DNA from: Streptomyces sp. NBC_00457
GTDB taxonomy: Bacteria; Actinomycetota; Actinomycetes; Streptomycetales; Streptomycetaceae
Assembly (NCBI RefSeq): GCF_036014015.1
Contig: NZ_CP107905.1
Coordinates: 8,866,001-8,930,000 of the forward strand
DNA: 64,000 bases
Direction of reading: 5' to 3'
Shown: one piece after another, positions 1 through 64,000 of the stretch
Layout: each line of letters begins with the position of its first letter
Position numbering within the stretch: the stretch's first letter is position 1
The notes under the pieces: generated by a model
What the model was told of the DNA's origin: nothing
Seen by the model: the letters and a program-made list of their open reading frames with translations, nothing else
Databases searched by the model: none
Position numbers and translations under genes: made by a program

Positions 1-1
1 G

Positions 2-886
2 CGGGTGGTGGGCTACTGGGCCGAGCAGGATGTCGAGAAGGCGCGCGAGCTGGGCGCCGTCGGCGCGGCCGGCGACCTGTTCGTCGACGGCTCCCTCGGC
101 TCGCGCACCGCCTGTCTGCACGAGCCGTACGCCGACGCCCACCACACCGGCGTTTCCTACCTGGACGCCGCCGCGGTCGCCGCCCATGTCGCCGCCTGCA
201 CCGAAGCGGGCCTCCAGGCGGGCTTCCACGCGATCGGGGACGCCGCCGTGACGGCCGTGGTGGACGGCGTGCGCGCCGCCGCGGAGAAGGTCGGCCTCGC
301 CCGCGTCCGCGCCGCCCGGCATCGCGTCGAGCACGCCGAGATGCTCACCCCGGACACCGTCGCCGCCTTCGCCGAGCTCGGTCTGACCGCTTCCGTACAG
401 CCCGCCTTCGACGCGCTGTGGGGCGGCGAGGACGGCATGTACGCCCAGCGTCTCGGCGTACCGCGGGCCCGCCTGCTGAACCCCTTCGCGGCCCTGCTGC
501 GCGCCGGCGTCCCGCTCGCCTTCGGCTCCGACAGCCCGGTCACGCCCCTCGACCCCTGGGGCACCGTCCGGGCCGCCGCTTTCCACCGGACGCCCGAGCA
601 CCGGGTCTCCGCGCGCGCCGCGTTCACGGCCCACACCCGGGGCGGCTGGCGGGCCGTCGGACGGGACGACGCCGGCGTGCTGGTGCCGGGCGCACCCGCG
701 GACTACGCCGTGTGGCGCACCGACGCGCTGGTCGTGCAGGCTCCGGACGACCGGGTCGCGCGCTGGTCGACCGACCCCCGTTCCGGCACCCCCGGTCTGC
801 CCGATCTGAGCCCGGGCGCCGAGCTCCCCGTCTGCCTGCGGACCGTGGTGGGCGGACGAACCGTGTTTGTACGGCCGGGCGAGTGA
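2..886 (+). CDS. Amidohydrolase, YtcJ / amidohydrolase-3 type (5' end outside window)
   Basis: C-terminal ~294 residues of a metal-dependent amidohydrolase; the start and the N-terminal metal ligands lie before base 1. Family blocks seen, counting from the valine codon at base 5: DGSLGSRT about residue 28, HAIGDA about 75 (metal-binding His region), RVEH about 107, and FGSDSP about 173 with the conserved Asp. The C-terminus closes normally with a TGA stop. Substrate cannot be told from sequence; the family hydrolyses C-N bonds in amides and cyclic amides. It is followed by a long non-coding gap, so it is probably the last gene of its transcript. Confidence 0.85.
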   Translation, partial: RVVGYWAEQDVEKARELGAVGAAGDLFVDGSLGSRTACLHEPYADAHHTGVSYLDAAAVAAHVAACTEAGLQAGFHAIGDAAVTAVVDGVRAAAEKVGLARVRAARHRVEHAEMLTPDTVAAFAELGLTASVQPAFDALWGGEDGMYAQRLGVPRARLLNPFAALLRAGVPLAFGSDSPVTPLDPWGTVRAAAFHRTPEHRVSARAAFTAHTRGGWRAVGRDDAGVLVPGAPADYAVWRTDALVVQAPDDRVARWSTDPRSGTPGLPDLSPGAELPVCLRTVVGGRTVFVRPGE

Positions 887-1440
887 CGTCACGGGGTGGC
901 GCGCACAAGATCGGCGCCAGGCGCACTGTCGCTCGACCTGCGTATCCTCCGCACTGACCAGGGCTTTGAGTAGATATCCGCAGGTCAAACGGCTGTTGAC
1001 AGCCGATGGCGGGGGGCCGGTAGGTTCGGCCCAGTCCACCACCGGACGCCCGACCGGAGAACCTCCGTGCAGTCGTCGCCACGCCGCTGGGTCAGGGACG
1101 GTGTCGCCGCACCGGGGCACCGCCACTGGCAGCCAGGCTCAGCGCCCGCGCCGCGACGAGGGAGCGTTCCGGCCGGTCGGGGAGGTGTGACCCGGGTGGG
1201 GCCCGGGCGCTCAGTAGACAACGGCCTTTCGGTCGACCCGCAGCCAGCGGGTCCCAGGTCGGCCCGAAGGGCGCCGGGCCCCCATCCGCAGTCCCGCGGA
1301 CGTCCTGGATCACAGACGTCGGAAAGGGGACACATACCCGGCCCTTGCCGAATCGACACCGGTGTACGACCCTTCTGACGCGTCCACGCAGGCAGCGCCC
1401 ACTATGGTGGAGCCCTGCGCACGGACACGAAGGGGCAGCA
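887..1440. other. Intergenic stretch without a supported gene
   Basis: About 550 bases between the amidohydrolase and ppm1. I see no reading frame with convincing family content. A small hairpin sits at 990-1005 (CGGCTG, four-base loop, CAGCCG) and may end the amidohydrolase transcript. The last part must hold the ppm1 promoter, but no -10/-35 pair is convincing. Confidence 0.4.
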
Positions 1441-2241
1441 GTGAACGACGGCGACGGGACCCTCGCGGCACAGAGCCAGGGGAGGCAGTTCGGGCCGCTC
1501 GGCACGGCCTTGGTGATCATCCCGACCTACAACGAGGCGGAGAACATCAAGGCGATCGTCGGGAGGGTGCGCAAGGCCGTCCCCAAGGCTCACGTGCTCG
1601 TCGCCGACGACAACAGCCCCGACGGCACGGGCAAGTTCGCCGACGAGCTGACCGTCGAGGACGACCAGGTCCATGTCCTGCACCGCCAGGGCAAGGAGGG
1701 CCTCGGTGCCGCCTACCTCGCCGGGTTCCGCTGGGGCATGGAGCACGGCTTCGGCGTACTGATCGAGATGGACGCCGACGGCTCCCACCAGCCCGAGGAA
1801 CTGCCCCGGCTGCTCACCGCGCTCAAGGGCGCCGATCTGGTGCTCGGCTCCCGCTGGGTGCCCGGCGGCCGGGTGGTGAACTGGCCCAAGTCCCGCGAGT
1901 TCATCTCCCGCGGCGGCAGCCTCTACTCGCGTGTGCTGCTCGACGTCCCCATCCGTGATGTCACCGGCGGCTACCGCGCCTTCCGCAGCGAGACCCTGGA
2001 GGGCCTCGGCCTCGACGAGGTCGCCTCCCAGGGCTACTGCTTCCAGGTCGACCTGGCCCGCCGCGCGATCAAGGCCGGATACCACGTCGTCGAGGTCCCC
2101 ATCACCTTCGTGGAGCGCGAGCACGGCGACTCCAAGATGAGCCGGGACATCCTCGTGGAGGCCCTGTGGCGGGTCACCACATGGGGCGTGGGGGAGCGGG
2201 TCGGCAAGGTCCTCGGCCGGGGCAAGCCGTCACAGTCGTAG
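1441..2241 (+). CDS. ppm1: Polyprenol monophosphomannose synthase (Ppm1)
   Basis: GT2 glycosyltransferase of 266 aa that transfers mannose from GDP-mannose to a polyprenyl phosphate, giving the donor for protein O-mannosylation and other mannosylation outside the membrane. Visible are PTYNE (residues 28-32), DDNSPDGT (about 56-63) and the metal-binding DADGSHQ (111-117). It is a stand-alone catalytic domain without the extra membrane acyltransferase seen in some mycobacterial versions. GTG 1441 was chosen because AAGGGG lies six bases upstream and the protein then starts just before the catalytic fold; a longer frame opens at 1345 but adds non-family sequence. Confidence 0.92.
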   Translation: MNDGDGTLAAQSQGRQFGPLGTALVIIPTYNEAENIKAIVGRVRKAVPKAHVLVADDNSPDGTGKFADELTVEDDQVHVLHRQGKEGLGAAYLAGFRWGMEHGFGVLIEMDADGSHQPEELPRLLTALKGADLVLGSRWVPGGRVVNWPKSREFISRGGSLYSRVLLDVPIRDVTGGYRAFRSETLEGLGLDEVASQGYCFQVDLARRAIKAGYHVVEVPITFVEREHGDSKMSRDILVEALWRVTTWGVGERVGKVLGRGKPSQS

Positions 2242-2313
2242 ACCTACGGCCTCACAGGCACCATTGATCGTCCTCTTATCCCGTACTGAGCCGGACCCAG
2301 GCACACTGGACGC

Positions 2314-2889
2314 ATGACGACTGGCGCTCCGACCCCCACCCACCCCGCACGGCCCCGGCGCTCCCGGCTGCGCACCTTCCTGCCGCTGTCCATCGCCGCC
2401 TGGCTGGTGCTGGAGATCTGGCTGCTGACCGTGGTCGCGGGCGCCTCCAGCGTGTTCACGGTGTTCCTGCTGCTGCTCGCCGGGTTGGTGCTCGGCGCGG
2501 TGGTCATCAAGCGGGCCGGCCGCCGTGCCTTCCGGAACCTCACCGAGACGCTGCAACAGCAGCAGAGCGGCGCGGCGCCCCCGGCCCCGTCGGGCAACAG
2601 CGAGGGCAACGGGCTGATGATGCTCGGCGGTCTGCTGCTCATGCTCCCCGGCCTGGTCTCGGACGCGGTGGGCCTGCTCCTGCTGGTTCCGCCGGTCCAG
2701 AAGGCCATCAGCCGGTATGCGCAGCGCACCTTCGAGCGCACCCTGCGCGAGGCCGGTTCCGGCACCCTGGGCGATGCCTTCCAGCAGGCGCGTATGCACC
2801 GCCCCGACGGCAAGGTCGTGCAGGGAGAGGTCATCCGGGACGAGCCCGGGGACGCCCCGCAGGGTCCGCGCCCGCCGATCACGGGCTGA
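2314..2889 (+). CDS. fxsA: FxsA-family inner membrane protein
   Basis: 191 aa membrane protein of the FxsA (YtzA) family. Hydrophobic segments lie at about residues 23-43, 45-65 and 98-124; the family block LLLMLPGLVSDAVGLLLL is clear in the last one. The C-terminal ~60 residues are polar and cytoplasmic in other members. In E. coli FxsA relieves phage T7 exclusion by F plasmid, but its normal role is unknown and nothing here refines it. It follows ppm1 by 72 bases and ends at a strong bidirectional terminator. Confidence 0.9.
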   Translation: MTTGAPTPTHPARPRRSRLRTFLPLSIAAWLVLEIWLLTVVAGASSVFTVFLLLLAGLVLGAVVIKRAGRRAFRNLTETLQQQQSGAAPPAPSGNSEGNGLMMLGGLLLMLPGLVSDAVGLLLLVPPVQKAISRYAQRTFERTLREAGSGTLGDAFQQARMHRPDGKVVQGEVIRDEPGDAPQGPRPPITG

Positions 2890-2909
2890 GGCCCGCCCGG
2901 GCACACGAA

Positions 2910-2954
2910 AACCGCGGGCGCCGTACGTCAATCTCACGTACGGCGCCCGCGGTT
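2910..2954. terminator. Perfect bidirectional terminator between fxsA and rbpA
   Basis: Perfect 19-base stem (2910-2928 with 2936-2954) around a seven-base loop, between the convergent ends of fxsA and rbpA. The + strand arm starts after AAA and the mate ends in GGTTGTGTG, so it can serve both directions. Confidence 0.9.
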
Positions 2955-2992
2955 GTGTGCGTGTGTTGCTTACTGCCCAAGCCCCGCAGGTA

Positions 2993-3367
2993 TCACGCGG
3001 ACTTGCGGCTGTCGCGCGGATGTACCGCGATGTTCATCGCACCGGACCGCAGAACTGCCAGACGCTCCTCAAGGACCTCTTCGAGCTCCTCGCGGGTGCG
3101 CCGCTCCATCAGCATGTCCCAATGTGTACGCGCGGGCTTGGCCTTCTTTTCCTCAGGGCCGTCGCCGTCAACGAGGAGTGCCTGGGCCCCGCAGACCTTG
3201 CACTCCCACTCCGGCGGGATCTCCGCCTCGACCGAGAAGGGCATCTCAAAGCGATGTCCCTTCTCGCATGCGTACTCCACGGCCTGGCGCGGGGCCAGGT
3301 CGATGCCGCGGTCCGTCTCGTAGCTGGTCACCACGAGGCGCGTGCCGCGAAGAGCTCGCTCACTCAT
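2993..3367 (-). CDS. rbpA: RNA polymerase-binding protein RbpA
   Basis: 124 aa, the usual length. RbpA binds the principal sigma factor HrdB and the polymerase core, stabilises the open complex and raises tolerance to rifampicin. The RbpA core domain is clear: VEYACEKGH, then PPEWECKVCG with the Cys residues of the family; the basic linker (EEKKAKPARTHWDMLMERR) and C-terminal sigma-interacting helix (TREELEEVLEERLAVLRS) follow. ATG 3367 is preceded by GGGAGG. A SigR-type promoter lies 62-87 bases upstream, as expected for this known SigR-regulon member. Confidence 0.97.
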   Translation of the reverse strand: MSERALRGTRLVVTSYETDRGIDLAPRQAVEYACEKGHRFEMPFSVEAEIPPEWECKVCGAQALLVDGDGPEEKKAKPARTHWDMLMERRTREELEEVLEERLAVLRSGAMNIAVHPRDSRKSA

Positions 3368-3428
3368 GAATCGTGCCTCCCGGGCTTGTCGCCCACAGGA
3401 CAGGTGTCGCTGTCGTCGTCATCCGGTC

Positions 3429-3454
3429 AACGTCCGGTCGGCGGTAAAGATTCC
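3429..3454 (-). promoter_or_regulatory. SigR-type promoter of rbpA
   Basis: On the minus strand GGAAT (3454-3450), exactly 18 bases, then GTT (3431-3429). This matches the SigR consensus GGAAT-N18-GTT. The transcript would start near 3422, giving a leader of about 55 bases before the rbpA ATG. SigR control of rbpA during thiol stress is established in S. coelicolor. Confidence 0.85.
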
Positions 3455-3531
3455 CGTTCCGTGTCCCGTTCCGGGGTCATGCGTCGCCGTCGTAGCCGCC
3501 CCTTGTTGTACCCACCAGCGCCCGGTTTGTC

Positions 3532-3549
3532 ACATCTGCTAGCAGATGT
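3532..3549. repeat. 18-bp perfect palindrome between the UMF1 gene and rbpA
   Basis: ACATCTGCTAGCAGATGT is a perfect palindrome without spacer, flanked by GTC on the left and CAC on the right. It lies about 80 bases upstream of the SigR promoter of rbpA and 87 bases past the end of the MFS gene. It could be an operator or a weak terminator; a zero-loop palindrome fits an operator better. Confidence 0.5.
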
Positions 3550-3635
3550 CACCCAGCGTTTCGGCATCTTTGACGCGCAGTAACGGTACGCCTGGCAGGC
3601 CAAACGCGTACACTACCGCCCTTTCGCCTTGAGTG

Positions 3636-4982
3636 CTAAATCCTGTCCGGAACGGGGTTGCCCGCGTCGGCGATCGCCCGCCGCACCGGAACCCGTGCGA
3701 GCAGGGCGAATCCCAGGATGAAGAAGGCCACTAGAGAGATGATCGCGTCCCGATAACTTCCGGTCAGCTGGTAGGTGAGACCGAACAGAAGAGGGCCCAA
3801 CCAGCTCATGCCCCGGTCGCTGAGTTCGTACGCCGAGAAGTACTCGGCCTCTTTTCCGGGCGGGACCAGATGCGAGAACAGGGAGCGGGACAGTGCCTGG
3901 CTGCCGCCGAGGACGAGGCCGATGCCGGCGGCGAGCACGAAGAACCAGACCGGAGCGCCCGCCGGCAGGAAGTAGCCCGCGCCCAGTGTCACCGTCCAGG
4001 CGATCAGGGAACCGAGGATCGTGCGCTTGGCGCCGTACGTGCGGGCCAGCCGCCCCAGTGCGAGGGCGCCCACCACCGCCAGCACCTGGACCATGAGCAC
4101 CGCCCCGATCAGCGTCGACTGCCCGAGCCCCAGCTCCTCGGAGCCATAGACGGAGGCCTGGGAGATCACCGTCTGGATGCCGTCGTTGTAGACGAGATAC
4201 GCCAGCAGGAACGCCAGCGTCAGCGGATGGCGGCGCATGTCCCGGACGGTCGCCGCCAACTGCCGGAAGCCGGGGGCGGTCGCCTCCTTCGCCGTGGACC
4301 GGCGGTCGCGCAGCCGTCGTAGCGGAATGAGGGTGAAGGCGCCCCACCACAGACCGGCCGAGGCGAGACAGATGCGGACGGCGGTCCCTTCCGAGACACC
4401 GAAGGTGTCGTGGGCGAGATAGAGCACCAGATTCAGTACGAGGACCAGCGCGCCCGCCGCATAGCCGAACGCCCAGCCCCGGGAGGAGACCGCGTCGCGT
4501 TCCTCGGGCGGGGCGATCTGCGGCAGGTAGGAGTTGTAGAGCATCATCGCCACGGACTGGGCGGCGTTGGCGACGATCAGCAGGAGGCCGCCGAGCAGGT
4601 AGCGGTCCCCGTCCAGGAAGAACATCGCCGTCGTGGCCGCGGCCCCCACGTAGGCGGCTGCCGCGAGGAGCGGCTTCTTGCGGCCGGTGCGGTCGGCGGC
4701 GGCGCCCACCAGGGGCATCACCAGCACGGCCACGATCACCGACAGGGACACCGAGTACGCGAAGAAGGACCCTGCGCGGACCGGGATCCCCAGGGGGTGC
4801 ACGAATCCGTCCCCGTCCGCGGCCTCTTTCGCGACCGAGGTCAGATAGGGGCCCAGGAACACGGTGAGCACGCTCGTCGAGTAGACGGAGCACGCCCAGT
4901 CGTAGAAATACCAGCCGCGCTGCTCACGCCGCCGCTCCGTGGCCTCGTCGGCCGCTTCCGTCCGCACGGTGCCGGTGCCCAC
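3636..4982 (-). CDS. MFS transporter, UMF1 (Atg22-like) family
   Basis: 448 aa integral membrane protein with about 12 hydrophobic segments. The N-terminal block GWYFYDWACSVYSTSVLTVFLGPYL is the hallmark of the UMF1/Atg22 family (fungal Atg22 exports amino acids from the vacuole). The MFS loop DRTGRKK follows segment 3. GTG 4982 has GAGGG six bases upstream. It lies 42 bases behind the GDPD gene on the same strand, so yczE-like, GDPD and this gene probably form one transcript. Substrate unknown. Confidence 0.85.
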   Translation of the reverse strand: MGTGTVRTEAADEATERRREQRGWYFYDWACSVYSTSVLTVFLGPYLTSVAKEAADGDGFVHPLGIPVRAGSFFAYSVSLSVIVAVLVMPLVGAAADRTGRKKPLLAAAAYVGAAATTAMFFLDGDRYLLGGLLLIVANAAQSVAMMLYNSYLPQIAPPEERDAVSSRGWAFGYAAGALVLVLNLVLYLAHDTFGVSEGTAVRICLASAGLWWGAFTLIPLRRLRDRRSTAKEATAPGFRQLAATVRDMRRHPLTLAFLLAYLVYNDGIQTVISQASVYGSEELGLGQSTLIGAVLMVQVLAVVGALALGRLARTYGAKRTILGSLIAWTVTLGAGYFLPAGAPVWFFVLAAGIGLVLGGSQALSRSLFSHLVPPGKEAEYFSAYELSDRGMSWLGPLLFGLTYQLTGSYRDAIISLVAFFILGFALLARVPVRRAIADAGNPVPDRI

Positions 4983-5024
4983 CCGTGCCCTCGCTTCCCC
5001 GAGAAGGCCAGCGCCCGCCGGGGC

Positions 5025-5792
5025 TCACACCCAGAGGCCCCGGTCCTCCATGACCTTGCGCAATGTGTCGATGTGATCGGTCATGATGCCATCGACTCCC
5101 AGGTCGAGGAGCCGGTGCATGGCGTCGGCCTCGTTGATCGTCCACACATGCACCTGCAGCCCGCGCGCGTGGGCGGTGCGGATGAAGCGGTGGTCCACCA
5201 CCTGGATGCCGGACTGGGCCTCGGGCACCTGCGCGGCGACCGCGGAGCGGCGCAGCGCCGCCGGCACGCCCCAGGAGCGCAGCCGCAGGTTCAGGACGCC
5301 GCGGGTGCCGTACGACGTCGCCAGGCGCGGCCCGGCCAGCCGCTGGGCGCGCACCACACGCGCCTCGGAGAAGGAGCCGACGCAGATCCGGTCCCAGGTG
5401 TTCGTGCGCTCGATCAGCTCGAGGAGCGGGTGGAGCGCGGGCTCGGCCTTCATGTCGACGTTCCAGCGGACGTCGGGGAACTCCTCCAGCAGGTCCTCGA
5501 AGAGGGGCACCGGCTCCTTGCCCGCCACGCGCGCGTGCGCCACGTCCTGCCACGGCAGGTCGGCGATCCGGCCCGCACCGTCGGTCACCCGGTCCAGGGT
5601 CGCGTCATGGAAGGCGACGAGCTTTCCGTCCGACGTGGCGTGGACGTCGGTCTCGAGGTACCGGTAGCCCAGCTCCACCGCGCGCCGGAACTGCAGCGCG
5701 GTGTTCTCCAGGCCGTCCGCGTCGCCGCCGCGGTGGGCGAAGGCGATCGGGCCGGGATGGTCGAGATAGGGGTGGCGTATCCGCGTGCTCAC
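5025..5792 (-). CDS. Glycerophosphodiester phosphodiesterase
   Basis: 255 aa, cytoplasmic GDPD-family enzyme that cleaves glycerophosphodiesters from phospholipid turnover into sn-glycerol 3-phosphate and an alcohol. Active-site blocks seen: AFAHRGG near residue 16, the metal ligands in ENT and ETDVHAT, and HDATLDRVTDG about residue 60; GIMTDHID closes the barrel. No signal peptide. GTG 5792 is chosen because it overlaps the stop of the upstream gene by four bases (GTGA), implying translational coupling; a longer frame runs upstream through that gene and is spurious. Confidence 0.92.
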   Translation of the reverse strand: MSTRIRHPYLDHPGPIAFAHRGGDADGLENTALQFRRAVELGYRYLETDVHATSDGKLVAFHDATLDRVTDGAGRIADLPWQDVAHARVAGKEPVPLFEDLLEEFPDVRWNVDMKAEPALHPLLELIERTNTWDRICVGSFSEARVVRAQRLAGPRLATSYGTRGVLNLRLRSWGVPAALRRSAVAAQVPEAQSGIQVVDHRFIRTAHARGLQVHVWTINEADAMHRLLDLGVDGIMTDHIDTLRKVMEDRGLWV

Positions 5793-6442
5793 GGACGAAG
5801 TATCGCCCCATGGGGTTGCCCTTCGGCAACGACCGTGCTGCGGCCCGGTGCCGGCGGAACGGCGAACACGCGCAGGAAGAGCTGGGCCAGCGGGCCGATC
5901 GACACCGCGTACAGCAGGGTGCCGACGCCGATCGTGCCGCCGAGGGCGAAGCCCGTCACGACCACCGCCACCTCGACGGTCGTCCGCATCAGCCGGATCG
6001 AGCGGCCGGTGCGCCGATGCAGCCCGGTCATCAGCCCGTCCCGGGGGCCCGGACCGAAGCGCGCGGCGATGTAGAGGCCGGTGGCCACTCCGTTGAGCAG
6101 GATTCCGGCGAGCAGGAGAGGAATGCGTACGGCCAGGGAGTGGGCGGCGGGCAGCAGGGCGAGGGTGCCGTCCATGGCGATGCCGACGACGAAGACGTTG
6201 GAGACGGTGCCGAGGCCGGGGCGCTGGCGCAGCGGGATCCACAGGAGCAGGACCGCCGCGCCGACCACGATCGACACCACGCCGATCGTCAGGCCCGTCA
6301 GCTCGGCCAGGCCCTGATGCAGCACGTTCCACGGCTCGAGCCCCAGCCCCGCCTCGACAAGCAGACCCGAACTCGCTCCGTAGAGGGCGAGACCGGCGTA
6401 CAGCTGGATCAGTCGGCGCGTCAATTGGCCCTTCGCGGACAC
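5789..6442 (-). CDS. YczE/YyaS/YitT-type membrane protein
   Basis: 217 aa membrane protein with five or six hydrophobic segments and the family blocks GLGLEPWNVLHQGLAELTG and GPGPRDGLMTGLHRRTG. GTG 6442 has a GGGGGG Shine-Dalgarno eight bases upstream; a start at 6559 would run into the divergent regulator gene. YczE-type proteins are known partners of divergently encoded MocR regulators (YczR), exactly the arrangement here. Function is uncertain; in Bacillus YczE affects bacillaene/surfactin production. Confidence 0.85.
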   Translation of the reverse strand: MSAKGQLTRRLIQLYAGLALYGASSGLLVEAGLGLEPWNVLHQGLAELTGLTIGVVSIVVGAAVLLLWIPLRQRPGLGTVSNVFVVGIAMDGTLALLPAAHSLAVRIPLLLAGILLNGVATGLYIAARFGPGPRDGLMTGLHRRTGRSIRLMRTTVEVAVVVTGFALGGTIGVGTLLYAVSIGPLAQLFLRVFAVPPAPGRSTVVAEGQPHGAILRP

Positions 6443-6464
6443 GACGTTCCCCCCTGGTGGTGGT

Positions 6465-6496
6465 TGTGGCCTGATGCATGACACCCTGTGGCTTGA
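6465..6496. promoter_or_regulatory. Direct repeats, likely operator of the MocR regulator
   Basis: TGTGGCCTGA (6465-6474) and TGTGGCTTGA (6487-6496) are direct repeats with starts 22 bases apart, two helical turns, in the gap between yczE-like and mocR-like genes. Direct repeats on one face of the helix are typical MocR targets. Binding is inferred. Confidence 0.5.
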
Positions 6497-6543
6497 GGAG
6501 AAGCGTGATCCATGGCCAATTCGGGGAAGGTGGACTGATTTCC

Positions 6544-8052
6544 ATGGCGCAGTGGACATCGGCGGTGGGGGCGGCTCAGCTCGCCCGGCTGCTCAGCTCC
6601 CAGCAGGACCGCCCGGCGGGCCCGGGCACGCGCCGTCCGCCCGCCTACCGCGCGCTCGCCGACGGCATCCGGCTGCTCGTGCTCGAAGGCCGCGTCCCGG
6701 TGGCCGCCCGACTGCCCGCCGAACGCGAGCTGGCCCTCTCCCTGTCCGTCAGTCGTACGACCGTCGCCGCGGCCTACGAGGCGCTGCGTGCCGAGGGATT
6801 CCTGGAGTCCCGGCGTGGAGCGGGCAGTTGGACCGCCGTGCCGGCCGGCAATCCGCTGCCGGCGCGCGGTCTGGAGCCCCTGCCGCCCGAGGCGCTCGGT
6901 TCGATGATCGACCTCGGCTGCGCGGCGCTGCCCGCGCCCGAGCCATGGCTGACACGGGCGGTGCAGGGGGCGCTGGAGGAGTTGCCGCCGTACGCGCACA
7001 CGCATGGCGACTATCCGGCGGGGCTGCCGGCGCTGCGCGCGATGATCGCCGAGCGGTACACCGCACGCGGGATTCCGACCATGCCCGAGCAGATCATGGT
7101 GACGACGGGTGCGATGGGCGCCATCGACGCCATCTGCCACCTCTTCGGCGGGCGGGGCGAGCGGATCGCGGTGGAGTCGCCTTCGTACGCCAACATCCTG
7201 CAGCTGATGCGGGCGGCGGGTGCTCGGCTCGTGCCCGTCGCCATGGCCGAGGGTCTTGCCGGGTGGGACATGGACCGGTGGCGGCAGGTGCTGCGGGAGG
7301 CGGCGCCGCGGATCGCCTATGTCGTCGCCGACTTCCACAATCCGACCGGTGCGCTGGCGGATGAGAACCAGCGGCGGCAGTTAGTCGATGCGGCGCGGTC
7401 GGCGGGGACCGTGCTGATCGCCGACGAGACGATGAGCGAGCTGTGGCTCGACGACGAGGTCGAGATGCCGCGGCTCGTGTGTGCCTTCGACCCCGCCGGC
7501 TCGACCGTCATCACCGTGGGGTCCGCGAGCAAGGCCTTCTGGGCCGGGATGCGGATCGGGTGGGTGCGGGCGGCTCCCGATGTGATCCGCAGCCTGGTCG
7601 CCGCGCGTGCGTACGCGGATCTGGGGACGCCTGTGGTGGAGCAGTTGGCCGTGAACTGGCTGTTCAGCACCGGGGGTTGGGAGAAGGCGGTGGAGGTACG
7701 GCGTGGTCAGGCGCGGGACAACCGTCAGGCGCTGGTGGCCGCGGTGCGCAGGCAGCTGCCGGAGTGGGAGTTCGAGGTGCCGCGAGGTGGGCTGACGCTG
7801 TGGGTGCGGACCGGGGGGCTGTCCGGGTCGCGGCTCGCGGAGGCGGGGGAGCGGGTGGGGGTACGGGTGCCGTCCGGGCCTCGCTTCGGGGTGGACGGGG
7901 CCTTCGAGGGGTATGTGCGGTTGCCGTTCACCGTGGGGGGCGCGGTGGCGGAGGAGGCCGCGGCGCGGCTGGCTGCCGCGGCTCGGTTGGTGGAGAGCGG
8001 TGGGGCTGGGGGAACCGGGGGGACTGAGACGCCTCGTACGTTTGTGGCGTGA
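6544..8052 (+). CDS. MocR-type regulator (GntR wHTH fused to aminotransferase fold), YczR-like
   Basis: 502 aa. Residues about 30-95 form a GntR winged helix (LPAERELALSLSVSRTTVAAAYEALRAEGFLESRRGAGSW); the rest is a fold-type I aminotransferase domain with the PLP region ADFHNPTGAL, DETMSELW and the Schiff-base lysine in GSASKAFWAGMRIGWVR. Such proteins sense PLP or an amino acid-PLP adduct. ATG 6544 has GGAAGGTGG ten bases upstream; a start at 6478 lies within the presumed operator. It faces the yczE-like gene, the classic YczR-YczE arrangement. Confidence 0.9.
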   Translation: MAQWTSAVGAAQLARLLSSQQDRPAGPGTRRPPAYRALADGIRLLVLEGRVPVAARLPAERELALSLSVSRTTVAAAYEALRAEGFLESRRGAGSWTAVPAGNPLPARGLEPLPPEALGSMIDLGCAALPAPEPWLTRAVQGALEELPPYAHTHGDYPAGLPALRAMIAERYTARGIPTMPEQIMVTTGAMGAIDAICHLFGGRGERIAVESPSYANILQLMRAAGARLVPVAMAEGLAGWDMDRWRQVLREAAPRIAYVVADFHNPTGALADENQRRQLVDAARSAGTVLIADETMSELWLDDEVEMPRLVCAFDPAGSTVITVGSASKAFWAGMRIGWVRAAPDVIRSLVAARAYADLGTPVVEQLAVNWLFSTGGWEKAVEVRRGQARDNRQALVAAVRRQLPEWEFEVPRGGLTLWVRTGGLSGSRLAEAGERVGVRVPSGPRFGVDGAFEGYVRLPFTVGGAVAEEAAARLAAAARLVESGGAGGTGGTETPRTFVA

Positions 8053-8086
8053 CGGTGCGTGGGCGCAGTTTGGGTTGACGTCTCGG

Positions 8087-9691
8087 TTACGCGGGTTCCA
8101 CTGCCGCTGCCTTTTCGGTGAGCTGCTTCGGTTCCGGCTCTTGCGACTCTTCCGGCAGTTGTTCCGGTTCCGCGTCTGCCGGTGTTGTCTTCGGAGGGAG
8201 GAGGTCCAGTACCGCCTGGCGGTGGGCCTCTGTCGTGGTGTCGTCGTAGGGGTCCGGGGTGGCGGGGACCTGGAGGCGGTGGACCTGGCCCGTGCCGAGG
8301 CGGGCGTAGCCGCGGCCGGGAGGGACATGGGTGACGGGGGTGGTGTGCGGGGGTGTGCCGAGGACCGTCTTCAGTTGGTCGGCCGTGGCCGGACCCAGGA
8401 CGACCCGCGCGCGGGTGTGCTGTCGTACCGGATCGCTCAGAGTGTCCAGGCTGTCGAACTGGTCGGCCACGATCACGGTGACGTTCGCCGCACGGCCGTG
8501 GCGAAGCGGGACCTGGAGCAGGGACTGCGGGTCCTTGCGGCCGTCCGCGGCGGCGACGTGGGTGAAGGCGCTCGGGCGGTCCAGGAGGATCCACAGCGGG
8601 CGCTTGGTGTCGTCCGGCGACGGGTGGCCCGCCTGGCGCGCTCGATTGACCGCGATCAGGCGGCGCTCCGTCTCGGCGGCGGCCCACTCCAGGCTCGCCA
8701 GCGCCCCGGCCAGTGCGCACTCCACGGTCAGCACACCGTCCCGGCCGATGAGGCAGGCGTACTCGCCGGTGCCGCCGCCCTCGACGATCAGTACGTCGCC
8801 GTGCTGGAGGGCCTGGAGGGCGATGGAGCGCAGCAGGGTCGAGGTGCCGCTGCCCGGCTGCCCCACCGCCAGCAGGTGCGGCTCGGTCGAGCGGACGCCG
8901 GTGCGCCAGACCACCGGTGGGACATCGCGCTGTTCCTCACCGAAGGTGAGGGGAAGTGTGCGCTGGACCTGGATGGGGTCGGTGAAGCCGAGGACGGTCT
9001 CGCCGGGGGACGTGACGAAACGCTGGGCGGCGATGTCGGTCGGCAGCGGGGCGAGGACCGTGACGGTGAGCAGGTTGCCCTCCTCGTCCCAGGTGAAGTG
9101 GTACTCGCGGCCGCGGCCCGACTTGGCGGTGATCAGATACTCGATCCGGGCCCGGGCCTCGGCCTCGCCGTCCGTGAAGTACGCCGGGTAGCGGATCACC
9201 AGGTGGTTGACGCGGCCGGTGTCGTCGAAGCCGTAGGTCGGAAAGGCCTTCTCCCACGCGCCGCCGTGCGCATACAGGGGCGCGGGGTCCTCGGCGGTCG
9301 AGAAGTACGGGACCAGGGCCTCGTACAGCGCCTGGAGGCGTTTGGCCTGCGACTCGTCGGGGCCGTCCGGGGCCGGCCGGGTGCGGTCCCGGCCCTGCCA
9401 GGCTGCCGCCGCCATGACGGTGATGACGGCCAGCAGTGGGCCGTACGGAAGCAGCGCCACGACCAGGATCACCGAGGCCACCAGGAACAGCAGCGGTCCG
9501 CGCCGGTCCTTGGCGGTGTCGGCCCACTTGCGCCGTCCGGCCGCTGCCAGCCGGCGCAGACCGCGGGTGATCGTGATCAGCGGGTGGAGGACATCGGTGG
9601 CGCTGTCGGCCGCCGTCCGGGCCAGCTCCCGGCTCCGGGCGAGCTGTGCGCTGCCGTTGCTCAGAATGCGGGGGAGGGGGCGGCGGGCCAC
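8087..9691 (-). CDS. sffA: SffA, SpoIIIE/FtsK-like ATPase of sporulation septa
   Basis: 534 aa. Two membrane segments at about residues 65-97, then a cytoplasmic FtsK/SpoIIIE-type ATPase with Walker A GQPGSGTST at about 273 and a Walker B-like LWILLDRP near 355; the C-terminal ~60 residues are acidic and Pro-rich. GTG 9691 has AGGAG seven bases upstream. The family member SffA of S. coelicolor is brought to sporulation septa by the tiny membrane protein SmeA, whose gene lies 43 bases upstream here too. The segregation-type gamma (KOPS-reading) domain of true FtsK is not evident. Confidence 0.88.
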   Translation of the reverse strand: MARRPLPRILSNGSAQLARSRELARTAADSATDVLHPLITITRGLRRLAAAGRRKWADTAKDRRGPLLFLVASVILVVALLPYGPLLAVITVMAAAAWQGRDRTRPAPDGPDESQAKRLQALYEALVPYFSTAEDPAPLYAHGGAWEKAFPTYGFDDTGRVNHLVIRYPAYFTDGEAEARARIEYLITAKSGRGREYHFTWDEEGNLLTVTVLAPLPTDIAAQRFVTSPGETVLGFTDPIQVQRTLPLTFGEEQRDVPPVVWRTGVRSTEPHLLAVGQPGSGTSTLLRSIALQALQHGDVLIVEGGGTGEYACLIGRDGVLTVECALAGALASLEWAAAETERRLIAVNRARQAGHPSPDDTKRPLWILLDRPSAFTHVAAADGRKDPQSLLQVPLRHGRAANVTVIVADQFDSLDTLSDPVRQHTRARVVLGPATADQLKTVLGTPPHTTPVTHVPPGRGYARLGTGQVHRLQVPATPDPYDDTTTEAHRQAVLDLLPPKTTPADAEPEQLPEESQEPEPKQLTEKAAAVEPA

Positions 9692-9734
9692 TGCTGTCTC
9701 CTGGAGATGCGTGCGTACGGGCGGGAGGGCGGCG

Positions 9735-9929
9735 TCAGAACTTGATTCCGCCGAGGAGGCTCGCCAGGCTCTCGCCGCCGGCCTTGATGCTCGGGGCGAT
9801 CGCCGTACTCGCCAGGTAGAAGCCGAAGAGTGCGGCCACCAGGGCGTGGGAGGCCTTGAGTCCGTCCTTCTTGAAGAAGAGGAAGACGATGATGCCGAGC
9901 AGGACCACGCCTGAGATGGACAGAATCAT
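9735..9929 (-). CDS. smeA: SmeA, small membrane protein of sporulation septa
   Basis: 64 aa, two hydrophobic stretches (residues 2-20 and 27-45) split by a short FKKDGLKAS loop. ATG 9929 has AGGAG eight bases upstream. Size, topology and position directly ahead of sffA match SmeA, which in S. coelicolor localises to sporulation septa, recruits SffA, and is needed for normal septation, spore wall and chromosome segregation. The pair is almost certainly one operon. Confidence 0.88.
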   Translation of the reverse strand: MILSISGVVLLGIIVFLFFKKDGLKASHALVAALFGFYLASTAIAPSIKAGGESLASLLGGIKF

Positions 9930-10185
9930 GTGAGTTCTCCTGGTTCGCGGGGACAGTCACCATGAGTACTTCCAGGCTCACAGGATGTATCCATACTATT
10001 AAAGGTGCAACTGGGTGAATTCCGGCTGATTTCCCCCACCCGGCGCAGCGTTCATCGGCGGTTCGGGCAGGTCGGGTCGCGCGGTGCGGTCCTGCGATGA
10101 TCATTGCCCCGCGCGCACCCGGTCATGTGCCCGGGAAGCCAGTACGCTGGCGATTCACCCGTACTAGTGAGAGGCGGTCCGGCCG
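9930..10185. promoter_or_regulatory. Upstream region of smeA-sffA
   Basis: Divergent gap between smeA and the ankyrin gene. An AT-rich patch at 9985-10005, unusual here, probably marks the smeA promoter. TCACCATGAGTAC at 9957-9969 resembles the BldD box tnACnC(A/T)GnGTnA with two mismatches, 28 bases before the smeA ATG. The ankyrin gene has GAGAGGCGG before its ATG. Confidence 0.35.
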
Positions 10186-10578
10186 ATGACTGAAGCCCCC
10201 GACCCCGAGGTCGTGGAGCTGGCGACAAAGATCTTCGATCTGGCCCGGCAGGGGCGGACCGAGGCGCTCGTGGCCTATGTCGACGCGGGTGTACCGGCCA
10301 ACCTCACCAACGACCGCGGCGACTCCCTGGTGATGCTCGCCGCCTACCACGGGCACGCGGACGCGGTACGGGCGCTGCTGGCCCGGGGCGCCGAGGCCGA
10401 CCGGATCAACGACCGGGGGCAGACACCCCTCGCCGGAGCCGTCTTCAAGGGCGAGGAAGCGGTGATCCGAGCCCTCCTGGAGGGCGGCGCCGACCCGGCC
10501 GCCGGTACTCCGTCGGCCATCGACACGGCCCGGATGTTCGGCAAGGCCGAACTGCTGGAATTGTTCGGCGCACACTGA
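10186..10578 (+). CDS. Small ankyrin-repeat protein
   Basis: 130 aa, cytoplasmic, essentially three to four ankyrin repeats: helix pairs with DSLVMLAAYHGHADAVRALLARGAEADRIND, then QTPLAGAVFKGEEAVIRALLEGGADP, then a last partial repeat. No signal peptide or membrane segment. Such proteins bind partner proteins; the partner is unknown. It stands alone: smeA is divergent upstream, and a gap with palindromes follows. Confidence 0.88.
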   Translation: MTEAPDPEVVELATKIFDLARQGRTEALVAYVDAGVPANLTNDRGDSLVMLAAYHGHADAVRALLARGAEADRINDRGQTPLAGAVFKGEEAVIRALLEGGADPAAGTPSAIDTARMFGKAELLELFGAH

Positions 10579-10656
10579 TCCGACCGTCCTGACCAGGTAA
10601 AACAGAAATCTGAAGCAGGCAGGAAACGAACAACGGGGGAGGCGGTACGGGGCCGC

Positions 10657-10709
10657 CCGAAATTTCGGTCGCGGCAGGCAGAACTGCCGAGTCATCATGA
10701 CGTCGTGAT
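10657..10709. promoter_or_regulatory. Two palindromes upstream of the 19-codon peptide gene
   Basis: CCGAAATTTCGG (10657-10668) is a perfect 12-bp palindrome. ATCATGACGTCGTGAT (10694-10709) is a palindrome except for one base pair. Both lie 90-140 bases before a small open reading frame with a strong ribosome site and are candidate operators. Confidence 0.4.
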
Positions 10710-10796
10710 TCACGGACGCGATGGCCGGGCAGATGTTGCCGCACCGCGCGGGCCGTGAGCGGTCCGCACGGGCCCACCAACGAGAGGCAGAGGAAG

Positions 10797-10856
10797 ATGG
10801 CTTACAGCAAGCAGGAAACGGCGGGCGCCCCGACGTGTTGTCACGCGGCCAGGTAG
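10797..10856 (+). CDS. Possible 19-residue peptide with a TCCH motif
   Basis: ATG 10797 to TAG 10856 encodes [32 protein letters not shown] directly precedes the ATG, a strong Shine-Dalgarno. Codons are the usual GC-rich ones. The stop comes 46 bases before the ATG of the HEAT-repeat gene, so the peptide could be a leader controlling that gene (tandem Cys codons would suit Cys-dependent attenuation), a metal-binding or modified peptide, or chance. I do not recognise the peptide. Confidence 0.5.
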   Translation: MAYSKQETAGAPTCCHAAR

Positions 10857-10901
10857 AGCAAGATCCCGGTTGCGTCGACGCTTGATGTGAGGCTGTTTCC
10901 C

Positions 10902-12320
10902 ATGTTCGATCCGGTCATAGCGCCCAGCGGTACGCTGCTCGGCCTGCTCCAGCGGGGCCGCGGCGACGGCACGCTGCACGCGCTCACCGCCCCGCGCGCC
11001 GAAGCGCTCGCGGCACTGAATCACTGCGTGCTGCACGACCCCCGCCACGACTGGCAGGTGGAGAACCGCTCGCTGTACTACGCCCGTCTCTACCTCGACC
11101 TGAACGGCGAGCTGGACGAGATCGAGGCCCACCTCTTCGACGTCGAGGACACCCTCGACACCGAGGAGTCACGCACCGGGCTGGCCCTGGCCGTCCTCGG
11201 TCACCTCGCCTCGTACGGCCGGCGGGACGCCCTGGAGCTGCTGCGCAGGTATGCCGCCACGGGCTCCAACTGGGCCTGGGCGCTGGACGAGCTCGCCCTG
11301 CGGGACGACGACGCCGGACTGCGTGCCCTCGCGGCCCCCGTCCTGGCGCGTTTCCCCGCCGATGCCGAGGGCGAGGCCGAGCTGGCCGCCACCGTGCGGG
11401 ACGCCTTCGAGCCACGGCCATGGCGCCTGTGGGCCGAGGATCCGCGCGAATCGATCTCCACGCGCGTGCGTGCCGCCCAGGAGACCGGCTGTTTCGACCG
11501 CTGGCAGCGTCAGATGAGCCCGACCGGACCGCGTCCCGGGTGGAGCGTGCAGGCCGTCTTCGAGTGGGCCCAGGAGGGCGTGGAGCGCGGAGTGGCGCTG
11601 CATGTTCCGGCCGCCCGCTGTCTCACCGCCGTGGCCGGCCCCGAGGACCGGCCGGATATCGTCGCCGCCGCCAAGGACGGCACCGAGGGCGCCCGCTGCA
11701 CCGCGCTGCGCTATCTCGCCGACAGCAACGATCCGGATGCCCTCGACCTGATCGAGCGTGCCGTGGCCACCGGCTCGACGGCCGTCGTGGAGGCCGCCGT
11801 CGGCACATTCGAACGTATGCGCAGTATTGCCGCCGTCGACCGGGCCCGAGGCTGGGCCCGGCGGCCCGACGTCCTGGGTGCCGCCGCCGGGCGGGTACTC
11901 GCGTGCCGTGGGGGCGCCGGGGACCGGGACCTGGTTCTGGGGGCGCTGCGGGAGGCCGTGCGGGGTGAAGGGCCCGACGCGCCGACTCTGTGGACCCTGG
12001 TGGACGGCGCCGGGCGGCTTGAAATCGTCTGTGCCGCGCCCGTATTGCGGCATATCTACCGTGAGACGGCGTCATCCCATCTACGCGGCAGGGCCGCCCG
12101 GGCCCTCGCCGCCACCGATCCCTCCTTCCCCGCCGGGTTCGCCGTCGAATGCCTCTGGGACTGCGAGGAATCCACCCGCGAGATCGCCGCCCGGCACGCC
12201 GAGACCGGCGACGCCCGGGTCGTGGACCAACTGCGCAGGCTCGCCGCGGACCCGGCCGAGGAGGCCGAGGTCCAGACAGCCGTACGCAGCCGGATCGGCC
12301 CCGACGCGCCCGCTGTGTGA
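10902..12320 (+). CDS. HEAT-repeat protein
   Basis: 472 aa soluble protein built of helical HEAT/armadillo-like repeats, for example LALAVLGHLASYGRRDALELLRRYA, TALRYLADSNDPDALDLIERAVATGS and LRHIYRETASSHLRGRAARALAATDPSF. Such solenoids act as scaffolds or enzyme partners; no catalytic motif is visible. ATG 10902 is preferred to the GTG at 10887 because GTGAGG lies about nine bases before it. Two glycosyltransferase genes follow after 139 bases, so a shared transcript is possible but not shown. Confidence 0.8.
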   Translation: MFDPVIAPSGTLLGLLQRGRGDGTLHALTAPRAEALAALNHCVLHDPRHDWQVENRSLYYARLYLDLNGELDEIEAHLFDVEDTLDTEESRTGLALAVLGHLASYGRRDALELLRRYAATGSNWAWALDELALRDDDAGLRALAAPVLARFPADAEGEAELAATVRDAFEPRPWRLWAEDPRESISTRVRAAQETGCFDRWQRQMSPTGPRPGWSVQAVFEWAQEGVERGVALHVPAARCLTAVAGPEDRPDIVAAAKDGTEGARCTALRYLADSNDPDALDLIERAVATGSTAVVEAAVGTFERMRSIAAVDRARGWARRPDVLGAAAGRVLACRGGAGDRDLVLGALREAVRGEGPDAPTLWTLVDGAGRLEIVCAAPVLRHIYRETASSHLRGRAARALAATDPSFPAGFAVECLWDCEESTREIAARHAETGDARVVDQLRRLAADPAEEAEVQTAVRSRIGPDAPAV

Positions 12321-12459
12321 ACACGGGATGACTCGCGTGTCTGGGTCGTGTGGACGGGATCTGGCCTGCTTGGGTGGACAGCGGAACGCTCACGAGTCGT
12401 TCGCCGCCGGGAAAGATCCACGTTGACGCGGCCACGTCCAGTACGGCGACAACACGGGT

Positions 12460-13590
12460 ATGCGTGTCGTCATCGTGACCGAATCCTTTCCCCCCGACGT
12501 GAACGGCGTGGCCCACTGCGCGCTCCAGACCGCCCGACACCTCGTCGATCGCGGTCACGCTCCACTCGTCGTCGCTCCCGCTCCCGCTCCCGGGAACAAG
12601 GTGGCCGGCCTCGCGCCGTGCCCCGTTGTCCATGTCCCCTCCCTACCGCTCCCCGGCTATCCCCAGGTGCGCGTCGCTCTCCCCAGCCGACGCCTCGCCG
12701 CCGCGCTCATCGAGCACCGCGCGGACATCGTCCACCTGGCCAGCCCCTTCATCCTCGGCGTCCGCGGCATGGCCGCCGCCGCCCGGCTCGGCATCCCCGC
12801 CGTGGCCATCTACCAGACCGACCTGGCCGGCTACGCCCGCACCTACGTCGGCGCCGGCGAGGCCGCGGCCTGGCGTCGTATCCGCTCCGTCCACTCCGCC
12901 GCCGACCTCACCCTCGCGCCGTCCAGCGTGTCCCTGCGCGACCTGGAGGCGCACAGCGTGCCCCGGGTGAAGCTGTGGCCGCGCGGCGTGGACACTGTCC
13001 GCTTCCGCCCCGACCTCCGGGACGAGGCGCTGCGCCGGGAACTCGCACCGAACGGCGAGCTGATCGTCGGCTACGTCGGGCGGCTCGCCCCCGAGAAGCA
13101 CATCGAGCTGCTCGCCGGTGCCTGCGAGCTGCCCGGAGTCCGCGTCGTGATCGTGGGCGACGGCCCCAGCCAGCCGAACCTGGCCGAGGCGCTGCCGGGA
13201 GCTGTCTTCCTGGGCCGCCGCACCGGCGACGACCTGGCCCGGATCTTCGCCTCCTTCGACGTGTTCGCGCACACCGGCCCCTTCGAGACGTTCTGCCAGA
13301 CCGTCCAGGAGGCCATGGCGAGCGGTGTGCCCGTCATCGCGCCCGCCGCGGGCGGTCCGCTGGACCTGGTCGCCCACGAGCGCACCGGGCTGCTGGTGCC
13401 GCCGCGTGACGCGGCCGCCGTACGGGAGGCGGTGCAGAAGCTGGCTGCCGACCCCGCGCTGCGCAGCGCGTACGGCACCGCAGCGCGCGACATGGTCGAG
13501 GGCCGCACCTGGGCGGCTGTCGGAGACCAGCTCATCGGGCACTATGCCCAGGTGCTCAAGACACGGAACAAGACGGTGGTGGCGGCATGA
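12460..13590 (+). CDS. GT4 glycosyltransferase, probable GDP-mannose-dependent alpha-mannosyltransferase
   Basis: 376 aa GT-B enzyme. The N-terminal domain opens with VVIVTESFPPDVNGVAHC; the C-terminal nucleotide-sugar domain has VGYVGRLAPEKHIELL about residue 204 and the ETFCQTVQEAMASGVPVIAPAAGGPLDLV E-x7-E motif about 275. It resembles actinobacterial mannosyltransferases of the MgtA/PimB type that build phosphatidylinositol mannosides or related mannoglycolipids. Overlaps the next gene by four bases (ATGA), so the two are translated together. Donor and acceptor are inferred. Confidence 0.85.
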   Translation: MRVVIVTESFPPDVNGVAHCALQTARHLVDRGHAPLVVAPAPAPGNKVAGLAPCPVVHVPSLPLPGYPQVRVALPSRRLAAALIEHRADIVHLASPFILGVRGMAAAARLGIPAVAIYQTDLAGYARTYVGAGEAAAWRRIRSVHSAADLTLAPSSVSLRDLEAHSVPRVKLWPRGVDTVRFRPDLRDEALRRELAPNGELIVGYVGRLAPEKHIELLAGACELPGVRVVIVGDGPSQPNLAEALPGAVFLGRRTGDDLARIFASFDVFAHTGPFETFCQTVQEAMASGVPVIAPAAGGPLDLVAHERTGLLVPPRDAAAVREAVQKLAADPALRSAYGTAARDMVEGRTWAAVGDQLIGHYAQVLKTRNKTVVAA

Positions 13591-14753
13591 ACGAGTCACT
13601 GCGCATCGTCCGGCTGGCGAACTTCGTCGCGCCCGCCTCAGGCGGCCTGCGCACCGCCCTGCGCGAGCTCGGCAAGGGGTTCAAGGCGGCCGGGCACGAG
13701 CCGGTGCTGATCGTGCCGGGTGAGCGGTACTCCGACCGGGAGACCGAGCAGGGCAGGGTGATCACCCTGCCCGGGCCGCTGCTGCCCGGCACCGGCGGCT
13801 ACCGCGTGCTCATCGACAAGCGACGTGTGGCCAAGCTCCTGGAGGAGCTGGGTCCCGACCGCCTGGAGGTCTCCGACCGTACGACCCTGCGCTGGACCGG
13901 CAAGTGGGCGCGTCGCGCCCGGGTCCCCGCCGTGATGGTCTCCCACGAGACCGCCGACGGCGTACTGCGCACCTGGGGCCTGTCGGAGAACCTGTCCCGG
14001 CGGACCGCCGACGCCCTCAACGTCCGTACGGCGCACACCTACTCGCGGGTCGTGTGCACCACCGAGTTCGCCGAGCGGGAGTTCGTGCGGATCGGGGCGC
14101 GCAATGTCGTACGGGCCCCGCTGGGCGTCGATGTGATGGAACGGCACCCCGCACTGCGGGATGCGGGTCTGCGCGAGGAGTACGCGCGTGTGGACGAGAT
14201 TCTGCTCGTGATGTGCTCCCGGCTGTCGGTGGAGAAGCGGCCCAGCACCGCGATCGACGCCGTCGACGAGCTGGTCCGGCGCGGGCGCCGGGTGCGGCTG
14301 GTGGTGGCCGGTGACGGTCCCCTGCGGGAGCGTCTCGAGCAGCGGGCGCGGGAGCGTTCGCTTCCGGTCACCTTCCTGGGGCACCTCAACGACAAGGGCG
14401 CGCTGGGCGCGCTCCAGGCGTCCGCCGATGTGTGCCTGGCGCCCGGGCCCGCCGAGACGTTCGGGCTGGCCGCGCTGGAGGCGATGGCCTGCGGCACGCC
14501 CGTGGTGGCGAGCGCCTCGTCGGCGCTGCCGGAGGTGATCGGCTCCGCCGGGGCCACCGCCGCGGACCGCGGAGCGGCCTTCGCGGACGCCGTGGACATG
14601 CTGCTGGAGCGGTCCGAGGTGGACCGCCGGGAGGCCGCACGCGCGCGTGCCGAGTGTTTCGGATGGGGCGCGGCGGTCGAATCGTTCCTCGCCGCGCACG
14701 ACGCGGTGGTGACAGGACAGGTGCACCGGGTCGTGCCGGAGCGTGTGACATGA
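13587..14753 (+). CDS. GT4 glycosyltransferase, second of a coupled pair
   Basis: 388 aa GT-B enzyme. N-terminal RLANFVAPASGGLRTALRELGKGF; C-terminal domain with VMCSRLSVEKRPSTAIDAV about residue 208, VAGDGPLRERLE, and the E-x7-E block AETFGLAALEAMACGTPVVASASSALPEV about 288. Likely adds a sugar (mannose or glucosamine) in the same pathway as its neighbour. Start overlaps the previous stop (ATGA) and its own stop overlaps the next start (ATGA), giving a tightly coupled three-gene block. Confidence 0.85.
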   Translation: MNESLRIVRLANFVAPASGGLRTALRELGKGFKAAGHEPVLIVPGERYSDRETEQGRVITLPGPLLPGTGGYRVLIDKRRVAKLLEELGPDRLEVSDRTTLRWTGKWARRARVPAVMVSHETADGVLRTWGLSENLSRRTADALNVRTAHTYSRVVCTTEFAEREFVRIGARNVVRAPLGVDVMERHPALRDAGLREEYARVDEILLVMCSRLSVEKRPSTAIDAVDELVRRGRRVRLVVAGDGPLRERLEQRARERSLPVTFLGHLNDKGALGALQASADVCLAPGPAETFGLAALEAMACGTPVVASASSALPEVIGSAGATAADRGAAFADAVDMLLERSEVDRREAARARAECFGWGAAVESFLAAHDAVVTGQVHRVVPERVT

Positions 14754-15610
14754 GACCGCTGCGTTTCGTCTCCCTTGGGGATTCGCTCACCGAAGGGGTG
14801 GGCGATCCCGTCGGGAAGGTCTGGCGCGGCTGGGCCGCGCTGCTCGCCGACGGGCTCAGCGTGGAGCCCGCGCAGTTCACCAACCTCGCCGTGAGCGGGG
14901 CGCAGACGCGTGATGTGCTGGAGCGTCAGCTGCCCGCCGCGCTGGACCTGCGGCCCGACGTGGCGTCCGTCGTCATCGGCGTCAACGACACGCTGCGGTA
15001 CACCTTCGACATACACGCCGTGGCCGAACGGCTCGACAAGGTGTACGCGGCCTTCGCCGCCCAGGGCACGATCGTCCTCACCGCCTGTCTGCCCGACCCC
15101 GGTTCGATGCTGAGGCTGCCCGGATCACTGGCCCGCCCGCTGGCTCGGCGGCAGCGCGCGGTCAACACGGTGGTCCACGCCCTGTCCGAGCGGTACGGCG
15201 CGGTGCATCTGCATGCCGCCGAGGAGGAGTGGGCCCAGGACCGGGCGATCTGGAGCGCGGACCGGCTGCACCCCAGCGAGCGGGGGCATCGGGAGCTGGC
15301 GTTGCGGTTCCACGGGCTGCTGGCCGAGCGGGGTGTCGCGAAGGGGTTCGCGCCCTCGCCCGCGCCGGAGTTCGCGCCGCCGACCAAGTCGGCGAGCCTG
15401 CTGTGGCTGGCCACGGCGGGTACGGCTTGGGTGATCCGGCGGTGCACCGATCTGTTGCCCAACTTGTTGACGCTGGCCGCCGATGAGATGCGGCACCGGG
15501 CGCGCGGGACGAGTGCGAAGCTCGATCTGCGGGCGGCGCATGCGGTGTCTGCTGCGTTGGCGGCGTTGTCGATGGAGTTGGAGCAGCGGCCTGAGCCGGA
15601 TGCGGCTTAG
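14750..15610 (+). CDS. SGNH/GDSL-type hydrolase
   Basis: 286 aa, no signal peptide. Block I FVSLGDSLTEGV carries the nucleophile Ser; block II NLAVSGAQTRDVL; block III VIGVNDTLR; block V SADRLHPSERGH supplies Asp and His. A less conserved C-terminal ~90 residues with a hydrophobic stretch (LLWLATAGTAWVI) follows and may touch the membrane. Coupled to the two glycosyltransferases by a four-base overlap, suggesting deacylation of a glycolipid or glycan made by them. Confidence 0.88.
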   Translation: MRPLRFVSLGDSLTEGVGDPVGKVWRGWAALLADGLSVEPAQFTNLAVSGAQTRDVLERQLPAALDLRPDVASVVIGVNDTLRYTFDIHAVAERLDKVYAAFAAQGTIVLTACLPDPGSMLRLPGSLARPLARRQRAVNTVVHALSERYGAVHLHAAEEEWAQDRAIWSADRLHPSERGHRELALRFHGLLAERGVAKGFAPSPAPEFAPPTKSASLLWLATAGTAWVIRRCTDLLPNLLTLAADEMRHRARGTSAKLDLRAAHAVSAALAALSMELEQRPEPDAA

Positions 15611-15637
15611 CCGGGGCGGGTGGGCGCCGTTTGAGTC

Positions 15638-15691
15638 TGCGGGTTTGTTGTGGCTGGTCGCGCAGTTCCCCGCGCCCCTGACGGGGCGCGG
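15638..15691 (+). repeat. Streptomyces intergenic repeat, copy 1, with terminator hairpin
   Basis: Contains the recurrent core TGGCTGGTCGCGCAGTTCCC followed by CGCGCCCCT. CCGCGCCCC-TGAC-GGGGCGCGG (15670-15691) is a perfect nine-pair hairpin with a four-base loop, probably ending both the SGNH gene and the convergent pxpC transcript. Further copies lie at 22653 and, inverted, at 28701. Confidence 0.8.
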
Positions 15692-15729
15692 TTCGCCCCC
15701 GGCGTTTGTAAGGCCCCGACCGCAGGGGG

Positions 15730-16599
15730 TCAGTGGCGGCGTACGGGTATGAAGCGGACCGGGGTTCCGGGGGCTGCCTGGGCTGCGGGTGGGAGGTCGG
15801 AGGGGCGGACTACCGCTATCACTGGGTAGCCCCCGGTGGTCGGGTGGTCGGCCAGGAAGATCACTGGGCGGCCGTCGGGGGGTACCTGGACCGCGCCCAG
15901 CACCATTCCCTCGCTGGGGAGTTCGCCAGGCAGGGCTCGTTCCAGGGCGGGGCCTTCGGTGCGTAGGCCGATGCGGTTGCTGGAGGTGGAGACGCGGTAC
16001 GGCCTTGAGGTGAAGGTGTGGATCGCGTCCTGGGTGAACCAGTCGTCGCGCGGGCCGAGGGTTACGTGCAGGATCAGTTCGGCCGGAGGCGCCGGGTGGG
16101 GAGTTGCGTCCACGCGCGCGTGCGGCGTGAGGGGTTGTCCCAGGGGCAGCACCGTGCCGTCCGTGAGGGGTGGTGGGCCGAGGCCGGAGAGCAGGTCCGT
16201 GGAGCGGCTGCCGAGCACGGGGTCGACGGCGATGCCGCCGGCGACGGCGAGGTAGCTGCGTACGCCGGAGACGGCGGAGCCGATGTCCAGCACCGAGCCT
16301 GCCGGAATGCGTACCGGTGTGCCCCAGGCGACGGGGCGGCCGTCCACGGTGACGGGGCAGGGGGCGCCCCCGACCGCCGCGGTGACCGTCGAACGAGGGC
16401 GTACGGCGCAGCCGTTGAGGGTGGTTTCCAGTACGGCGGCCTCGGGGGGATTGCCGACGAGGCGGTTGACGAGGGCCGCAGCGGGCCCGTCCAGGGCGCC
16501 GGAGCGGGGCACGCCGAGGTGGGCGTGCCCGGGACGTCCGCGGTCCTGCACGGTGGTCAGGGCACCGGCCCGTACGACGACCAGCGCACGGTCCGTCAT
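15730..16599 (-). CDS. pxpC: 5-oxoprolinase subunit C (biotin-dependent carboxyltransferase-like)
   Basis: 289 aa, KipA/PxpC family. With PxpA and PxpB it forms the ATP-dependent prokaryotic 5-oxoprolinase that opens 5-oxoproline to glutamate. Family blocks: VQDRGRPGHAHLGVPRSGALD near residue 17, NRLVGNPPEAAVLE about 45, and the C-terminal SEGMVLGAVQVPPDGRPVIFLADHPTTGGYPVIAVV. ATG 16599 overlaps the pxpB stop by four bases. Last gene of the operon; ends just before a repeat-borne terminator. Confidence 0.93.
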   Translation of the reverse strand: MTDRALVVVRAGALTTVQDRGRPGHAHLGVPRSGALDGPAAALVNRLVGNPPEAAVLETTLNGCAVRPRSTVTAAVGGAPCPVTVDGRPVAWGTPVRIPAGSVLDIGSAVSGVRSYLAVAGGIAVDPVLGSRSTDLLSGLGPPPLTDGTVLPLGQPLTPHARVDATPHPAPPAELILHVTLGPRDDWFTQDAIHTFTSRPYRVSTSSNRIGLRTEGPALERALPGELPSEGMVLGAVQVPPDGRPVIFLADHPTTGGYPVIAVVRPSDLPPAAQAAPGTPVRFIPVRRH

Positions 16600-17213
16600 G
16601 AGGGCCCCACCGGAACGAAGCGAACGGGCGTGCCCGGTGACAGCAGCGCGGCCGGCACGCGCGCGTGGTCCCACAGCACGGCGTCCGTGGTGCCGATCAG
16701 CTGCCAGCCACCGGGCGACGAGCGCGGGTAGACGCCGGTGTAGGGGCCCGCGAGACCGACCGCGCCGGCGGGGACGGCAGTGCGCGGCGTGGCCCGGCGT
16801 GGGACGTCGTAGCGTTCCGGCAGACCGGACAGGTAGCCGAAGCCGGGCGCGAAACCGCAGAAGGCGACGCGGAATTCGGTCTCCGCGTGGATACGGGCCA
16901 CCTCCCGCTCGGGCACACCCCAGTGCGCCGCCACGTCGGCCAGGTCCGGGCCGTCGTAGCGCACCGGGAGCTCGATCACGTCACGCGCGCGTGGGGGAGC
17001 GGGAAGTGCTTCGGTGGCGGTCAGTTCGGCGGCCAGCCGGGTCGGGTCGGCGAGGCCGTCGAGCAGGACCGTACGGGCAGCGGGAACGATCTCGCCCACG
17101 GAGAGGGAGCCCTCCGCGCGGCGCCGCAGCAGCTCCGCGTGCAGGGCCTGTGCCTCGTCCCCGGAAGCGACCTCGACGAGCAGGGCGCCGTCACCGACGG
17201 GCAGCACCCTCAT
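16596..17213 (-). CDS. pxpB: 5-oxoprolinase subunit B
   Basis: 205 aa, KipI/PxpB family. The signature FCGFAPGFGYLSGLPERYDVPR and PAGAVGLAGPYTGVYPRSSPGGWQLIG are intact. ATG 17213 overlaps the pxpA stop by four bases and its own stop overlaps the pxpC start, so the three subunits are made in step. A long upstream extension of the frame runs antiparallel to nothing useful and overlaps pxpA; it is not part of the gene. Confidence 0.93.
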   Translation of the reverse strand: MRVLPVGDGALLVEVASGDEAQALHAELLRRRAEGSLSVGEIVPAARTVLLDGLADPTRLAAELTATEALPAPPRARDVIELPVRYDGPDLADVAAHWGVPEREVARIHAETEFRVAFCGFAPGFGYLSGLPERYDVPRRATPRTAVPAGAVGLAGPYTGVYPRSSPGGWQLIGTTDAVLWDHARVPAALLSPGTPVRFVPVGPS

Positions 17214-17968
17214 ATGAAGGCCTCCACCCGGACACCCGACTCCTGGAGTTTCTCCCGGACCCGGCGGGCCAGCTCCACCGCGCCGGGGGTGTCGCCGTGC
17301 AGGCACAAGGACTGGGCCCGTACGTCGATCTGCGCCCCGGAGTGGGACGTGACGACGCCGAAGCGGGCCAGCCCCACCGAGCGTTCCACGACGGTGTCCG
17401 GGTCGGTGACCACGGCGCCGTCCTGCCCGCGTGGGACGAGCGTGCCCTCGTCGGTGTACGCCCGGTCCGCGAACGCCTCCGTGACGGCCGGGAGTCCGGC
17501 CTTCCCGGCCAGCTCCAGCAGCCGGGAGCCGGGCAGCCCGAGCACGTGCAGCGAGGCGTCCGCGAGGAGCACGCCGTCGACGACCGCGCCGGCCTGCTCC
17601 TCGTCGTGCACGACGCGGTTGTAGAGCGCGCCGTGCGGCTTGACGTACGACACGCGCGTGCCCGCCGCGCGCGCGAACACCTCGAGGGCGCCGATCTGGT
17701 ACGCCACTTCGGCCGCCAGCTCCGCGGGCGGCACGTCCATCGCGCGCCGCCCGAACCCCGCCAGATCCCGGTAGGCGACCTGTGCCCCGATCCGTACCCC
17801 GCGCTCGGCCGCCAGCTCGCACACGCGCCGCATGGTGACCGCGTCCCCGGCGTGGAAGCCGCAGGCAACGTTGGCGCTGGTGACGACGGACAGCAACTGC
17901 TCGTCGTCGGTGAGCCGCCAACGGCCGAAGCCCTCGCCGAGGTCGGCGTTCAGATCGATCGCGGTCAT
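17210..17968 (-). CDS. pxpA: 5-oxoprolinase subunit A (LamB/YcsF family)
   Basis: 252 aa, the usual length. Blocks IDLNADLGEGFGRW at the N-terminus, SANVACGFHAGD about residue 31, and YVKPHGALYN about 107 are diagnostic of LamB/YcsF/PxpA, which binds 5-oxoproline. ATG 17968 has GAGGAG seven bases upstream; the frame extends further but without family similarity. It follows the cyclase gene by 43 bases and is coupled to pxpB. Confidence 0.95.
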   Translation of the reverse strand: MTAIDLNADLGEGFGRWRLTDDEQLLSVVTSANVACGFHAGDAVTMRRVCELAAERGVRIGAQVAYRDLAGFGRRAMDVPPAELAAEVAYQIGALEVFARAAGTRVSYVKPHGALYNRVVHDEEQAGAVVDGVLLADASLHVLGLPGSRLLELAGKAGLPAVTEAFADRAYTDEGTLVPRGQDGAVVTDPDTVVERSVGLARFGVVTSHSGAQIDVRAQSLCLHGDTPGAVELARRVREKLQESGVRVEAFI

Positions 17969-18011
17969 CGGTCTCCTCTGGTTCTCGTGCTGCCGTTCAT
18001 CCCACTGCTGT

Positions 18012-18833
18012 TCATCCCACGCGGAACTGCTCGTCGCGGGCGTCGGTGACGAACATCTGGCCCGGTGCGTGGGTGATGGCAAACGGCGGTCGTGAGGCCA
18101 TCACCGCGGCCTGCGGAGTCACTCCGCAGGCCCAGAACACCGGGATGTCGTCCGGGGCGATGTCCACCGGGTCTCCGAAGTCGGGACGGGCGAGGTCGCC
18201 GATGCCGAGCCCCGACGGATCGCCGCAGTGCACGGGGCTGCCGTGCACCGCCGGGAGCAGACTGCTCTCCCGGATCGCCGCCGCCAGGTGTGCCGGTGGC
18301 ACCGGGCGCATGGACACCACCAGGGGGCCGTGCAGCCGCCCCGCCGGACGGCACTGACGGCCGGTCACGTACATCGGGACGTTGCGGCCCTGTTCGAGGT
18401 GGCGGATCGGGACCCCCGCCTCGGCCAGCGCCCACTCGAAGGTGAAGCTGCACCCGATCAGCACCGACACCAGATCGTCCCGCCAGTGTCCGCGCACATC
18501 GGTCGGCTCGTCCACCAACTCGCCGTTCTCCCACACCCGGTAGCGCGGCAGATCGGTGCGCAGGTCGGCGCCGTCCGCGAGGACGGTCGTGAAGGAACCG
18601 GCATCCGTGATGTCGAGCACCGGACACGGCTTCGGGTTGCGCTGGCAGAACACCACCAGGTCGTACGCCCACTCCGCGGGCACCGCGATCAGATTGGCCT
18701 GCGTGTGGCCCGCGGCGACCCCGGCGGTGGGGCCCGTCAGACCCGCGCGGAAACGGGTGCGGGCGTTGTTCGGGCTCCACGCGTGCGCGTGCCCGTCGAC
18801 GAGGGCCAAAGGGCGGTCTTCCGTGCGGTTCAC
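18012..18833 (-). CDS. D-glutamate cyclase / putative hydro-lyase family protein (DUF1445)
   Basis: 273 aa. The family pattern [43 protein letters not shown] at residues ~32-75 and [25 protein letters not shown] near the C-terminus are intact. The family is linked to D-glutamate cyclase, which makes 5-oxo-D-proline from D-glutamate. That product would need PxpABC, encoded immediately downstream, so the operon may salvage D-glutamate from cell-wall turnover. GTG 18833 overlaps the MFS stop (GTGA). Activity is inferred. Confidence 0.85.
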
Positions 18834-20131
18834 ACCAGCTCCTTCCCGCGCGTCTCGGGCAGTCCGAACAGCGCCAGCGCTGCGACCCCGTATCCGATCG
18901 CCCCGAAGACCAGCGCTCCGCCCACGCCCCAGCTGTCGGCCAGGAAGCCGACCGTGGTGGGGAAGATGGCGCCCACAGCGCGACCGGCGTTGTAGGTGAA
19001 GCCCTGTCCCGCGCCGCGCACCGCGGTCGGGTACAGCTCGCTCAGGAAGGAACCGAAGCCGCTGAAGATCGCCGACATACAGAACCCGAGCGGGAAACCG
19101 AGTACCAGGAGCAGGGTGTTGGCGCCGCTCGGGATGTTCCCGTACGCCACGATGCAGACCGCGGACAGCAGCGCGAAGAGCCAGATGTTGCGCCGGCGGC
19201 CGAGCCGGTCGGTGAGGTAACCGCCGGTCAGATAGCCGAGGAAGGCGCCGGAGATCAGGAACGTCAGATAGCCGCCGGTGTTGACGACCGACAGGCCGCG
19301 ATCGGTCTTCAGGTACGTCGGCACCCAGGTGGCCAGCGTGTAGTAGCCGCCCTGGACGCCGGTGGACAGCAGCATCGCGAAGATCGTGGTGCGGAGCAGG
19401 TCGGGCTTGAAGATCGCCTTGAAGGAGCCCTTGCCCGCGCTCTTCTGCCGTACCGCCATCGCTTCGGGCGCGTCCTGCACCCTGCGCCGCATCCAGACGA
19501 CGAGCAGTGCGGGCAGCGCTCCGGTCCAGAACATCACGCGCCAGGCCAGATCGTCGTCCACGACGGAGAACACCAGCGTGTACATGATCGCGGCCAGCGC
19601 CCAGCCGACCGCCCAGGAGCTCTGGATCGCGCCGAGCGTGCGGCCCCGGTGCTTGGCGCTCGCGTACTCGGCGACCAGGATCGCGCCGACCGCCCACTCA
19701 CCGCCGAAGCCGAGGCCCTGGAGGGCGCGGAAGACCAGCAGGGACTCGAAGTTGGGGGCGAAACCGCAGGCGACGGTGAAGACCGCGTAGGTGATCACCG
19801 TGATCATCAGTGCCCTGACCCGGCCGAACCGGTCGGCCATCACGCCCGCGAGGGCGCCGCCGATGCCGGACGCCAGCAGCGTCACGGTGGTGAACAGGCC
19901 GGTCTGGCCGCTGTTCAGGCCGAAGTACGCGGCCAGCGCGACCATGCTCAGCGGCAGTGTGAAGTAGTCGTAGGAGTCGAGGGCGTAGCCGCCGAACGCG
20001 CCGGCGAAAGCGCGGCGGCCGCGCGGACCCAGGGCGCGCAGCCAGCCCAACGCGCCGTCGTCGGCGGTGTTTTCAGCTGTGGCCGGGTGGGCGTCGCTGG
20101 TCAGGGCCTGCGGTGGAGGGGTCGTGCTCAT
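18830..20131 (-). CDS. MFS transporter of the 5-oxoproline operon
   Basis: 433 aa, 12 hydrophobic segments. [15 protein letters not shown] is the loop 2-3 motif, [30 protein letters not shown] the long family motif of metabolite:H+ symporters of the SHS/aromatic acid type. ATG 20131 follows GCGAGG. First gene of the operon with the cyclase and pxpABC, so likely imports 5-oxoproline, D-glutamate or a related acid. Divergent from the GntR gene with an operator-like palindrome between them. Confidence 0.85.
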
Positions 20132-20241
20132 GGGCACCTCGCAGAGGGAGGACGGAGAGTGCGTGAGGACTGAGCCGGGCCGTGCGGAAGCCATCGGCGC
20201 TGTCGTGAGCGGGACGGTGACGCCGTTCGTAGCAAGGTAGA

Positions 20242-20258
20242 GGATCGTTCAACGATCC
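20242..20258. promoter_or_regulatory. Operator-like palindrome of the 5-oxoproline operon
   Basis: GGATCGTTCAACGATCC: eight-base perfect arms around one base, between the divergent MFS and GntR genes. Short GT..AC palindromes of this kind are typical of FadR/VanR-type GntR operators, so the adjacent regulator probably binds here and controls both directions. Confidence 0.65.
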
Positions 20259-20307
20259 CTCAATACCTATGTTGTTTCGTTCTTGTGTCTGCGGTTGAAT
20301 TCCAGGC

Positions 20308-21003
20308 ATGGCAGAGCAACTGTCGGGACTGGCCGACGACCGCGCCCTCCTCGGGCGCACCAGCACCGCGGAACGGGTCTCGGACATCCTCAGGAGCCGG
20401 ATCGCCGAGGGCTATTTCCCGCCCGGGACGCGGCTGTCGGAGGACAGCATCGGCGGCGCGCTCGGCGTCTCCCGCAACACGCTGCGCGAGGCGTTCCGGC
20501 TGCTCACCCATGAACGGCTGCTCGTCCACGAGCTGAACCGGGGCGTCTTCGTCCGGGTGCTGACCGTCGAGGACGTCGAGGACATCTACCGCACCCGCGG
20601 CCTGGTCGAGTGCGCCGTCGTCCGAGGACTCGGCGAACCGCCGTACGTGCTGGACGGGCTCGCGGAGGCCGTCGCCGAAGGGCAGCGGGCGGCGCGCGAA
20701 GGTGACTGGAAAGGGCTGGGTACGGCCAACATCCACTTCCACCGGGAGCTGGTCGCGCTCGCCGGCAGCGAGCGCACCGACGAACTGATGCGGAGCGTCT
20801 TCGCCGAGCTGCGGCTGGCGTTCCATGTCGTGGACGATCCGAGGCGGCTGCATGAGCCGTACCTCGCGCGCAATCTGCAGATCCTCCAGGCGCTGCAGGC
20901 GGGCGAGCCGGTCGAGGCCGAGAAGCTGCTCGCGGTCTATCTCGACGACTCGCTGGAGCGGGTGGTCGAGGTGTATCTGCGGCGGGTGGGCGAGGACGGA
21001 TAG
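20308..21003 (+). CDS. GntR-family regulator, FadR/VanR (FCD) type
   Basis: 231 aa. N-terminal wHTH (VSDILRSRIAEGYFPPGTRLSEDSIGGALGVSRNTLREAFRLLTHERLLVHELNRGVFV, residues ~23-82), then an all-helical FCD ligand domain with metal-ligand style residues DVEDIYRTRGLVE, NIHFHRELVALAGS and LQILQALQAGE. Likely represses the divergent MFS-cyclase-pxpABC operon and is relieved by 5-oxoproline or D-glutamate; this follows from position only. Its stop codon lies inside the first of two tandem repeats that precede the SMC operon. Confidence 0.9.
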   Translation: MAEQLSGLADDRALLGRTSTAERVSDILRSRIAEGYFPPGTRLSEDSIGGALGVSRNTLREAFRLLTHERLLVHELNRGVFVRVLTVEDVEDIYRTRGLVECAVVRGLGEPPYVLDGLAEAVAEGQRAAREGDWKGLGTANIHFHRELVALAGSERTDELMRSVFAELRLAFHVVDDPRRLHEPYLARNLQILQALQAGEPVEAEKLLAVYLDDSLERVVEVYLRRVGEDG

Positions 21004-21093
21004 CAGGCCCGGGGGTCTGACAACTAGCAGGTCCGGGGGGTGTGACAACCGTGACGCCGGAGCCCATCTGAGTCGTTTGGGGCGTTGTCAGAC
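21001..21093. promoter_or_regulatory. Three-copy motif upstream of the SMC operon
   Basis: Two near-identical tandem units, 21001-21024 and 21025-21049, both beginning TAGCAGG and ending TGACAAC. GTCTGACAAC (21015-21024) and GTGTGACAAC (21040-21049) are direct copies; GTTGTCAGAC (21084-21093) is the exact inverse of the first. The last copy ends 21 bases before the GTG start of the first SMC-operon gene, so these are likely operator or promoter elements. Confidence 0.6.
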
Positions 21094-21114
21094 CGAGGAC
21101 TTAGTCTGTGCACC

Positions 21115-22641
21115 GTGACTTCGCCTGCATCGACGGACCGTGTTCCGCCCCAGTTCACCGCGGGGCCGCGCCCAGCTCTGGGCCCGGCCGCCGACGAGGG
21201 ACTGGCGCGGCGGCTGCGCGCGCTCGCCTGCACCGCGCCGCTGCACGACCTGGATGCCCGCAAGGCCAATCTCGCGGGCGAGTACTCGGTGTACGGCATG
21301 GCCGAGGTCGCCCTCTCCGCCATCGACCTCGTCACGCTGAACATGGACTTCGACACCGGCGCCGACCACGACCAGATCGTTGCCCGGCTCATCCCGCGTA
21401 TCGCCGCGCAGGCCCCGCAGCGGCCCGTCGTCGAACATGAGCGGGTGGCCCGGTGGGTGCTGGAGAACCTGATCAATGTCGGCAGCGTCGATCGCGGCTT
21501 TCGCGCGGTTTACGGGACCTTCGCGCCGGACGGTACGTATGTCCGGCGGGACTACGACTTCAAGCTGATCGAGGAGGTGCCGGGGCCCGGCGGCAGCGTC
21601 TATCTCCGTACGACGGACGAAGCCGTCAATGTGCTGGTCGGCGCCCTCGACACCGACGTCACCAGCGCCCAGATCGCCGCCGAGGTCAAGTTGGAGGTGC
21701 TGATCAACCGGGGCCGGCTCGCGGATGCACAGCTCGCCGCCGAGCAGGCCCGGTATCGGACCGTGCAGTACTCCGAGACGCTGCGGCGGGCGCTGGATGC
21801 CACCCGGCGCAATGTGCGCGCCGTCGACTGGCTCAGTGCCGTGCCCGACATGATCGCCGAGGCGCTCGAGCATGTCGCCGACCGCTATCGGCACGAGAAC
21901 GCGATCCTCACGAACATCCGCAAGGCGCGGGACGGGTCGGAGGACCCCGAACACAAGCGGCGTGCGGCCGAGTTGGTCGACATCGTGAAGGACTGCATTC
22001 GACGGCATACGCAGTTGCAGTCGCGACTGCTTGAGGCCGGGCCGCTGTTCCGGGCCGAGCAGGACCGGCAGGCGTTCGCCACGCCGATGGCGTCGTCGGG
22101 GATCGATCTGTATGGGCATCTTGTCGCGCCGGTGCTGCCGCTGGAGCTGGAGCGGGCGGTTCGGGTCACGGATGCGTTCTTCGCTCGCGGGACCGGGTTG
22201 CGTACTCCGGTGTCCGTTCGGGTGGGGGACCTTGTGGACATACTGCTGACTCCGCCGGTGGAGCGGGAGCATCTCGGCGCGGAGATGCCTGAGCCGGATC
22301 TCATTGCCACGCCGGATGACAGTCGGTTCAGTGAGGAGCAGCTGGCTGCGGCGATGGAGCTGCTTGATCTGCCTGCGGATGCGCCCCGGCGGTTGTCGGG
22401 GTTGCTGGTCGACGCGCGTCGGCTGGATCCTGAGTTGCCTTATCTGGTGGCCCTGTTGGCTGTTCATGCGGCTAGTCCGCCTGTTGGTACGGCGTATCGG
22501 CAGGGGGAGGAGAAGCTGCTGTTCGCCGTGGACGACGGGACCGAGCTGGAGGATCCCGAGTTCGGGGGTGCTGACCTCATCGTGGGGACGGCTTTGTTGG
22601 ATGCGGTGGGGATGGCGGCGGATCGGAGTGAGGCTGCGTGA
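21115..22641 (+). CDS. JetA/MksF-like kleisin subunit of an SMC complex
   Basis: 508 aa, soluble, strongly helical. FKLIEEV..YLRTTDEAVNVLVGALDTDVTSAQIAAEVKLEVLINRGRLADAQLAAEQARYRTVQYSETLRRAL resembles the middle of JetA/MksF proteins, where a winged helix is followed by a helical bundle; the C-terminal PELPYLVALLAVHAAS may be a second winged helix. Kleisins bridge the two SMC heads. Start is GTG 21115 by frame; no good Shine-Dalgarno is near, and TAGTCT seven bases upstream may be a -10 giving a leaderless mRNA. The identification rests on gene order and these weak patterns. Confidence 0.6.
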   Translation: MTSPASTDRVPPQFTAGPRPALGPAADEGLARRLRALACTAPLHDLDARKANLAGEYSVYGMAEVALSAIDLVTLNMDFDTGADHDQIVARLIPRIAAQAPQRPVVEHERVARWVLENLINVGSVDRGFRAVYGTFAPDGTYVRRDYDFKLIEEVPGPGGSVYLRTTDEAVNVLVGALDTDVTSAQIAAEVKLEVLINRGRLADAQLAAEQARYRTVQYSETLRRALDATRRNVRAVDWLSAVPDMIAEALEHVADRYRHENAILTNIRKARDGSEDPEHKRRAAELVDIVKDCIRRHTQLQSRLLEAGPLFRAEQDRQAFATPMASSGIDLYGHLVAPVLPLELERAVRVTDAFFARGTGLRTPVSVRVGDLVDILLTPPVEREHLGAEMPEPDLIATPDDSRFSEEQLAAAMELLDLPADAPRRLSGLLVDARRLDPELPYLVALLAVHAASPPVGTAYRQGEEKLLFAVDDGTELEDPEFGGADLIVGTALLDAVGMAADRSEAA

Positions 22642-22652
22642 TGTCTGCCGGG

Positions 22653-22701
22653 TGCGGGTTGTCTGTGGCTGGTCGCGCAGTTCCCCGCGCCCCTAAAAGC
22701 C
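22653..22701 (+). repeat. Streptomyces intergenic repeat, copy 2, inside the SMC operon
   Basis: Core TGGCTGGTCGCGCAGTTCCC followed by CGCGCCCCT, as at 15651, but the mate of the hairpin is missing (AAAAGCC follows), so it is a weak terminator at best. It fills the gap between the first and second SMC-operon genes. Confidence 0.8.
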
Positions 22702-22744
22702 TTGTTCTGCCCCCTGTTTGTCAGATGCCCGAGGAGTTTCGATC

Positions 22745-23626
22745 GTGACCGAGCACGTCGACTGGAGTGAGGTGGAGGTTGCCGCCTCCGCGCCGGTGGC
22801 GCCCGCCGTCACGCCTGCCGATGCCGCCGACGCTGCTCGGCTCGTTGCCTTTGGGTTGCAGCCGAAACTGCAGCCTGCGCGGGATCAGGAGTATGCCGAG
22901 TTGCTGCGGCGGTATCGGGAGGATCCGTCGTTCGCTCGGCTTGCTGATGCCGTTGCCGCCGGGCTCGGCCTCGTCGTGCTGGAGGTGTCCCCGCGCGCGG
23001 GGATGGCCGTTACCGCTGCCGAGGACTCGGTGTTCGCCGTGCGGATGGGGGATTACGCCCGCCGGACTTCCGCCGACTCCGGGGACCGGTTCCTGCATGG
23101 GCTCGCTCATCTTGCCGTTGCCGCCATGGCGTTCCCGCGCCCCGAGGACCTTGCTGATGACGGGTACATCGGGCGGATCACGGTCAACGGGGTCGATGCC
23201 TTTGTGCGGCAGGCCTGTCGGCGGCTGGAGGAGCGGGCCGAGGTGCGGGGGGAGAACACCGATCCGGCCACGGACGCGCCCGGCCTTGAGGCCGCCTGGC
23301 GGATCTGGGTGAGACGGAGTGCGACCGGTGCCACCAAGGACGCGCGAAGACTGGCTGGTTCGACGACCGGCATCATCGGCAAGGCCGTCGCCTTCCTGAC
23401 CGACTCCGGGTTTCTGCAGCGCACGGGCGACGACAACGGCGGGACGTATCGGACGACGGCCCGGTATCAGCTCCAGGTGCGTGACATGGCGGGCAGTGCG
23501 GCCATGGCCGAGCTGCTGGAACTGGGCGTCGTGCCGGTCACCGACGGGACGCCGACGCTGCTGCCCGCCGAGGAGTCCGACGACCCGGAGCTGGTGGCCG
23601 ACGCCGGGCTGCCGTTCCACTCCTGA
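22745..23626 (+). CDS. JetB/MksE-like winged-helix subunit of an SMC complex
   Basis: 293 aa soluble protein. The middle (FAVRMGDYARR... FLHGLAHLAVAAMAFPRPEDLADDGYIGRITVNGVDAFVRQACRRLEE) and the C-terminal block ITGKAVAFLTDSGFLQR-like segment with TYRTTARYQLQVRDM look like tandem winged helices, as in MukE/MksE/JetB, which bind the kleisin dimer. GTG 22745 has GAGGAG eight bases upstream; an in-frame TTG at 22718 lacks this. Sits between the kleisin-like gene and the SMC gene (36-base gap). Function by context. Confidence 0.6.
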   Translation: MTEHVDWSEVEVAASAPVAPAVTPADAADAARLVAFGLQPKLQPARDQEYAELLRRYREDPSFARLADAVAAGLGLVVLEVSPRAGMAVTAAEDSVFAVRMGDYARRTSADSGDRFLHGLAHLAVAAMAFPRPEDLADDGYIGRITVNGVDAFVRQACRRLEERAEVRGENTDPATDAPGLEAAWRIWVRRSATGATKDARRLAGSTTGIIGKAVAFLTDSGFLQRTGDDNGGTYRTTARYQLQVRDMAGSAAMAELLELGVVPVTDGTPTLLPAEESDDPELVADAGLPFHS

Positions 23627-23662
23627 CCGCATCGACTGCCTTCACGACTACGAGAGTCCGCC

Positions 23663-26600
23663 ATGTACGAGCTGTCCCGGGTCCGCCTCTACTCCATCGG
23701 TCCGGCCGGTGCGCGCTACGCCGACACCGTGCTTGACCTGCGGGGAGTCGGCGAGCCCGTGCCCGACCCCGCGCCCACGCAGGCGGAGTTCTTCGAGGAG
23801 GAGCCCGTCGGCCCGCCGCGCCGGCCCGCGCCGGCCGGTGTGCTCTTCCTGGAGAACGGCGGCGGCAAGTCCGTCCTGCTCAAACTGATCTTCTCGGTGA
23901 TGCTGCCGGGACACCGGAACACGCTGGGCGGCGCCAGCTCCGGTGTGCTGCGCAAGTTCCTGCTCGCGGACGACTGCGGGCATGTGGCGCTGGAGTGGCA
24001 GCACGTGCTGACGGGCGAGTGCGTCGTCGTCGGCAAGGTGAGCGAGTGGCGCGGGCGGCAGGTCTCGAACGATCCGCGGAAGTTCGCCGAGGCCTGGTAC
24101 TCGTTCCGGCCGGGGCCCGGGCTGAGCCTGGACAATCTGCCGGTCGCCGAGTCCACCGCCGTACGGCCGTCCGTCGAGGGCGCGTCCGGTGCGCAGGGGC
24201 GGCGGCGCACCATGAAGGGCTTCCGGGACGCCCTCACCGAGGCCGGGAAGGCGTACCCGCATCTGGAGGTGCACTGGGAGGAGATCCACGACCGGTGGAT
24301 CGAGCATCTCGGCGACCTCGGTCTCGACCCCGAACTCTTCCGCTACCAGCGGGAGATGAACTCCGACGAGGGCGAGGCGGCCGGTCTCTTCGCGGTCAAG
24401 AAGGACTCCGACTTCACGGATCTCCTGCTGCGGGCGGTGACCGATACGCGGGACACCGACGGTCTCGCCGACCTGGTCGGCGGCTTCGGCAACAAGCTGG
24501 GGCGGCGGGCCGAACTGATCGCCGAACGCGACTTCACCGCCGGGTCGGTCGATCTGCTGGGGCGGATCGTCGAGGCCGCCGAGGCGCGGGCACGCGCGCG
24601 TGACATCCATGCCGGTGCCGAGCGGCGGACCCGGACGCTGGCCCGGCGGCTGTCCGCGCGTGGTGCGCAGGAGCGGGTGCGCGCCGCCGACCTCGCCCAG
24701 CGGGTCACCGGCGCCGCGCAGGCCGTCACGCACGCCGAGGGCGCGCGGGAGCGCAGTGCGCTGATCGCCGCCGAACTCGCTTACCGGCATGCGTCGTTGG
24801 CGCTCGCCGGCGCCGAGAAGTCGGCCGCCGCGCAGAAGCGGGAACTCGCCGACGCGCGCACCCTGCACTCGGCCTGGCAGGCCGCCGAGGCGGTGCTGCG
24901 GCACCGCGCCGCCGCCGACCGGGTCGCCCGAGTCGCGGCCGCCATCCAGGAGGCCGAGCGTGACGCCGCCCCGGCGCTCGCCTCGCGCGCCAAGGCCGCC
25001 GTCGATCTCGTACGGGCCCTGCACGCGGCCGCGGACGGCGCCGAAGCCCTGGCCAACGAAGGGGAGGAGCGGTCCGCGGCGCTCCAGGAGGTCAGCGAAT
25101 CCGCCCACCGGGACTCCACCTCCGCCGCCACGGAGGCCCAGCGCGCCCGCAGCGAGGCGGGGCATCTGCGGCAGCGGCTGTCCGAGGTCGAGCAGGAGAC
25201 CGCGGAGGCGGTGCGGGCGGGCTGGCTCGACGACAGCGCGCCCGACGCCGATCCCGCGCGGGCCGCGCTCGCCGCCAGCGACGCCGAGAAGACGGCGGTC
25301 GCCGCCTGGGACACCGCGCGCGAGGCATCCCACCGGGCCACCGAGCACGCCCGGGAAGCGGCTTCGGCGGAGTCCCGCGCGGAACTCACGGCGGCCCGCG
25401 CGGCAGACGCGGCAACGGCTGCGGAACGCTCGTACGAGGCAGAACGCCGCCTCGCCGAGGGTCTCGCGGCGGAGGAGCGGCTGGCGGAGCTGCTGAGCCT
25501 GACCGGTGCCTCCGGGGCGGTGGGTACGGTGCCGGGGCCCCGGACGGGGGCGGATGGTGCGGCTGGACGCGAGCGCTCCGACGCGGCTGGACGTGGCGGG
25601 TCCGCGCGGGCCGGGAGTGGCGTGTCCGGTGGAGGCGACGGTGGGGAGGCGGGCGACGGCAGGGATTCGTGGGCTGCGAGTGGTACGGCTGGCCGGGGTC
25701 GTGGAGGCGGGGCGGACGGTGGCGGGTCCGCTCGTGCCGGGAGTGGCGTGTCCGGTGGACGCGTTGGTGGCGAGGCGGGCGACGGCGGGGCTTCCTGGGA
25801 CGCGGGTGGTGTGGCTGGCCGGGGTCGTGGAGGCGGGGCGGATGGCGGCGGGGACGCGCGCGCCGGAAGCGACCCGTCCGTTGAAGGCGGAGATGGTGCG
25901 TCCGCCGGAGGCACGAGGCCTGCGAACGGTGATGACGTCGAGCCGCGTTCCCGGGTCGGCCTGACGACCCCGCGCCCTCTCACCCAAGGCCTCCTCAGCC
26001 CCGAGGAGCTCGACCGCTGCGCCGACGACCTCCGTCAGCTCCTCGACGTCGCCGTCTCCTCCGCCGAGCGACAGCTGTTCGAGCTGCGGACCGCTGCCGC
26101 CGACGACGCCCGGATCCTGGGCGCGCTCGGTGACGGCGGGCTGCTGCCGCCCGGGCCCGACGTGCTGGCCACCGTGGAGTTCCTCGGCGAGCACGGCATC
26201 CCGGCGCTGCCCGGATGGCGGTATCTCGCGCAGGCCGTGGACCCCGCCGATCACGCGCGCGTGCTGGCCGCCCGGCCGGAGCTGGTCGACGGCGTGATCA
26301 TCACCGACCCGGCCACGCACGCGCGTGCCCGCGAGGCGCTGAGCGAGGCGGCGCTGCTGCCGCGGTCCGCCGTCGCGGTCGGTACGGCCGCCGCCCTGCT
26401 CGCCCCGACTCCGGCACCCGACGCGAGCGGCGGCGACGTCTTCCTCGTACCGCCGAACCCCGCCATGCACGACGAGCAGGCCGCCGACGAGGAACGGCAG
26501 GCGCTGCGGGCGCGGGCGACCGAGCGGGACGAGGAGATCCGGACGCTCGCGGCACGGCTCGGAAAGGACCGGGAACTGACCGCGCGCCTGGCGTCCTGGC

Positions 26601-28702
26601 GTACCGGCTGCCCGGCCGGACGGCTGGTCGAGCTGGCGGAGGCGGCCCGGGAGACACGCGCGTTCGCCGAGGAGGCCGAGGCCGAGCTGGCCGAGGCGCG
26701 CACCGTCCGGGCGGAGGCCGACGAAGCCGCCGCCGAGGCCGCACAGGTACGGGACGAGCGGCAGGAGGCCGCCCAACGAGCCCGCCGCTCCGCCGACGCC
26801 CTGGCCGGGCTCGCCTTCCGGCTGCGTGAACGGTCCGGCTGGCAGGTGAAACTGCGCGAACTCGCCGACGAAGCGACCGAGTCGGAGGCCCGTGCCCAGG
26901 CCTGTCTGGAGCGCGCCCGGGCCGCCGACGAGGACCGGCGTGCCGCCCAGCGCGCCGCCGACGACGCCCGCCGCACCGCCCGTGCGCTGCGCGCCGAGCG
27001 CGCCGAGATCGCGGGCGCCCCCGACGACGTACCGGAAGCCGACCCGGATGCTCCGACGTCGTCCCTTCCCGCCCTCCGCGAGGCCTATCGCGCCGCATCG
27101 CAGCTGTACGAGAAGGTCGGCGTCGACGCCGATCTGCGGGCCGAGCAGGCCCGCGCGGAGAGCGACGAGAGTGCGGCGCGGGCCGAACTCGACCGGCTCA
27201 GCAACAAGGTCCGCACGCGCGCGGAGCAGCTGCTTCAGTCCCCGGACGGGTCCGACGGGCCCTCCCGGCAGGCCGCCGTAGCCCGGGCCGAGGAGCTGGT
27301 GCAGCTTCTGGAGACCCGGATGTCCAGCGCGAGCGAACAGCTGGGGCGGCTGCGCGGCGAGGCCGAGCGGCACGCGCCCGACGACGGCGAGGCACACACC
27401 GAGCTGCCCGAGGAGCTGGTGCCCCGCGACGCCGAGCACGCGCAGGCCCTGCTGCGGACCGCCACCGCCGAACTCGCCTCCCGCACCGAGGCGTTGAGCC
27501 AGGCCCGGGAGGCGCACGCCGAACTCCTCGACGCCCACCGGGCCGCCGAGGACGCGGCCGGCGGCTTCGACGAGATCGCCGCGATGCTGCGTGACCTGCT
27601 GCGCGAGCACACCTCGGACGAGGAGCAGGACGAGCAGGAGCCGTATCCCGGCAGCCTGGACGAGGCGCGCCAGTCCGGCGCCGAGGCACGGCGCTCCCTG
27701 CGGGGCTGCGCCGCCGACCTGTCCGCCGCCGAGTCCGCCGTACGAGAGGCGAGCGATGTGCTCGTCCGGCATGCCAACTCCACGCGGTACGAGCACGTAC
27801 GGACGCCTGCGCGGCAGCAGATCCGGGAACTGCCCGCCGCCGCGCTGCCCGAGCACGCGCAGAAGTGGGCGGACGCGTTCGCGCCCCGACTGCGGGTGCT
27901 GACCGATGAGTTGGCGCAGCTGGAGCGGAACCGGGACTCGATCGTGGACCGGCTCCGCGGGCTCGTCGAGTCGGCGCTGGCGACTCTGCGGTCCGCCCAG
28001 CGGCTGTCGCGGTTGCCCGAAGGGCTGGGGGAGTGGTCCGGGCAGGAGTTCCTGCGCATCCGCTTCGAAGAGCCCGACCAGGCCACGCTCACCGAGCGGC
28101 TCGGCGAGGTCATCGACGAGGCGACGCGGGCCGCGGTGAAGAAGAACTCCGATCTGCGGCGGGACGGGATGTCCTTGCTGCTGCGGGGAGTCGCGGCGGC
28201 GCTGCAGCCGAAGGGTGTGGCCGTCGAGATCCTCAAGCCGGACGCGGTGCTGCGTGCGGAGCGGGTGCCGGTGGGGCAGATGGGCGATGTGTTCTCGGGT
28301 GGTCAGCTGCTCACCGCGGCCATCGCCTTGTACTGCACGATGGCCGCGCTCAGAAGCAACGACCGGGGGCGCGACAAGCACCGGCACGCGGGCACGCTGT
28401 TCCTCGACAACCCCATCGGGCGGGCCAACGCGACATATCTGCTGGAGCTTCAGCGAGCCGTGTCGGATGCGCTCGGTGTCCAACTCCTCTACACGACGGG
28501 CCTGTTCGACACGACCGCACTGGCCGAGTTCCCGCTGGTCATCCGGCTGCGCAATGACGCGGATCTACGGGCCGGGCTCAAGTACATCAGCGTGGAGGAG
28601 CACCTCCGGCCGGGACTGCCGCAGGCTCCCGCCGGGGAAGGCGGACACAGCGAGATCACGGCGACGCGGATGTTCAAACGTCCGGCGCCCAGCGCAACCT
28701 AG
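23663..28702 (+). CDS. JetC/MksB-like SMC ATPase
   Basis: 1679 aa. N-terminal head with Walker A ENGGGKS (E64-S70); long Ala/Glu/Arg-rich coiled coils about residues 290-620 and 940-1460; a globular hinge-like part about 815-930 (ILGALGDGGLLPPGPDV..ELVDGVIITDPATHARARE); C-terminal head with ABC signature FSGGQ (1544-1548) and Walker B LFLDNP (D1582, N1583). Heads at both ends with a folded-back coil define SMC/MukB proteins. The usual Glu after the Walker B Asp is Asn here. A glycine-rich tandem-repeat insert occupies about 612-770. Preceded by JetA- and JetB-like genes; no JetD-like nuclease gene follows. Confidence 0.85.
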   Translation: MYELSRVRLYSIGPAGARYADTVLDLRGVGEPVPDPAPTQAEFFEEEPVGPPRRPAPAGVLFLENGGGKSVLLKLIFSVMLPGHRNTLGGASSGVLRKFLLADDCGHVALEWQHVLTGECVVVGKVSEWRGRQVSNDPRKFAEAWYSFRPGPGLSLDNLPVAESTAVRPSVEGASGAQGRRRTMKGFRDALTEAGKAYPHLEVHWEEIHDRWIEHLGDLGLDPELFRYQREMNSDEGEAAGLFAVKKDSDFTDLLLRAVTDTRDTDGLADLVGGFGNKLGRRAELIAERDFTAGSVDLLGRIVEAAEARARARDIHAGAERRTRTLARRLSARGAQERVRAADLAQRVTGAAQAVTHAEGARERSALIAAELAYRHASLALAGAEKSAAAQKRELADARTLHSAWQAAEAVLRHRAAADRVARVAAAIQEAERDAAPALASRAKAAVDLVRALHAAADGAEALANEGEERSAALQEVSESAHRDSTSAATEAQRARSEAGHLRQRLSEVEQETAEAVRAGWLDDSAPDADPARAALAASDAEKTAVAAWDTAREASHRATEHAREAASAESRAELTAARAADAATAAERSYEAERRLAEGLAAEERLAELLSLTGASGAVGTVPGPRTGADGAAGRERSDAAGRGGSARAGSGVSGGGDGGEAGDGRDSWAASGTAGRGRGGGADGGGSARAGSGVSGGRVGGEAGDGGASWDAGGVAGRGRGGGADGGGDARAGSDPSVEGGDGASAGGTRPANGDDVEPRSRVGLTTPRPLTQGLLSPEELDRCADDLRQLLDVAVSSAERQLFELRTAAADDARILGALGDGGLLPPGPDVLATVEFLGEHGIPALPGWRYLAQAVDPADHARVLAARPELVDGVIITDPATHARAREALSEAALLPRSAVAVGTAAALLAPTPAPDASGGDVFLVPPNPAMHDEQAADEERQALRARATERDEEIRTLAARLGKDRELTARLASWRTGCPAGRLVELAEAARETRAFAEEAEAELAEARTVRAEADEAAAEAAQVRDERQEAAQRARRSADALAGLAFRLRERSGWQVKLRELADEATESEARAQACLERARAADEDRRAAQRAADDARRTARALRAERAEIAGAPDDVPEADPDAPTSSLPALREAYRAASQLYEKVGVDADLRAEQARAESDESAARAELDRLSNKVRTRAEQLLQSPDGSDGPSRQAAVARAEELVQLLETRMSSASEQLGRLRGEAERHAPDDGEAHTELPEELVPRDAEHAQALLRTATAELASRTEALSQAREAHAELLDAHRAAEDAAGGFDEIAAMLRDLLREHTSDEEQDEQEPYPGSLDEARQSGAEARRSLRGCAADLSAAESAVREASDVLVRHANSTRYEHVRTPARQQIRELPAAALPEHAQKWADAFAPRLRVLTDELAQLERNRDSIVDRLRGLVESALATLRSAQRLSRLPEGLGEWSGQEFLRIRFEEPDQATLTERLGEVIDEATRAAVKKNSDLRRDGMSLLLRGVAAALQPKGVAVEILKPDAVLRAERVPVGQMGDVFSGGQLLTAAIALYCTMAALRSNDRGRDKHRHAGTLFLDNPIGRANATYLLELQRAVSDALGVQLLYTTGLFDTTALAEFPLVIRLRNDADLRAGLKYISVEEHLRPGLPQAPAGEGGHSEITATRMFKRPAPSAT
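25604..25855 (+). repeat. Two 126-bp tandem repeats inside the SMC gene
   Basis: Units 25604-25729 and 25730-25855 encode two 42-residue Gly/Ala/Ser/Arg-rich repeats (each starting ARAGSGVSGG), with a third broken copy from 25856 (ARAGSDPS). They sit in a disordered insert ahead of the hinge-like domain. In the first unit only 29 of 42 codons end in G or C, well below the rest of the gene, and no frame there shows normal codon bias, so the stretch probably grew by slippage or recombination. Confidence 0.85.
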
Positions 28703-28767
28703 GGGCGCGGGGCTGTGTCAATATGCGGCTCCGCCGCGTGGGCGCGACCAGCCACGACCGGCCCGCA
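28701..28767 (-). repeat. Streptomyces intergenic repeat, copy 3 (inverted)
   Basis: Immediately after the SMC stop: AGGGGCGCGGGGCTG, then a small GCGGC-TCC-GCCGC hairpin, then GGGCGCGACCAGCCACGACC. It is the reverse of copies 1 and 2 with the common hairpin insert, and probably terminates both the SMC operon and the convergent betA operon. Confidence 0.75.
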
Positions 28768-28796
28768 GTCGCCCCGCAGCCTGTGCCACGGAATCC

Positions 28797-30341
28797 CTAG
28801 GCGTCGGCTTTCAAGAGATCCGCGCACTTTTCGCCGATCATCATCGTCGTGATGCACGGATTCACCGTCACCAGATCCGGCATCACCGACCCGTCCGCCA
28901 CCCGCAGCCCCTCGACCCCCTTCACCCGCAACCGCGCGTCCAGCGGAGCGGAATCGTCCGGGCCCATCTTCACCGTGCAGGACGGGTGGTAGACGGTGTT
29001 GTGGGTCTTGCGGATGTAGTCCAGCAACTCGTCATCCGTCCGGACGTCCGGGCCGGGGGCGAGTTCCGCGCCCGCCCAGCCGCTGAGCGCAGGTTGCGAC
29101 GCGATCGTCCGGGCCAGGCGCAGGCCGTACGTCATCACGCGCACATCGTGCTCATGGGTGAAGTACCGCGGATCCACCTTCGGCTTGTCCCGGTAGTCAC
29201 GGGTCCGCAGCCGCACCGTGCCCCGTGACTTCGCGCGGGTCACGTTCGGGGTGAGGCAGAAGGCGTTCTCCGACGTGGGGTAGCCCCAGCGTGCGGTGTT
29301 CATGTCGAAGGGGACGGACCCGTAGTGGAACATCAGGTCCGGCCGGTCCAGGCCCGGTTCGGTGTCGTAGAAGATGCCCGCCTCCCACCACTGGCTGGAC
29401 GTGGTGGTCATGGGCTGCTTGGCGTCCCACATGATGACGCCCTCGGGGTGGTCCTGGAGGTTCTCGCCGACGCCCGCCGAGTCGACCACCACCTCGACGC
29501 CGACCTCGCGCAGATGCGCGGCCGGTCCGATGCCCGACAGCATCAGCAGCTTCGGTGAGTCGATGGCGCCGCACGAGACGATGACCTCGCGCCGGGCCCG
29601 TACCGTCCGGGTGTGGATCAGGTCCGGGTCGAGGTACTCGGTGCCGACGCAGCGCCGGCCCTCCAGCACCAGTTTCTTGGCCCGCACCCCCGTCCGTACC
29701 TCCAGGTTGGGCCGCTTGCCCAGGACCGGGTGGAGGTAGGCGACCGACGACGACTGACGGATGTTGTTCTCGTCGGAGTTGATCTGGAACCAGTTGGCGC
29801 CCCGGATCACCGTCTTGCCGGTGTTGAAACCCGTGGGGGGAATCCCTGCCTGCGCACATGCCTCCAACAGGGCCGTGCCGCACGGGTCCTCACTCTTCAC
29901 TGAGCGGAGTTTCACCGGGCCCGTGCGGCCGTGGTGCTCCCCGGGTGCGTCGTTGTTCTCCAACCGTCGGTAGAGCGGGAAGAGGTCCGCGGCGCTCCAG
30001 CCCGTACAGCCTGCGGCGGCCCAGTCGTCGAGGTCCTCGGCCGGGGCCCAGAAGGCGATACAGGAATTGTGCGAGGAGCAGCCGCCGAGCACCTTCGCTC
30101 TGGCGTGCCGCATGAAGCTGTTGCCGCTGGTCTGGGGTTCGACCGGGTAGTCCCAGTCGTAGCCGGATTCCAGCAGGCCCATCCAGCGTTCCAGCTTCAG
30201 GACGTCGTCGTCGCCGACGTCGCTGGGCCCCGCCTCCAGGACGCACACGGTGACGGACGGGTCCTCCGACAGCCGGGCCGCCACCACGTTGCCCGCGGTG
30301 CCGCCGCCGACCACGACGTAGTCGAACTCATCGATGCTCAT
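28797..30341 (-). CDS. betA: Choline dehydrogenase (GMC oxidoreductase)
   Basis: 514 aa flavoprotein of the GMC family, oxidising choline to betaine aldehyde. FAD-binding VVVGGGTAGNVVAARLSED at residues ~8-26, GMC signature 1 KVLGGCSSHNSCIAFW about 85, signature 2 GAIDSPKLLMLSGIGP about 260, and the catalytic His region YHPSCTVKMG plus NPCITTMMIGEKCAD at the C-terminus. ATG 30341 has a perfect AAGGAGGT upstream. Third gene of an operon with an aldehyde dehydrogenase and an APC permease, which supports the choline assignment; other alcohols are possible. Confidence 0.85.
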   Translation of the reverse strand: MSIDEFDYVVVGGGTAGNVVAARLSEDPSVTVCVLEAGPSDVGDDDVLKLERWMGLLESGYDWDYPVEPQTSGNSFMRHARAKVLGGCSSHNSCIAFWAPAEDLDDWAAAGCTGWSAADLFPLYRRLENNDAPGEHHGRTGPVKLRSVKSEDPCGTALLEACAQAGIPPTGFNTGKTVIRGANWFQINSDENNIRQSSSVAYLHPVLGKRPNLEVRTGVRAKKLVLEGRRCVGTEYLDPDLIHTRTVRARREVIVSCGAIDSPKLLMLSGIGPAAHLREVGVEVVVDSAGVGENLQDHPEGVIMWDAKQPMTTTSSQWWEAGIFYDTEPGLDRPDLMFHYGSVPFDMNTARWGYPTSENAFCLTPNVTRAKSRGTVRLRTRDYRDKPKVDPRYFTHEHDVRVMTYGLRLARTIASQPALSGWAGAELAPGPDVRTDDELLDYIRKTHNTVYHPSCTVKMGPDDSAPLDARLRVKGVEGLRVADGSVMPDLVTVNPCITTMMIGEKCADLLKADA

Positions 30342-30404
30342 GGGGAGTTGACCTCCTTGGTACGGAGACATCCTTGGTGCGCTCGGGGCGCCCGGTGCGG
30401 AATG

Positions 30405-31964
30405 TCAGTCGGCCGCCGGGGCGGCGAGGGGTCCGGTCGCCGGTGCGGAGTCCAGCCGGTGTTCGGCAAGCACTCCGGTCTTGCGCCGCTGGATGAACCA
30501 GTAGTAGGCGAAGCCGCCGCCCATGATCACGCCGACGAAGAGCACGGCGCCCCACTGGAGGTACCAGTGGAAGGGGGCGGTGGCGTTGTAGACGGAGGCC
30601 CGCGGCCAGATCAGGTTGATCGTCATGCCCGCGCCCCACAGCACGGCGAGGATGTTGACCAGCAGCCCCCAGCGGCCCAGCGAGAACTTGCCGTCGCCTG
30701 CGGGCTGCCACTTGCCGCGCAGCCGCGCCACCAGCATCGGAGCGGTGACACCCAGGTAGGCGAGGTAGATCATGATGATCCCGATGCTGGTGACGACCGT
30801 GAAGATCTGCGGCTGGCGGATGTTCACGACCAGGATCGCCAGCGCCAGGATGCCGATGATCACGGCCGGGAGCACCGGTGTCTTGAAGCGCGGGCTGACC
30901 TTCGCCAGCATCGAGGACGCGGGCAGGTTGTTGTCCCGGGCCATCGCGAACGCCAGCCGGATCGCCGCCGTGTGCACGGCCAGCGCGCACACGGTCACCG
31001 CGATCAGCACGCACCACAGCATCGCCTTGCCGGCCGTCGAGCCGAGCACGTCGAGGACGATGTATTGCAGACCGTCGGTCGACAGCTGCTCGCCCTTCAG
31101 GCTGGACACGCTCATCAGCGCCAGCAGCAGGATCAGACCGCCCAGGACGAACGAGGCGACGATCGCCCGGATGATCGCGCGCGGCGCGTTCCGGGACGGG
31201 TCCAGGGACTCCTCGCCGAGCGAGGCGGCCGTGTCGAAGCCGTACATGACGTACGCCGACGCCAGCGACGCCACCAGGAACGCGCCGAGGTAGCCGGCGC
31301 CGTACCCCGCGCCCGTCCCGTTGGTCTCCATGACCACCTGCGGGCCACGGGTGATGTGCACGGCGAACAGGACGATGAGTACGACGGTGGCGACCAGCTC
31401 GATGAAGACGCCCGCCGTGTTGATGTTGGCCATCAGCTTGACGCCGAAGGCGTTCACCAGCGTGGTGAACAGGATCAACACCGCGGCCAGGATGACCGCG
31501 TTGGTCGCCACGTCGTACTTGCCCGTGCCGTCACCGACGATCTGGAACACGTCGGAGATCTGCGGCAGCGTCAGCTGATAGGCGAGCGCCACGGCCGCGA
31601 TGGACACGATCGAGGCGATCAGCATCATCCAGCCGGCCAGCCAGCCCAGATGCGGATTGCCTATCTTCTTCGACCAGTTGTAGACGGAGCCCGCGACGGG
31701 ATAGCGGGCGGCCAGCTCGGCGAAGCAGAGGGCGACCATGAACTGGCCGACGAAGACCATCGGCCACGACCACCAGTAGGCGGGGCCGCCACTGCCGTAT
31801 CCGAAGTAGAACAGCTGGAACGTGCCGGTCAGGATGGAGATGTAGCTGATGCCGGCGGCGAACGTGTGGAAGTTGCCGAGGGTGCGCTTGAGCTCGGGTT
31901 TGTAGCCGAACTCGGCCAGTTCGGCGTCGTCCTGCCGGTCGGCCGGCTGTCGAGTTGGGGTCAT
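30405..31964 (-). CDS. APC-family permease, probably for choline or a related amine
   Basis: 519 aa, 12 or more hydrophobic segments, APC superfamily: GNFHTFAAGISYISILTGTFQLFYFG in the first segments, AELAARYPVAGSVYNWSKKIG (the APC loop after segment 3), and YGFDTAASLGEESLDPSRNAPRAI in mid-protein. ATG 31964 has AGGAG nine bases upstream. It lies between the aldehyde dehydrogenase (93-base gap) and choline dehydrogenase (63-base gap) genes, so it probably imports choline, or an amino acid/amine feeding the same pathway. Confidence 0.85.
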   Translation of the reverse strand: MTPTRQPADRQDDAELAEFGYKPELKRTLGNFHTFAAGISYISILTGTFQLFYFGYGSGGPAYWWSWPMVFVGQFMVALCFAELAARYPVAGSVYNWSKKIGNPHLGWLAGWMMLIASIVSIAAVALAYQLTLPQISDVFQIVGDGTGKYDVATNAVILAAVLILFTTLVNAFGVKLMANINTAGVFIELVATVVLIVLFAVHITRGPQVVMETNGTGAGYGAGYLGAFLVASLASAYVMYGFDTAASLGEESLDPSRNAPRAIIRAIVASFVLGGLILLLALMSVSSLKGEQLSTDGLQYIVLDVLGSTAGKAMLWCVLIAVTVCALAVHTAAIRLAFAMARDNNLPASSMLAKVSPRFKTPVLPAVIIGILALAILVVNIRQPQIFTVVTSIGIIMIYLAYLGVTAPMLVARLRGKWQPAGDGKFSLGRWGLLVNILAVLWGAGMTINLIWPRASVYNATAPFHWYLQWGAVLFVGVIMGGGFAYYWFIQRRKTGVLAEHRLDSAPATGPLAAPAAD

Positions 31965-32057
31965 GAGCGGACTCCTGGTGGGGCAGGGGAACGGGGAGAG
32001 CGGCTCCTGCGGGCGCCTGGATCAAGGACGGTCGATGAGCCTGCTGCTACCCGGACG

Positions 32058-33524
32058 TCAGGCGAACCACCCCTGCGGCGTGGGATTCGTGTTCCGCCAG
32101 ATGTGCTTGGGCTCGCGGTACTCGGCCAGTCCCGCCGGCCCGAGTTCGCGTCCGAAGCCGGACTGCTTGAATCCGCCCCACTCCGCCTGCGGCACATAGG
32201 GGTGGTAGTCGTTGATCCAGACGGTGCCGATCCGCAGTCGCCCGGCGACCCGCGCGGCCCTGGCCTCGTCACTCGTCCAGACGGCACCCGCCAGGCCGTA
32301 GATCGTGTCGTTGGCGAGCCGTACCGCCTCGTCCTCACTGCCGAACCGCTCGACGGTGAGAACCGGTCCGAAGGACTCGTCCTGTACGACGGACATCCCG
32401 CCGGTGCACTCGTCCAGCACGGTGGGCAGGTAGTAGAAGCCGTCGGCGAAGTCCGCTCCGTCGGGGCGCGCACCGCCACAGCGCAGGACCGCACCCTCCT
32501 CCAGACCTTTGGCCACATAGGCCTCGACCTTCGCGCGGTGCGCCTCCGAGATCAGCGGCCCGGTCTGCGCCCGCTCGTCGAACGGTCCCCCGAGCCGGAT
32601 CTCCGACGCCCGCCGTACGACCTCGTCGACGAACCGGTCGTGCAGCGAGTCCTCGACCAGCAGCCGGGCGCCCGCCGAGCAGACCTGCCCGGAGTGCAGG
32701 AACACCGCGGTCAGCGCCATGTCGACGGCCGTGTCGAAGTCGGCGTCCGCGAAGACGATGTTGGGGTTCTTGCCGCCCAGTTCGAGGGCGACCTTCTTCA
32801 CCGTCCCGGCCGCGGCGGCCATCAGCCGGCGGCCGGTCTGGAGTCCGCCGGTGAAGGAGACGAGGTCCACGTCCGGGTGGTCGCCGAGCGGGGCGCCGGC
32901 CTCGGGACCGGCGCCCAGGACCAGGTTGGCGACGCCCGCGGGCACGCCCGCCTCCTCCAGCAGCCGCATCAGGTGTATGGCGGTGTGCGGGGTCAGCTCG
33001 CTGGGCTTGAGGATGAAGGTGTTGCCTGCCGCCAGGGCAGGGGCGACCTTCCAGGCCGTCTGGAGGAGCGGGTAGTTCCAGGGTGTGATCAGCGCGCAGA
33101 CGCCGACCGGCTCGTACACGACCCGGCTGTCCACGCCCTCCGTGCCTGTGTCGACGACCCGCCCCGTCTCGCTCGCTGCCGTCCGGCCGAAGTAGCGGAA
33201 GCAGTTCGCGATGTCGTCGATGTCGTACTCGCTCTCGACCAGCCGCTTGCCGGTGTCGAGCGACTCGGCGCGGGCGAGCGCGTCCTTGTCCCGCAGCAGC
33301 AGGTCGGCGACGCGCAGCAGCAGGTCACCGCGCTGGTCGGGGGCGGTGTGCGGCCAGGGTCCCTCGTCGAAGGCGCGGCGTGCGGCGGCGATCGCCTCGA
33401 CGGTGTCCTTGCCACCGGCCTCGTCCACCACCCCCACCAGCGAGCCGTCCGCCGGACAGCGGATCTCACGCGTGCGCTCGTCGACCGCGCTCCGCCACTC
33501 GCCGTCGATGAACAGATCCGGCAT
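32058..33524 (-). CDS. betB: Betaine-aldehyde dehydrogenase-type aldehyde dehydrogenase
   Basis: 488 aa NAD(P)-dependent aldehyde dehydrogenase. NYPLLQTAWKVAPALAAGNTFILKPSE is the cofactor region, KVALELGGKNPNIVF carries the general base Glu, and SGQVCSAGARLLVEDS the nucleophilic Cys. With betA this gives the two-step oxidation choline to glycine betaine; the substrate is inferred from the operon. ATG 33524 has GGGAGG six bases upstream; the frame stays open to 33758 without family sequence. Its upstream region can fold into several hairpins. Confidence 0.85.
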   Translation of the reverse strand: MPDLFIDGEWRSAVDERTREIRCPADGSLVGVVDEAGGKDTVEAIAAARRAFDEGPWPHTAPDQRGDLLLRVADLLLRDKDALARAESLDTGKRLVESEYDIDDIANCFRYFGRTAASETGRVVDTGTEGVDSRVVYEPVGVCALITPWNYPLLQTAWKVAPALAAGNTFILKPSELTPHTAIHLMRLLEEAGVPAGVANLVLGAGPEAGAPLGDHPDVDLVSFTGGLQTGRRLMAAAAGTVKKVALELGGKNPNIVFADADFDTAVDMALTAVFLHSGQVCSAGARLLVEDSLHDRFVDEVVRRASEIRLGGPFDERAQTGPLISEAHRAKVEAYVAKGLEEGAVLRCGGARPDGADFADGFYYLPTVLDECTGGMSVVQDESFGPVLTVERFGSEDEAVRLANDTIYGLAGAVWTSDEARAARVAGRLRIGTVWINDYHPYVPQAEWGGFKQSGFGRELGPAGLAEYREPKHIWRNTNPTPQGWFA

Positions 33525-33603
33525 GGCCGCCTCCCAGCTGCTGAGGGACCCACTCGTGGAAGATCCCGATGTGGTGCTCGTTCGGAACCAGCACACCACC
33601 CTT

Positions 33604-33712
33604 CCGGTAGGCCCGCGACGCCATCGCGGGCCGGCTTCGCTCGCAGGCTCCAAGAAACCTGCGCGTTCGCGAGGTGGAACAGCTCCACCGACGGCGCCGT
33701 CATCGCCACCGG
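33604..33712 (-). promoter_or_regulatory. Predicted structured 5' leader of the betB operon
   Basis: Three successive perfect hairpins upstream of betB: GGTGGA/TCCACC (33673-33689, five-base loop), CGCAGG/CCTGCG (33642-33663, ten-base loop), and a nine-pair stem GGCCCGCGA/TCGCGGGCC (33610-33632, five-base loop). CCGGT (33604-33608) can pair with ACCGG (33708-33712) to close them into a four-way junction. It could be a cis-regulatory RNA; I do not recognise a known riboswitch class. Confidence 0.4.
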
Positions 33713-34031
33713 CACATCGGCGCACTGCCTGCCGGGCGACGCCCTCGTCGGGATGCACACCCGCGCACCGAACTCACCCGCGGCACAGCTGGCTCGTCGT
33801 CATCGGCGGCGGTTTCATCGGCGCACTGCGCCGCAGGGCCCGCGCGGTGTTGCTCGGGGTCGCCCGTGAGGGCGGCTTCCTGGTGCTGGACGTGCGGGGC
33901 GGCCGTACGACCGCGGCGCTCTTCGTGGACCGGCCACGCCCCGTCGTGCGAGAACCCGGGAACTCGTAGGCGGGGAGGCCCGACCGCAGCCCGGCCCACC
34001 CCGAACCCTCACCGGGCGCCGCCCGCGCAGG
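33713..34031. other. Gap with a broken, coding-like + strand stretch and a duplicated 35-mer
   Basis: No intact gene. On the + strand a frame ending at 33969 (WLVVIGGGFIGALRRRARAV onward) shows G/C at nearly every third position from about 33790, and a different frame does so just before it, as in a frameshifted remnant. Bases 33828-33862 match 34128-34162, in the neighbouring membrane-protein gene, at 33 of 35 positions and exactly 300 bases apart. Confidence 0.3.
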
Positions 34032-34559
34032 TCACGAGTGGGACAGCTGACCCGTGCCGCCCCGGTTCCGTATGCGCTTCTCGGCGCGCTCGGTGGCCCG
34101 CTCCTGTCGCCGGGCCCTGCGCCGCTCGCGCCGTAGGGCCCGCGCGGTGCTGCTCGGGGTCGACACGACGCCGTGGCGCTGGTTCCACACCTGGCGGGTC
34201 ACCCACACGTCCAGGGCGGCCCAGGTGGCGACCACCGTGCTGGCCACGCTGCTGAGGACTATGGGGAACGCCAGCCACGAGCCGGCCAGGGTGCACAGGA
34301 AGGCCACCATCGCCTGGATCAGTGTCACGGCGATGACGAGCACCGCCCGCACCGCCGCCGTACGCACCGGATCCGGCAGCCGACGTCGCTGCGCGGGCTC
34401 CTCCACCCACAACGGCCGGTAGTAGGGCTGGGCGTCTCGCTCGTCCGTCGTCTCCCTGTCGGTTGCCGGAATGTCGCGATCCCGTGCCTCAGGGATCCGC
34501 TCCGCCGTCGCCGTCGCCACGCCGTCACCGGGCGCCTCGCGCCGCTCAACCGTGCCCAT
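34032..34559 (-). CDS. Small membrane protein of unknown function
   Basis: 175 aa. A polar N-terminal half with YYRPLWVEEPAQRRRLPDPVR, two hydrophobic segments at about residues 72-93 and 95-118 (AVLVIAVTLIQAMVAFLCTLAGSW, FPIVLSSVASTVVATWAALDVWV), then a very basic Arg-rich tail. ATG 34559 has GGGGAG nine bases upstream; longer frames to 34826 add low-complexity sequence. Not recognised. It is divergent from the conservon with a 417-base gap, so regulatory linkage is possible. Confidence 0.65.
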   Translation of the reverse strand: MGTVERREAPGDGVATATAERIPEARDRDIPATDRETTDERDAQPYYRPLWVEEPAQRRRLPDPVRTAAVRAVLVIAVTLIQAMVAFLCTLAGSWLAFPIVLSSVASTVVATWAALDVWVTRQVWNQRHGVVSTPSSTARALRRERRRARRQERATERAEKRIRNRGGTGQLSHS

Positions 34560-34976
34560 CACCGTGTCACTCCCCACCGCCGACAGGACCACTCGCCCGT
34601 GTCCGAAGACACGGCTCTCCAGTGGCTGCCCGGCTTGCGCTGTTTTACGCCGCCCAGGTGCGGGACGCGGCTCCTGTGGCCGATTCCGCCCCCAACTCCC
34701 GTTAGAAGGACGAACGGCACGCTCCGAAGATTCCCAACGACCGTAAAATTTCGGCCAACCGGCCCCGGAAACGACCGGATTGTTCACCGCGGTGACCACG
34801 GGGTCGGGGGAGGCAATCTCCCGCAATGACCGGACAACTCCCCACGACCCGCCACCGTTGCGGACGTTCGACTTCCGGACGGGTCTTCGGGTTACCTATG
34901 CGTCAGTAGTAGGCTCGCGCCGTTTGTTGACGTACATGTGTACCCCCGTCCGGTGGGGGTCGAGCTGGGGGAGGCC
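34560..34976. other. Divergent region before the conservon
   Basis: 417 bases between the membrane-protein gene and cvnA. It holds an AT-rich CCGTAAAATTTCGG at 34741-34754, a 12-bp palindrome TCACCGCGGTGA at 34784-34795, and GGTTACCTATGCGTCAGTAG near 34892, the likeliest promoter area for cvnA. No gene seen. Confidence 0.4.
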
Positions 34977-37784
34977 ATGCGCTTTCGCGGGAAGTCGATC
35001 CGCCGGAAGATCGTGGCGCTGCTTCTCGTGCCGCTGGTGTCCCTGACGGCGATCTGGGGCTTCGCCACGGTACTCACGGGACGTGAGGCGGGCCAGCTGT
35101 TCAACGTGTCGGAGGTCGTCGAGAACATCGGCTACCCGGCCGAGGACGCCGTCCGGGTGCTCCAGCAGGAACGCCGCCAGACCCTCGTCTATCTCGCCGA
35201 CCCGCGCGCCTCCGACGGGCTCGCCGCGCTGCGCCGCAGCCGGACCGCCACCGACGAGGCCGTCGTCAAGATCCGCAGGAACGCCCAGGACGCCGACGTA
35301 CGCGACGCGCTGGGGCAGAGCACGGGCGAGCGGCTGACCGCCCTCCTGGACGCCCTCGACGGCATCGGGTCCCTGCGCCGCAGCGTCGAGGAGGGCACCG
35401 TCAACCGCGCCCAGGCCCTCGACCTCTACAACCGCCTCGTCGACCCGTGCTACGTGCTGCTCACCAACCTCCACGTCGTGGACGACACCGAGCTGGACAA
35501 GCAGTACCGCGCCCTGGTCAACCTGGCCCGGGCCCGCGAACTGCTCTCCCGCGAGGACGCTCTCCTCGGCTCCGCGCTGATCGTCGGCAGGATCACCCGC
35601 GGCGAGGCCCGCGACATCTCCGACCTGGTGGCCCAGCGCACGCTGATGTACGACGTCAACCTGCCGCTGCTGCCCTCCTCGGAACGTGACCGCTACGAGC
35701 GGTTCTGGAAGAACGCCGCCAGCGCCCCGCTGCGCGTGGCCGAGGAGTCCGCCGGCGCCGCCTCCGGCACCGGCACGCCCAGCGACGTCACCGCACAGAA
35801 CTGGGACACCGCCGCCGGTGACGTGCTCGACGAACTCGCCGACTTCAACGACCAGGCGAACGACCGCTATCAGGACCGGGTGCGCCCGGTCGCGATCGGC
35901 GTCATCGCCCAGGCCGCCTTCGCCGGCGTCCTCGGCCTGATCGCTCTGCTGCTCTCGCTCTTCCTGTCCGTGCGCATCGGCCGCGCCCTCATCCGCGACC
36001 TGCGGCAACTGCGCCTGGAGGCGCACGAGGCGTCCGGCGTCCGGCTGCCCAGCGTGATGCGCCGCCTCTCCGCCGGTGAACAGGTCGACGTGGAGACCGA
36101 GGTCCCGCGCCTGGAGTACGACAAGAACGAGATCGGCGAGGTCGGCCAGGCCCTCAACACCCTGCAGCGCGCCGCCGTCGAGGCCGCCGTCAAGCAGGCC
36201 GAACTGCGCGCCGGGGTCTCCGAGGTCTTCGTGAACCTCGCCCGGCGCAGCCAGGTCCTGCTGCACAAGCAGCTCACCCTGCTCGACACCATGGAGCGCC
36301 GGACCGAGGACACCGAGGAACTCGCCGACCTCTTCCGGCTCGACCACCTCACCACCCGCATGCGCCGGCACGCCGAGGGCCTGGTGATCCTCTCCGGCGC
36401 CGCCCCCTCCAGGCAGTGGCGCAAGCCCGTCCAGCTGATGGACGTCGTACGCGCCGCCGTCGCCGAGGTGGAGGACTACGAGCGCATCGAGGTCCGCCGA
36501 CTGCCGCGGGTCGCCGTCACCGGCCCCGCCGTCGCGGACCTCACCCATCTCGTCGCCGAACTCCTGGAGAACGCCACGGTGTTCTCCCCGCCGCACACCG
36601 CCGTCCAGGTCCTCGGCGAACGCGTCGCCAACGGCTTCACCCTCGAGATCCACGACCGCGGCCTCGGCATGGCGGCCGACGCGCTCCTGGACGCCAACCT
36701 CAGGCTGGCCGAGACACCCGAGTTCGAGCTGTCCGACACCGACCGGCTCGGCCTGTTCGTGGTCAGCCGGCTCGCCCAGCGGCAGAACGTACGCGTCTCC
36801 CTCCAGCCCTCCCCGTACGGCGGCACCACCGCGGTCGTCTTCATCCCGGACGCGCTGCTGACGGACGACGTCCCGGACACCAACGGCGTCGGCTTCCGCC
36901 TCGACCGCGAGCGCCCCTCGAAGGAGGCCGAGTTGGAGGAGAGCCGCCGCGCCGCGCTCTCCCAGGTGCCCGTGCAACTCCCCGGTCTGCCGCCCGCCCT
37001 CCTGGACGGGCCGGTCGAACTGGAGGCCCCCGTCGACCTGGACGCCCTGAACGACTTCCCGGGCGGCCTCGGCGACGAGGGCAGCGAACGCGGTGGGCTC
37101 TTCCGGCCCCGCGGCCCCGCCCCGGCGGGTCTGTCCGGCGAACAGCACCATCCGGCCGACCCCGGCACGGACGACCGTCCGGGCGCCCCGGTCCCGCTGC
37201 CCCGCCGCGGCGCCCCCAAGCTCGTCAGCTCGCACGGACGTCCGGTCACCGAGCAGCGGCCCCGGCGCGAGAACGGTGACTCCGCGGACACGGCTCCTGC
37301 CCTCCCGAAGCGCACTCGACGCGCCGCCATCGCGTCGGCGGCACAGGACGCCAGACACGAGACTGAGCGGGAGACAGGCCCCCGGACCGGCCCCCGGACC
37401 AGCCCCGAGACCGGCCCGGAGACCCGGCACGAGGGCCGGCTGGAAACCGGCCCGGAGACCGGGCACGAGCGCAGACCGGAAGCCGGACCAAGGGCCGGCC
37501 GCGACCCCGGTCAGGACGGACACGCGGCACCGACCACCGGCTCGGGCACGGCGCCCCTGCCCCGCCGCGTCCGCCAGGCCAACCTCGCCCCGCAGCTCAA
37601 GCAGGCTCAGGAGCAGCGCACCGAGCAGCGGGCGGAGCCCGCTGAACGGGACGCCGACGAGGTACGCAGCCGTATGGCCTCGCTCCAGCGCGGCTGGCAG
37701 CGTGGCCGTCATGAGAACGCCGCGGGTGACAATGGCTCCAGCGGCACAGCACCACAAGGAACGACTAAGGGGGACGGTCGATGA
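34977..37784 (+). CDS. cvnA: Conservon sensor histidine kinase-like protein CvnA
   Basis: 935 aa membrane protein. Membrane segments at about 12-30 and 301-335 enclose an extracytoplasmic nitrate/nitrite-sensing type helical domain. The cytoplasmic part has a helical region with RLDHLTTRMRRHAEGL about 454 and a GHKL ATPase (ELLENATVFSPP about 527, DRGLGMA about 560). The last ~270 residues are Pro/Arg/Glu-rich and disordered with ETGP-type repeats. CvnA proteins have no dedicated response regulator and act through CvnB-D. ATG 34977 has GGGGGAGG upstream. Overlaps cvnB by four bases. Confidence 0.92.
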   Translation: MRFRGKSIRRKIVALLLVPLVSLTAIWGFATVLTGREAGQLFNVSEVVENIGYPAEDAVRVLQQERRQTLVYLADPRASDGLAALRRSRTATDEAVVKIRRNAQDADVRDALGQSTGERLTALLDALDGIGSLRRSVEEGTVNRAQALDLYNRLVDPCYVLLTNLHVVDDTELDKQYRALVNLARARELLSREDALLGSALIVGRITRGEARDISDLVAQRTLMYDVNLPLLPSSERDRYERFWKNAASAPLRVAEESAGAASGTGTPSDVTAQNWDTAAGDVLDELADFNDQANDRYQDRVRPVAIGVIAQAAFAGVLGLIALLLSLFLSVRIGRALIRDLRQLRLEAHEASGVRLPSVMRRLSAGEQVDVETEVPRLEYDKNEIGEVGQALNTLQRAAVEAAVKQAELRAGVSEVFVNLARRSQVLLHKQLTLLDTMERRTEDTEELADLFRLDHLTTRMRRHAEGLVILSGAAPSRQWRKPVQLMDVVRAAVAEVEDYERIEVRRLPRVAVTGPAVADLTHLVAELLENATVFSPPHTAVQVLGERVANGFTLEIHDRGLGMAADALLDANLRLAETPEFELSDTDRLGLFVVSRLAQRQNVRVSLQPSPYGGTTAVVFIPDALLTDDVPDTNGVGFRLDRERPSKEAELEESRRAALSQVPVQLPGLPPALLDGPVELEAPVDLDALNDFPGGLGDEGSERGGLFRPRGPAPAGLSGEQHHPADPGTDDRPGAPVPLPRRGAPKLVSSHGRPVTEQRPRRENGDSADTAPALPKRTRRAAIASAAQDARHETERETGPRTGPRTSPETGPETRHEGRLETGPETGHERRPEAGPRAGRDPGQDGHAAPTTGSGTAPLPRRVRQANLAPQLKQAQEQRTEQRAEPAERDADEVRSRMASLQRGWQRGRHENAAGDNGSSGTAPQGTTKGDGR

Positions 37785-38218
37785 CCGCACCGAAGGCGAC
37801 CGACCATGGCGACACCGGCAGGACAGGCGAGCTGAACTGGCTCCTGGACGACCTGGTCGACCGCGTCGCGAGCATCCGCAAGGCCGTCGTGCTCTCCGGC
37901 GACGGGCTTGCGACGGGGGCATCGAAGGACCTGACCCGGGAGGACAGTGAACATCTGGCCGCCGTCGCCTCCGGCTTCCACAGCCTGGCCAAGGGCGTGG
38001 GCCGGCACTTCGAGGCGGGCAGCGTCCGGCAGACGGTCGTCGAGCTGGACGACGCCTTCCTGTTCGTGACGGCCGCGGGTGACGGCAGCTGCCTCGCCGT
38101 CCTCTCGGCCGCCGACTCCGACGTCGGCCAGGTCGCCTACGAGATGACGCTCCTCGTGAAGCGGGTCGGCGTACATCTGGGGGCCGCTCCGCGCACCGAT
38201 CTGCCTGCGGGCGGGTAG
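37781..38218 (+). CDS. cvnB: Conservon roadblock/LC7 protein CvnB
   Basis: 145 aa, Roadblock/LC7 (MglB-like) fold: ELNWLLDDLVDRVASIRKAVVLSGDGLATGAS, then FHSLAKGVGRHFEAGSVRQTVVELDDAFLFVTAAGDGSCLAVLSA. Such proteins act on small GTPases, here expected to be CvnD. Start ATG 37781 overlaps the cvnA stop (ATGA). Confidence 0.94.
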   Translation: MTAPKATDHGDTGRTGELNWLLDDLVDRVASIRKAVVLSGDGLATGASKDLTREDSEHLAAVASGFHSLAKGVGRHFEAGSVRQTVVELDDAFLFVTAAGDGSCLAVLSAADSDVGQVAYEMTLLVKRVGVHLGAAPRTDLPAGG

Positions 38219-38227
38219 TGGGATGAC

Positions 38228-38626
38228 ATGAGCGGAGACGGTCAGGGAAGAAGCCACTGGTTCGACGACGAGGCCGGACCGGTGGTCCGTCCGTACGCCA
38301 TGACGCGCGGCCGCACCAGCCATGCGGGCCAGCACCGCCTGGACCTGATCGCGCTGGTCGTCGCGGAATCCCACGCGGACGACTCGGAAGCCGAAAACCA
38401 GACGCTGTCCCCGGAACACGTGGACATCGTCGGCCTGTGCCGGGACACGCCGCAGTCGGTCGCCGAGCTCGCGTCCGAACTCGACCTGCCCATCGGTGTC
38501 GTACGCGTCCTCGTCGGCGACCTCGTCGACGAGGAACTCGTCCACGTCAACCGCCCGGTTCCGCCCGCGGAGCTGCCGGACGAGAGCATCCTGCGTGATG
38601 TGATCAACGGGCTCCGGGCTCTGTGA
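38228..38626 (+). CDS. cvnC: Conservon DUF742 protein CvnC
   Basis: 132 aa DUF742 protein with the family pattern WFDDEAGPVVRPYAMTRGRT near the N-terminus and a winged-helix-like QSVAELASELDLPIGVVRVLVGDLVDEELVHVNRP. Adapter of the CvnA-D complex. It starts nine bases after cvnB. In ordinary conservons cvnD follows at once; here a convergent thioesterase gene does, its end overlapping cvnC by 23 bases, and cvnD is 7.3 kb away. Confidence 0.93.
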   Translation: MSGDGQGRSHWFDDEAGPVVRPYAMTRGRTSHAGQHRLDLIALVVAESHADDSEAENQTLSPEHVDIVGLCRDTPQSVAELASELDLPIGVVRVLVGDLVDEELVHVNRPVPPAELPDESILRDVINGLRAL

Positions 38627-39086
38627 CCACCGGTCCGATCGACCGGCCCGCCCATCCGGGCGGCTCCTCCGCGAGCGCCGCGAGGCGCTCGCGGACCTCG
38701 GGCGGGAACGGTATGGCGCGGCCCGCCCCCTGATCGACGTGCAGCATCAGCAGCTCGATCGTGGCGACCGGGTCGGGCTCCGCGCGCGGCCCCTCGACGA
38801 CATACATCTCATGCGTCAACCGCGCCTTCTTCCCGGCCGCTCCCAGCACGCGCGTGCGGACCGCGAGTTCGGCGCCCTCCGGCACCTCCCGCAGGTAGCG
38901 GACGTGTGACTCGGCCGTGTAGAGCGAGCAGCCGGTGTGCTCGCGGTACGCGGTGTCCAGCCCCGTACGCTCCATCAACGCGTCCGTGGCGAAGCCGAAG
39001 ACGAGGACGTAGTACGCCTCGCTCATGTGCCCGTTGTAGTCGATCCACTCGGGGCGCACGGTCTCCTGAAACAGCGGCAGGCTCAC
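38604..39086 (-). CDS. cdhB: Betainyl-CoA thioesterase-like hotdog protein
   Basis: 160 aa hotdog-fold thioesterase (4HBT type) with PEWIDYNGHMSEAYYVLVFGFATDALME at residues ~10-37. Beside carnitine dehydrogenase and a BKACE enzyme it matches the Pseudomonas cdhCAB set, where this protein hydrolyses betainyl-CoA to glycine betaine and CoA. GTG 39086 overlaps the preceding stop (GTGA). Its 3' end overlaps the convergent cvnC end by 23 bases. Confidence 0.78.
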   Translation of the reverse strand: MSLPLFQETVRPEWIDYNGHMSEAYYVLVFGFATDALMERTGLDTAYREHTGCSLYTAESHVRYLREVPEGAELAVRTRVLGAAGKKARLTHEMYVVEGPRAEPDPVATIELLMLHVDQGAGRAIPFPPEVRERLAALAEEPPGWAGRSIGPVVTEPGAR

Positions 39087-40063
39087 TCGGCACCGGTCCC
39101 GGGCAGACGGCCGGTGGCGCGCAGGACGTCGATGACGCCCCGGTCCCGTTCGGCGACGAGATCGGCGATCGTACGACCGTCTGCGGCATCGTCGCAGCCG
39201 GCCACCACCGCGTCGTAGAGGGCCGTGTCCAGCTCGGGTGCCTCCAGGCGGGTCCACGGGGACTTCAGGGACGGCCCGAAGTGGTCGAGCATGTGGGCCA
39301 TGCCGCCCTCGCCGCCCGCGAGTGCGAAGGTGAGCATGGGGCCCATCACCGCCCAGCGCAGGCCCGGCCCCTCGGTGATCGACAGGTCTATCTCGCGCAC
39401 CGTCGCCTCGCCGTTGGCCACCATGTGCAGGGCTTCGCGCCACAGCGCTTCCTGGAGGCGGTTGGCGATGAAGCCGGGGACCTCGCGGTCCATGGTGATG
39501 ACGGACTTGCCCGCCACCTCGTAGAAGCGCGCGGCCCATCGGACCGCTTCGGCGTGTGTGTGGTCGCCGCCGACGACCTCGACGAGCGGAATCAGATACG
39601 GCGGATTGAATGGATGCCCGACCACCAGCCGGCCGGGTGTGACGGCCCCGGTCTGCATGTCCGTCATCGGGTAGCCGGAGGTCGAGGAGGCGACGACGAC
39701 GCCGGGCGGCGTGGCCGCGTCCAGCTTGGCCAGCAGCTCACGCTTGAGTCCGAGCTTCTCGGGTGCGCTCTCCTGCACGAACTGCGCCTCGGCGACCGCC
39801 TCTTCGAGACTGTCGGTCACGGTGAGCCGGTCGGCACTCGCGCCCGGGGCAAGCCCCAGCTGCTCCAGCGCGGGCCACGCCGCCTCGACCAGCCGGCGCA
39901 GCCGGGCCTCTGCGTCGGGGGCCGGGTCCCAGGCCGTGACTGCGTAGCCACGGGCGAGGAAGTGGGCGACCCAGCCGCCGCCGATGACTCCGGCGCCGAC
40001 GCAGGCGACGCGGCGTACGTCCTCGGGCGCGGTGGCGGGGGTGAACGTCTCCGTCTCGGTCAA
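39083..40063 (-). CDS. cdhA: L-carnitine 3-dehydrogenase
   Basis: 326 aa, 3-hydroxyacyl-CoA dehydrogenase superfamily. Rossmann motif VACVGAGVIGGGWVAHFLARG about residue 20, SSTSG about 125, GHPFNPPYLIPLVEVVGG about 145, and EVPGFIANRLQEALWREALHM about 190. Oxidises L-carnitine to 3-dehydrocarnitine with NAD. Start taken as TTG 40063 because AGAAGGAG lies just before it and family similarity begins soon after; an open frame to 40537 runs antisense through the BKACE gene and is rejected. Confidence 0.87.
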   Translation of the reverse strand: MTETETFTPATAPEDVRRVACVGAGVIGGGWVAHFLARGYAVTAWDPAPDAEARLRRLVEAAWPALEQLGLAPGASADRLTVTDSLEEAVAEAQFVQESAPEKLGLKRELLAKLDAATPPGVVVASSTSGYPMTDMQTGAVTPGRLVVGHPFNPPYLIPLVEVVGGDHTHAEAVRWAARFYEVAGKSVITMDREVPGFIANRLQEALWREALHMVANGEATVREIDLSITEGPGLRWAVMGPMLTFALAGGEGGMAHMLDHFGPSLKSPWTRLEAPELDTALYDAVVAGCDDAADGRTIADLVAERDRGVIDVLRATGRLPGTGAE

Positions 40064-40109
40064 CTTGGGCTCCTTCTGGGCTCCTTGATGGGGCCGTAGC
40101 TGCTTGGTG

Positions 40110-40160
40110 GGTATCAGCTGCCGTGCCGTGGTGCGGGTATCGGCTGCCGTTCGTGGTGCG
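40110..40160. repeat. Imperfect 26/25-bp tandem repeat in the carnitine operon
   Basis: Units 40110-40135 and 40136-40160 share nearly all bases (GGTATC-GCTGCCGT...CGTGGTGCG), and a third partial unit (GGTTTCAGCC) runs into the BKACE stop codon. It fills most of the 101-base gap between BKACE and cdhA. Confidence 0.7.
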
Positions 40161-40164
40161 GGTT

Positions 40165-41052
40165 TCAGCCGCGCGGCTTGAGGCCGAGCTTGAGGCGTGC
40201 CTCGTCGGGCGTGGCGACGCGGGCGCCCATCGCCTCGACGATCGTCACGGCACGCTCCACGAGCTGGGCGTTGGTCGCCTTGACGCCCTTGCCGAGATAG
40301 AGGTTGTCCTCCAGCCCGACGCGCACGTGCCCGCCGAGCAGGACCGACTGCGCCACCCACGGCATCTGCATCCGGCCCAGCGCGAAGCTGGCCCACTGCG
40401 CGCCCTCCGGCAGCATGTTCACCATCGACTGCAGCACACCCGGGTCCGCGGGCGCGCCCCACGGGATGCCCATGCACAGCTGGAACACGGTCGGGTCGTC
40501 GAGCAGTCCCTCGGAGTGCAACTGCTTGGCGAACCACAGGTGTCCGGTGTCGAAGATCTCCAACTCCGGTCGCACTCCCAGCTCCTGGATGCGCCGGGCG
40601 CCGGTACGCAGCATGTCGGGGGTCGAGACGTAGAGGTTGGAGCCGTCGCCGAAGTTGAGGGAGCCGCAGTCGAGGGTGCAGATGTCGGGCAGCAACTCCT
40701 CGACATGCGGCAGCCGTTCGAGGCCGCCCACGAGATCGGTGCCGGGCAACTGCTTCAGCGGCTCCTCCGGATCGATCACCAGGTCGCCGCCCATACCGGC
40801 GGTGAGGTTGATGACGACGTCCGTGCCGGTCTCCTTGATGCGCTCGACGACCTCGCGATACAGCCGCGGGGCGCGGGAGGGTGCGCCGGTCTCCGGGTCA
40901 CGGACATGGATGTGCACGGCGGCGGCACCGGCCTCGGCGGCCTGCACGGCGGACGTGGCGATCTGTTCCGGTGTGACGGGGACGTGCGGGCTCTTGCGCA
41001 CGGTGTCACCGGCGCCGGTGAGGGCGCAGGTGATGATGACGTCCTGGTTCAT
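40165..41052 (-). CDS. cdhC: BKACE-family enzyme, probable 3-dehydrocarnitine cleavage enzyme
   Basis: 295 aa beta-keto acid cleavage enzyme (DUF849). [28 protein letters not shown] at the N-terminus, the zinc ligands in [14 protein letters not shown] about residue 45, [14 protein letters not shown], and [17 protein letters not shown] near 228. With acetyl-CoA it would split 3-dehydrocarnitine into betainyl-CoA and acetoacetate, as shown for the Pseudomonas enzyme. ATG 41052 has GAGAGGAAA about eleven bases upstream. First gene of the carnitine operon; preceded by the IclR gene on the same strand. Confidence 0.85.
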
Positions 41053-41089
41053 GGTTGCGCTGTTTCCTCTCTCGACGAGCAAGGGTTGT

Positions 41090-41126
41090 TGTTCATATTG
41101 TGAGCGGCTAACGCGTATTACGAACA
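41090..41126. promoter_or_regulatory. TGTTC-N27-GAACA site upstream of the carnitine operon
   Basis: TGTTC (41090-41094) and GAACA (41122-41126) face each other 38-74 bases before the BKACE start. The right half, TACGAACATGCGAT, recurs almost exactly upstream of iclR (TACGAACAGCGAT). Candidate IclR operator. Confidence 0.45.
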
Positions 41127-41206
41127 TGCGATGCCATGCGGTGGTGCGTCAAGAGCGCCTGCCCTCAGCCGCCGTCAGCCCCTCGGCTCCTCAGCTGCCC
41201 TCCGCC

Positions 41207-42025
41207 CTACGCCCGCACAGCCGCCGCGATCTCTTCCGCCGCCGCCCGCGCCAGCGCCCCGAGATCCGCGAATCGCGCCTCGGTCACCCGGTCCTGCGGC
41301 CCCCAGATGCTGACCACGGCGAACGGCCGACCGCGGCTGCCCAGCACCGGCGCCGACACCCCGTACAGATTCCGTTCCATCTCGCCCGCGCAGACGCTGT
41401 ATCCGCGCTCCCGCGTCCGAGCGCACTCCTCCCACAGCCGTCCCCGCTCGGTGACGGTCGTGTCGGTGAACGCGGTCAGCGGCTCGGTGAGCAGCGACTC
41501 GGCCTCCTCCTTCGGCAGCCAGGCCAGCAGCGCCTTGCCCGTGGACGTGGCATGCAGCGGCACCTGCCGCCCCAGCCACTTGGCGCTGAGGACCACCGGT
41601 GGTGTCACTTCGTCGATGTATGTCAGCCCGAGCTGCTGCACCACGGCGAGGTTGGCCGTCTCGCCGGTCTGTTCGCTGACCCGGCGCAAGGTGCCGTGCG
41701 CCCGGCGGATCAGCCCGTCGAACCCTGCCGCCGATGCCATGCGGGCGACCGTGAAACCGATGGTGTAGCGACTGCCGGCGGGGTCGCGCTCCACCAAACC
41801 GTGCTGTTCCAGCGTGGACAGCAGCCGCCATGCCGTGGCGCGGTTGAGTCCGCACCGCGTCGCCAGGTTCGAGGCTGTGTCGCCGCCCGGCGCGCTGTCG
41901 GCGGTCGCCTGGAGCAGTGCGATCGCCCGCTCCAGGGACTGGACCTTGCCCGACGATCCACTCGGCTCGGCTGCCGGGGCGGACTCGCTGTCGCCCGGGG
42001 TCCCTGGGGGGTTGGACATGCGCAT
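41207..42025 (-). CDS. IclR-family regulator
   Basis: 272 aa. A ~28-residue flexible N-terminus, winged helix (VQSLERAIALLQATADS..GGDTASNLATRCGLNRATAWRLLSTLEQHGLVERD), and the IclR effector domain (LGRQVPLHATSTGKALLAWLP, GYSVCAGEMERNLYGVSAPVL). ATG 42025 has AAGGAG nine bases upstream. It sits between the carnitine operon (same strand, 154-base gap) and the divergent 5-oxoprolinase gene and probably regulates one or both. Confidence 0.92.
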   Translation of the reverse strand: MRMSNPPGTPGDSESAPAAEPSGSSGKVQSLERAIALLQATADSAPGGDTASNLATRCGLNRATAWRLLSTLEQHGLVERDPAGSRYTIGFTVARMASAAGFDGLIRRAHGTLRRVSEQTGETANLAVVQQLGLTYIDEVTPPVVLSAKWLGRQVPLHATSTGKALLAWLPKEEAESLLTEPLTAFTDTTVTERGRLWEECARTRERGYSVCAGEMERNLYGVSAPVLGSRGRPFAVVSIWGPQDRVTEARFADLGALARAAAEEIAAAVRA

Positions 42026-42079
42026 CTTTAGAGGCTCCTTGACGGCTCTCGGGATGGGCCCCGTGACCTACGTGACTTC

Positions 42080-42126
42080 TGTTCCCATCTTCGCACTATC
42101 CGTGCGCCCATCGCATCATACGAACA
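42080..42126. promoter_or_regulatory. TGTTC-N37-GAACA site and nested palindrome upstream of iclR
   Basis: TGTTC (42080-42084) and GAACA (42122-42126), spaced ten bases wider than the copy before BKACE. Between them CGCAC-TATCC-GTGCG (42092-42106) is a small palindrome. The region lies between iclR and the 5-oxoprolinase gene. Confidence 0.45.
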
Positions 42127-42221
42127 GCGATCATCGCAGCCGTCACCGAGAGGCGCCGCCCGGTGTGGACAGGGCACCGGCACAACCCTCCCGATATGAT
42201 CTGACCGATCGTCGACGACCC

Positions 42222-42251
42222 TCGGCAGCTCGTCCGCAACCGAGCTGCCGA
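42222..42251 (+). promoter_or_regulatory. Perfect hairpin in the leader of oplAH
   Basis: Eleven-pair stem TCGGCAGCTCG / CGAGCTGCCGA around an eight-base loop, 35 bases before the oplAH start codon. No T-run follows. It may be an attenuator or mRNA-stability element. Confidence 0.5.
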
Positions 42252-42285
42252 TAGGGTTCCGAGCAGCGCGATCGGGGAGACGGAC

Positions 42286-45200
42286 GTGACGACGGGCTGG
42301 CAGTTCTGGGTCGACCGAGGCGGCACCTTCACGGACATCGTCGCGCGACGCCCCGACGGCCGGCTCCTCACCCACAAGCTCCTGTCCGACAACCCCGCCC
42401 GCTATGCCGACGCGGCAGTCGCCGGCGTACGCGAACTGCTGGGCGGCTCCCATGCCCCCGTCGAGGCCGTCCGGATGGGGACCACCGTCGCCACCAACGC
42501 CCTCCTGGAACGCAAGGGCGAGCGCACGCTCCTGGTCATCACCCGTGGCTTCCGCGACGCCCTGCGGATCGCCTACCAGAACCGCCCCCGCATCTTCGCC
42601 CGCCGCATCGAACTCCCCGAGCTGCTCTATGAGCGGGTCGTCGAGGTCGACGAGCGCATCGCCGCCGACGGCACCGTCCTGCGCGCTCCCGACCTGTACG
42701 CCCTCGCCGGGCCCCTCCAGGAGGCGTACGACGACGGTGTCCGGGCCATGGCCGTGGTCTGCATGCACAGCCACCTCCACCCCGCCCACGAACAGGCCGT
42801 CGGCGAGCTGGCCGCCCGAATCGGTTTCCCCCAGATCTCGCTGTCCAGCGAGGTCAGTCCGCTGATGAAGCTTGTCCCGCGCGGGGATACCGCCGTCGTC
42901 GACGCCTACCTGTCGCCCGTGCTGCGGCGCTACGTCCAGCATGTCGCCGACGAACTCGAAGGCGTGCGGCTGATGTTCATGCAGTCCAACGGCGGGCTCG
43001 CGGAAGCCGGGCAGTTCCGCGGCAAGGACGCCATCCTGTCCGGGCCTGCCGGCGGGATCGTAGGCATGGCCCGCATGTCGCAACTGGCCGGCTTCGACCG
43101 GGTCATCGGCTTCGACATGGGTGGCACCTCCACGGACGTCTCGCACTTCGCGGGCGAGTACGAACGCGTCTTCACCACGCAGATCGCCGGAGTCCGGCTG
43201 CGCGCTCCCATGCTGGACATCCACACCGTCGCGGCCGGCGGCGGCTCGGTCCTTCACTTCGACGGCTCCCGCTACCGCGTAGGGCCGGACTCGGCGGGCG
43301 CGGAGCCGGGGCCCGCCTGCTACCGGGGCGGCGGCCCGCTTGCCGTCACCGACGCCAATGTCATGCTCGGCCGCATCCAACCCGCCCATTTCCCCAAGGT
43401 GTTCGGCCCCGACGGCGACCAGCCCCTCGACGACGCGCTCGTCCGCGACCGGTTCGCCGCCCTCGCCCGGGAGATCCGGGAGCAGACCGGCGACGACCGC
43501 ACAGCGGAGCAGGTCGCCGAGGGCTACCTGCAGATCGCCGTCGCCAACATCGCCAACGCGGTCAAGCGGATCTCCGTCCAGAAGGGCCACGACGTCACCC
43601 GCTACGCCCTCACCACCTTCGGTGGTGCGGGAGGCCAGCACGCGTGCATGGTCGCCGACTCGCTCGGCATCCGCACCGTCCTCGTGCCGCCCATGGCCGG
43701 CGTGCTCTCCGCGCTCGGCATCGGCCTCGCCGACACCACCGCCATGCGCGAACAGTCCGTCGAGGCACCCCTGGAGCCCGCCTCCATGCCCGCCGTCCTC
43801 AAGACCGCCGACGACCTGGAGGGGGCCGCCCGCGCCGAACTCCTCGCCGAGGACATCCCCGAGGACCGCATCAGGATCACCCGCCGCGCCCAGCTCCGCT
43901 ACGACGGCACCGACACCACCCTCACCGTCGAGCTCACCGAGCCCGACACCATGCGGCACGCCTTCGAAGAACGTCATCGCGCCACGTACTCCTTCACGCT
44001 CGACCGCCCGGTTGTCGTCGAAGCCCTCTCCGTAGAAGCCACCGGCATCACCGAACCCCCCGATCTCTCCGCTCTCGCCCCGTTCGCAGCCGCCCCTGAC
44101 GGCCGCTCCGCCGCGCCGGACACCGTCCGCCTCCATACCGGCGGCGCCTGGCGCGACGTACCCCTCCATCGCCGCGAGAACCTGCCCCCCGGCGAAACCG
44201 TCACCGGCCCTGCGATCATCACCGAGGCCAGTGCGACGACCGTCGTCGACGACGGCTGGCGGGCCGCGACGACCGACGACGGGCATCTGGTCATGGAACG
44301 CGCGGTGATTACGCAGAGTTCCGATCTCGACACAAAAGCTGATCCCGTTCGGCTCGAGGTCTTCAACAACCTCTTCATGTCGATCGCCGAACAGATGGGC
44401 GCCCGGCTGGAGTCCACCGCGCAGTCCGTCAACATCAAGGAGCGCCTGGACTTCTCCTGCGCCCTCTTCGACCCGGACGGAAACCTGGTGGCCAACGCCC
44501 CCCACATCCCCGTCCACCTGGGCTCGATGGGCACCAGCGTCAAGGAGGTCATCCAGCGGCGCGGCTCCGGGATGCGCCCCGGCGACACCTACGCCGTCAA
44601 CGACCCGTACCACGGCGGCACCCACCTCCCCGACGTCACCGTGATCACCCCGGTCTTCGACACCGAGAACACCGAGAACACCGAGGACACCGAGGACACC
44701 GAGGACACCGCGGACACGGAGAGCAACCGGATCCTCTTCTACGTCGCCTCACGCGGCCACCACGCCGAGATCGGCGGCATCGCGCCCGGCTCCATGCCCG
44801 CCAACAGCCGCACCATCGAAGAGGAAGGGATCCTCTTCGACAACTGGCTGCTCGCCGAGCGGGGCCGCTTCCGCGAGGAGGAGACCCTCCGCCTCCTCAC
44901 CGAGGCGCGCTACCCCTCCCGCAACCCGAAGACCAACCTCGCCGACCTGCGCGCCCAGATCGCCGCCAACCAGAAGGGCGTCGGCGAAGTCGCCCGCATG
45001 ATCGAGAACTTCGGCCTCGCCGTCGTCCAGGCGTACATGAAGCACGTCCAGGACAACGCGGAGGAGGCAGTACGACGGGTCATCGACGCGCTGGACGACG
45101 GTGAGTACGCCTACGAGACCGACTCGGGGGCCGTCATCCGGGTCAGCGTGCGGGTCGACCGTGAGAACCGGTCCGCAACCGTCGACTTCACCGGAACCTC

Positions 45201-45972
45201 CCCCCAGCTGGACTCGAACTTCAACGCGCCCTTCGCGGTCGTCAACGCGGCCGTCCTGTACGTCTTCCGCACTCTCGTCGCCGACGACATCCCCCTCAAC
45301 GACGGCTGTCTGCGCCCCCTCGACATCGTGGTGCCGTCCGGCTCGATGCTCGCCCCGGAGCCGCCGGCCGCCGTGGTCGCCGGCAACGTGGAGACCTCGC
45401 AGGCCATCACCGGCGCGCTGTATGCCGCACTCGGCGTCCAGGCCGAAGGCTCCGGCACGATGAACAACGTGACCTTCGGCAACGAACGGCACCAGTACTA
45501 CGAGACCGTCGCCTCCGGATCCGGCGCGGGCGACGGCTTCCCGGGGGCGCCCGTCGTGCAGACCCATATGACCAACTCGCGGCTCACCGACCCGGAAGTC
45601 CTGGAGTGGCGACTGCCCGTCCAGCTCGAGGAGTTCGCCGTCCGGCGTGGGAGCGGCGGCGACGGACGCTGGCGCGGCGGCGACGGAGCGGTGCGCCGCA
45701 TCCGGTTCCACGAGCCGATGACCGTCTCCACGCTCTCCCAGCACCGCAGGGTCCCGCCGTACGGCATGGCGGGCGGCGAACCGGGCGCGCTGGGCGCCAA
45801 CCGTGTCGAGCGCGCGGACGGTACGGTCAGCGCACTGGGCGCGAGCGATGCGACGGACGTCGTCCCGGGCGACGTACTCGTCGTCGAGACCCCAGGCGGC
45901 GGAGGCTACGGACCGCCGTCCCCCGACCCCCATCAAGCAGGAGAAGAGATCGATGATCTTCGGGCGTTCTGA
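42286..45972 (+). CDS. ATP-dependent 5-oxoprolinase / hydantoinase, HyuA-HyuB fusion (OplAH type)
   Basis: 1228 aa. HyuA half (~1-690): [72 protein letters not shown]. HyuB half (~690-1215): [79 protein letters not shown]. The fused, eukaryote-like layout fits 5-oxoproline to glutamate with ATP; N-methylhydantoin is an alternative substrate. GTG 42286 has GGGGAG six bases upstream. A 9-base repeat tract ([17 protein letters not shown]) interrupts the HyuB half. The last 20 bases overlap cvnD. Confidence 0.88.
44659..44718 (+). repeat. 9-bp microsatellite-like repeat inside oplAH
   Basis: GAG(A/G)ACACC repeated five times plus degenerate ends, in frame, encoding ENT/EDT units. It lies in a surface loop between VITPVFDTE and [19 protein letters not shown], both conserved. 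Confidence 0.85.
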
Positions 45973-46558
45973 GCGCGGCAAGCCCCCGGTCGAGCCGGTC
46001 ACGCTCAAGATCCTGGTGGCCGGCGGCTTCGGCGTGGGCAAGACCACGCTCGTCGGCGCGGTCAGCGAGATCAGGCCACTGCGCACCGAGGAACTGCTCA
46101 CGGAGGCCGGACGCCCGGTCGACGACACGAGCGGCGTGGAGGGCAAGCACACCACGACCGTCGCGATGGACTTCGGGCGCATCACCCTGCGTGAGGACCT
46201 GGTGCTGTATCTCTTCGGCACGCCCGGTCAGGAGCGGTTCTGGTTCATGTGGGACGAGCTCTCCGAGGGCGCGCTCGGCGCGGTCGTCCTGGCCGACACC
46301 CGGCGCCTGGAGGACTCCTTCGCCGCCGTCGACTACTTCGAGCGGCGCTCCATACCCTTCGTCGTGGCCGTCAACTGCTTCGAGGGAGCCGCTCGTTACC
46401 CGGAGGACGACGTACGCCAGGCGCTCGACCTCGACGACTACGTACCCCTGGTGTTGTGCGACGCCCGCGACCGGGAGTCCGTCAAGGAGGTCCTCATCAG
46501 CGTGGTTGAGCACGCCATGGCGTACGCGGCGGACCACCGTCAGACGGTCACCACCTGA
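45953..46558 (+). CDS. cvnD: Conservon small GTPase-like protein CvnD
   Basis: 201 aa Ras-like (MglA-type) GTPase. P-loop GGFGVGKTT (24-32), a Thr-rich switch ([14 protein letters not shown]), G3 FGTPGQERF (88-96), and VNCFEG (140-145) in place of the canonical NKxD. Normally encoded directly after cvnC. Here it follows oplAH, overlapping its 3' end by 20 bases, while cvnABC lie 7.3 kb upstream. ATG 45953 has GGAG about ten bases upstream and opens [21 protein letters not shown], typical of CvnD. Confidence 0.93.
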
Positions 46559-46567
46559 CGCACACGC

Positions 46568-46603
46568 GCGGCCCGTACCCCCACCGACCGGGGTACGGGC
46601 CGC
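46568..46603. terminator. Bidirectional terminator between cvnD and glpK
   Basis: Perfect 14-pair stem GCGGCCCGTACCCC / GGGGTACGGGCCGC with an eight-base loop, ten bases after the cvnD stop and eleven before the glpK stop. Confidence 0.88.
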
Positions 46604-46614
46604 AGTTCCGGTGC

Positions 46615-48123
<1,509 letters not shown>

Positions 48124-48145
48124 GACGTCCCCTTCGTCGGATCCT

Positions 48146-48871
48146 TCAGAACGCTGCGTTGAAGATCACCCCGGACAGCGCCCCGCCGATCAGCGGACCC
48201 ACTACCGGAATCCACGCGTAACCCCAGTCCGAGGTGCCCTTGTTGGGGATCGGGAGCAGCGCGTGGGCGATGCGCGGGCCCAGGTCACGGGCCGGGTTGA
48301 TGGCGTACCCGGTGGGACCGCCGAGCGACAGACCGATGCCGACCACCAGGAACGAGACGATCAGAATCGCGGTACCGGACTCACCGAGCCCCTTGGTCAG
48401 GCCGAACGCCAGGATGGGCAGCACGAGACCGACGGTCGCGATGATCTCGGTGATGAGGTTCGCCACGGGATTGCGGATCGCGGGCGCCGTGGAGAAGACC
48501 CCGAGCGTCGGCTGCGCCTTGTCCTCCTCGGCGTTGGCCTGGAACTGCGCGAAATAGACGAGCCAGCACAGGATCGCGCCGAGGAAGGCGCCGACCATCT
48601 GCCCGGCGACATAGAGGTGGACCTTGTCCCAGTCCCCGGTGTCGATGGCGATCCCGAGGGTCACGGCGGGATTGAGGTGCCCACCGGACAGCGGTGCGGC
48701 GGTGTACGCCCCCGCCAGCACGCCGAAGCCCCAGCCGAAGGCGATGACGACCCAGCCGGCGTCCTTGGCCTTGGAGTAGTTCAGTACGACAGCGGCGACC
48801 ACTCCGGCGCCGAACAGAATCAGGATCGCGGTACCGATGACTTCGCCGACGAATATGTCTCCGTCGCTCAT
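48146..48871 (-). CDS. glpF: Glycerol facilitator (aquaglyceroporin)
   Basis: 241 aa MIP channel with six membrane segments and both pore motifs, [12 protein letters not shown] about residue 62 and [14 protein letters not shown] about 190; the Asp after the second NPAR is the mark of glycerol channels. First gene of the glpFK operon. No gylR-type IclR regulator is next to it, unlike the S. coelicolor gyl operon. Confidence 0.95.
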
Positions 48872-49196
48872 GGCGGCTCCTAGGCCCTGGCCCGGGACGA
48901 TCGGCCCCGGTCCTCCGTGCGGGGTGCGGTTCCCTTGGCGAACAGCCGGAGGCAGGGAGAGTCCCGCGCCCCGCCCGGCGTCCGTGACGAGCGTGCCGTA
49001 ACAGCCGAATCACCCGTGGGGGAGTGGCCCTTGGTTCAGGCGGGGCCCGCGCGGCGCAGTGCCTGGTTACGCCGAGAATGTACGGCGATGTCGACTGACA
49101 CCGGGAAGTTTTCACCGGCACTCAGAGAGCGTCAAGGTCGTTGACGGCAACGGTTGAGAGGCACGGTGAGAAGTGCGACCGGAGCCGGCGTGCCCC
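48872..49196. other. Upstream region of glpFK
   Basis: 325 bases between glpF and the end of the EAL-CBS-GGDEF gene. CGTCAA-GGTCG-TTGACG (49130-49146) is an inverted repeat about 260 bases before glpF. No gene, and no clear promoter pair, seen. Confidence 0.4.
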
Positions 49197-50900
49197 TCAG
49201 CCCCTCCCGGGCTCCACCACCGCGCACTCCGCCGGAGCGGGCCCGGCCCCCGATCCGCGGCGGATCTCGTGCCCGGGCAGACCCGCGCGGCCCAGCACCC
49301 AGCTCGCCCCGGACAACGATTTCGCGGCCTTCTTGAGCGGCGCCAGGCACGCGGACGCCTGCCGGTGGTCCGCGACGCTGCCCGGCATGCACAGGACCGT
49401 GGCCAGGGACAACGTGACGGCTCGCCCGCCCGCGGACCAGGGGGCGTCCAGCACGGAGAGGGCCAGCGGATCCAGCCCCTCCGGGTCGGCGAGCACCAGG
49501 AAGTCGTCTCCGCCGATATGGCCCACCCGGGTGCTCTCGGACGCGGCGTGCTGCAGGGCCCGCCCCACCGACCGGATCAGCTCGTCGCCCGCCGCGAATC
49601 CCGCCCCGTCGTTCACCTGTTTGAAGTGGTCGACATCCAGCCAACTCAGCGCGAAGGTCCGCCCGTCCGCGATCCGCCGGTCCACCTCACCGGTGATCGC
49701 GTCCGAACCGGGCAGCCGGGTCAGCGGATTGAGCGACGCCGCTTCCTCGACCCGGGTCTCGGCCAGCGCCCGTACCAGGTCCGCCAGGCGTACGACGCCC
49801 ACGCACCGGCCGTAGCGGTCGACGACGGCGACGTCGTCCGACGTCCGGTCGCTGCCGCCGACCGCGACCACGTCCAGAACCTCCCAGGCGGTCGCGTCGA
49901 CGCCCACCGTCCGCGGCGGGTCGCCCAGCTTGGCCGCGGGCCGGTCGGCGTACAGGGCATGCCCGTAGCGCCCCGACATGGACAGCAGGAAGCGGGACCG
50001 GTGCAGCGAGCGGACCGGCACTCCGTCGCGGTCCACGAGCAGCACCCCGGACACGTCCGGCGAGCCGGTCAGCAGCGCCCGCACCTGGCCGGCGGACGCG
50101 GTGGCAGGCAACAGCGCGGCGGGCCGCACGAACTCCCGGACCGACGGGCCCGACGGCGGTGACGCCATGGCGCCGGGGGAGCGGGGCGGAACGTATACGT
50201 CCGCGGCCGGCAACCGGGCCGGCGGCGCGAACAGCTCCCCCTGCGCCAACTGCGCACCCGCCGACAGCGCAGCCGCACACTGCAGTTCGGTCTCGACGCC
50301 TTCCACCGACAGCAGCGCGCCCAACTGCTCGCACAGCGTCCGCATCGCCCGCACCGCCGCCGGCCGGGACAGCAGTGACGCATCGAGCTTCACCAGGTCG
50401 GGCGCGAGATCGGTGAGCAGCCGCAGCGGTACGTCCCCGTCCCCGACCCCGTCCGCACTGATCCGGAAACCCTGGTTCCGCAGCGATCCCACCGCCTCCA
50501 GCAGCGCCCGCTGCGGCACATGTGTGTACGGCGGGACCACATCGATGGTCACCTCCCACGGCAGCCTCCCGGCCTCACGCACGGCGGCATGCAGCGGGGT
50601 GAGGCCGCCGAGATCGGCGAGGGTGCCCGCGAACACGTTGACGTGCAGCGGCAGCATCGTCTCCTTGCGCGCCGCCGCACGGACCGCCAACACGGCCAGT
50701 CTGCCGTCGAGTTCGGGATCGCGGCGGGCCTCGGCCAGGATGTCGCCGGCCTCCGGGCGGGCGAGTATCTCCAGGCCCGCGACTCCGCCGGTGGTCAGAT
50801 TGACCACCGGTTGGAAGGCGAAGCGGAGAGTGTCCGTCCAGGAGTGCACGGGAGCATGATTTCGCCCCCAGCACACCCCCGAGCGCAGTTCATGAGACAT
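49197..50900 (-). CDS. EAL-CBS-GGDEF protein with degenerate EAL motifs
   Basis: 567 aa, soluble. N-terminal EAL domain (~25-235) keeps EILARP, LHVNVFAGTL, VKLDASLL and SVEGVET but has AD where catalytic DD is expected (ISADGVGDGD). Two CBS-like motifs follow (~265-385: VRALLTGSPDVSGVLLVDRDGVPVRSL; DVAVVDRYGRCVGVVRLADLVRAL). C-terminal GGDEF domain (~395-550) has SWLDVDHFKQVND and GHIGGDDFLVL, a GGDDF variant that may be active. So it could make cyclic di-GMP, with the EAL part a sensor. S. coelicolor has a protein of this layout (I believe SCO1397). ATG 50900 lacks a clear Shine-Dalgarno; GTG 50849 is an alternative. Confidence 0.88.
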   Translation of the reverse strand: MSHELRSGVCWGRNHAPVHSWTDTLRFAFQPVVNLTTGGVAGLEILARPEAGDILAEARRDPELDGRLAVLAVRAAARKETMLPLHVNVFAGTLADLGGLTPLHAAVREAGRLPWEVTIDVVPPYTHVPQRALLEAVGSLRNQGFRISADGVGDGDVPLRLLTDLAPDLVKLDASLLSRPAAVRAMRTLCEQLGALLSVEGVETELQCAAALSAGAQLAQGELFAPPARLPAADVYVPPRSPGAMASPPSGPSVREFVRPAALLPATASAGQVRALLTGSPDVSGVLLVDRDGVPVRSLHRSRFLLSMSGRYGHALYADRPAAKLGDPPRTVGVDATAWEVLDVVAVGGSDRTSDDVAVVDRYGRCVGVVRLADLVRALAETRVEEAASLNPLTRLPGSDAITGEVDRRIADGRTFALSWLDVDHFKQVNDGAGFAAGDELIRSVGRALQHAASESTRVGHIGGDDFLVLADPEGLDPLALSVLDAPWSAGGRAVTLSLATVLCMPGSVADHRQASACLAPLKKAAKSLSGASWVLGRAGLPGHEIRRGSGAGPAPAECAVVEPGRG

Positions 50901-50921
50901 TCACGCAGCATTCCGGACCGA

Positions 50922-50934
50922 TGACGCAGCGTGT
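50922..50934. promoter_or_regulatory. BldD-box-like site upstream of the EAL-CBS-GGDEF gene
   Basis: TGACGCAGCGTGT matches the BldD consensus tnACnC(A/T)GnGTnA at every defined position except the last. It is 22-34 bases upstream of the ATG, where a bound repressor would block transcription. BldD is itself controlled by cyclic di-GMP and represses several cyclic di-GMP enzyme genes. Confidence 0.6.
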
Positions 50935-50937
50935 GCA

Positions 50938-50969
50938 ACGTCTGTCGCTTTCGGACATATGACAGACGT
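50938..50969. repeat. Inverted repeat next to the BldD-like box
   Basis: ACGTCTGTC (50938-50946) and GACAGACGT (50961-50969), perfect nine-base arms with a 14-base loop, between the thiolase stop and the EAL-CBS-GGDEF start. Terminator of the thiolase operon or part of the promoter region. Confidence 0.5.
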
Positions 50970-51062
50970 GCCGTCGTCGCCCGGCGGAAGACCCGTGGGC
51001 GTACGACGGCGGGGTCGCGTTCGTACGGCCGTACCGTCGCGCGTGCCGCGCGGTCGGGTTCC

Positions 51063-52253
51063 TCATCGCACCGCGATCACCGCCGAACCATGGCCGAAAA
51101 GACCCTGGTTCGCAGTGATCCCCACCTGTGCCCCGGCGACCTGCCGAACACCGGCGTCCCCTCGCAACTGCCAGGTCAACTCGCAGACTTGGGCGATCGC
51201 CTGGGCCGGGACCGCCTCCCCGAAGGAGGCCAGACCACCACTGGCGTTCACGGGTATGCGCCCGCCGAGCGCCGTCGCGCCCTCCCGCAGCAGCTTCACG
51301 GCCTCGCCCTCGCTGCACAGTCCGAGATCCTCGTACCACTGCAACTCCAGGGCGGTGGACAGGTCGTAGACCTCGGCGAGAGAGAGATCCTCGGGCCCGA
51401 TACCGGCCTCCTCGTAGGCAGCCCGAGCGATCGACGCGCGGAACGTCTCGGCGGCGGGCTCCACCGTGGCCGCCGAGTCGGTCGCGATGTCCGGCAGGTC
51501 CAGCACGGTGTTCGGATAGCGCGGCGTGACCGTGGACACCGCCCGGATCCGCACCGGATTCGTCACCCCGTGGCAGCGCGCGAACTCCATGCTGCACAGC
51601 ACCAGCGCCGCCCCGCCGTCCGAGGTGGCGCAGATGTCCAGCAGCCGCAGCGGATCGGCGACCACGGCCGAAGCGGCGACGTCCTCCGCGGTGACCGGCT
51701 TGCGGTAGCGCGCGTTCGGATTGAGCGCCCCCTGTGCCGCGTTCTTCACCTTGACCTGTGCGAAGTCTTCCAGTGTGTCCCCGTGCACAGCCATCCGGCG
51801 GCGTGCGTACAGCCCGAAGTAGGTCGGATTCGTCGCGCCGAGGACCCGGAAGCGCAGCCAGTCGGGGTCGTCCGGCCGGTCGCCGCCGGCTGGTCGGAAG
51901 AACCCCTTGGGGGCTGCATCGGCACCCACGACGAGCACCACGTCCGCGAGCCCGGAAAGGATCTGCGCCCGGGCGGTGTTGACGGCCTGGGCCCCGGAAG
52001 CGCAGGCCGCGTACACGCTCGCGACCCGGGCCCCCTGCCAGCCCAGCGCCTTCGCGAACGTCGCCCCCGCCACATACCCCGGATAGCCGCCACGCACGGT
52101 GTCCGCGCCGACGACCGAATCGACCCGGCGCCACTCCAGCCCCGCGTCGGCGAGCGCCGCCCGGGCCGCCGCCGTTCCGTACTCGACGAAGCTGCGCCCC
52201 CACTTGCCCCAGGGGTGCATGCCCGCACCGAGCACCGCCACCTCTGCTGTCAT
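51063..52253 (-). CDS. Thiolase-like protein / lipid-transfer protein (SCP-2 thiolase family)
   Basis: 396 aa. AVLGAGMHPWGKWGRSFVEYG, the nucleophile region VYAACASGAQAVNTA about residue 86, LAEVYDLSTALELQWYEDLGLCSEGEA, and NASGGLASFGEAVPAQAIAQVCEL. This type acts on acyl-CoA or polyketide/steroid side chains and usually works with a small DUF35 OB-fold partner, encoded just upstream with a four-base overlap (ATGA). In steroid degraders the pair acts as a retro-aldolase. Substrate here unknown. Confidence 0.85.
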   Translation of the reverse strand: MTAEVAVLGAGMHPWGKWGRSFVEYGTAAARAALADAGLEWRRVDSVVGADTVRGGYPGYVAGATFAKALGWQGARVASVYAACASGAQAVNTARAQILSGLADVVLVVGADAAPKGFFRPAGGDRPDDPDWLRFRVLGATNPTYFGLYARRRMAVHGDTLEDFAQVKVKNAAQGALNPNARYRKPVTAEDVAASAVVADPLRLLDICATSDGGAALVLCSMEFARCHGVTNPVRIRAVSTVTPRYPNTVLDLPDIATDSAATVEPAAETFRASIARAAYEEAGIGPEDLSLAEVYDLSTALELQWYEDLGLCSEGEAVKLLREGATALGGRIPVNASGGLASFGEAVPAQAIAQVCELTWQLRGDAGVRQVAGAQVGITANQGLFGHGSAVIAVR

Positions 52254-52696
52254 CCCGCCTCCCCCGTCGGTCGCCATTGCCAGGTCGTCCAGACCGTCTC
52301 CGCGTCCTCATGGAGCACGCCCCGGACCACCTCCACCTCCATGCCCACCGCCAGATCGGCGACGGTGACCCCGGGTACCGCCTGTCCCAGCACCACCATC
52401 CGCTCGCTCTCCAGCTCCACAGCGATCAACGCGTACGGCTCCCACGGAAGTTCCGGATCGGTCACATAGGGTGACGGAGGCCGGTATCGGCTGTCCGTGT
52501 ACGACCAGACGCGCCCGCGCCGCGACAGCGGGACCTCGTCCAGATCGCCGCCCGGGCAGCCGGGGTTGCGGCAGTGCGAGTCCTCGCGGGGGAAGAAGAC
52601 CGAGGTGCAGGCCGTACAGCGCGTGCCGAGAAGCGTGAAGTCGTCCCCGTCGCCGGTGAACCATCGCTCCACCACAGGTATGTGTGTGCGTGACAA
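52250..52696 (-). CDS. DUF35 OB-fold protein with zinc ribbon
   Basis: 148 aa. Rubredoxin-like zinc ribbon (GTRCTACTSVFFPREDSHCRNPGC, residues ~24-47) followed by an OB fold (GRVWSYTDSRYRPP to WTTWQW). Partner of the thiolase encoded next. Start taken as TTG 52696 because GGGGAGGG lies four to six bases upstream. A perfect inverted repeat 21 bases further upstream is a likely repressor site. Confidence 0.87.
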   Translation of the reverse strand: MSRTHIPVVERWFTGDGDDFTLLGTRCTACTSVFFPREDSHCRNPGCPGGDLDEVPLSRRGRVWSYTDSRYRPPSPYVTDPELPWEPYALIAVELESERMVVLGQAVPGVTVADLAVGMEVEVVRGVLHEDAETVWTTWQWRPTGEAG

Positions 52697-52716
52697 GAAC
52701 CCTCCCCGGCAGGTGA

Positions 52717-52733
52717 TCTGACGGAACGTCAGA
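52717..52733. promoter_or_regulatory. Operator-like inverted repeat of the thiolase operon
   Basis: TCTGACGGAACGTCAGA: perfect seven-base arms, three-base centre, 21-37 bases upstream of the DUF35 start codon. Its form is typical of TetR-family operators in acyl-CoA pathways. No TetR gene is in the window. Confidence 0.6.
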
Positions 52734-52811
52734 AGTGTGCCATGGGCAACCTGAAATGAGCAGGGCGCAGTCAGAGAACCAAACGGGTCCTTGCGGCGTC
52801 GTCGTATCGGG

Positions 52812-52852
52812 AGAGGCGGCCGGGGCCCACGGGGGTGGCTCCGGCCGCCTCT
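52812..52852. terminator. Strong hairpin in a divergent gap
   Basis: Perfect 12-pair stem AGAGGCGGCCGG / CCGGCCGCCTCT with a 17-base loop. It lies between divergently transcribed genes, so neither gene needs it as a terminator; it may end an unseen small RNA or short gene. Confidence 0.55.
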
Positions 52853-52947
52853 TCACGTGGCGTGACACGAACGCCCGGAAACCCCACCGGCAAGCCCTGA
52901 GCCGCCCCCCGAAGACGTCCTCACCGTGATCGGATACAGTCCGCCGC

Positions 52948-53484
52948 GTGTCCGAAATTCAAACCTCCGTCCCCAACTCCGCGCCCGACTCCCACTGTTC
53001 GAGCTGCGGCACGCCCTACGGAGGGGGCGTCTCCGGCTGGCCCCGCACATGTCCGGCCTGCGGGGCCGTGGCCTACCGCAATCCGCTGCCGGTCGCCGTT
53101 GCTCTGCAACCCGTGTACGACACGAGGGGCACCGCCCTGGTCGTCATCACCCGGACGGTGGCCCCCGCGCGCGGGGGCATCGCGTTGCCCGGCGGGTACA
53201 TCGACGACCGGGAGGACTGGCGGCAGGCCGTCGTGCGCGAACTCAAAGAGGAGACCGGCATCGAGGCGGCCGGCCGCGACGTGCGGCTCGTCGACGCGAT
53301 GAGCTCCCCCGACGGGCACCTGCTGCTCTTCGGTCTGCTGCCGGAACGCCCGGCCGGCGTCCTTCCGGCGTCCACCGCCACGGACGAGACGGAGGGCTGG
53401 CACCTCCTGCGCAGGCCGGAGGAGTTGGCCTTCCCGCTGCACACGGTGGCCGTACGGGCGTGGTTCGAGGGCCGCTACATCTGA
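52948..53484 (+). CDS. Nudix hydrolase with N-terminal zinc ribbon
   Basis: 178 aa. Zinc ribbon CSSCGTPYG..CPACGAVAY at residues ~17-43, then a Nudix domain with an intact box GGYIDDREDWRQAVVRELKEETGI (~72-95). Hydrolyses a nucleoside diphosphate linked to another moiety; NADH-pyrophosphatase-like members share the ribbon. GTG 52948 has no Shine-Dalgarno, and TACAGT ten bases upstream could be a -10, so the mRNA may be leaderless or nearly so. Ends overlap the convergent GH31 gene by ten bases. Confidence 0.9.
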   Translation: MSEIQTSVPNSAPDSHCSSCGTPYGGGVSGWPRTCPACGAVAYRNPLPVAVALQPVYDTRGTALVVITRTVAPARGGIALPGGYIDDREDWRQAVVRELKEETGIEAAGRDVRLVDAMSSPDGHLLLFGLLPERPAGVLPASTATDETEGWHLLRRPEELAFPLHTVAVRAWFEGRYI

Positions 53485-55853
53485 GATCGGCCCTCTATGA
53501 GCCCCCGTACGCGCACCGGGTGGGGCGGCGCGTCCCCGCCGCTCTCACCGTCCCGCTCGACGATCAGCTCCCCGCTCTCCCACCGGGTGACGTACCGCTC
53601 GATCCCTGGCTCGTCCCACCCCTCACCCTGGTCCGCCACGACCAGTCCGCCTCCGGTCCGGCCGCGGGCCGGCGCCCATACCTCCAGTTCCAGCCCGCCG
53701 TCGTCCCCGCGCACGGGGACGACGGCACCCGCGCGCGCCAGAACCGGAATCCGCGACAGGGGCGCGTCGACCAGTACCTGAGCCGGCCCGTCGTACGCCT
53801 GCTCCGTCACCGTGTCGTACCAGCGGCCCCGCGGCAGTTGCACCGCGCGCCGGTCCGCGCCCGGACCGAGCACCGGGGCCACCAGCAGACTGTCGCCCAG
53901 CAGAAACGCATCCTCACAGTTCCGCAGCGCCCGGTCCTCCGGCGCGCCCCACCACAGGGGCCGCACATAGGGCGCTCCCGTGCGGCGGGCCAGATGCGCC
54001 AGCGTGACGAAGTACGGGAGCAGCCGGCGGCGTTCGACGAGCGCCACGCGCGCGTGCTCCAGCACCTCCGGCCCGAATTCCCACGGCTCCCTGCGGCCCG
54101 CCCGCAGGCTCGCGTGCGTCCGGAACAGCGGCAGGTACGCGCCCAGCTGGAACCACCGCAGATACAGCTCCGGTGACGGACTCCCGTCGAAGCCGCCCAC
54201 GTCCGGCCCCGAGTACGGCACCCCGCACAGTCCCAGCCCCATGACCAACGCCAGTGACGCCCGCAACCCAGGCCAGCCCGTCGCCACATCACCGGACCAC
54301 GTCCCCCCGTAGCGCTGCATGCCGGCCCATCCCGAACGGGAGAACAGGAAGGGCCGCTCCTTGGGTGCCAGAGCCCGCAGGCCCTCGTATGCGGCCTGGG
54401 CCATGCACAGCGCGTAGACGTTGTGCGCCTCACGATGGTCGCCGCCGCGTCCGTCGAGGTCGTGTCTGGCCGAGCGCGGCAGCGTCGACTCCCCGAAGGC
54501 GGTGAACGACACGGGTTCGTTCATGTCGTGCCAGAACCCGGTGAACCCCTGCGCCAGCCGCTCCTCGTAAAGCCGACCCCACCAGGCACGCACGCGCGCG
54601 TGCGTGAAGTCCGGGTAGACGGTCTCCCCGGGCCAGGCCACTCCGCGCACCAGCCCGCCCGAGGCGTCCCGCACGAAGGCGCCCTCGTCCGAACCGCTGT
54701 CGTACACCGCGTTGCCCGGGGCGGCCTTCACCGCCGGGTCGACGATCGAAACCAGCCGGACTCCGTCCCGCCGCAGATCCTCGGCGAGCTGTGGCAGCTT
54801 GGGGAAGTGCTCCTGGTCGACGGTGAACACCTGGTGGGCGTCGTAGTGGTCGATGTCCAGATGGACCGCGTCGAGCGGCAGGCCGCGCTCCTGGTACCCC
54901 GCGACGATCCCTCGGACCTCCTGCTCGCAGCCGAAGCCCCACCGCGCGTGATGATGGCCCAGCGCCCACGCGGGCGGCAGCGCGGGCGCCCCGGTGAGCG
55001 ACGCCCAGGCGAGCAGTACGCGCGCGGGAGTGCCCACCATGACCCAGCACCGCAACGGACCTCCGTCCATGCGCAGTTCGCACGCCCCCGGCCGGTCGTG
55101 ACCGGAGCCGGCGCCCTCCTCGCCCTCCCGCAGCGTGAGCGTGCCGTCCCAGGAGGTGTCGTGGAACACCAGATGGGTGGCAGCGTCGGCCACGACCAGC
55201 TGGACCGGCATCGTGATGTACAGCGGGTCGTCACCGGGACCGAACGCACGTCCGGGGTCGGTGTTCCACAGCCGGTACATGCCGTCCCGCAGCCGAGGCC
55301 CCGACGCCCTCCCACCGAGTCCGAAAAAGCGCGCGTCGGCGGCCACCTCCGACCGCTGCATCCAGCGTGCCGCGCCTTCGCCCACCGGCTCCCACCAGCG
55401 GGGCGGCAGAGCACGACGCAGGGTCACCCCACCGGGCGTACGGACCTCAACGGCGCCGTGCCGGGAGACGACAACCGTCACGCGCTCCGCCACGACCCGC
55501 CAGCCGCCGTCCTTGTCCGGCTCCAGCACCGCCCGGGGGTCCGGCTCCGGACAGCGGCCCGCGAGGGCGTACGAGGGCTCGGGAGCGGCCCCGTCCCAGC
55601 CCCAGAAGACGGCGCCGTTCACGGCGACGGTGATCCGCAGCTCGGACCTGCTGAAGCGGACCAGGCCGCCCCCGGCGCCGGGCTCTACCTGTTGCACGAC
55701 ACCCGGTACCCGGGCGCGCTCGGCACCCCGCGCCGGGAGCCCGACCGCATCGGCTCGCCTGCGGCGCCATGCCGCCTGCACGGTACGCAACCTCTGAGCG
55801 GCTCTCGCAGAGCCGACTGCCTTCACCGAACGCACCAGGTCACGACCGTTCAT
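53475..55853 (-). CDS. Glycoside hydrolase family 31, alpha-glucosidase type
   Basis: 792 aa, no signal peptide, so probably intracellular. N-terminal beta domain, (beta/alpha)8 barrel with GHHHARWGFG, the nucleophile Asp in FTGFWHDMNEPVSF, the acid/base Asp in GGTWSGDVATGW, and GPDVGGFDGSPSPELYLRW; C-terminal beta domain ends in VWAPARGRTGGG. Releases alpha-linked glucose or xylose from oligosaccharides. ATG 55853 has AGGGTGAG five bases upstream. Divergent from the acetoacetyl-CoA synthetase gene. Confidence 0.92.
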   Translation of the reverse strand: MNGRDLVRSVKAVGSARAAQRLRTVQAAWRRRRADAVGLPARGAERARVPGVVQQVEPGAGGGLVRFSRSELRITVAVNGAVFWGWDGAAPEPSYALAGRCPEPDPRAVLEPDKDGGWRVVAERVTVVVSRHGAVEVRTPGGVTLRRALPPRWWEPVGEGAARWMQRSEVAADARFFGLGGRASGPRLRDGMYRLWNTDPGRAFGPGDDPLYITMPVQLVVADAATHLVFHDTSWDGTLTLREGEEGAGSGHDRPGACELRMDGGPLRCWVMVGTPARVLLAWASLTGAPALPPAWALGHHHARWGFGCEQEVRGIVAGYQERGLPLDAVHLDIDHYDAHQVFTVDQEHFPKLPQLAEDLRRDGVRLVSIVDPAVKAAPGNAVYDSGSDEGAFVRDASGGLVRGVAWPGETVYPDFTHARVRAWWGRLYEERLAQGFTGFWHDMNEPVSFTAFGESTLPRSARHDLDGRGGDHREAHNVYALCMAQAAYEGLRALAPKERPFLFSRSGWAGMQRYGGTWSGDVATGWPGLRASLALVMGLGLCGVPYSGPDVGGFDGSPSPELYLRWFQLGAYLPLFRTHASLRAGRREPWEFGPEVLEHARVALVERRRLLPYFVTLAHLARRTGAPYVRPLWWGAPEDRALRNCEDAFLLGDSLLVAPVLGPGADRRAVQLPRGRWYDTVTEQAYDGPAQVLVDAPLSRIPVLARAGAVVPVRGDDGGLELEVWAPARGRTGGGLVVADQGEGWDEPGIERYVTRWESGELIVERDGESGGDAPPHPVRVRGLIEGRSQM
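54587..54606. repeat. 20-bp alternating purine-pyrimidine palindrome in the GH31 gene
   Basis: CACGCACGCGCGCGTGCGTG is a perfect palindrome of strictly alternating pyrimidine and purine, a sequence type able to form Z-DNA or a cruciform. It encodes part of THARVRAWWG. Confidence 0.8.
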
Positions 55854-56066
55854 GCTGCTCACCCTGCCATTGACTGCACCACACAAGCGTGTCGTTCAAC
55901 TGCCGTTCACCCGTGGCCGGACCACATCTTCACGACGCGGACTATGTGGGGGTCACCCTGGTGCAGAAGTCGATCACATGGCATCGTCCGTGTCAGCCGC
56001 GTCACGCGCACACCCCAGCCCGTGCGCGGGAGACGCACACGACGCGCACAGTCCGGGAGCCGCCCC

Positions 56067-58034
56067 ATGTCGACCGTGAACCCCCAGCCGCTGTGGCAAC
56101 CAGATCCGGAACGCATCGCCCAGGCACAGATCACCAAGTTCCAGGCCTGGGCGGCCGAGCACCACGGAGCCCCGTCCGACGGCGGCTACGCGGCGCTGCA
56201 CCGCTGGTCCGTCGACGAACTGGTCACCTTCTGGAAGGCCGTCACGGAGTGGTTCGACGTCCGGTTCTCCGCGCCGTACGCGCGCGTGCTGGGCGACCGC
56301 TCGATGCCCGGTGCCCAGTGGTTCCCCGGCGCCACCCTGAACTACGCCGAGCACGCCCTCCGCGCGGCCGCGTCCCGCGCGGACGAACCAGCCCTTCTGC
56401 ACGTCGACGAGACCCACCAGCCGCGCCCCGTCACCTGGTCCGAGCTGCGCCGCCAGGTCGGCTCCCTCGCCGCCGAGCTGCGGGCCCTCGGCGTACGCCC
56501 CGGAGACCGCGTCAGCGGCTACCTCCCGAACATCCCGCAGGCGGTCGTCGCCCTCCTCGCCACAGCCGCCGTGGGCGGCGTGTGGACGTCCTGCGCCCCC
56601 GACTTCGGCGCCCGCAGCGTCCTCGACCGCTTCCAGCAGGTCGAACCGGTCGTCCTGTTCACCGTCGACGGCTACCGCTACGGCGGCAAGGAACACGACC
56701 GCCGCGACATCGTCGCCGAACTCCGCCGCGAACTGCCCACCCTGCGCGCGGTCGTCCACATCCCCGTCCTCGGCACCCCGGTCCCCGAAGGCGCCCTGGA
56801 GTGGTCGGCCCTGACGGCCGCGGATACCGAGCCCGTCTTCGAGCAGGTGCCCTTCGACCACCCCCTGTGGGTGCTCTACTCCTCCGGCACCACAGGCCTG
56901 CCGAAGGCCATCGTCCAGTCCCAGGGCGGCATCCTCGTCGAGCACCTCAAGCAGCTCGGCCTGCACTGCGACCTCGGCCCCGAGGACCGTTTCTTCTGGT
57001 ACACGTCGACCGGCTGGATGATGTGGAACTTCCTCGTGTCCGGCCTCCTCACCGGCACGACGATCGTGCTCTACGACGGAAGCCCCGGCTACCCGGACAC
57101 GGGCGCCCAGTGGCGGGTCGCCGAACGCACACAGGCCACCTTGTACGGCACCTCGGCCGCCTACGTCATGGCCTGCCGCAAGGCCGAGGTGCACCCGGCA
57201 CGCGACTTCGATCTCTCCACGGTGCGGTGCGTCGCGACCACCGGATCGCCCCTTCCGCCCGACGGGTTCCGCTGGCTGCACGACGAGGTCCGTGACGACC
57301 TGTGGATCGCGTCCGTCAGTGGTGGCACGGACGTGTGCTCCTGCTTCGCAGGAGCGGTACCGACCCTCCCCGTGTACATCGGCGAGCTCCAGGCACCCGG
57401 CCTCGGCACCGATCTGCAGTCCTGGGACCCCAGCGGCAAACCCCTGATCGACGAGGTCGGCGAACTCGTGGTCACCAACCCCATGCCGTCCATGCCCATC
57501 CACTTCTGGAACGACCCCGACGGCAGCCGCTACCACGACAGCTACTTCGACACCTACCCCGGCGTGTGGCGCCACGGCGACTGGATCACCGTCACCCCCC
57601 GCGGCTCCGTCGTCATCCACGGCCGCTCCGACTCCACGCTCAACCGCCAGGGCGTGCGCATGGGGTCCGCCGACATCTACGAAGCCGTCGAGCGGCTCCC
57701 CGAGATCAAGGAATCCCTCGTCATCGGCATCGAACAGCCTGACGGCGGCTACTGGATGCCCCTCTTTGTGCACCTGGTCCCAGGGGCCGCTCTCGACGAG
57801 GCCCTCCTGAACCGCATCAAGCAGACCATCCGCGAACAGCTCTCACCGCGGCACGTCCCCGACGAGATCATCGAAGTTCCCGGAATCCCGCACACCCTGA
57901 CCGGCAAGCGCATCGAGGTCCCGGTCAAACGCCTCCTCCAGGGCACAGCCTTGGAGAAGGCGGTCAACCCCGGCTCCATCGACAACCTCGATCTGCTGCA
58001 CTTCTACGAGGACCTCGCCCACAAGCGCGCCTGA
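56067..58034 (+). CDS. Acetoacetyl-CoA synthetase
   Basis: 655 aa AMP-forming acyl-CoA synthetase, the length typical of acetoacetate-CoA ligase. PLWVLYSSGTTGLPKAIVQSQGG (ATP loop), WYTSTGWMMWNFLVSGLLTG, SVSGGTDVCSCFAG, HGRSDSTLNRQGVRMGSADIYEAV, and the C-terminal lysine in TLTGKRIEVPVKR are all present. ATG 56067 has GGGAG eight bases upstream. It may use acetoacetate released by the BKACE step of carnitine breakdown encoded 15 kb away; this link is inferred. Its stop is three bases from the stop of the convergent MocR gene. Confidence 0.92.
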   Translation: MSTVNPQPLWQPDPERIAQAQITKFQAWAAEHHGAPSDGGYAALHRWSVDELVTFWKAVTEWFDVRFSAPYARVLGDRSMPGAQWFPGATLNYAEHALRAAASRADEPALLHVDETHQPRPVTWSELRRQVGSLAAELRALGVRPGDRVSGYLPNIPQAVVALLATAAVGGVWTSCAPDFGARSVLDRFQQVEPVVLFTVDGYRYGGKEHDRRDIVAELRRELPTLRAVVHIPVLGTPVPEGALEWSALTAADTEPVFEQVPFDHPLWVLYSSGTTGLPKAIVQSQGGILVEHLKQLGLHCDLGPEDRFFWYTSTGWMMWNFLVSGLLTGTTIVLYDGSPGYPDTGAQWRVAERTQATLYGTSAAYVMACRKAEVHPARDFDLSTVRCVATTGSPLPPDGFRWLHDEVRDDLWIASVSGGTDVCSCFAGAVPTLPVYIGELQAPGLGTDLQSWDPSGKPLIDEVGELVVTNPMPSMPIHFWNDPDGSRYHDSYFDTYPGVWRHGDWITVTPRGSVVIHGRSDSTLNRQGVRMGSADIYEAVERLPEIKESLVIGIEQPDGGYWMPLFVHLVPGAALDEALLNRIKQTIREQLSPRHVPDEIIEVPGIPHTLTGKRIEVPVKRLLQGTALEKAVNPGSIDNLDLLHFYEDLAHKRA

Positions 58035-58037
58035 GGA

Positions 58038-59357
58038 TCACCCCCCGTACGTGGCCTCGGACTCACCGAGCACAACGGCGAAGTCCGAGGCCAGCCGCAC
58101 CGCGTCGGCCGGCTCGAGATCGGCCACCGAGATCCGTACACCCGGACCGGCCGACAGCCGGAAGCGAGCACCGGACGCGACCCACCACCCGTGCGACCGC
58201 AGCCCGTTCACCACGGCCGACTCGTCGCGCACAGGCACCCACACATTCATCCCGCTCGCACCGTGTGCCTCGATGCCCCGTTCGCCGAACTCTTGAAGAA
58301 GAGCGCTCCGGCGCAGGGCATAGGCCTCCCCGGCACGCGTCACCAACGCGCGCGTGCCGTTGTCGGTCAGCAGCCCGTACACCGTTTCCTGGAGCAGATG
58401 GCTGACCCAGCCCGACGTCAGCAGCAGCCGCCCGTCGTGCCGCGCCAGCGTGGTCGCGTCACACGCCGCCGCCGCCCACCGCAGGTCCGTCCCGAGGAAC
58501 TTGCTCACCGTCCGTACGTGCACCCAGCGCGCCGGCCCACGGGCCGTCAGCGTGTGCAGGGGCGCTCCGGCCACTTCCGAGGCATGGTCATTCTCGACGA
58601 CGAGCACTTCGGGCTCGTCCCGGAGAACGTCGACCAGCGCGTCCCTGCGTACCGCGGAAAAACAGCCGCCGTACGGGTTCTGGGCCCGAGGACTGCACAC
58701 CAGGGCGCGCACACCCGCCCGTAGAGCCGCGCCCAGGGCATCGGGGCGCACACCTTCGTCATCCACGGCCACGGGAACGATCCGCAACCCCAAAGCCGTT
58801 ACAAGATCCAGCAGATGGTGATACCCGGGATCCTCCATCGCGACGGCATCGCCCGGCCGCAGCTCCACCGACAGCAGCCGCCCGATCAGATCCAGCGCTC
58901 CGTGAGCGAACGTCACATGCTCCACGGGCACACCATCGGGCAGCAGCCAGTCGCGGACGGCATCCTCCAGCCGCTCCAGCCTGGGCGTCGACCGGTGTGA
59001 CCGGGCACCGGGTGACAGACGCGACGGTGGTACGAGGGCAGGCAGCAGCGCGGGGTCCGGATGCCCGCCCGACAAGTCCCGCAGCCCCTCGGGCACTTTC
59101 GGCGGCCGTCGTGACGCCACAGCCGGCTCCGGTGCCACCACGGTGCCGCCCCGGCCTCGCGTGACCACGATGCCGCGCCCCCGAAGTTCCTTGTAGGCGG
59201 TGGCGACCGTCCCCGGACTCACCCCTAGCTCGTCCGCGAGCCGTCGTACCGGAGGCAGCGCGGCCCCCGGACCCAACGAGCCTTCCGTCACGCCCTGTTC
59301 GACGGACGCGGCAATCCCCTTGGCCGTCGTACCACTGATCCCATATTGTATTGCCAC
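58038..59357 (-). CDS. MocR-type regulator (GntR wHTH plus aminotransferase fold)
   Basis: 439 aa. Winged helix at ~12-70 (LPPVRRLADELGVSPGTVATAYKELRGRGIVVTRGRGGTVV) and an aminotransferase-like domain with SPRAQNPYGGCFS, VVENDHASEVAG, and the PLP lysine in VRTVSKFLGTDLRWAAA. Likely controls the divergent MFS gene. GTG 59357 has no Shine-Dalgarno; TTGCTT-N17-CATAAT lies seven bases before it, so the mRNA should be leaderless and the start codon is the transcription start. Confidence 0.9.
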   Translation of the reverse strand: MAIQYGISGTTAKGIAASVEQGVTEGSLGPGAALPPVRRLADELGVSPGTVATAYKELRGRGIVVTRGRGGTVVAPEPAVASRRPPKVPEGLRDLSGGHPDPALLPALVPPSRLSPGARSHRSTPRLERLEDAVRDWLLPDGVPVEHVTFAHGALDLIGRLLSVELRPGDAVAMEDPGYHHLLDLVTALGLRIVPVAVDDEGVRPDALGAALRAGVRALVCSPRAQNPYGGCFSAVRRDALVDVLRDEPEVLVVENDHASEVAGAPLHTLTARGPARWVHVRTVSKFLGTDLRWAAAACDATTLARHDGRLLLTSGWVSHLLQETVYGLLTDNGTRALVTRAGEAYALRRSALLQEFGERGIEAHGASGMNVWVPVRDESAVVNGLRSHGWWVASGARFRLSAGPGVRISVADLEPADAVRLASDFAVVLGESEATYGG

Positions 59358-59364
59358 GTTGGCG

Positions 59365-59393
59365 ATTATGTATCAATACATAATGCGAAGCAA
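59365..59393 (-). promoter_or_regulatory. Promoter of the MocR gene with overlapping AT-rich palindrome
   Basis: Minus strand -35 TTGCTT (59393-59388), 17 bases, -10 CATAAT (59370-59365), then seven bases to the GTG. ATTATGTATCAATACATAAT (59365-59384) is a palindrome of nine-base arms around two bases, covering the -10 and spacer, and its other half gives CATAAT (59379-59384) for the MFS gene. Strong candidate for autoregulation. Confidence 0.7.
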
Positions 59394-59402
59394 GGGGGAG
59401 CA

Positions 59403-60677
59403 GTGCGGTCGAGAGGTCTCACGGCAGCATGGTCATCACGCATTCCCGGAGGCCGCGACGGACGCAGAATGCTCACGGTCGCCCTCGTCGACCGAATCGG
59501 CAGCGGACTGTGGGCCTCCGTGTCCGTCCTGTACTTCACCTACGTCTCCAGCCTCTCCGTCGCCGAGGTCGGTACCCTCGTCGCCGTCGCCGGGGCCATC
59601 GGAATCGCCGGGGCACCCCTGGGCGGCCGCATCGCCGACCGGTTCCCCCTCACCCGAGTCCTCATCACCGTCCAACTCCTGCGCGCCGTCGCCTCCTTGG
59701 CCCTCCTCGCCACCCATGACTACGCCCTGCTCCTCGCCTTCTCGGCCGTCGGCAGCCTCGGCGACCGCTCCTCGAGCGTCCTCACCAGGCTGTACGCCGC
59801 CCGCGTCGCCGGAGCCGACCGAGTCCGCTACCAGGCCGTCCACCGAACCGTCGCCAACGCCGGCTGGGCCCTGGGCGGCCTCGCCGCGGCAGCGGCAATC
59901 GCCGTCGGCACCACCACCGCGTACCAGTGGCTCCTCATCGGCGACGCACTGTCCTTCGTCGCCTCCGCGCTGCTGACCCTGCGGTGCGGCGAGCCACCCT
60001 CCCCATGCCGGACCGTGATCACGTCGAAGGACCCGGCACCCCCAACAGAACGGGTGAATCCATGGCGTGACCGCACTTACCTCGCCTACGTCGCCACCGA
60101 GACCCTTCTCTCCCTCCACGACGCGGTCTTCAAGGTCGGTCTGTCCTTGTGGATCGCCCACGCGAGCAACGTCCCACACGGCCTCGTCCCCCTGCTGCTG
60201 GTCCTCAACAACGTGATGGTGGTGGCCCTCCAGGTACCGCTGGCCCGCTTCGGCACAACGACCGCGGCGGCACGCGCCCTGCTGAAACCGCTCTCCGCCG
60301 CATTCGCGCTGGGCGGTGTCACCCTGGCGCTCGCAGCCACCGGCGCAACCCTCACCGCCACGCTGCTCCTCACCGCCTCGGCCGTCGCGTTCACCGTGGC
60401 GGAGATGCTCCACGCCACCGTCTCGTGGGAGCTGTCGCTCGCCCTAGCCCCCGACACAGCGCAAGGCGCCTACCTCGGTGTCCACGGCCTCGCCCAGTCC
60501 GCCCAGCGCAGCGTCGGACCGCTCGCCGTCACCGCCGCCATCGCCACCGGCCCCGCAGGGTGGATCGCCTTCGGCGCCGGCATCGCCCTGACCTGCCTGA
60601 TCCAGCACCGCCTGGTCCGCGAACGCCTCGCCCGGAAGCCATTGTCAGTGCCGCCAGTTACTGTGAGTGAGCATTGA
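59403..60677 (+). CDS. MFS transporter, drug-efflux-like
   Basis: 424 aa, about 12 hydrophobic segments. GAPLGGRIADRFPLTRVLI is the loop 2-3 motif; AYLGVHGLAQSAQRSVGPLAV lies in segment 11. Related to efflux permeases of the major facilitator type. GTG 59403 has AAGGGGGAG five bases upstream; the frame opens earlier at 59346 inside the promoter region. Divergent from the MocR gene and probably regulated by it. Substrate unknown. Confidence 0.85.
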   Translation: MRSRGLTAAWSSRIPGGRDGRRMLTVALVDRIGSGLWASVSVLYFTYVSSLSVAEVGTLVAVAGAIGIAGAPLGGRIADRFPLTRVLITVQLLRAVASLALLATHDYALLLAFSAVGSLGDRSSSVLTRLYAARVAGADRVRYQAVHRTVANAGWALGGLAAAAAIAVGTTTAYQWLLIGDALSFVASALLTLRCGEPPSPCRTVITSKDPAPPTERVNPWRDRTYLAYVATETLLSLHDAVFKVGLSLWIAHASNVPHGLVPLLLVLNNVMVVALQVPLARFGTTTAAARALLKPLSAAFALGGVTLALAATGATLTATLLLTASAVAFTVAEMLHATVSWELSLALAPDTAQGAYLGVHGLAQSAQRSVGPLAVTAAIATGPAGWIAFGAGIALTCLIQHRLVRERLARKPLSVPPVTVSEH

Positions 60678-60699
60678 TCGACTGCACGCAGGGGGAAGA

Positions 60700-61599
60700 A
60701 TGGCGCACACCGACCACCAGACCATGCGGCGCGTCCTGCGCCGTGAAATCGCGGGCACCATCGGCCTGCTGACGGACGAGCACGACTTCCGCGCCATGCG
60801 GCGCTATCGCACCTTCACCTTCGACGACCACAGGACATACCTCCAACAAGTGGAGGCGCTGCTCAAGACGCGCGCCGCTCAGGGCACCCACACGACAGTC
60901 GCCCTCTTCGACCCGCAGGAGTACGCCGACTTCTGCGCGGACACAGGCCTGGATCCCGACATCCCGACGAGCCGCACCCGGTTCACAGCCGAAGTCGCGA
61001 CCACTGGCCCAACGGTTCCCTACGAGGGCCAGCCCCTCGCCGATCTCGTCCCGACCCTGATCGACGAGGCCGTACGCCAGGCCACGTGGGAGTACGCGTC
61101 CACGCTGCTCGCCCGACTCGGCGCCTGCGCGTCCTGTGGCGAAGACATCGGCCGTGCTGCCTTCGTCCGCGCATCACAATTCCTCGTCCGCATCCTCGAC
61201 ACGGCCCAGCCAGGCGCCCGACACCTCGTCTGCAGCGTCTCGGGAACACCGGAAACACTCGTCTCCGTCCTCCACGCCGACGGAGGCGCGGACGGCACGA
61301 CCCAGCTCGACGAGGCCGAGGCCCTCGAATTCACCACAGTCCTGGCGCTCGGCCTCGCCACCGAAAGCCCGGGCGGACTGGTGATGCGGACCAGCGCTCC
61401 GGACACGCCCGACCGGATCTACGGCTGGCGCCTACGCGGAGACGGCCTCGAACCCCTCACCGCCGGCGAGGTCTTCGACGCCTACTGCACCGACGTCGAA
61501 TCCGGAGACCTCATCTCCCCGGAATCCGGCGTGGACTACTGCACGCCACCCGACCTCGGACTGGACGACGAGCGACCGACGACGGGGCACGACCACTGA
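60700..61599 (+). CDS. Conserved-looking protein of unknown function
   Basis: 299 aa, soluble, acidic. I do not recognise it. TMRRVLRREIAGTIGLLTDEHDFRAMRRYRTFTFDDHRTYLQQVEALLK opens the protein; LGACASCGEDIGRAAFVRA has a CxxC; YGWRLRGDGLEPLTAGEVFDAYCTDVESGDLI lies near the end. ATG 60700 has GGGGGAAG just upstream and follows the MFS gene by 22 bases, so they may share a transcript. Codon use is normal for the window. Confidence 0.75.
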   Translation: MAHTDHQTMRRVLRREIAGTIGLLTDEHDFRAMRRYRTFTFDDHRTYLQQVEALLKTRAAQGTHTTVALFDPQEYADFCADTGLDPDIPTSRTRFTAEVATTGPTVPYEGQPLADLVPTLIDEAVRQATWEYASTLLARLGACASCGEDIGRAAFVRASQFLVRILDTAQPGARHLVCSVSGTPETLVSVLHADGGADGTTQLDEAEALEFTTVLALGLATESPGGLVMRTSAPDTPDRIYGWRLRGDGLEPLTAGEVFDAYCTDVESGDLISPESGVDYCTPPDLGLDDERPTTGHDH

Positions 61600-61602
61600 A
61601 CA

Positions 61603-61665
61603 CGCGAGGGGCGCCCCACCCGAAGGCCGCGAGGGGCGCCCCACCCGAAGGCGGGGCGCCCCTCG
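61603..61665. terminator. Terminator with a duplicated arm between the unknown gene and ptsI
   Basis: A 25-bp unit is exactly duplicated (61603-61627 and 61628-61652), and GGGGCGCCCCTCG (61653-61665) can pair with CGAGGGGCGCCCC in either copy. The nearer pairing gives a perfect 13-pair stem with a ten-base loop. Sits between convergent genes. Confidence 0.85.
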
Positions 61666-61696
61666 TCAACAGCCCAAGACGGCCTGCTGTTTGGAA

Positions 61697-63367
61697 CTAC
61701 TCTCCGGACAGCACAGCCTGTGCCGCGGTGCGCGCGTCCTCGGCGCTGTCCGCAGCCCGCGCCGCCGCGGCGGCCCGCTCACACTGGGCCAGCGTGTACT
61801 TGGCGAGAGTCGCCCGGACGTAAGGAATCGACGCCGCGCCCATGGAAAGGGAGGTGACCCCCAGACCGGTCAGCACACACGCGAGCAGCGGGTCCGACGC
61901 CGCCTCACCGCAGACACCACAGCTCTTGCCCTCGGCCTTCGCCGCTTCGGCGGACATCGCCACCAGGTCGAGCAGCGCAGGCTGCCACGGGTCCTGCAGC
62001 CGGGAGACGGCCCCCACCTGCCGGTCGGCGGCGAAGGTGTACTGCGCGAGGTCATTGGTTCCCAGGGACAGGAACTCGACCTCCTGCAGAACCGAGCGTG
62101 CCCGCAGCGCGGCTGACGGGATCTCGACCATCGCACCGAACTTCGCCTGCAGCCCAGCCGCACGGCACGCGTCGGCGAACGCCTTGGCGTCAGTGCGGTC
62201 CGCCACCATCGGGGCCATGACCTCCAGGTAGACCGGCAGCCCCTCCGACGCCTTCGCCAGCGCGGTCAGCTGGGTGCGCAGCACCTCAGGGTGGTCGAGC
62301 AGCGTCCGAAGACCGCGCACACCCAACGCCGGGTTGGGCTCGTCGGCGGGCGTCAAGAAGTCCAGAGGCTTGTCCGCACCCGCGTCCAGCACCCGTACGA
62401 CGACGCGCCCCTCGGGAAAGGCCTCGAGCACCTGCCGGTAGGCCTCGACCTGCTTCTCCTCCGACGGCGCACTCTTGCTGTCGTCGAGGAAGAGGAACTC
62501 GGTGCGGAAGAGTCCGACGCCCTCGGCTCCGGCCTCGACAGCGGCCGGCACGTCCGCCGGACCGCCGACATTGGCCAGCAACGGCACCTTGTGACCATCG
62601 GCCGTGGCTCCTGGTCCGGTCGAGGCGGCCAGCGCGGCCTTACGCTCAGCGGCCGCGGCTTCGAGCTGGGCCTTCTTCTCGTCGCTCGGGTTCACGAAGA
62701 TGTCGCCGGTGCTGCCGTCCACGGCGATCACCGTGCCCTCGGCGAGCTCACCGGCGCCCGGCAGCGCCACGACGGCCGGGACGCCGAGCGCCCGAGCCAG
62801 GATGGCGCTATGGCTGGTCGGCCCGCCCTCCTCAGTGACGAAACCGAGGACGAGGGTCGGGTCGAGCAGCGCCGTGTCGGCAGGCGCCAGGTCACGAGCG
62901 ACCAGAACGTACGGGTGGTCGCTGTCCGGAACGCCGGGCATCGGCACCCCGAGCAGCCGGGCGACGATACGATTCCGCACGTCGTCGAGGTCGGCGACAC
63001 GACCGGCGAGGTACTCGCCGGCACCCGCCAGCAGCTCGCGATACGCGGCGAACGCGTCGTACACCGCACGCTCGGCCGTGCTGCCGACCGCGACTCGGCG
63101 GTCCACATCCGCCATCAGCTCGGGATCCTGAGCCATCATGGCCTGCGCCTCGAGCACCGCCTGGGCTTCACCCCCCGCCAGATTGCCGCGCGCCATCAGA
63201 TCGGCCGCTACAGCCTCCACAGCCTTGCGGGCGCGCCCCTGTTCACGCTCCGCGTCCTCCGCCGGGATCTGCTTGGCAGGCGGTTCGAGGACCGCCGTTC
63301 CCATGTGCCGAACCTCGCCGATCGCCACACCGTGGCTCACGCCGACGCCTCGCAGCGTTGTCTCCAT
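61697..63367 (-). CDS. ptsI: PTS enzyme I
   Basis: 556 aa. Phosphoenolpyruvate-protein phosphotransferase, first step of the PTS: takes phosphate from PEP onto its His and passes it to HPr. Active-site GGPTSHSAI with His186; PEP-binding barrel with GVGLFRTEFLFLD, RVLDAGADKPLDFL, GAMVEIPSAAL, FLSLGTNDLAQYTFAADR, and the catalytic Cys in SCGVCGEAASDPL. ATG 63367. It follows crr by 79 bases, the order known in Streptomyces, where ptsH is elsewhere. Confidence 0.97.
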   Translation of the reverse strand: METTLRGVGVSHGVAIGEVRHMGTAVLEPPAKQIPAEDAEREQGRARKAVEAVAADLMARGNLAGGEAQAVLEAQAMMAQDPELMADVDRRVAVGSTAERAVYDAFAAYRELLAGAGEYLAGRVADLDDVRNRIVARLLGVPMPGVPDSDHPYVLVARDLAPADTALLDPTLVLGFVTEEGGPTSHSAILARALGVPAVVALPGAGELAEGTVIAVDGSTGDIFVNPSDEKKAQLEAAAAERKAALAASTGPGATADGHKVPLLANVGGPADVPAAVEAGAEGVGLFRTEFLFLDDSKSAPSEEKQVEAYRQVLEAFPEGRVVVRVLDAGADKPLDFLTPADEPNPALGVRGLRTLLDHPEVLRTQLTALAKASEGLPVYLEVMAPMVADRTDAKAFADACRAAGLQAKFGAMVEIPSAALRARSVLQEVEFLSLGTNDLAQYTFAADRQVGAVSRLQDPWQPALLDLVAMSAEAAKAEGKSCGVCGEAASDPLLACVLTGLGVTSLSMGAASIPYVRATLAKYTLAQCERAAAAARAADSAEDARTAAQAVLSGE

Positions 63368-63446
63368 CTCACCCGTCTCCGATAGTGCGGCGGGTCCCGC
63401 CGCCGCGATGATTGTCCCTACTTGCCGTCATACGACGGCACCGACG

Positions 63447-63896
63447 TCACTTCCAGACGAAGAGACTGTCGCCGGCCTTCACATCACCGTCGTCACGGAG
63501 GTCGGAGAGCGCCTCTGCAGTGGCCTCGAGCGCCACGATCGGACACACCGCGGACTTACCGGCGGCCTCGACGGCAGCCGGGTTCCAGCGCACGATGCTC
63601 TGGCCGCGCTGCACGGTGTCGCCCTTGTTCACGAGCAGCTCGAAGCCCTCGCCGTTCAGCTGAACCGTGTCGATACCGAGGTGGGTGAGCACACCGTGCC
63701 CCTGCTCGTCGACGACGACAAAGGCGTGCGGGTGGAGAGAAACGATCACTCCGTCCACGGGCGAGACCGCCTCGGAAGGCTCACGCACGGGGTCGATCGC
63801 CGTACCGGGGCCGACCATGGCCCCGGAGAAGACCGGGTCCGGCACGGCGGCCAGTCCGATGGCGCGTCCTGCAAGAGGGGACGTCACGGTGGTCAT
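63447..63896 (-). CDS. crr: PTS enzyme IIA, glucose type (Crr)
   Basis: 149 aa IIA-Glc protein. VTSPLAGRAIGLAAVPDPVFSGAMVGPGTAIDP opens the fold; SPVDGVIVSLHPHAFV holds the first active-site His (57) and GVLTHLGIDTVQLNGEGF the phosphorylated His (72). ATG 63896 has GGGAGG seven bases upstream; a short in-frame extension to 63926 lacks a site. In Streptomyces it serves the N-acetylglucosamine PTS. Upstream of ptsI in one operon. Confidence 0.96.
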   Translation of the reverse strand: MTTVTSPLAGRAIGLAAVPDPVFSGAMVGPGTAIDPVREPSEAVSPVDGVIVSLHPHAFVVVDEQGHGVLTHLGIDTVQLNGEGFELLVNKGDTVQRGQSIVRWNPAAVEAAGKSAVCPIVALEATAEALSDLRDDGDVKAGDSLFVWK

Positions 63897-64000
63897 GGGA
63901 AGCCTCCCAGGGGTGGAGATGCACACGGGCCGTCACCGTCACTGTCTGTCCCGGACGGCGCACTGTGCAGCAGCGTATGTCAGATGAAGTGCGCGTTCCG
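63897..64000. other. Upstream region of crr-ptsI, cut by the window end
   Basis: Last 104 bases. They include the crr ribosome site and probably the promoter. I saw no clear DasR-type operator in this part; the region continues past the window. Confidence 0.4.

Follow-up and report, generated by a model that had tools for sequence, protein, structure and literature searches.

The three consecutive genes at positions 21115-28702 of the window (the whole stretch of 64,000 nucleotides of Streptomyces sp. NBC_00457 that was analysed) are, as judged from their sequences, intact JetA, JetB and JetC genes of Wadjet type III, and the trio has almost certainly been domesticated from a type III Wadjet lineage, with JetD missing. 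What is new here is a near-universal type III trio that lacks JetD and has a RecA-NDp-type promoter of its own. Taken as a whole, we are inclined to read it as a nuclease-free, Wadjet-derived SMC motor that would be made upon DNA damage and would act on the chromosome; PafBC control, damage induction, loop extrusion and a repair role are what we infer for jetABC.

The three genes, found by calling of open reading frames, are co-directional, and the features of the locus are as follows.

20308..21003, plus strand: FCD/GntR regulator, neighbouring gene (Pfam).
21074..21081, plus strand: conserved CGTTTGGG box just 5' of the promoter (alignment conservation).
21085..21107, plus strand: RecA-NDp-type promoter TTGTCAG-N10-TAGTCT, with 7 nt between its end and the JetA GTG.
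21115..22641, plus strand: JetA3/MksF-like kleisin, 508 aa, GTG start (PADLOC match).
22745..23626, plus strand: JetB3/MksE-like partner, 293 aa (position and identity to other JetB).
23663..28702, plus strand: JetC3/MksB-like SMC ATPase, 1679 aa (PADLOC match).
23858..23872, plus strand: Walker A (GGGKS) of JetC, identical in 20/20 core rows.
25499..26005, plus strand: Gly/Ala/Ser low-complexity insert in JetC, about residues 613-781.
28292..28306, plus strand: ABC signature FSGGQ of JetC, identical in 20/20 core rows.
28397..28414, plus strand: Walker B LFLDNP of JetC, with Asn replacing the usual Glu, as in JetD-bearing rows.

The gene order JetA-JetB-JetC, which a preliminary description of this DNA had proposed, was borne out by PADLOC for the outer genes and by orthology for the middle one. 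Namely, the JetA3 model PDLC00567 matched the first gene with an E of 3.7e-185, and the JetC3 model PDLC00588 matched the third with an E of 0 and 1424.8 bits; Pfam returned a single match for the third gene, below cut-off (E 0.21), and NCBIfam models matched none of the three. No family model of PADLOC, Pfam or NCBIfam matched the second gene. Since four JetB genes of other type III operons were likewise without a PADLOC match, this library may lack the JetB in question, and we assign the gene by orthology, that is, by its position and by an identity of 32-54%, in alignment, to the middle gene of JetD-bearing type III operons. An alternative jetB start is the TTG at 22718. The GTG start of jetA is kept in all 80 named Streptomyces loci (best 80 of 546).

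The operon shows the marks of a maintained system. Walker A, signature and Walker B of JetC are unchanged across 20 of 20 core rows, that is, the near-fixed copies of Streptomycetaceae (in the 49-row motif scan, the pattern for the signature matched a different stretch in L108). Walker B reads LDNP in 49 of 49 JetC rows, JetD-bearing ones included, and the missing Glu is thus a type III trait and not a loss that occurred here. JetC Walker A ends in GGGKG, not GGGKS/T, in the JetD-bearing L015, L117 and L118. When NBC_00457 was compared with six genomes of the genus, dN/dS was 0.04-0.09 for JetA, 0.07-0.11 for JetB and 0.09-0.18 for JetC, as against 0.10-0.15 for the housekeeping SMC across the same six pairs, with JetC above SMC in the most distant of them (0.182 vs 0.152). 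The trio is therefore under purifying selection like that on the housekeeping SMC. The low-complexity insert of JetC, which lies before the hinge, is built by 126-bp tandem repeats at 25589-25866 and gives the NBC_00457 protein about 158 extra residues, against no more than 75 in the other JetD-less rows of the comparison. A longer JetC was considered as a mark of the JetD-less clade and rejected, the extra length lying at differing places and being small in several rows.

No JetD is encoded in the operon, as had been noted, and neither is one recognised elsewhere in the genome: JetD_C (PF09983), DUF3322 (PF11795) and JetD3 (PDLC00594) found no match in its 10.8 Mb, which form one contig. As a positive control, Corynebacterium glutamicum was matched by both Pfam models, PF09983 and PF11795; the JetD3 model matched none of 14 control genomes, yet it matched 29 of 200 genomes of the genus Streptomyces (E 1e-3). 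With the same settings JetD_C was found in 25 of these 200 and added three genomes to the 29, so that 32 genomes have a match to one or the other and 168 lack a recognisable JetD. JetA is present without a recognisable JetD in 165 of the 200, and the three genomes lacking a JetA3 match have no JetD match either.

The trio itself is nearly fixed in the genus. Conservation in Streptomyces, a check suggested by the preliminary description, came out at 197 of 200 genomes with a JetA3 match, the matches in G369 and G402 being weak, and such an occurrence rules out chance. JetC3 matched 199 of 200 genomes of the family Streptomycetaceae, in 17 of 17 genera, a count in which a match may be the core or an accessory copy. 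Across the class the figure falls to 51 of 296, made up of 31 genomes of the genus, 19 of a second family (f83) and one weak match; at least one f83 genome (G685) lacks JetC3. Among the named Streptomyces loci (best 80 of 546), JetA was found in 80, JetB in 79, JetC in 79 and JetD in none, and the closest named homologues listed are from Streptomyces, with Embleya, Streptacidiphilus and Allostreptomyces further out. A practical consequence is that single-gene JetA3 or JetC3 models will flag nearly every Streptomyces genome, though most are without JetD.

It had been considered that a jetD gene might be clearly paired with this operon elsewhere, and none was found next to those core copies whose sequence continues past JetC. 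This holds for 0 of 19 core loci in Streptomycetaceae and 0 of 9 in f83, a count from which L017 and L136 were left out, as their contigs stop right after JetC. Likewise, no jetD was found near the 65 named Streptomyces loci for which 10 kb is available on each side, nor near all 80 when shorter flanks are counted (best 80 of 546 in both cases). Instead, where JetD occurs it belongs to a separate JetABC copy. All 15 genus genomes with a strong JetD3 match (E below 1e-49) carry JetD directly downstream of its own JetABC; these are the JetD loci that were examined, the other 14 of the 29 matches having E values above 1e-10. In two of these JetD-bearing loci the genes are incomplete as read, the JetA end lying beyond the contig in L123 and JetC being split in two frames in L121. 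At least two JetA matches are present in 14 of the 15 genomes, and G471 has one, its accessory JetA being off the contig; from these counts a further JetABC copy exists in each genome, and the core copy was examined in two of them (L023, L130). Of 17 non-core copies chosen by their JetA or JetC match, 15 have JetD adjoining JetC, one (L024) is cut by the contig end, and one (L025, in G279, from another family outside the class) has JetA and JetB followed by a match to the front part of JetC only, without JetD, and is possibly a broken copy. Thus, JetABCD3 systems are second, patchy copies with jetD directly downstream. In two genomes (G375 and G431) the accessory JetABCD3 (L128 and L132) is no more than about 70 kb away from the contig ends, and JetD matches occur at both of these, an arrangement that would suit terminal inverted repeats.

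The trees place the core copies within the type III lineage. In the JetA tree (44 rows) the 19 Streptomycetaceae core copies form one group with support of 92/99 and short branches, placed among JetD-bearing lineages. When family f83 is included, the JetD label needs two changes on the JetA tree, and a single JetD-less clade is not rejected (p-AU 0.43); in the tree of the JetC head (49 rows) all JetD-less rows form one group, with weak support (77/50), and a JetD-bearing f83 copy is close to it. The simplest reading is that JetD was lost once, in a common ancestor, two losses being possible. At only two JetA positions are residues fixed differently between JetD-less rows (26) and their JetD-bearing sisters (14), which gives no clear sign of a lost JetD surface. 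As for the rows used, the first JetA tree omits L116, L099, L024 and L025 (short, split or partial operons) and L123 (no JetA), and the tree with f83 also omits L027 and L129 (long branches) and L132, L120, L021, L019 and L022 (near-copies and thinning). Partial, broken, long-branched or thinned rows were likewise omitted from the JetC head tree (L024, L025, L027, L129, L132, L120, L021, L019, L022, L121, L141 and L140).

The second line of evidence is the promoter, which we take to be of the RecA-NDp (PafBC) type, a DNA-damage class, and which predicts a near-leaderless jetA mRNA. The consensus is reportedly that of Gamulin in 2004, and was anchored on recA of the same genome, where 7 nt separate the end of the site from the first GTG in the longest recA frame; the likelier recA ATG lies 36 nt beyond that GTG. 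In the upstream alignment of the window with the named loci there is almost no conservation until the CGTTTGGG block, followed by the promoter, seven bases and the GTG, and within the 125 nt before jetA in Streptomyces nothing but the box and the promoter is strongly conserved. The pattern TGTC[AG]G-N10-TAnnnT stands before jetA in 80 of 80 named loci (best 80 of 546), 7 nt from the GTG in 79 of them and 6 nt in one. In the 3.2 Mb of these loci, both strands included, it occurs 81 times, 80 of them at jetA, and the reversed pattern does not occur. Core loci of Streptomycetaceae with a readable start have the motif in 17 of 19 cases, L107 and L112 carrying TGTCC variants, and CGTTTGGG or CGTTTCGG variants of the box are also present in several other genera. 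At the JetD-less copies of f83 no RecA-NDp-like motif was found (0 of 10 loci).

Across the genome of NBC_00457 the stricter pattern TGTCAG-N10-TAGnnT has 45 sites, compared with 2 for the reversed control, and this strain thus appears to have a sizeable RecA-NDp-type regulon. Thirty of the 45 sites were fetched, and in 15 of them the longest frame starting within 300 nt starts 5-9 nt past the motif, among them a gene for an Exo_endo_phos protein, whose ATG is 7 nt from it. Ten downstream genes, picked from the 30 fetched sites because they resembled repair genes, encode RecA, a DEAD-type helicase, the Exo_endo_phos protein (exonuclease III-like), an NAD-dependent ligase (LigA), two UvrD-type helicases, DNA polymerase III alpha, ThyX, an HhH-GPD protein and a YjbR protein. 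The motif and the spacing at jetA are thus those of recA and of repair genes of the same genome, as in a RecA-NDp/PafBC regulon. In S. coelicolor such a promoter has been described at recA and at the UV-inducible SCO6735 (PMC5087735), and mycobacterial PafBC uses it (PMC6789036, PMC8223512). Streptomyces encode PafBC homologues, and the account that reports them states that a first search for the PafBC motif of M. smegmatis did not show it to be conserved in S. venezuelae (PMC9380542). Given a promoter of this type, jetABC should be made upon DNA damage, and we consider its induction by damage probable. The motif is also found within 300 nt of JetA in 6 of 28 JetD-bearing type III operons (L015, L106, L117, L118, L121 and L126). 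It follows that damage control may predate the loss of JetD or be unrelated to it, and some true Wadjets may be damage-inducible as well.

With respect to its surroundings, the operon sits in ordinary chromosome, as had been described, Pfam confirming the FCD/GntR regulator upstream and a GMC oxidoreductase downstream. The regulator, which we do not think is part of the system, is present at 79 of 80 named Streptomyces loci (best 80 of 546) and was not found beside some core copies, for example L016; the GMC enzyme is present at 18 and a kinase at 40 of the same 80 (best 80 of 546). On one side, the Streptomyces trio adjoins what we take to be a 5-oxoprolinase-type cluster, with a presumed MFS transporter and the GntR gene, and on the other side, further on, there is presumably a conservon-type kinase operon. 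Downstream of JetC no gene is kept across the genera examined, and hence the operon has no conserved fourth partner. In L116 (G520) a stretch of about 5 kb with unrelated genes separates JetB from JetC, and JetA is seen in part only. In family f83 (L135-L144) the JetD-less JetABC occupies a different, recurring site, near a gene that we assume to be TerD-like. An equation of the trio with SCO1631-1633, drawn from taking the neighbouring conservon for the one beside SCO1631 in S. coelicolor, was rejected: SCO1631 is named as the helicase HelY, and SCO1632 and SCO1633 as Tat genes.

Comparison of JetA with MukBEF at the level of structure, which the preliminary description had proposed for all three proteins, gave a tentative result. 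The eight top Foldseek matches of the JetA model (pLDDT 58), among 350,542 chains, are chains of MukEF or MukBEF structures, the matched chain being MukF by its length, and none reaches an E of 0.001. Fold matches of the JetB model (pLDDT 47) are not meaningful and were set aside. The models are poor because the alignments held close homologues only (92 of 200 listed for JetA and 70 of 120 listed for JetB). Sequence searches of the PDB, with JetC alone and with profiles of JetA and JetB, returned no Jet, Muk or Mks chain.

How might such a complex work? JetC would be the SMC ATPase of the motor, JetA its kleisin and JetB the small partner, and the proposed path is that a type III Wadjet motor lost its nuclease and became a chromosomal factor of Streptomycetaceae. 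Without JetD, extrusion of DNA could not end in cleavage, and the complex could therefore work on the chromosome and leave it uncut. Upon damage, jetABC would be made alongside recA, ligA, uvrD and others, and JetABC would act at breaks or stalled forks by extruding or tethering the DNA around them, a role such as might be expected of a relative of MksBEF, RecN or Smc5/6. The MksBEF-like make-up, the housekeeping-like selection and the damage-type promoter together point to a nuclease-free chromosome motor, most likely in the DNA-damage response; from the promoter we further infer the repair role. That JetABC acts on the chromosome, in repair or in segregation, is the side to which we lean, with some reserve. 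Of the two ideas in the preliminary description, a chromosomal loop extruder or a system with a different effector, the near-universality, the type III ancestry and the promoter favour the chromosomal motor.

The main competitor, which we regard as rather unlikely, is a housekeeping condensin that organises or segregates the chromosome constantly, possibly serving the linear chromosome arms or the multiple genomes of a hypha, with the promoter giving basal expression only. It would agree with the near-universality and the SMC-like selection, with the JetD-less trio that f83 keeps without the motif, and with Pseudomonas aeruginosa, where MksBEF contributes to chromosome organisation (PMC10586767). 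Constant expression sits poorly, however, with a damage-type promoter and a CGTTTGGG box kept in 80 of 80 named loci (best 80 of 546); moreover, all 20 genomes searched with SMC_N also have a strong match to an SMC of this family, and a second constant condensin would need a reason.

Less probable still is that the trio remains in defence, JetABC recognising small circular or invading DNA and silencing it or passing it to a nuclease encoded elsewhere. Its nearest relatives in the trees are indeed type III JetABCD operons, Wadjet by sequence, some of which share the promoter type. Nevertheless, such a role would have to be reconciled with 168 of 200 genus genomes lacking a recognisable JetD, with the want of an adjoining gene kept across the genera examined, and with a copy that is near-fixed and not patchy. 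Among 72,556 plasmid records searched, 5 hold a JetA-like gene, every one below 60% identity, and none holds a JetA of 60% identity or more. For a decaying relic, a Wadjet on its way out after losing jetD, only the missing gene itself speaks; dN/dS values of 0.04-0.18 contradict decay, as do intact ATPase motifs, a conserved promoter and a JetA3 match in 197 of 200 genus genomes, making this explanation highly improbable.

Set beside known systems, the nuclease-free, damage-responsive motor that we prefer shares with type III Wadjet (JetABCD3) the PADLOC JetA and JetC models, the gene order and the ATPase motifs, including the LDNP Walker B, and differs from it in having no JetD in operon or genome; the Streptomycetaceae core copies are near-fixed, with shorter branches, whereas JetABCD3 is patchy. 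Its closest precedent is MksBEF of Pseudomonas. In P. aeruginosa, too, kleisin, partner and SMC genes form an operon without a nuclease gene, from which the Streptomycetaceae trio is set apart by its type III ancestry and its RecA-NDp-type promoter, and by being known from sequence. MksBEFG of C. glutamicum, also an actinobacterium, is likewise a Muk-like system that accompanies SMC as the second of its kind, but it keeps the nuclease MksG and reportedly acts on plasmids, not in chromosome organisation (PMC7083940). MukBEF is also a nuclease-free motor, and the low-confidence JetA model may resemble MukF; MukBEF apparently replaced Smc-ScpAB in its hosts (PMC10586767), whereas the Streptomyces trio has SMC alongside. 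Loss of the nuclease giving rise to a chromosome organiser thus has precedent (PMC10586767, PMC7083940).

As to previous work on the genus, a survey of Actinobacteria found Wadjet to be enriched, and in Streptomyces mostly towards the chromosome ends (PMC10482375); its main text, from which the word JetD is absent, does not appear to mention a JetD-less core copy. A 2026 paper on Streptomyces condensins speaks of SMC and does not name Wadjet (PMC13121528). In the titles and abstract beginnings of the open-access papers listed by the searches we found neither the Streptomyces trio nor a link between Jet and PafBC; the words Wadjet and PafBC occur together in PMC9122601, and Wadjet and mitomycin C in PMC11318856.

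If our reading is true, a Jet motor of a different lineage would join those that lost their nuclease and turned into chromosomal SMC complexes, and it would do so in the antibiotic-producing genus that has been studied best. A near-fixed, conserved trio makes the action of Jet motors on the host chromosome directly testable, with the clear prediction that jetABC is induced by mitomycin C or UV through PafBC. More tentatively, throughout the family, and perhaps the order, a type III Wadjet motor may have become a damage-switched, nuclease-free SMC complex that repairs or protects the cell's own chromosome beside the normal SMC. In function it would be a bacterial equivalent of Smc5/6 that arose from an immune system.
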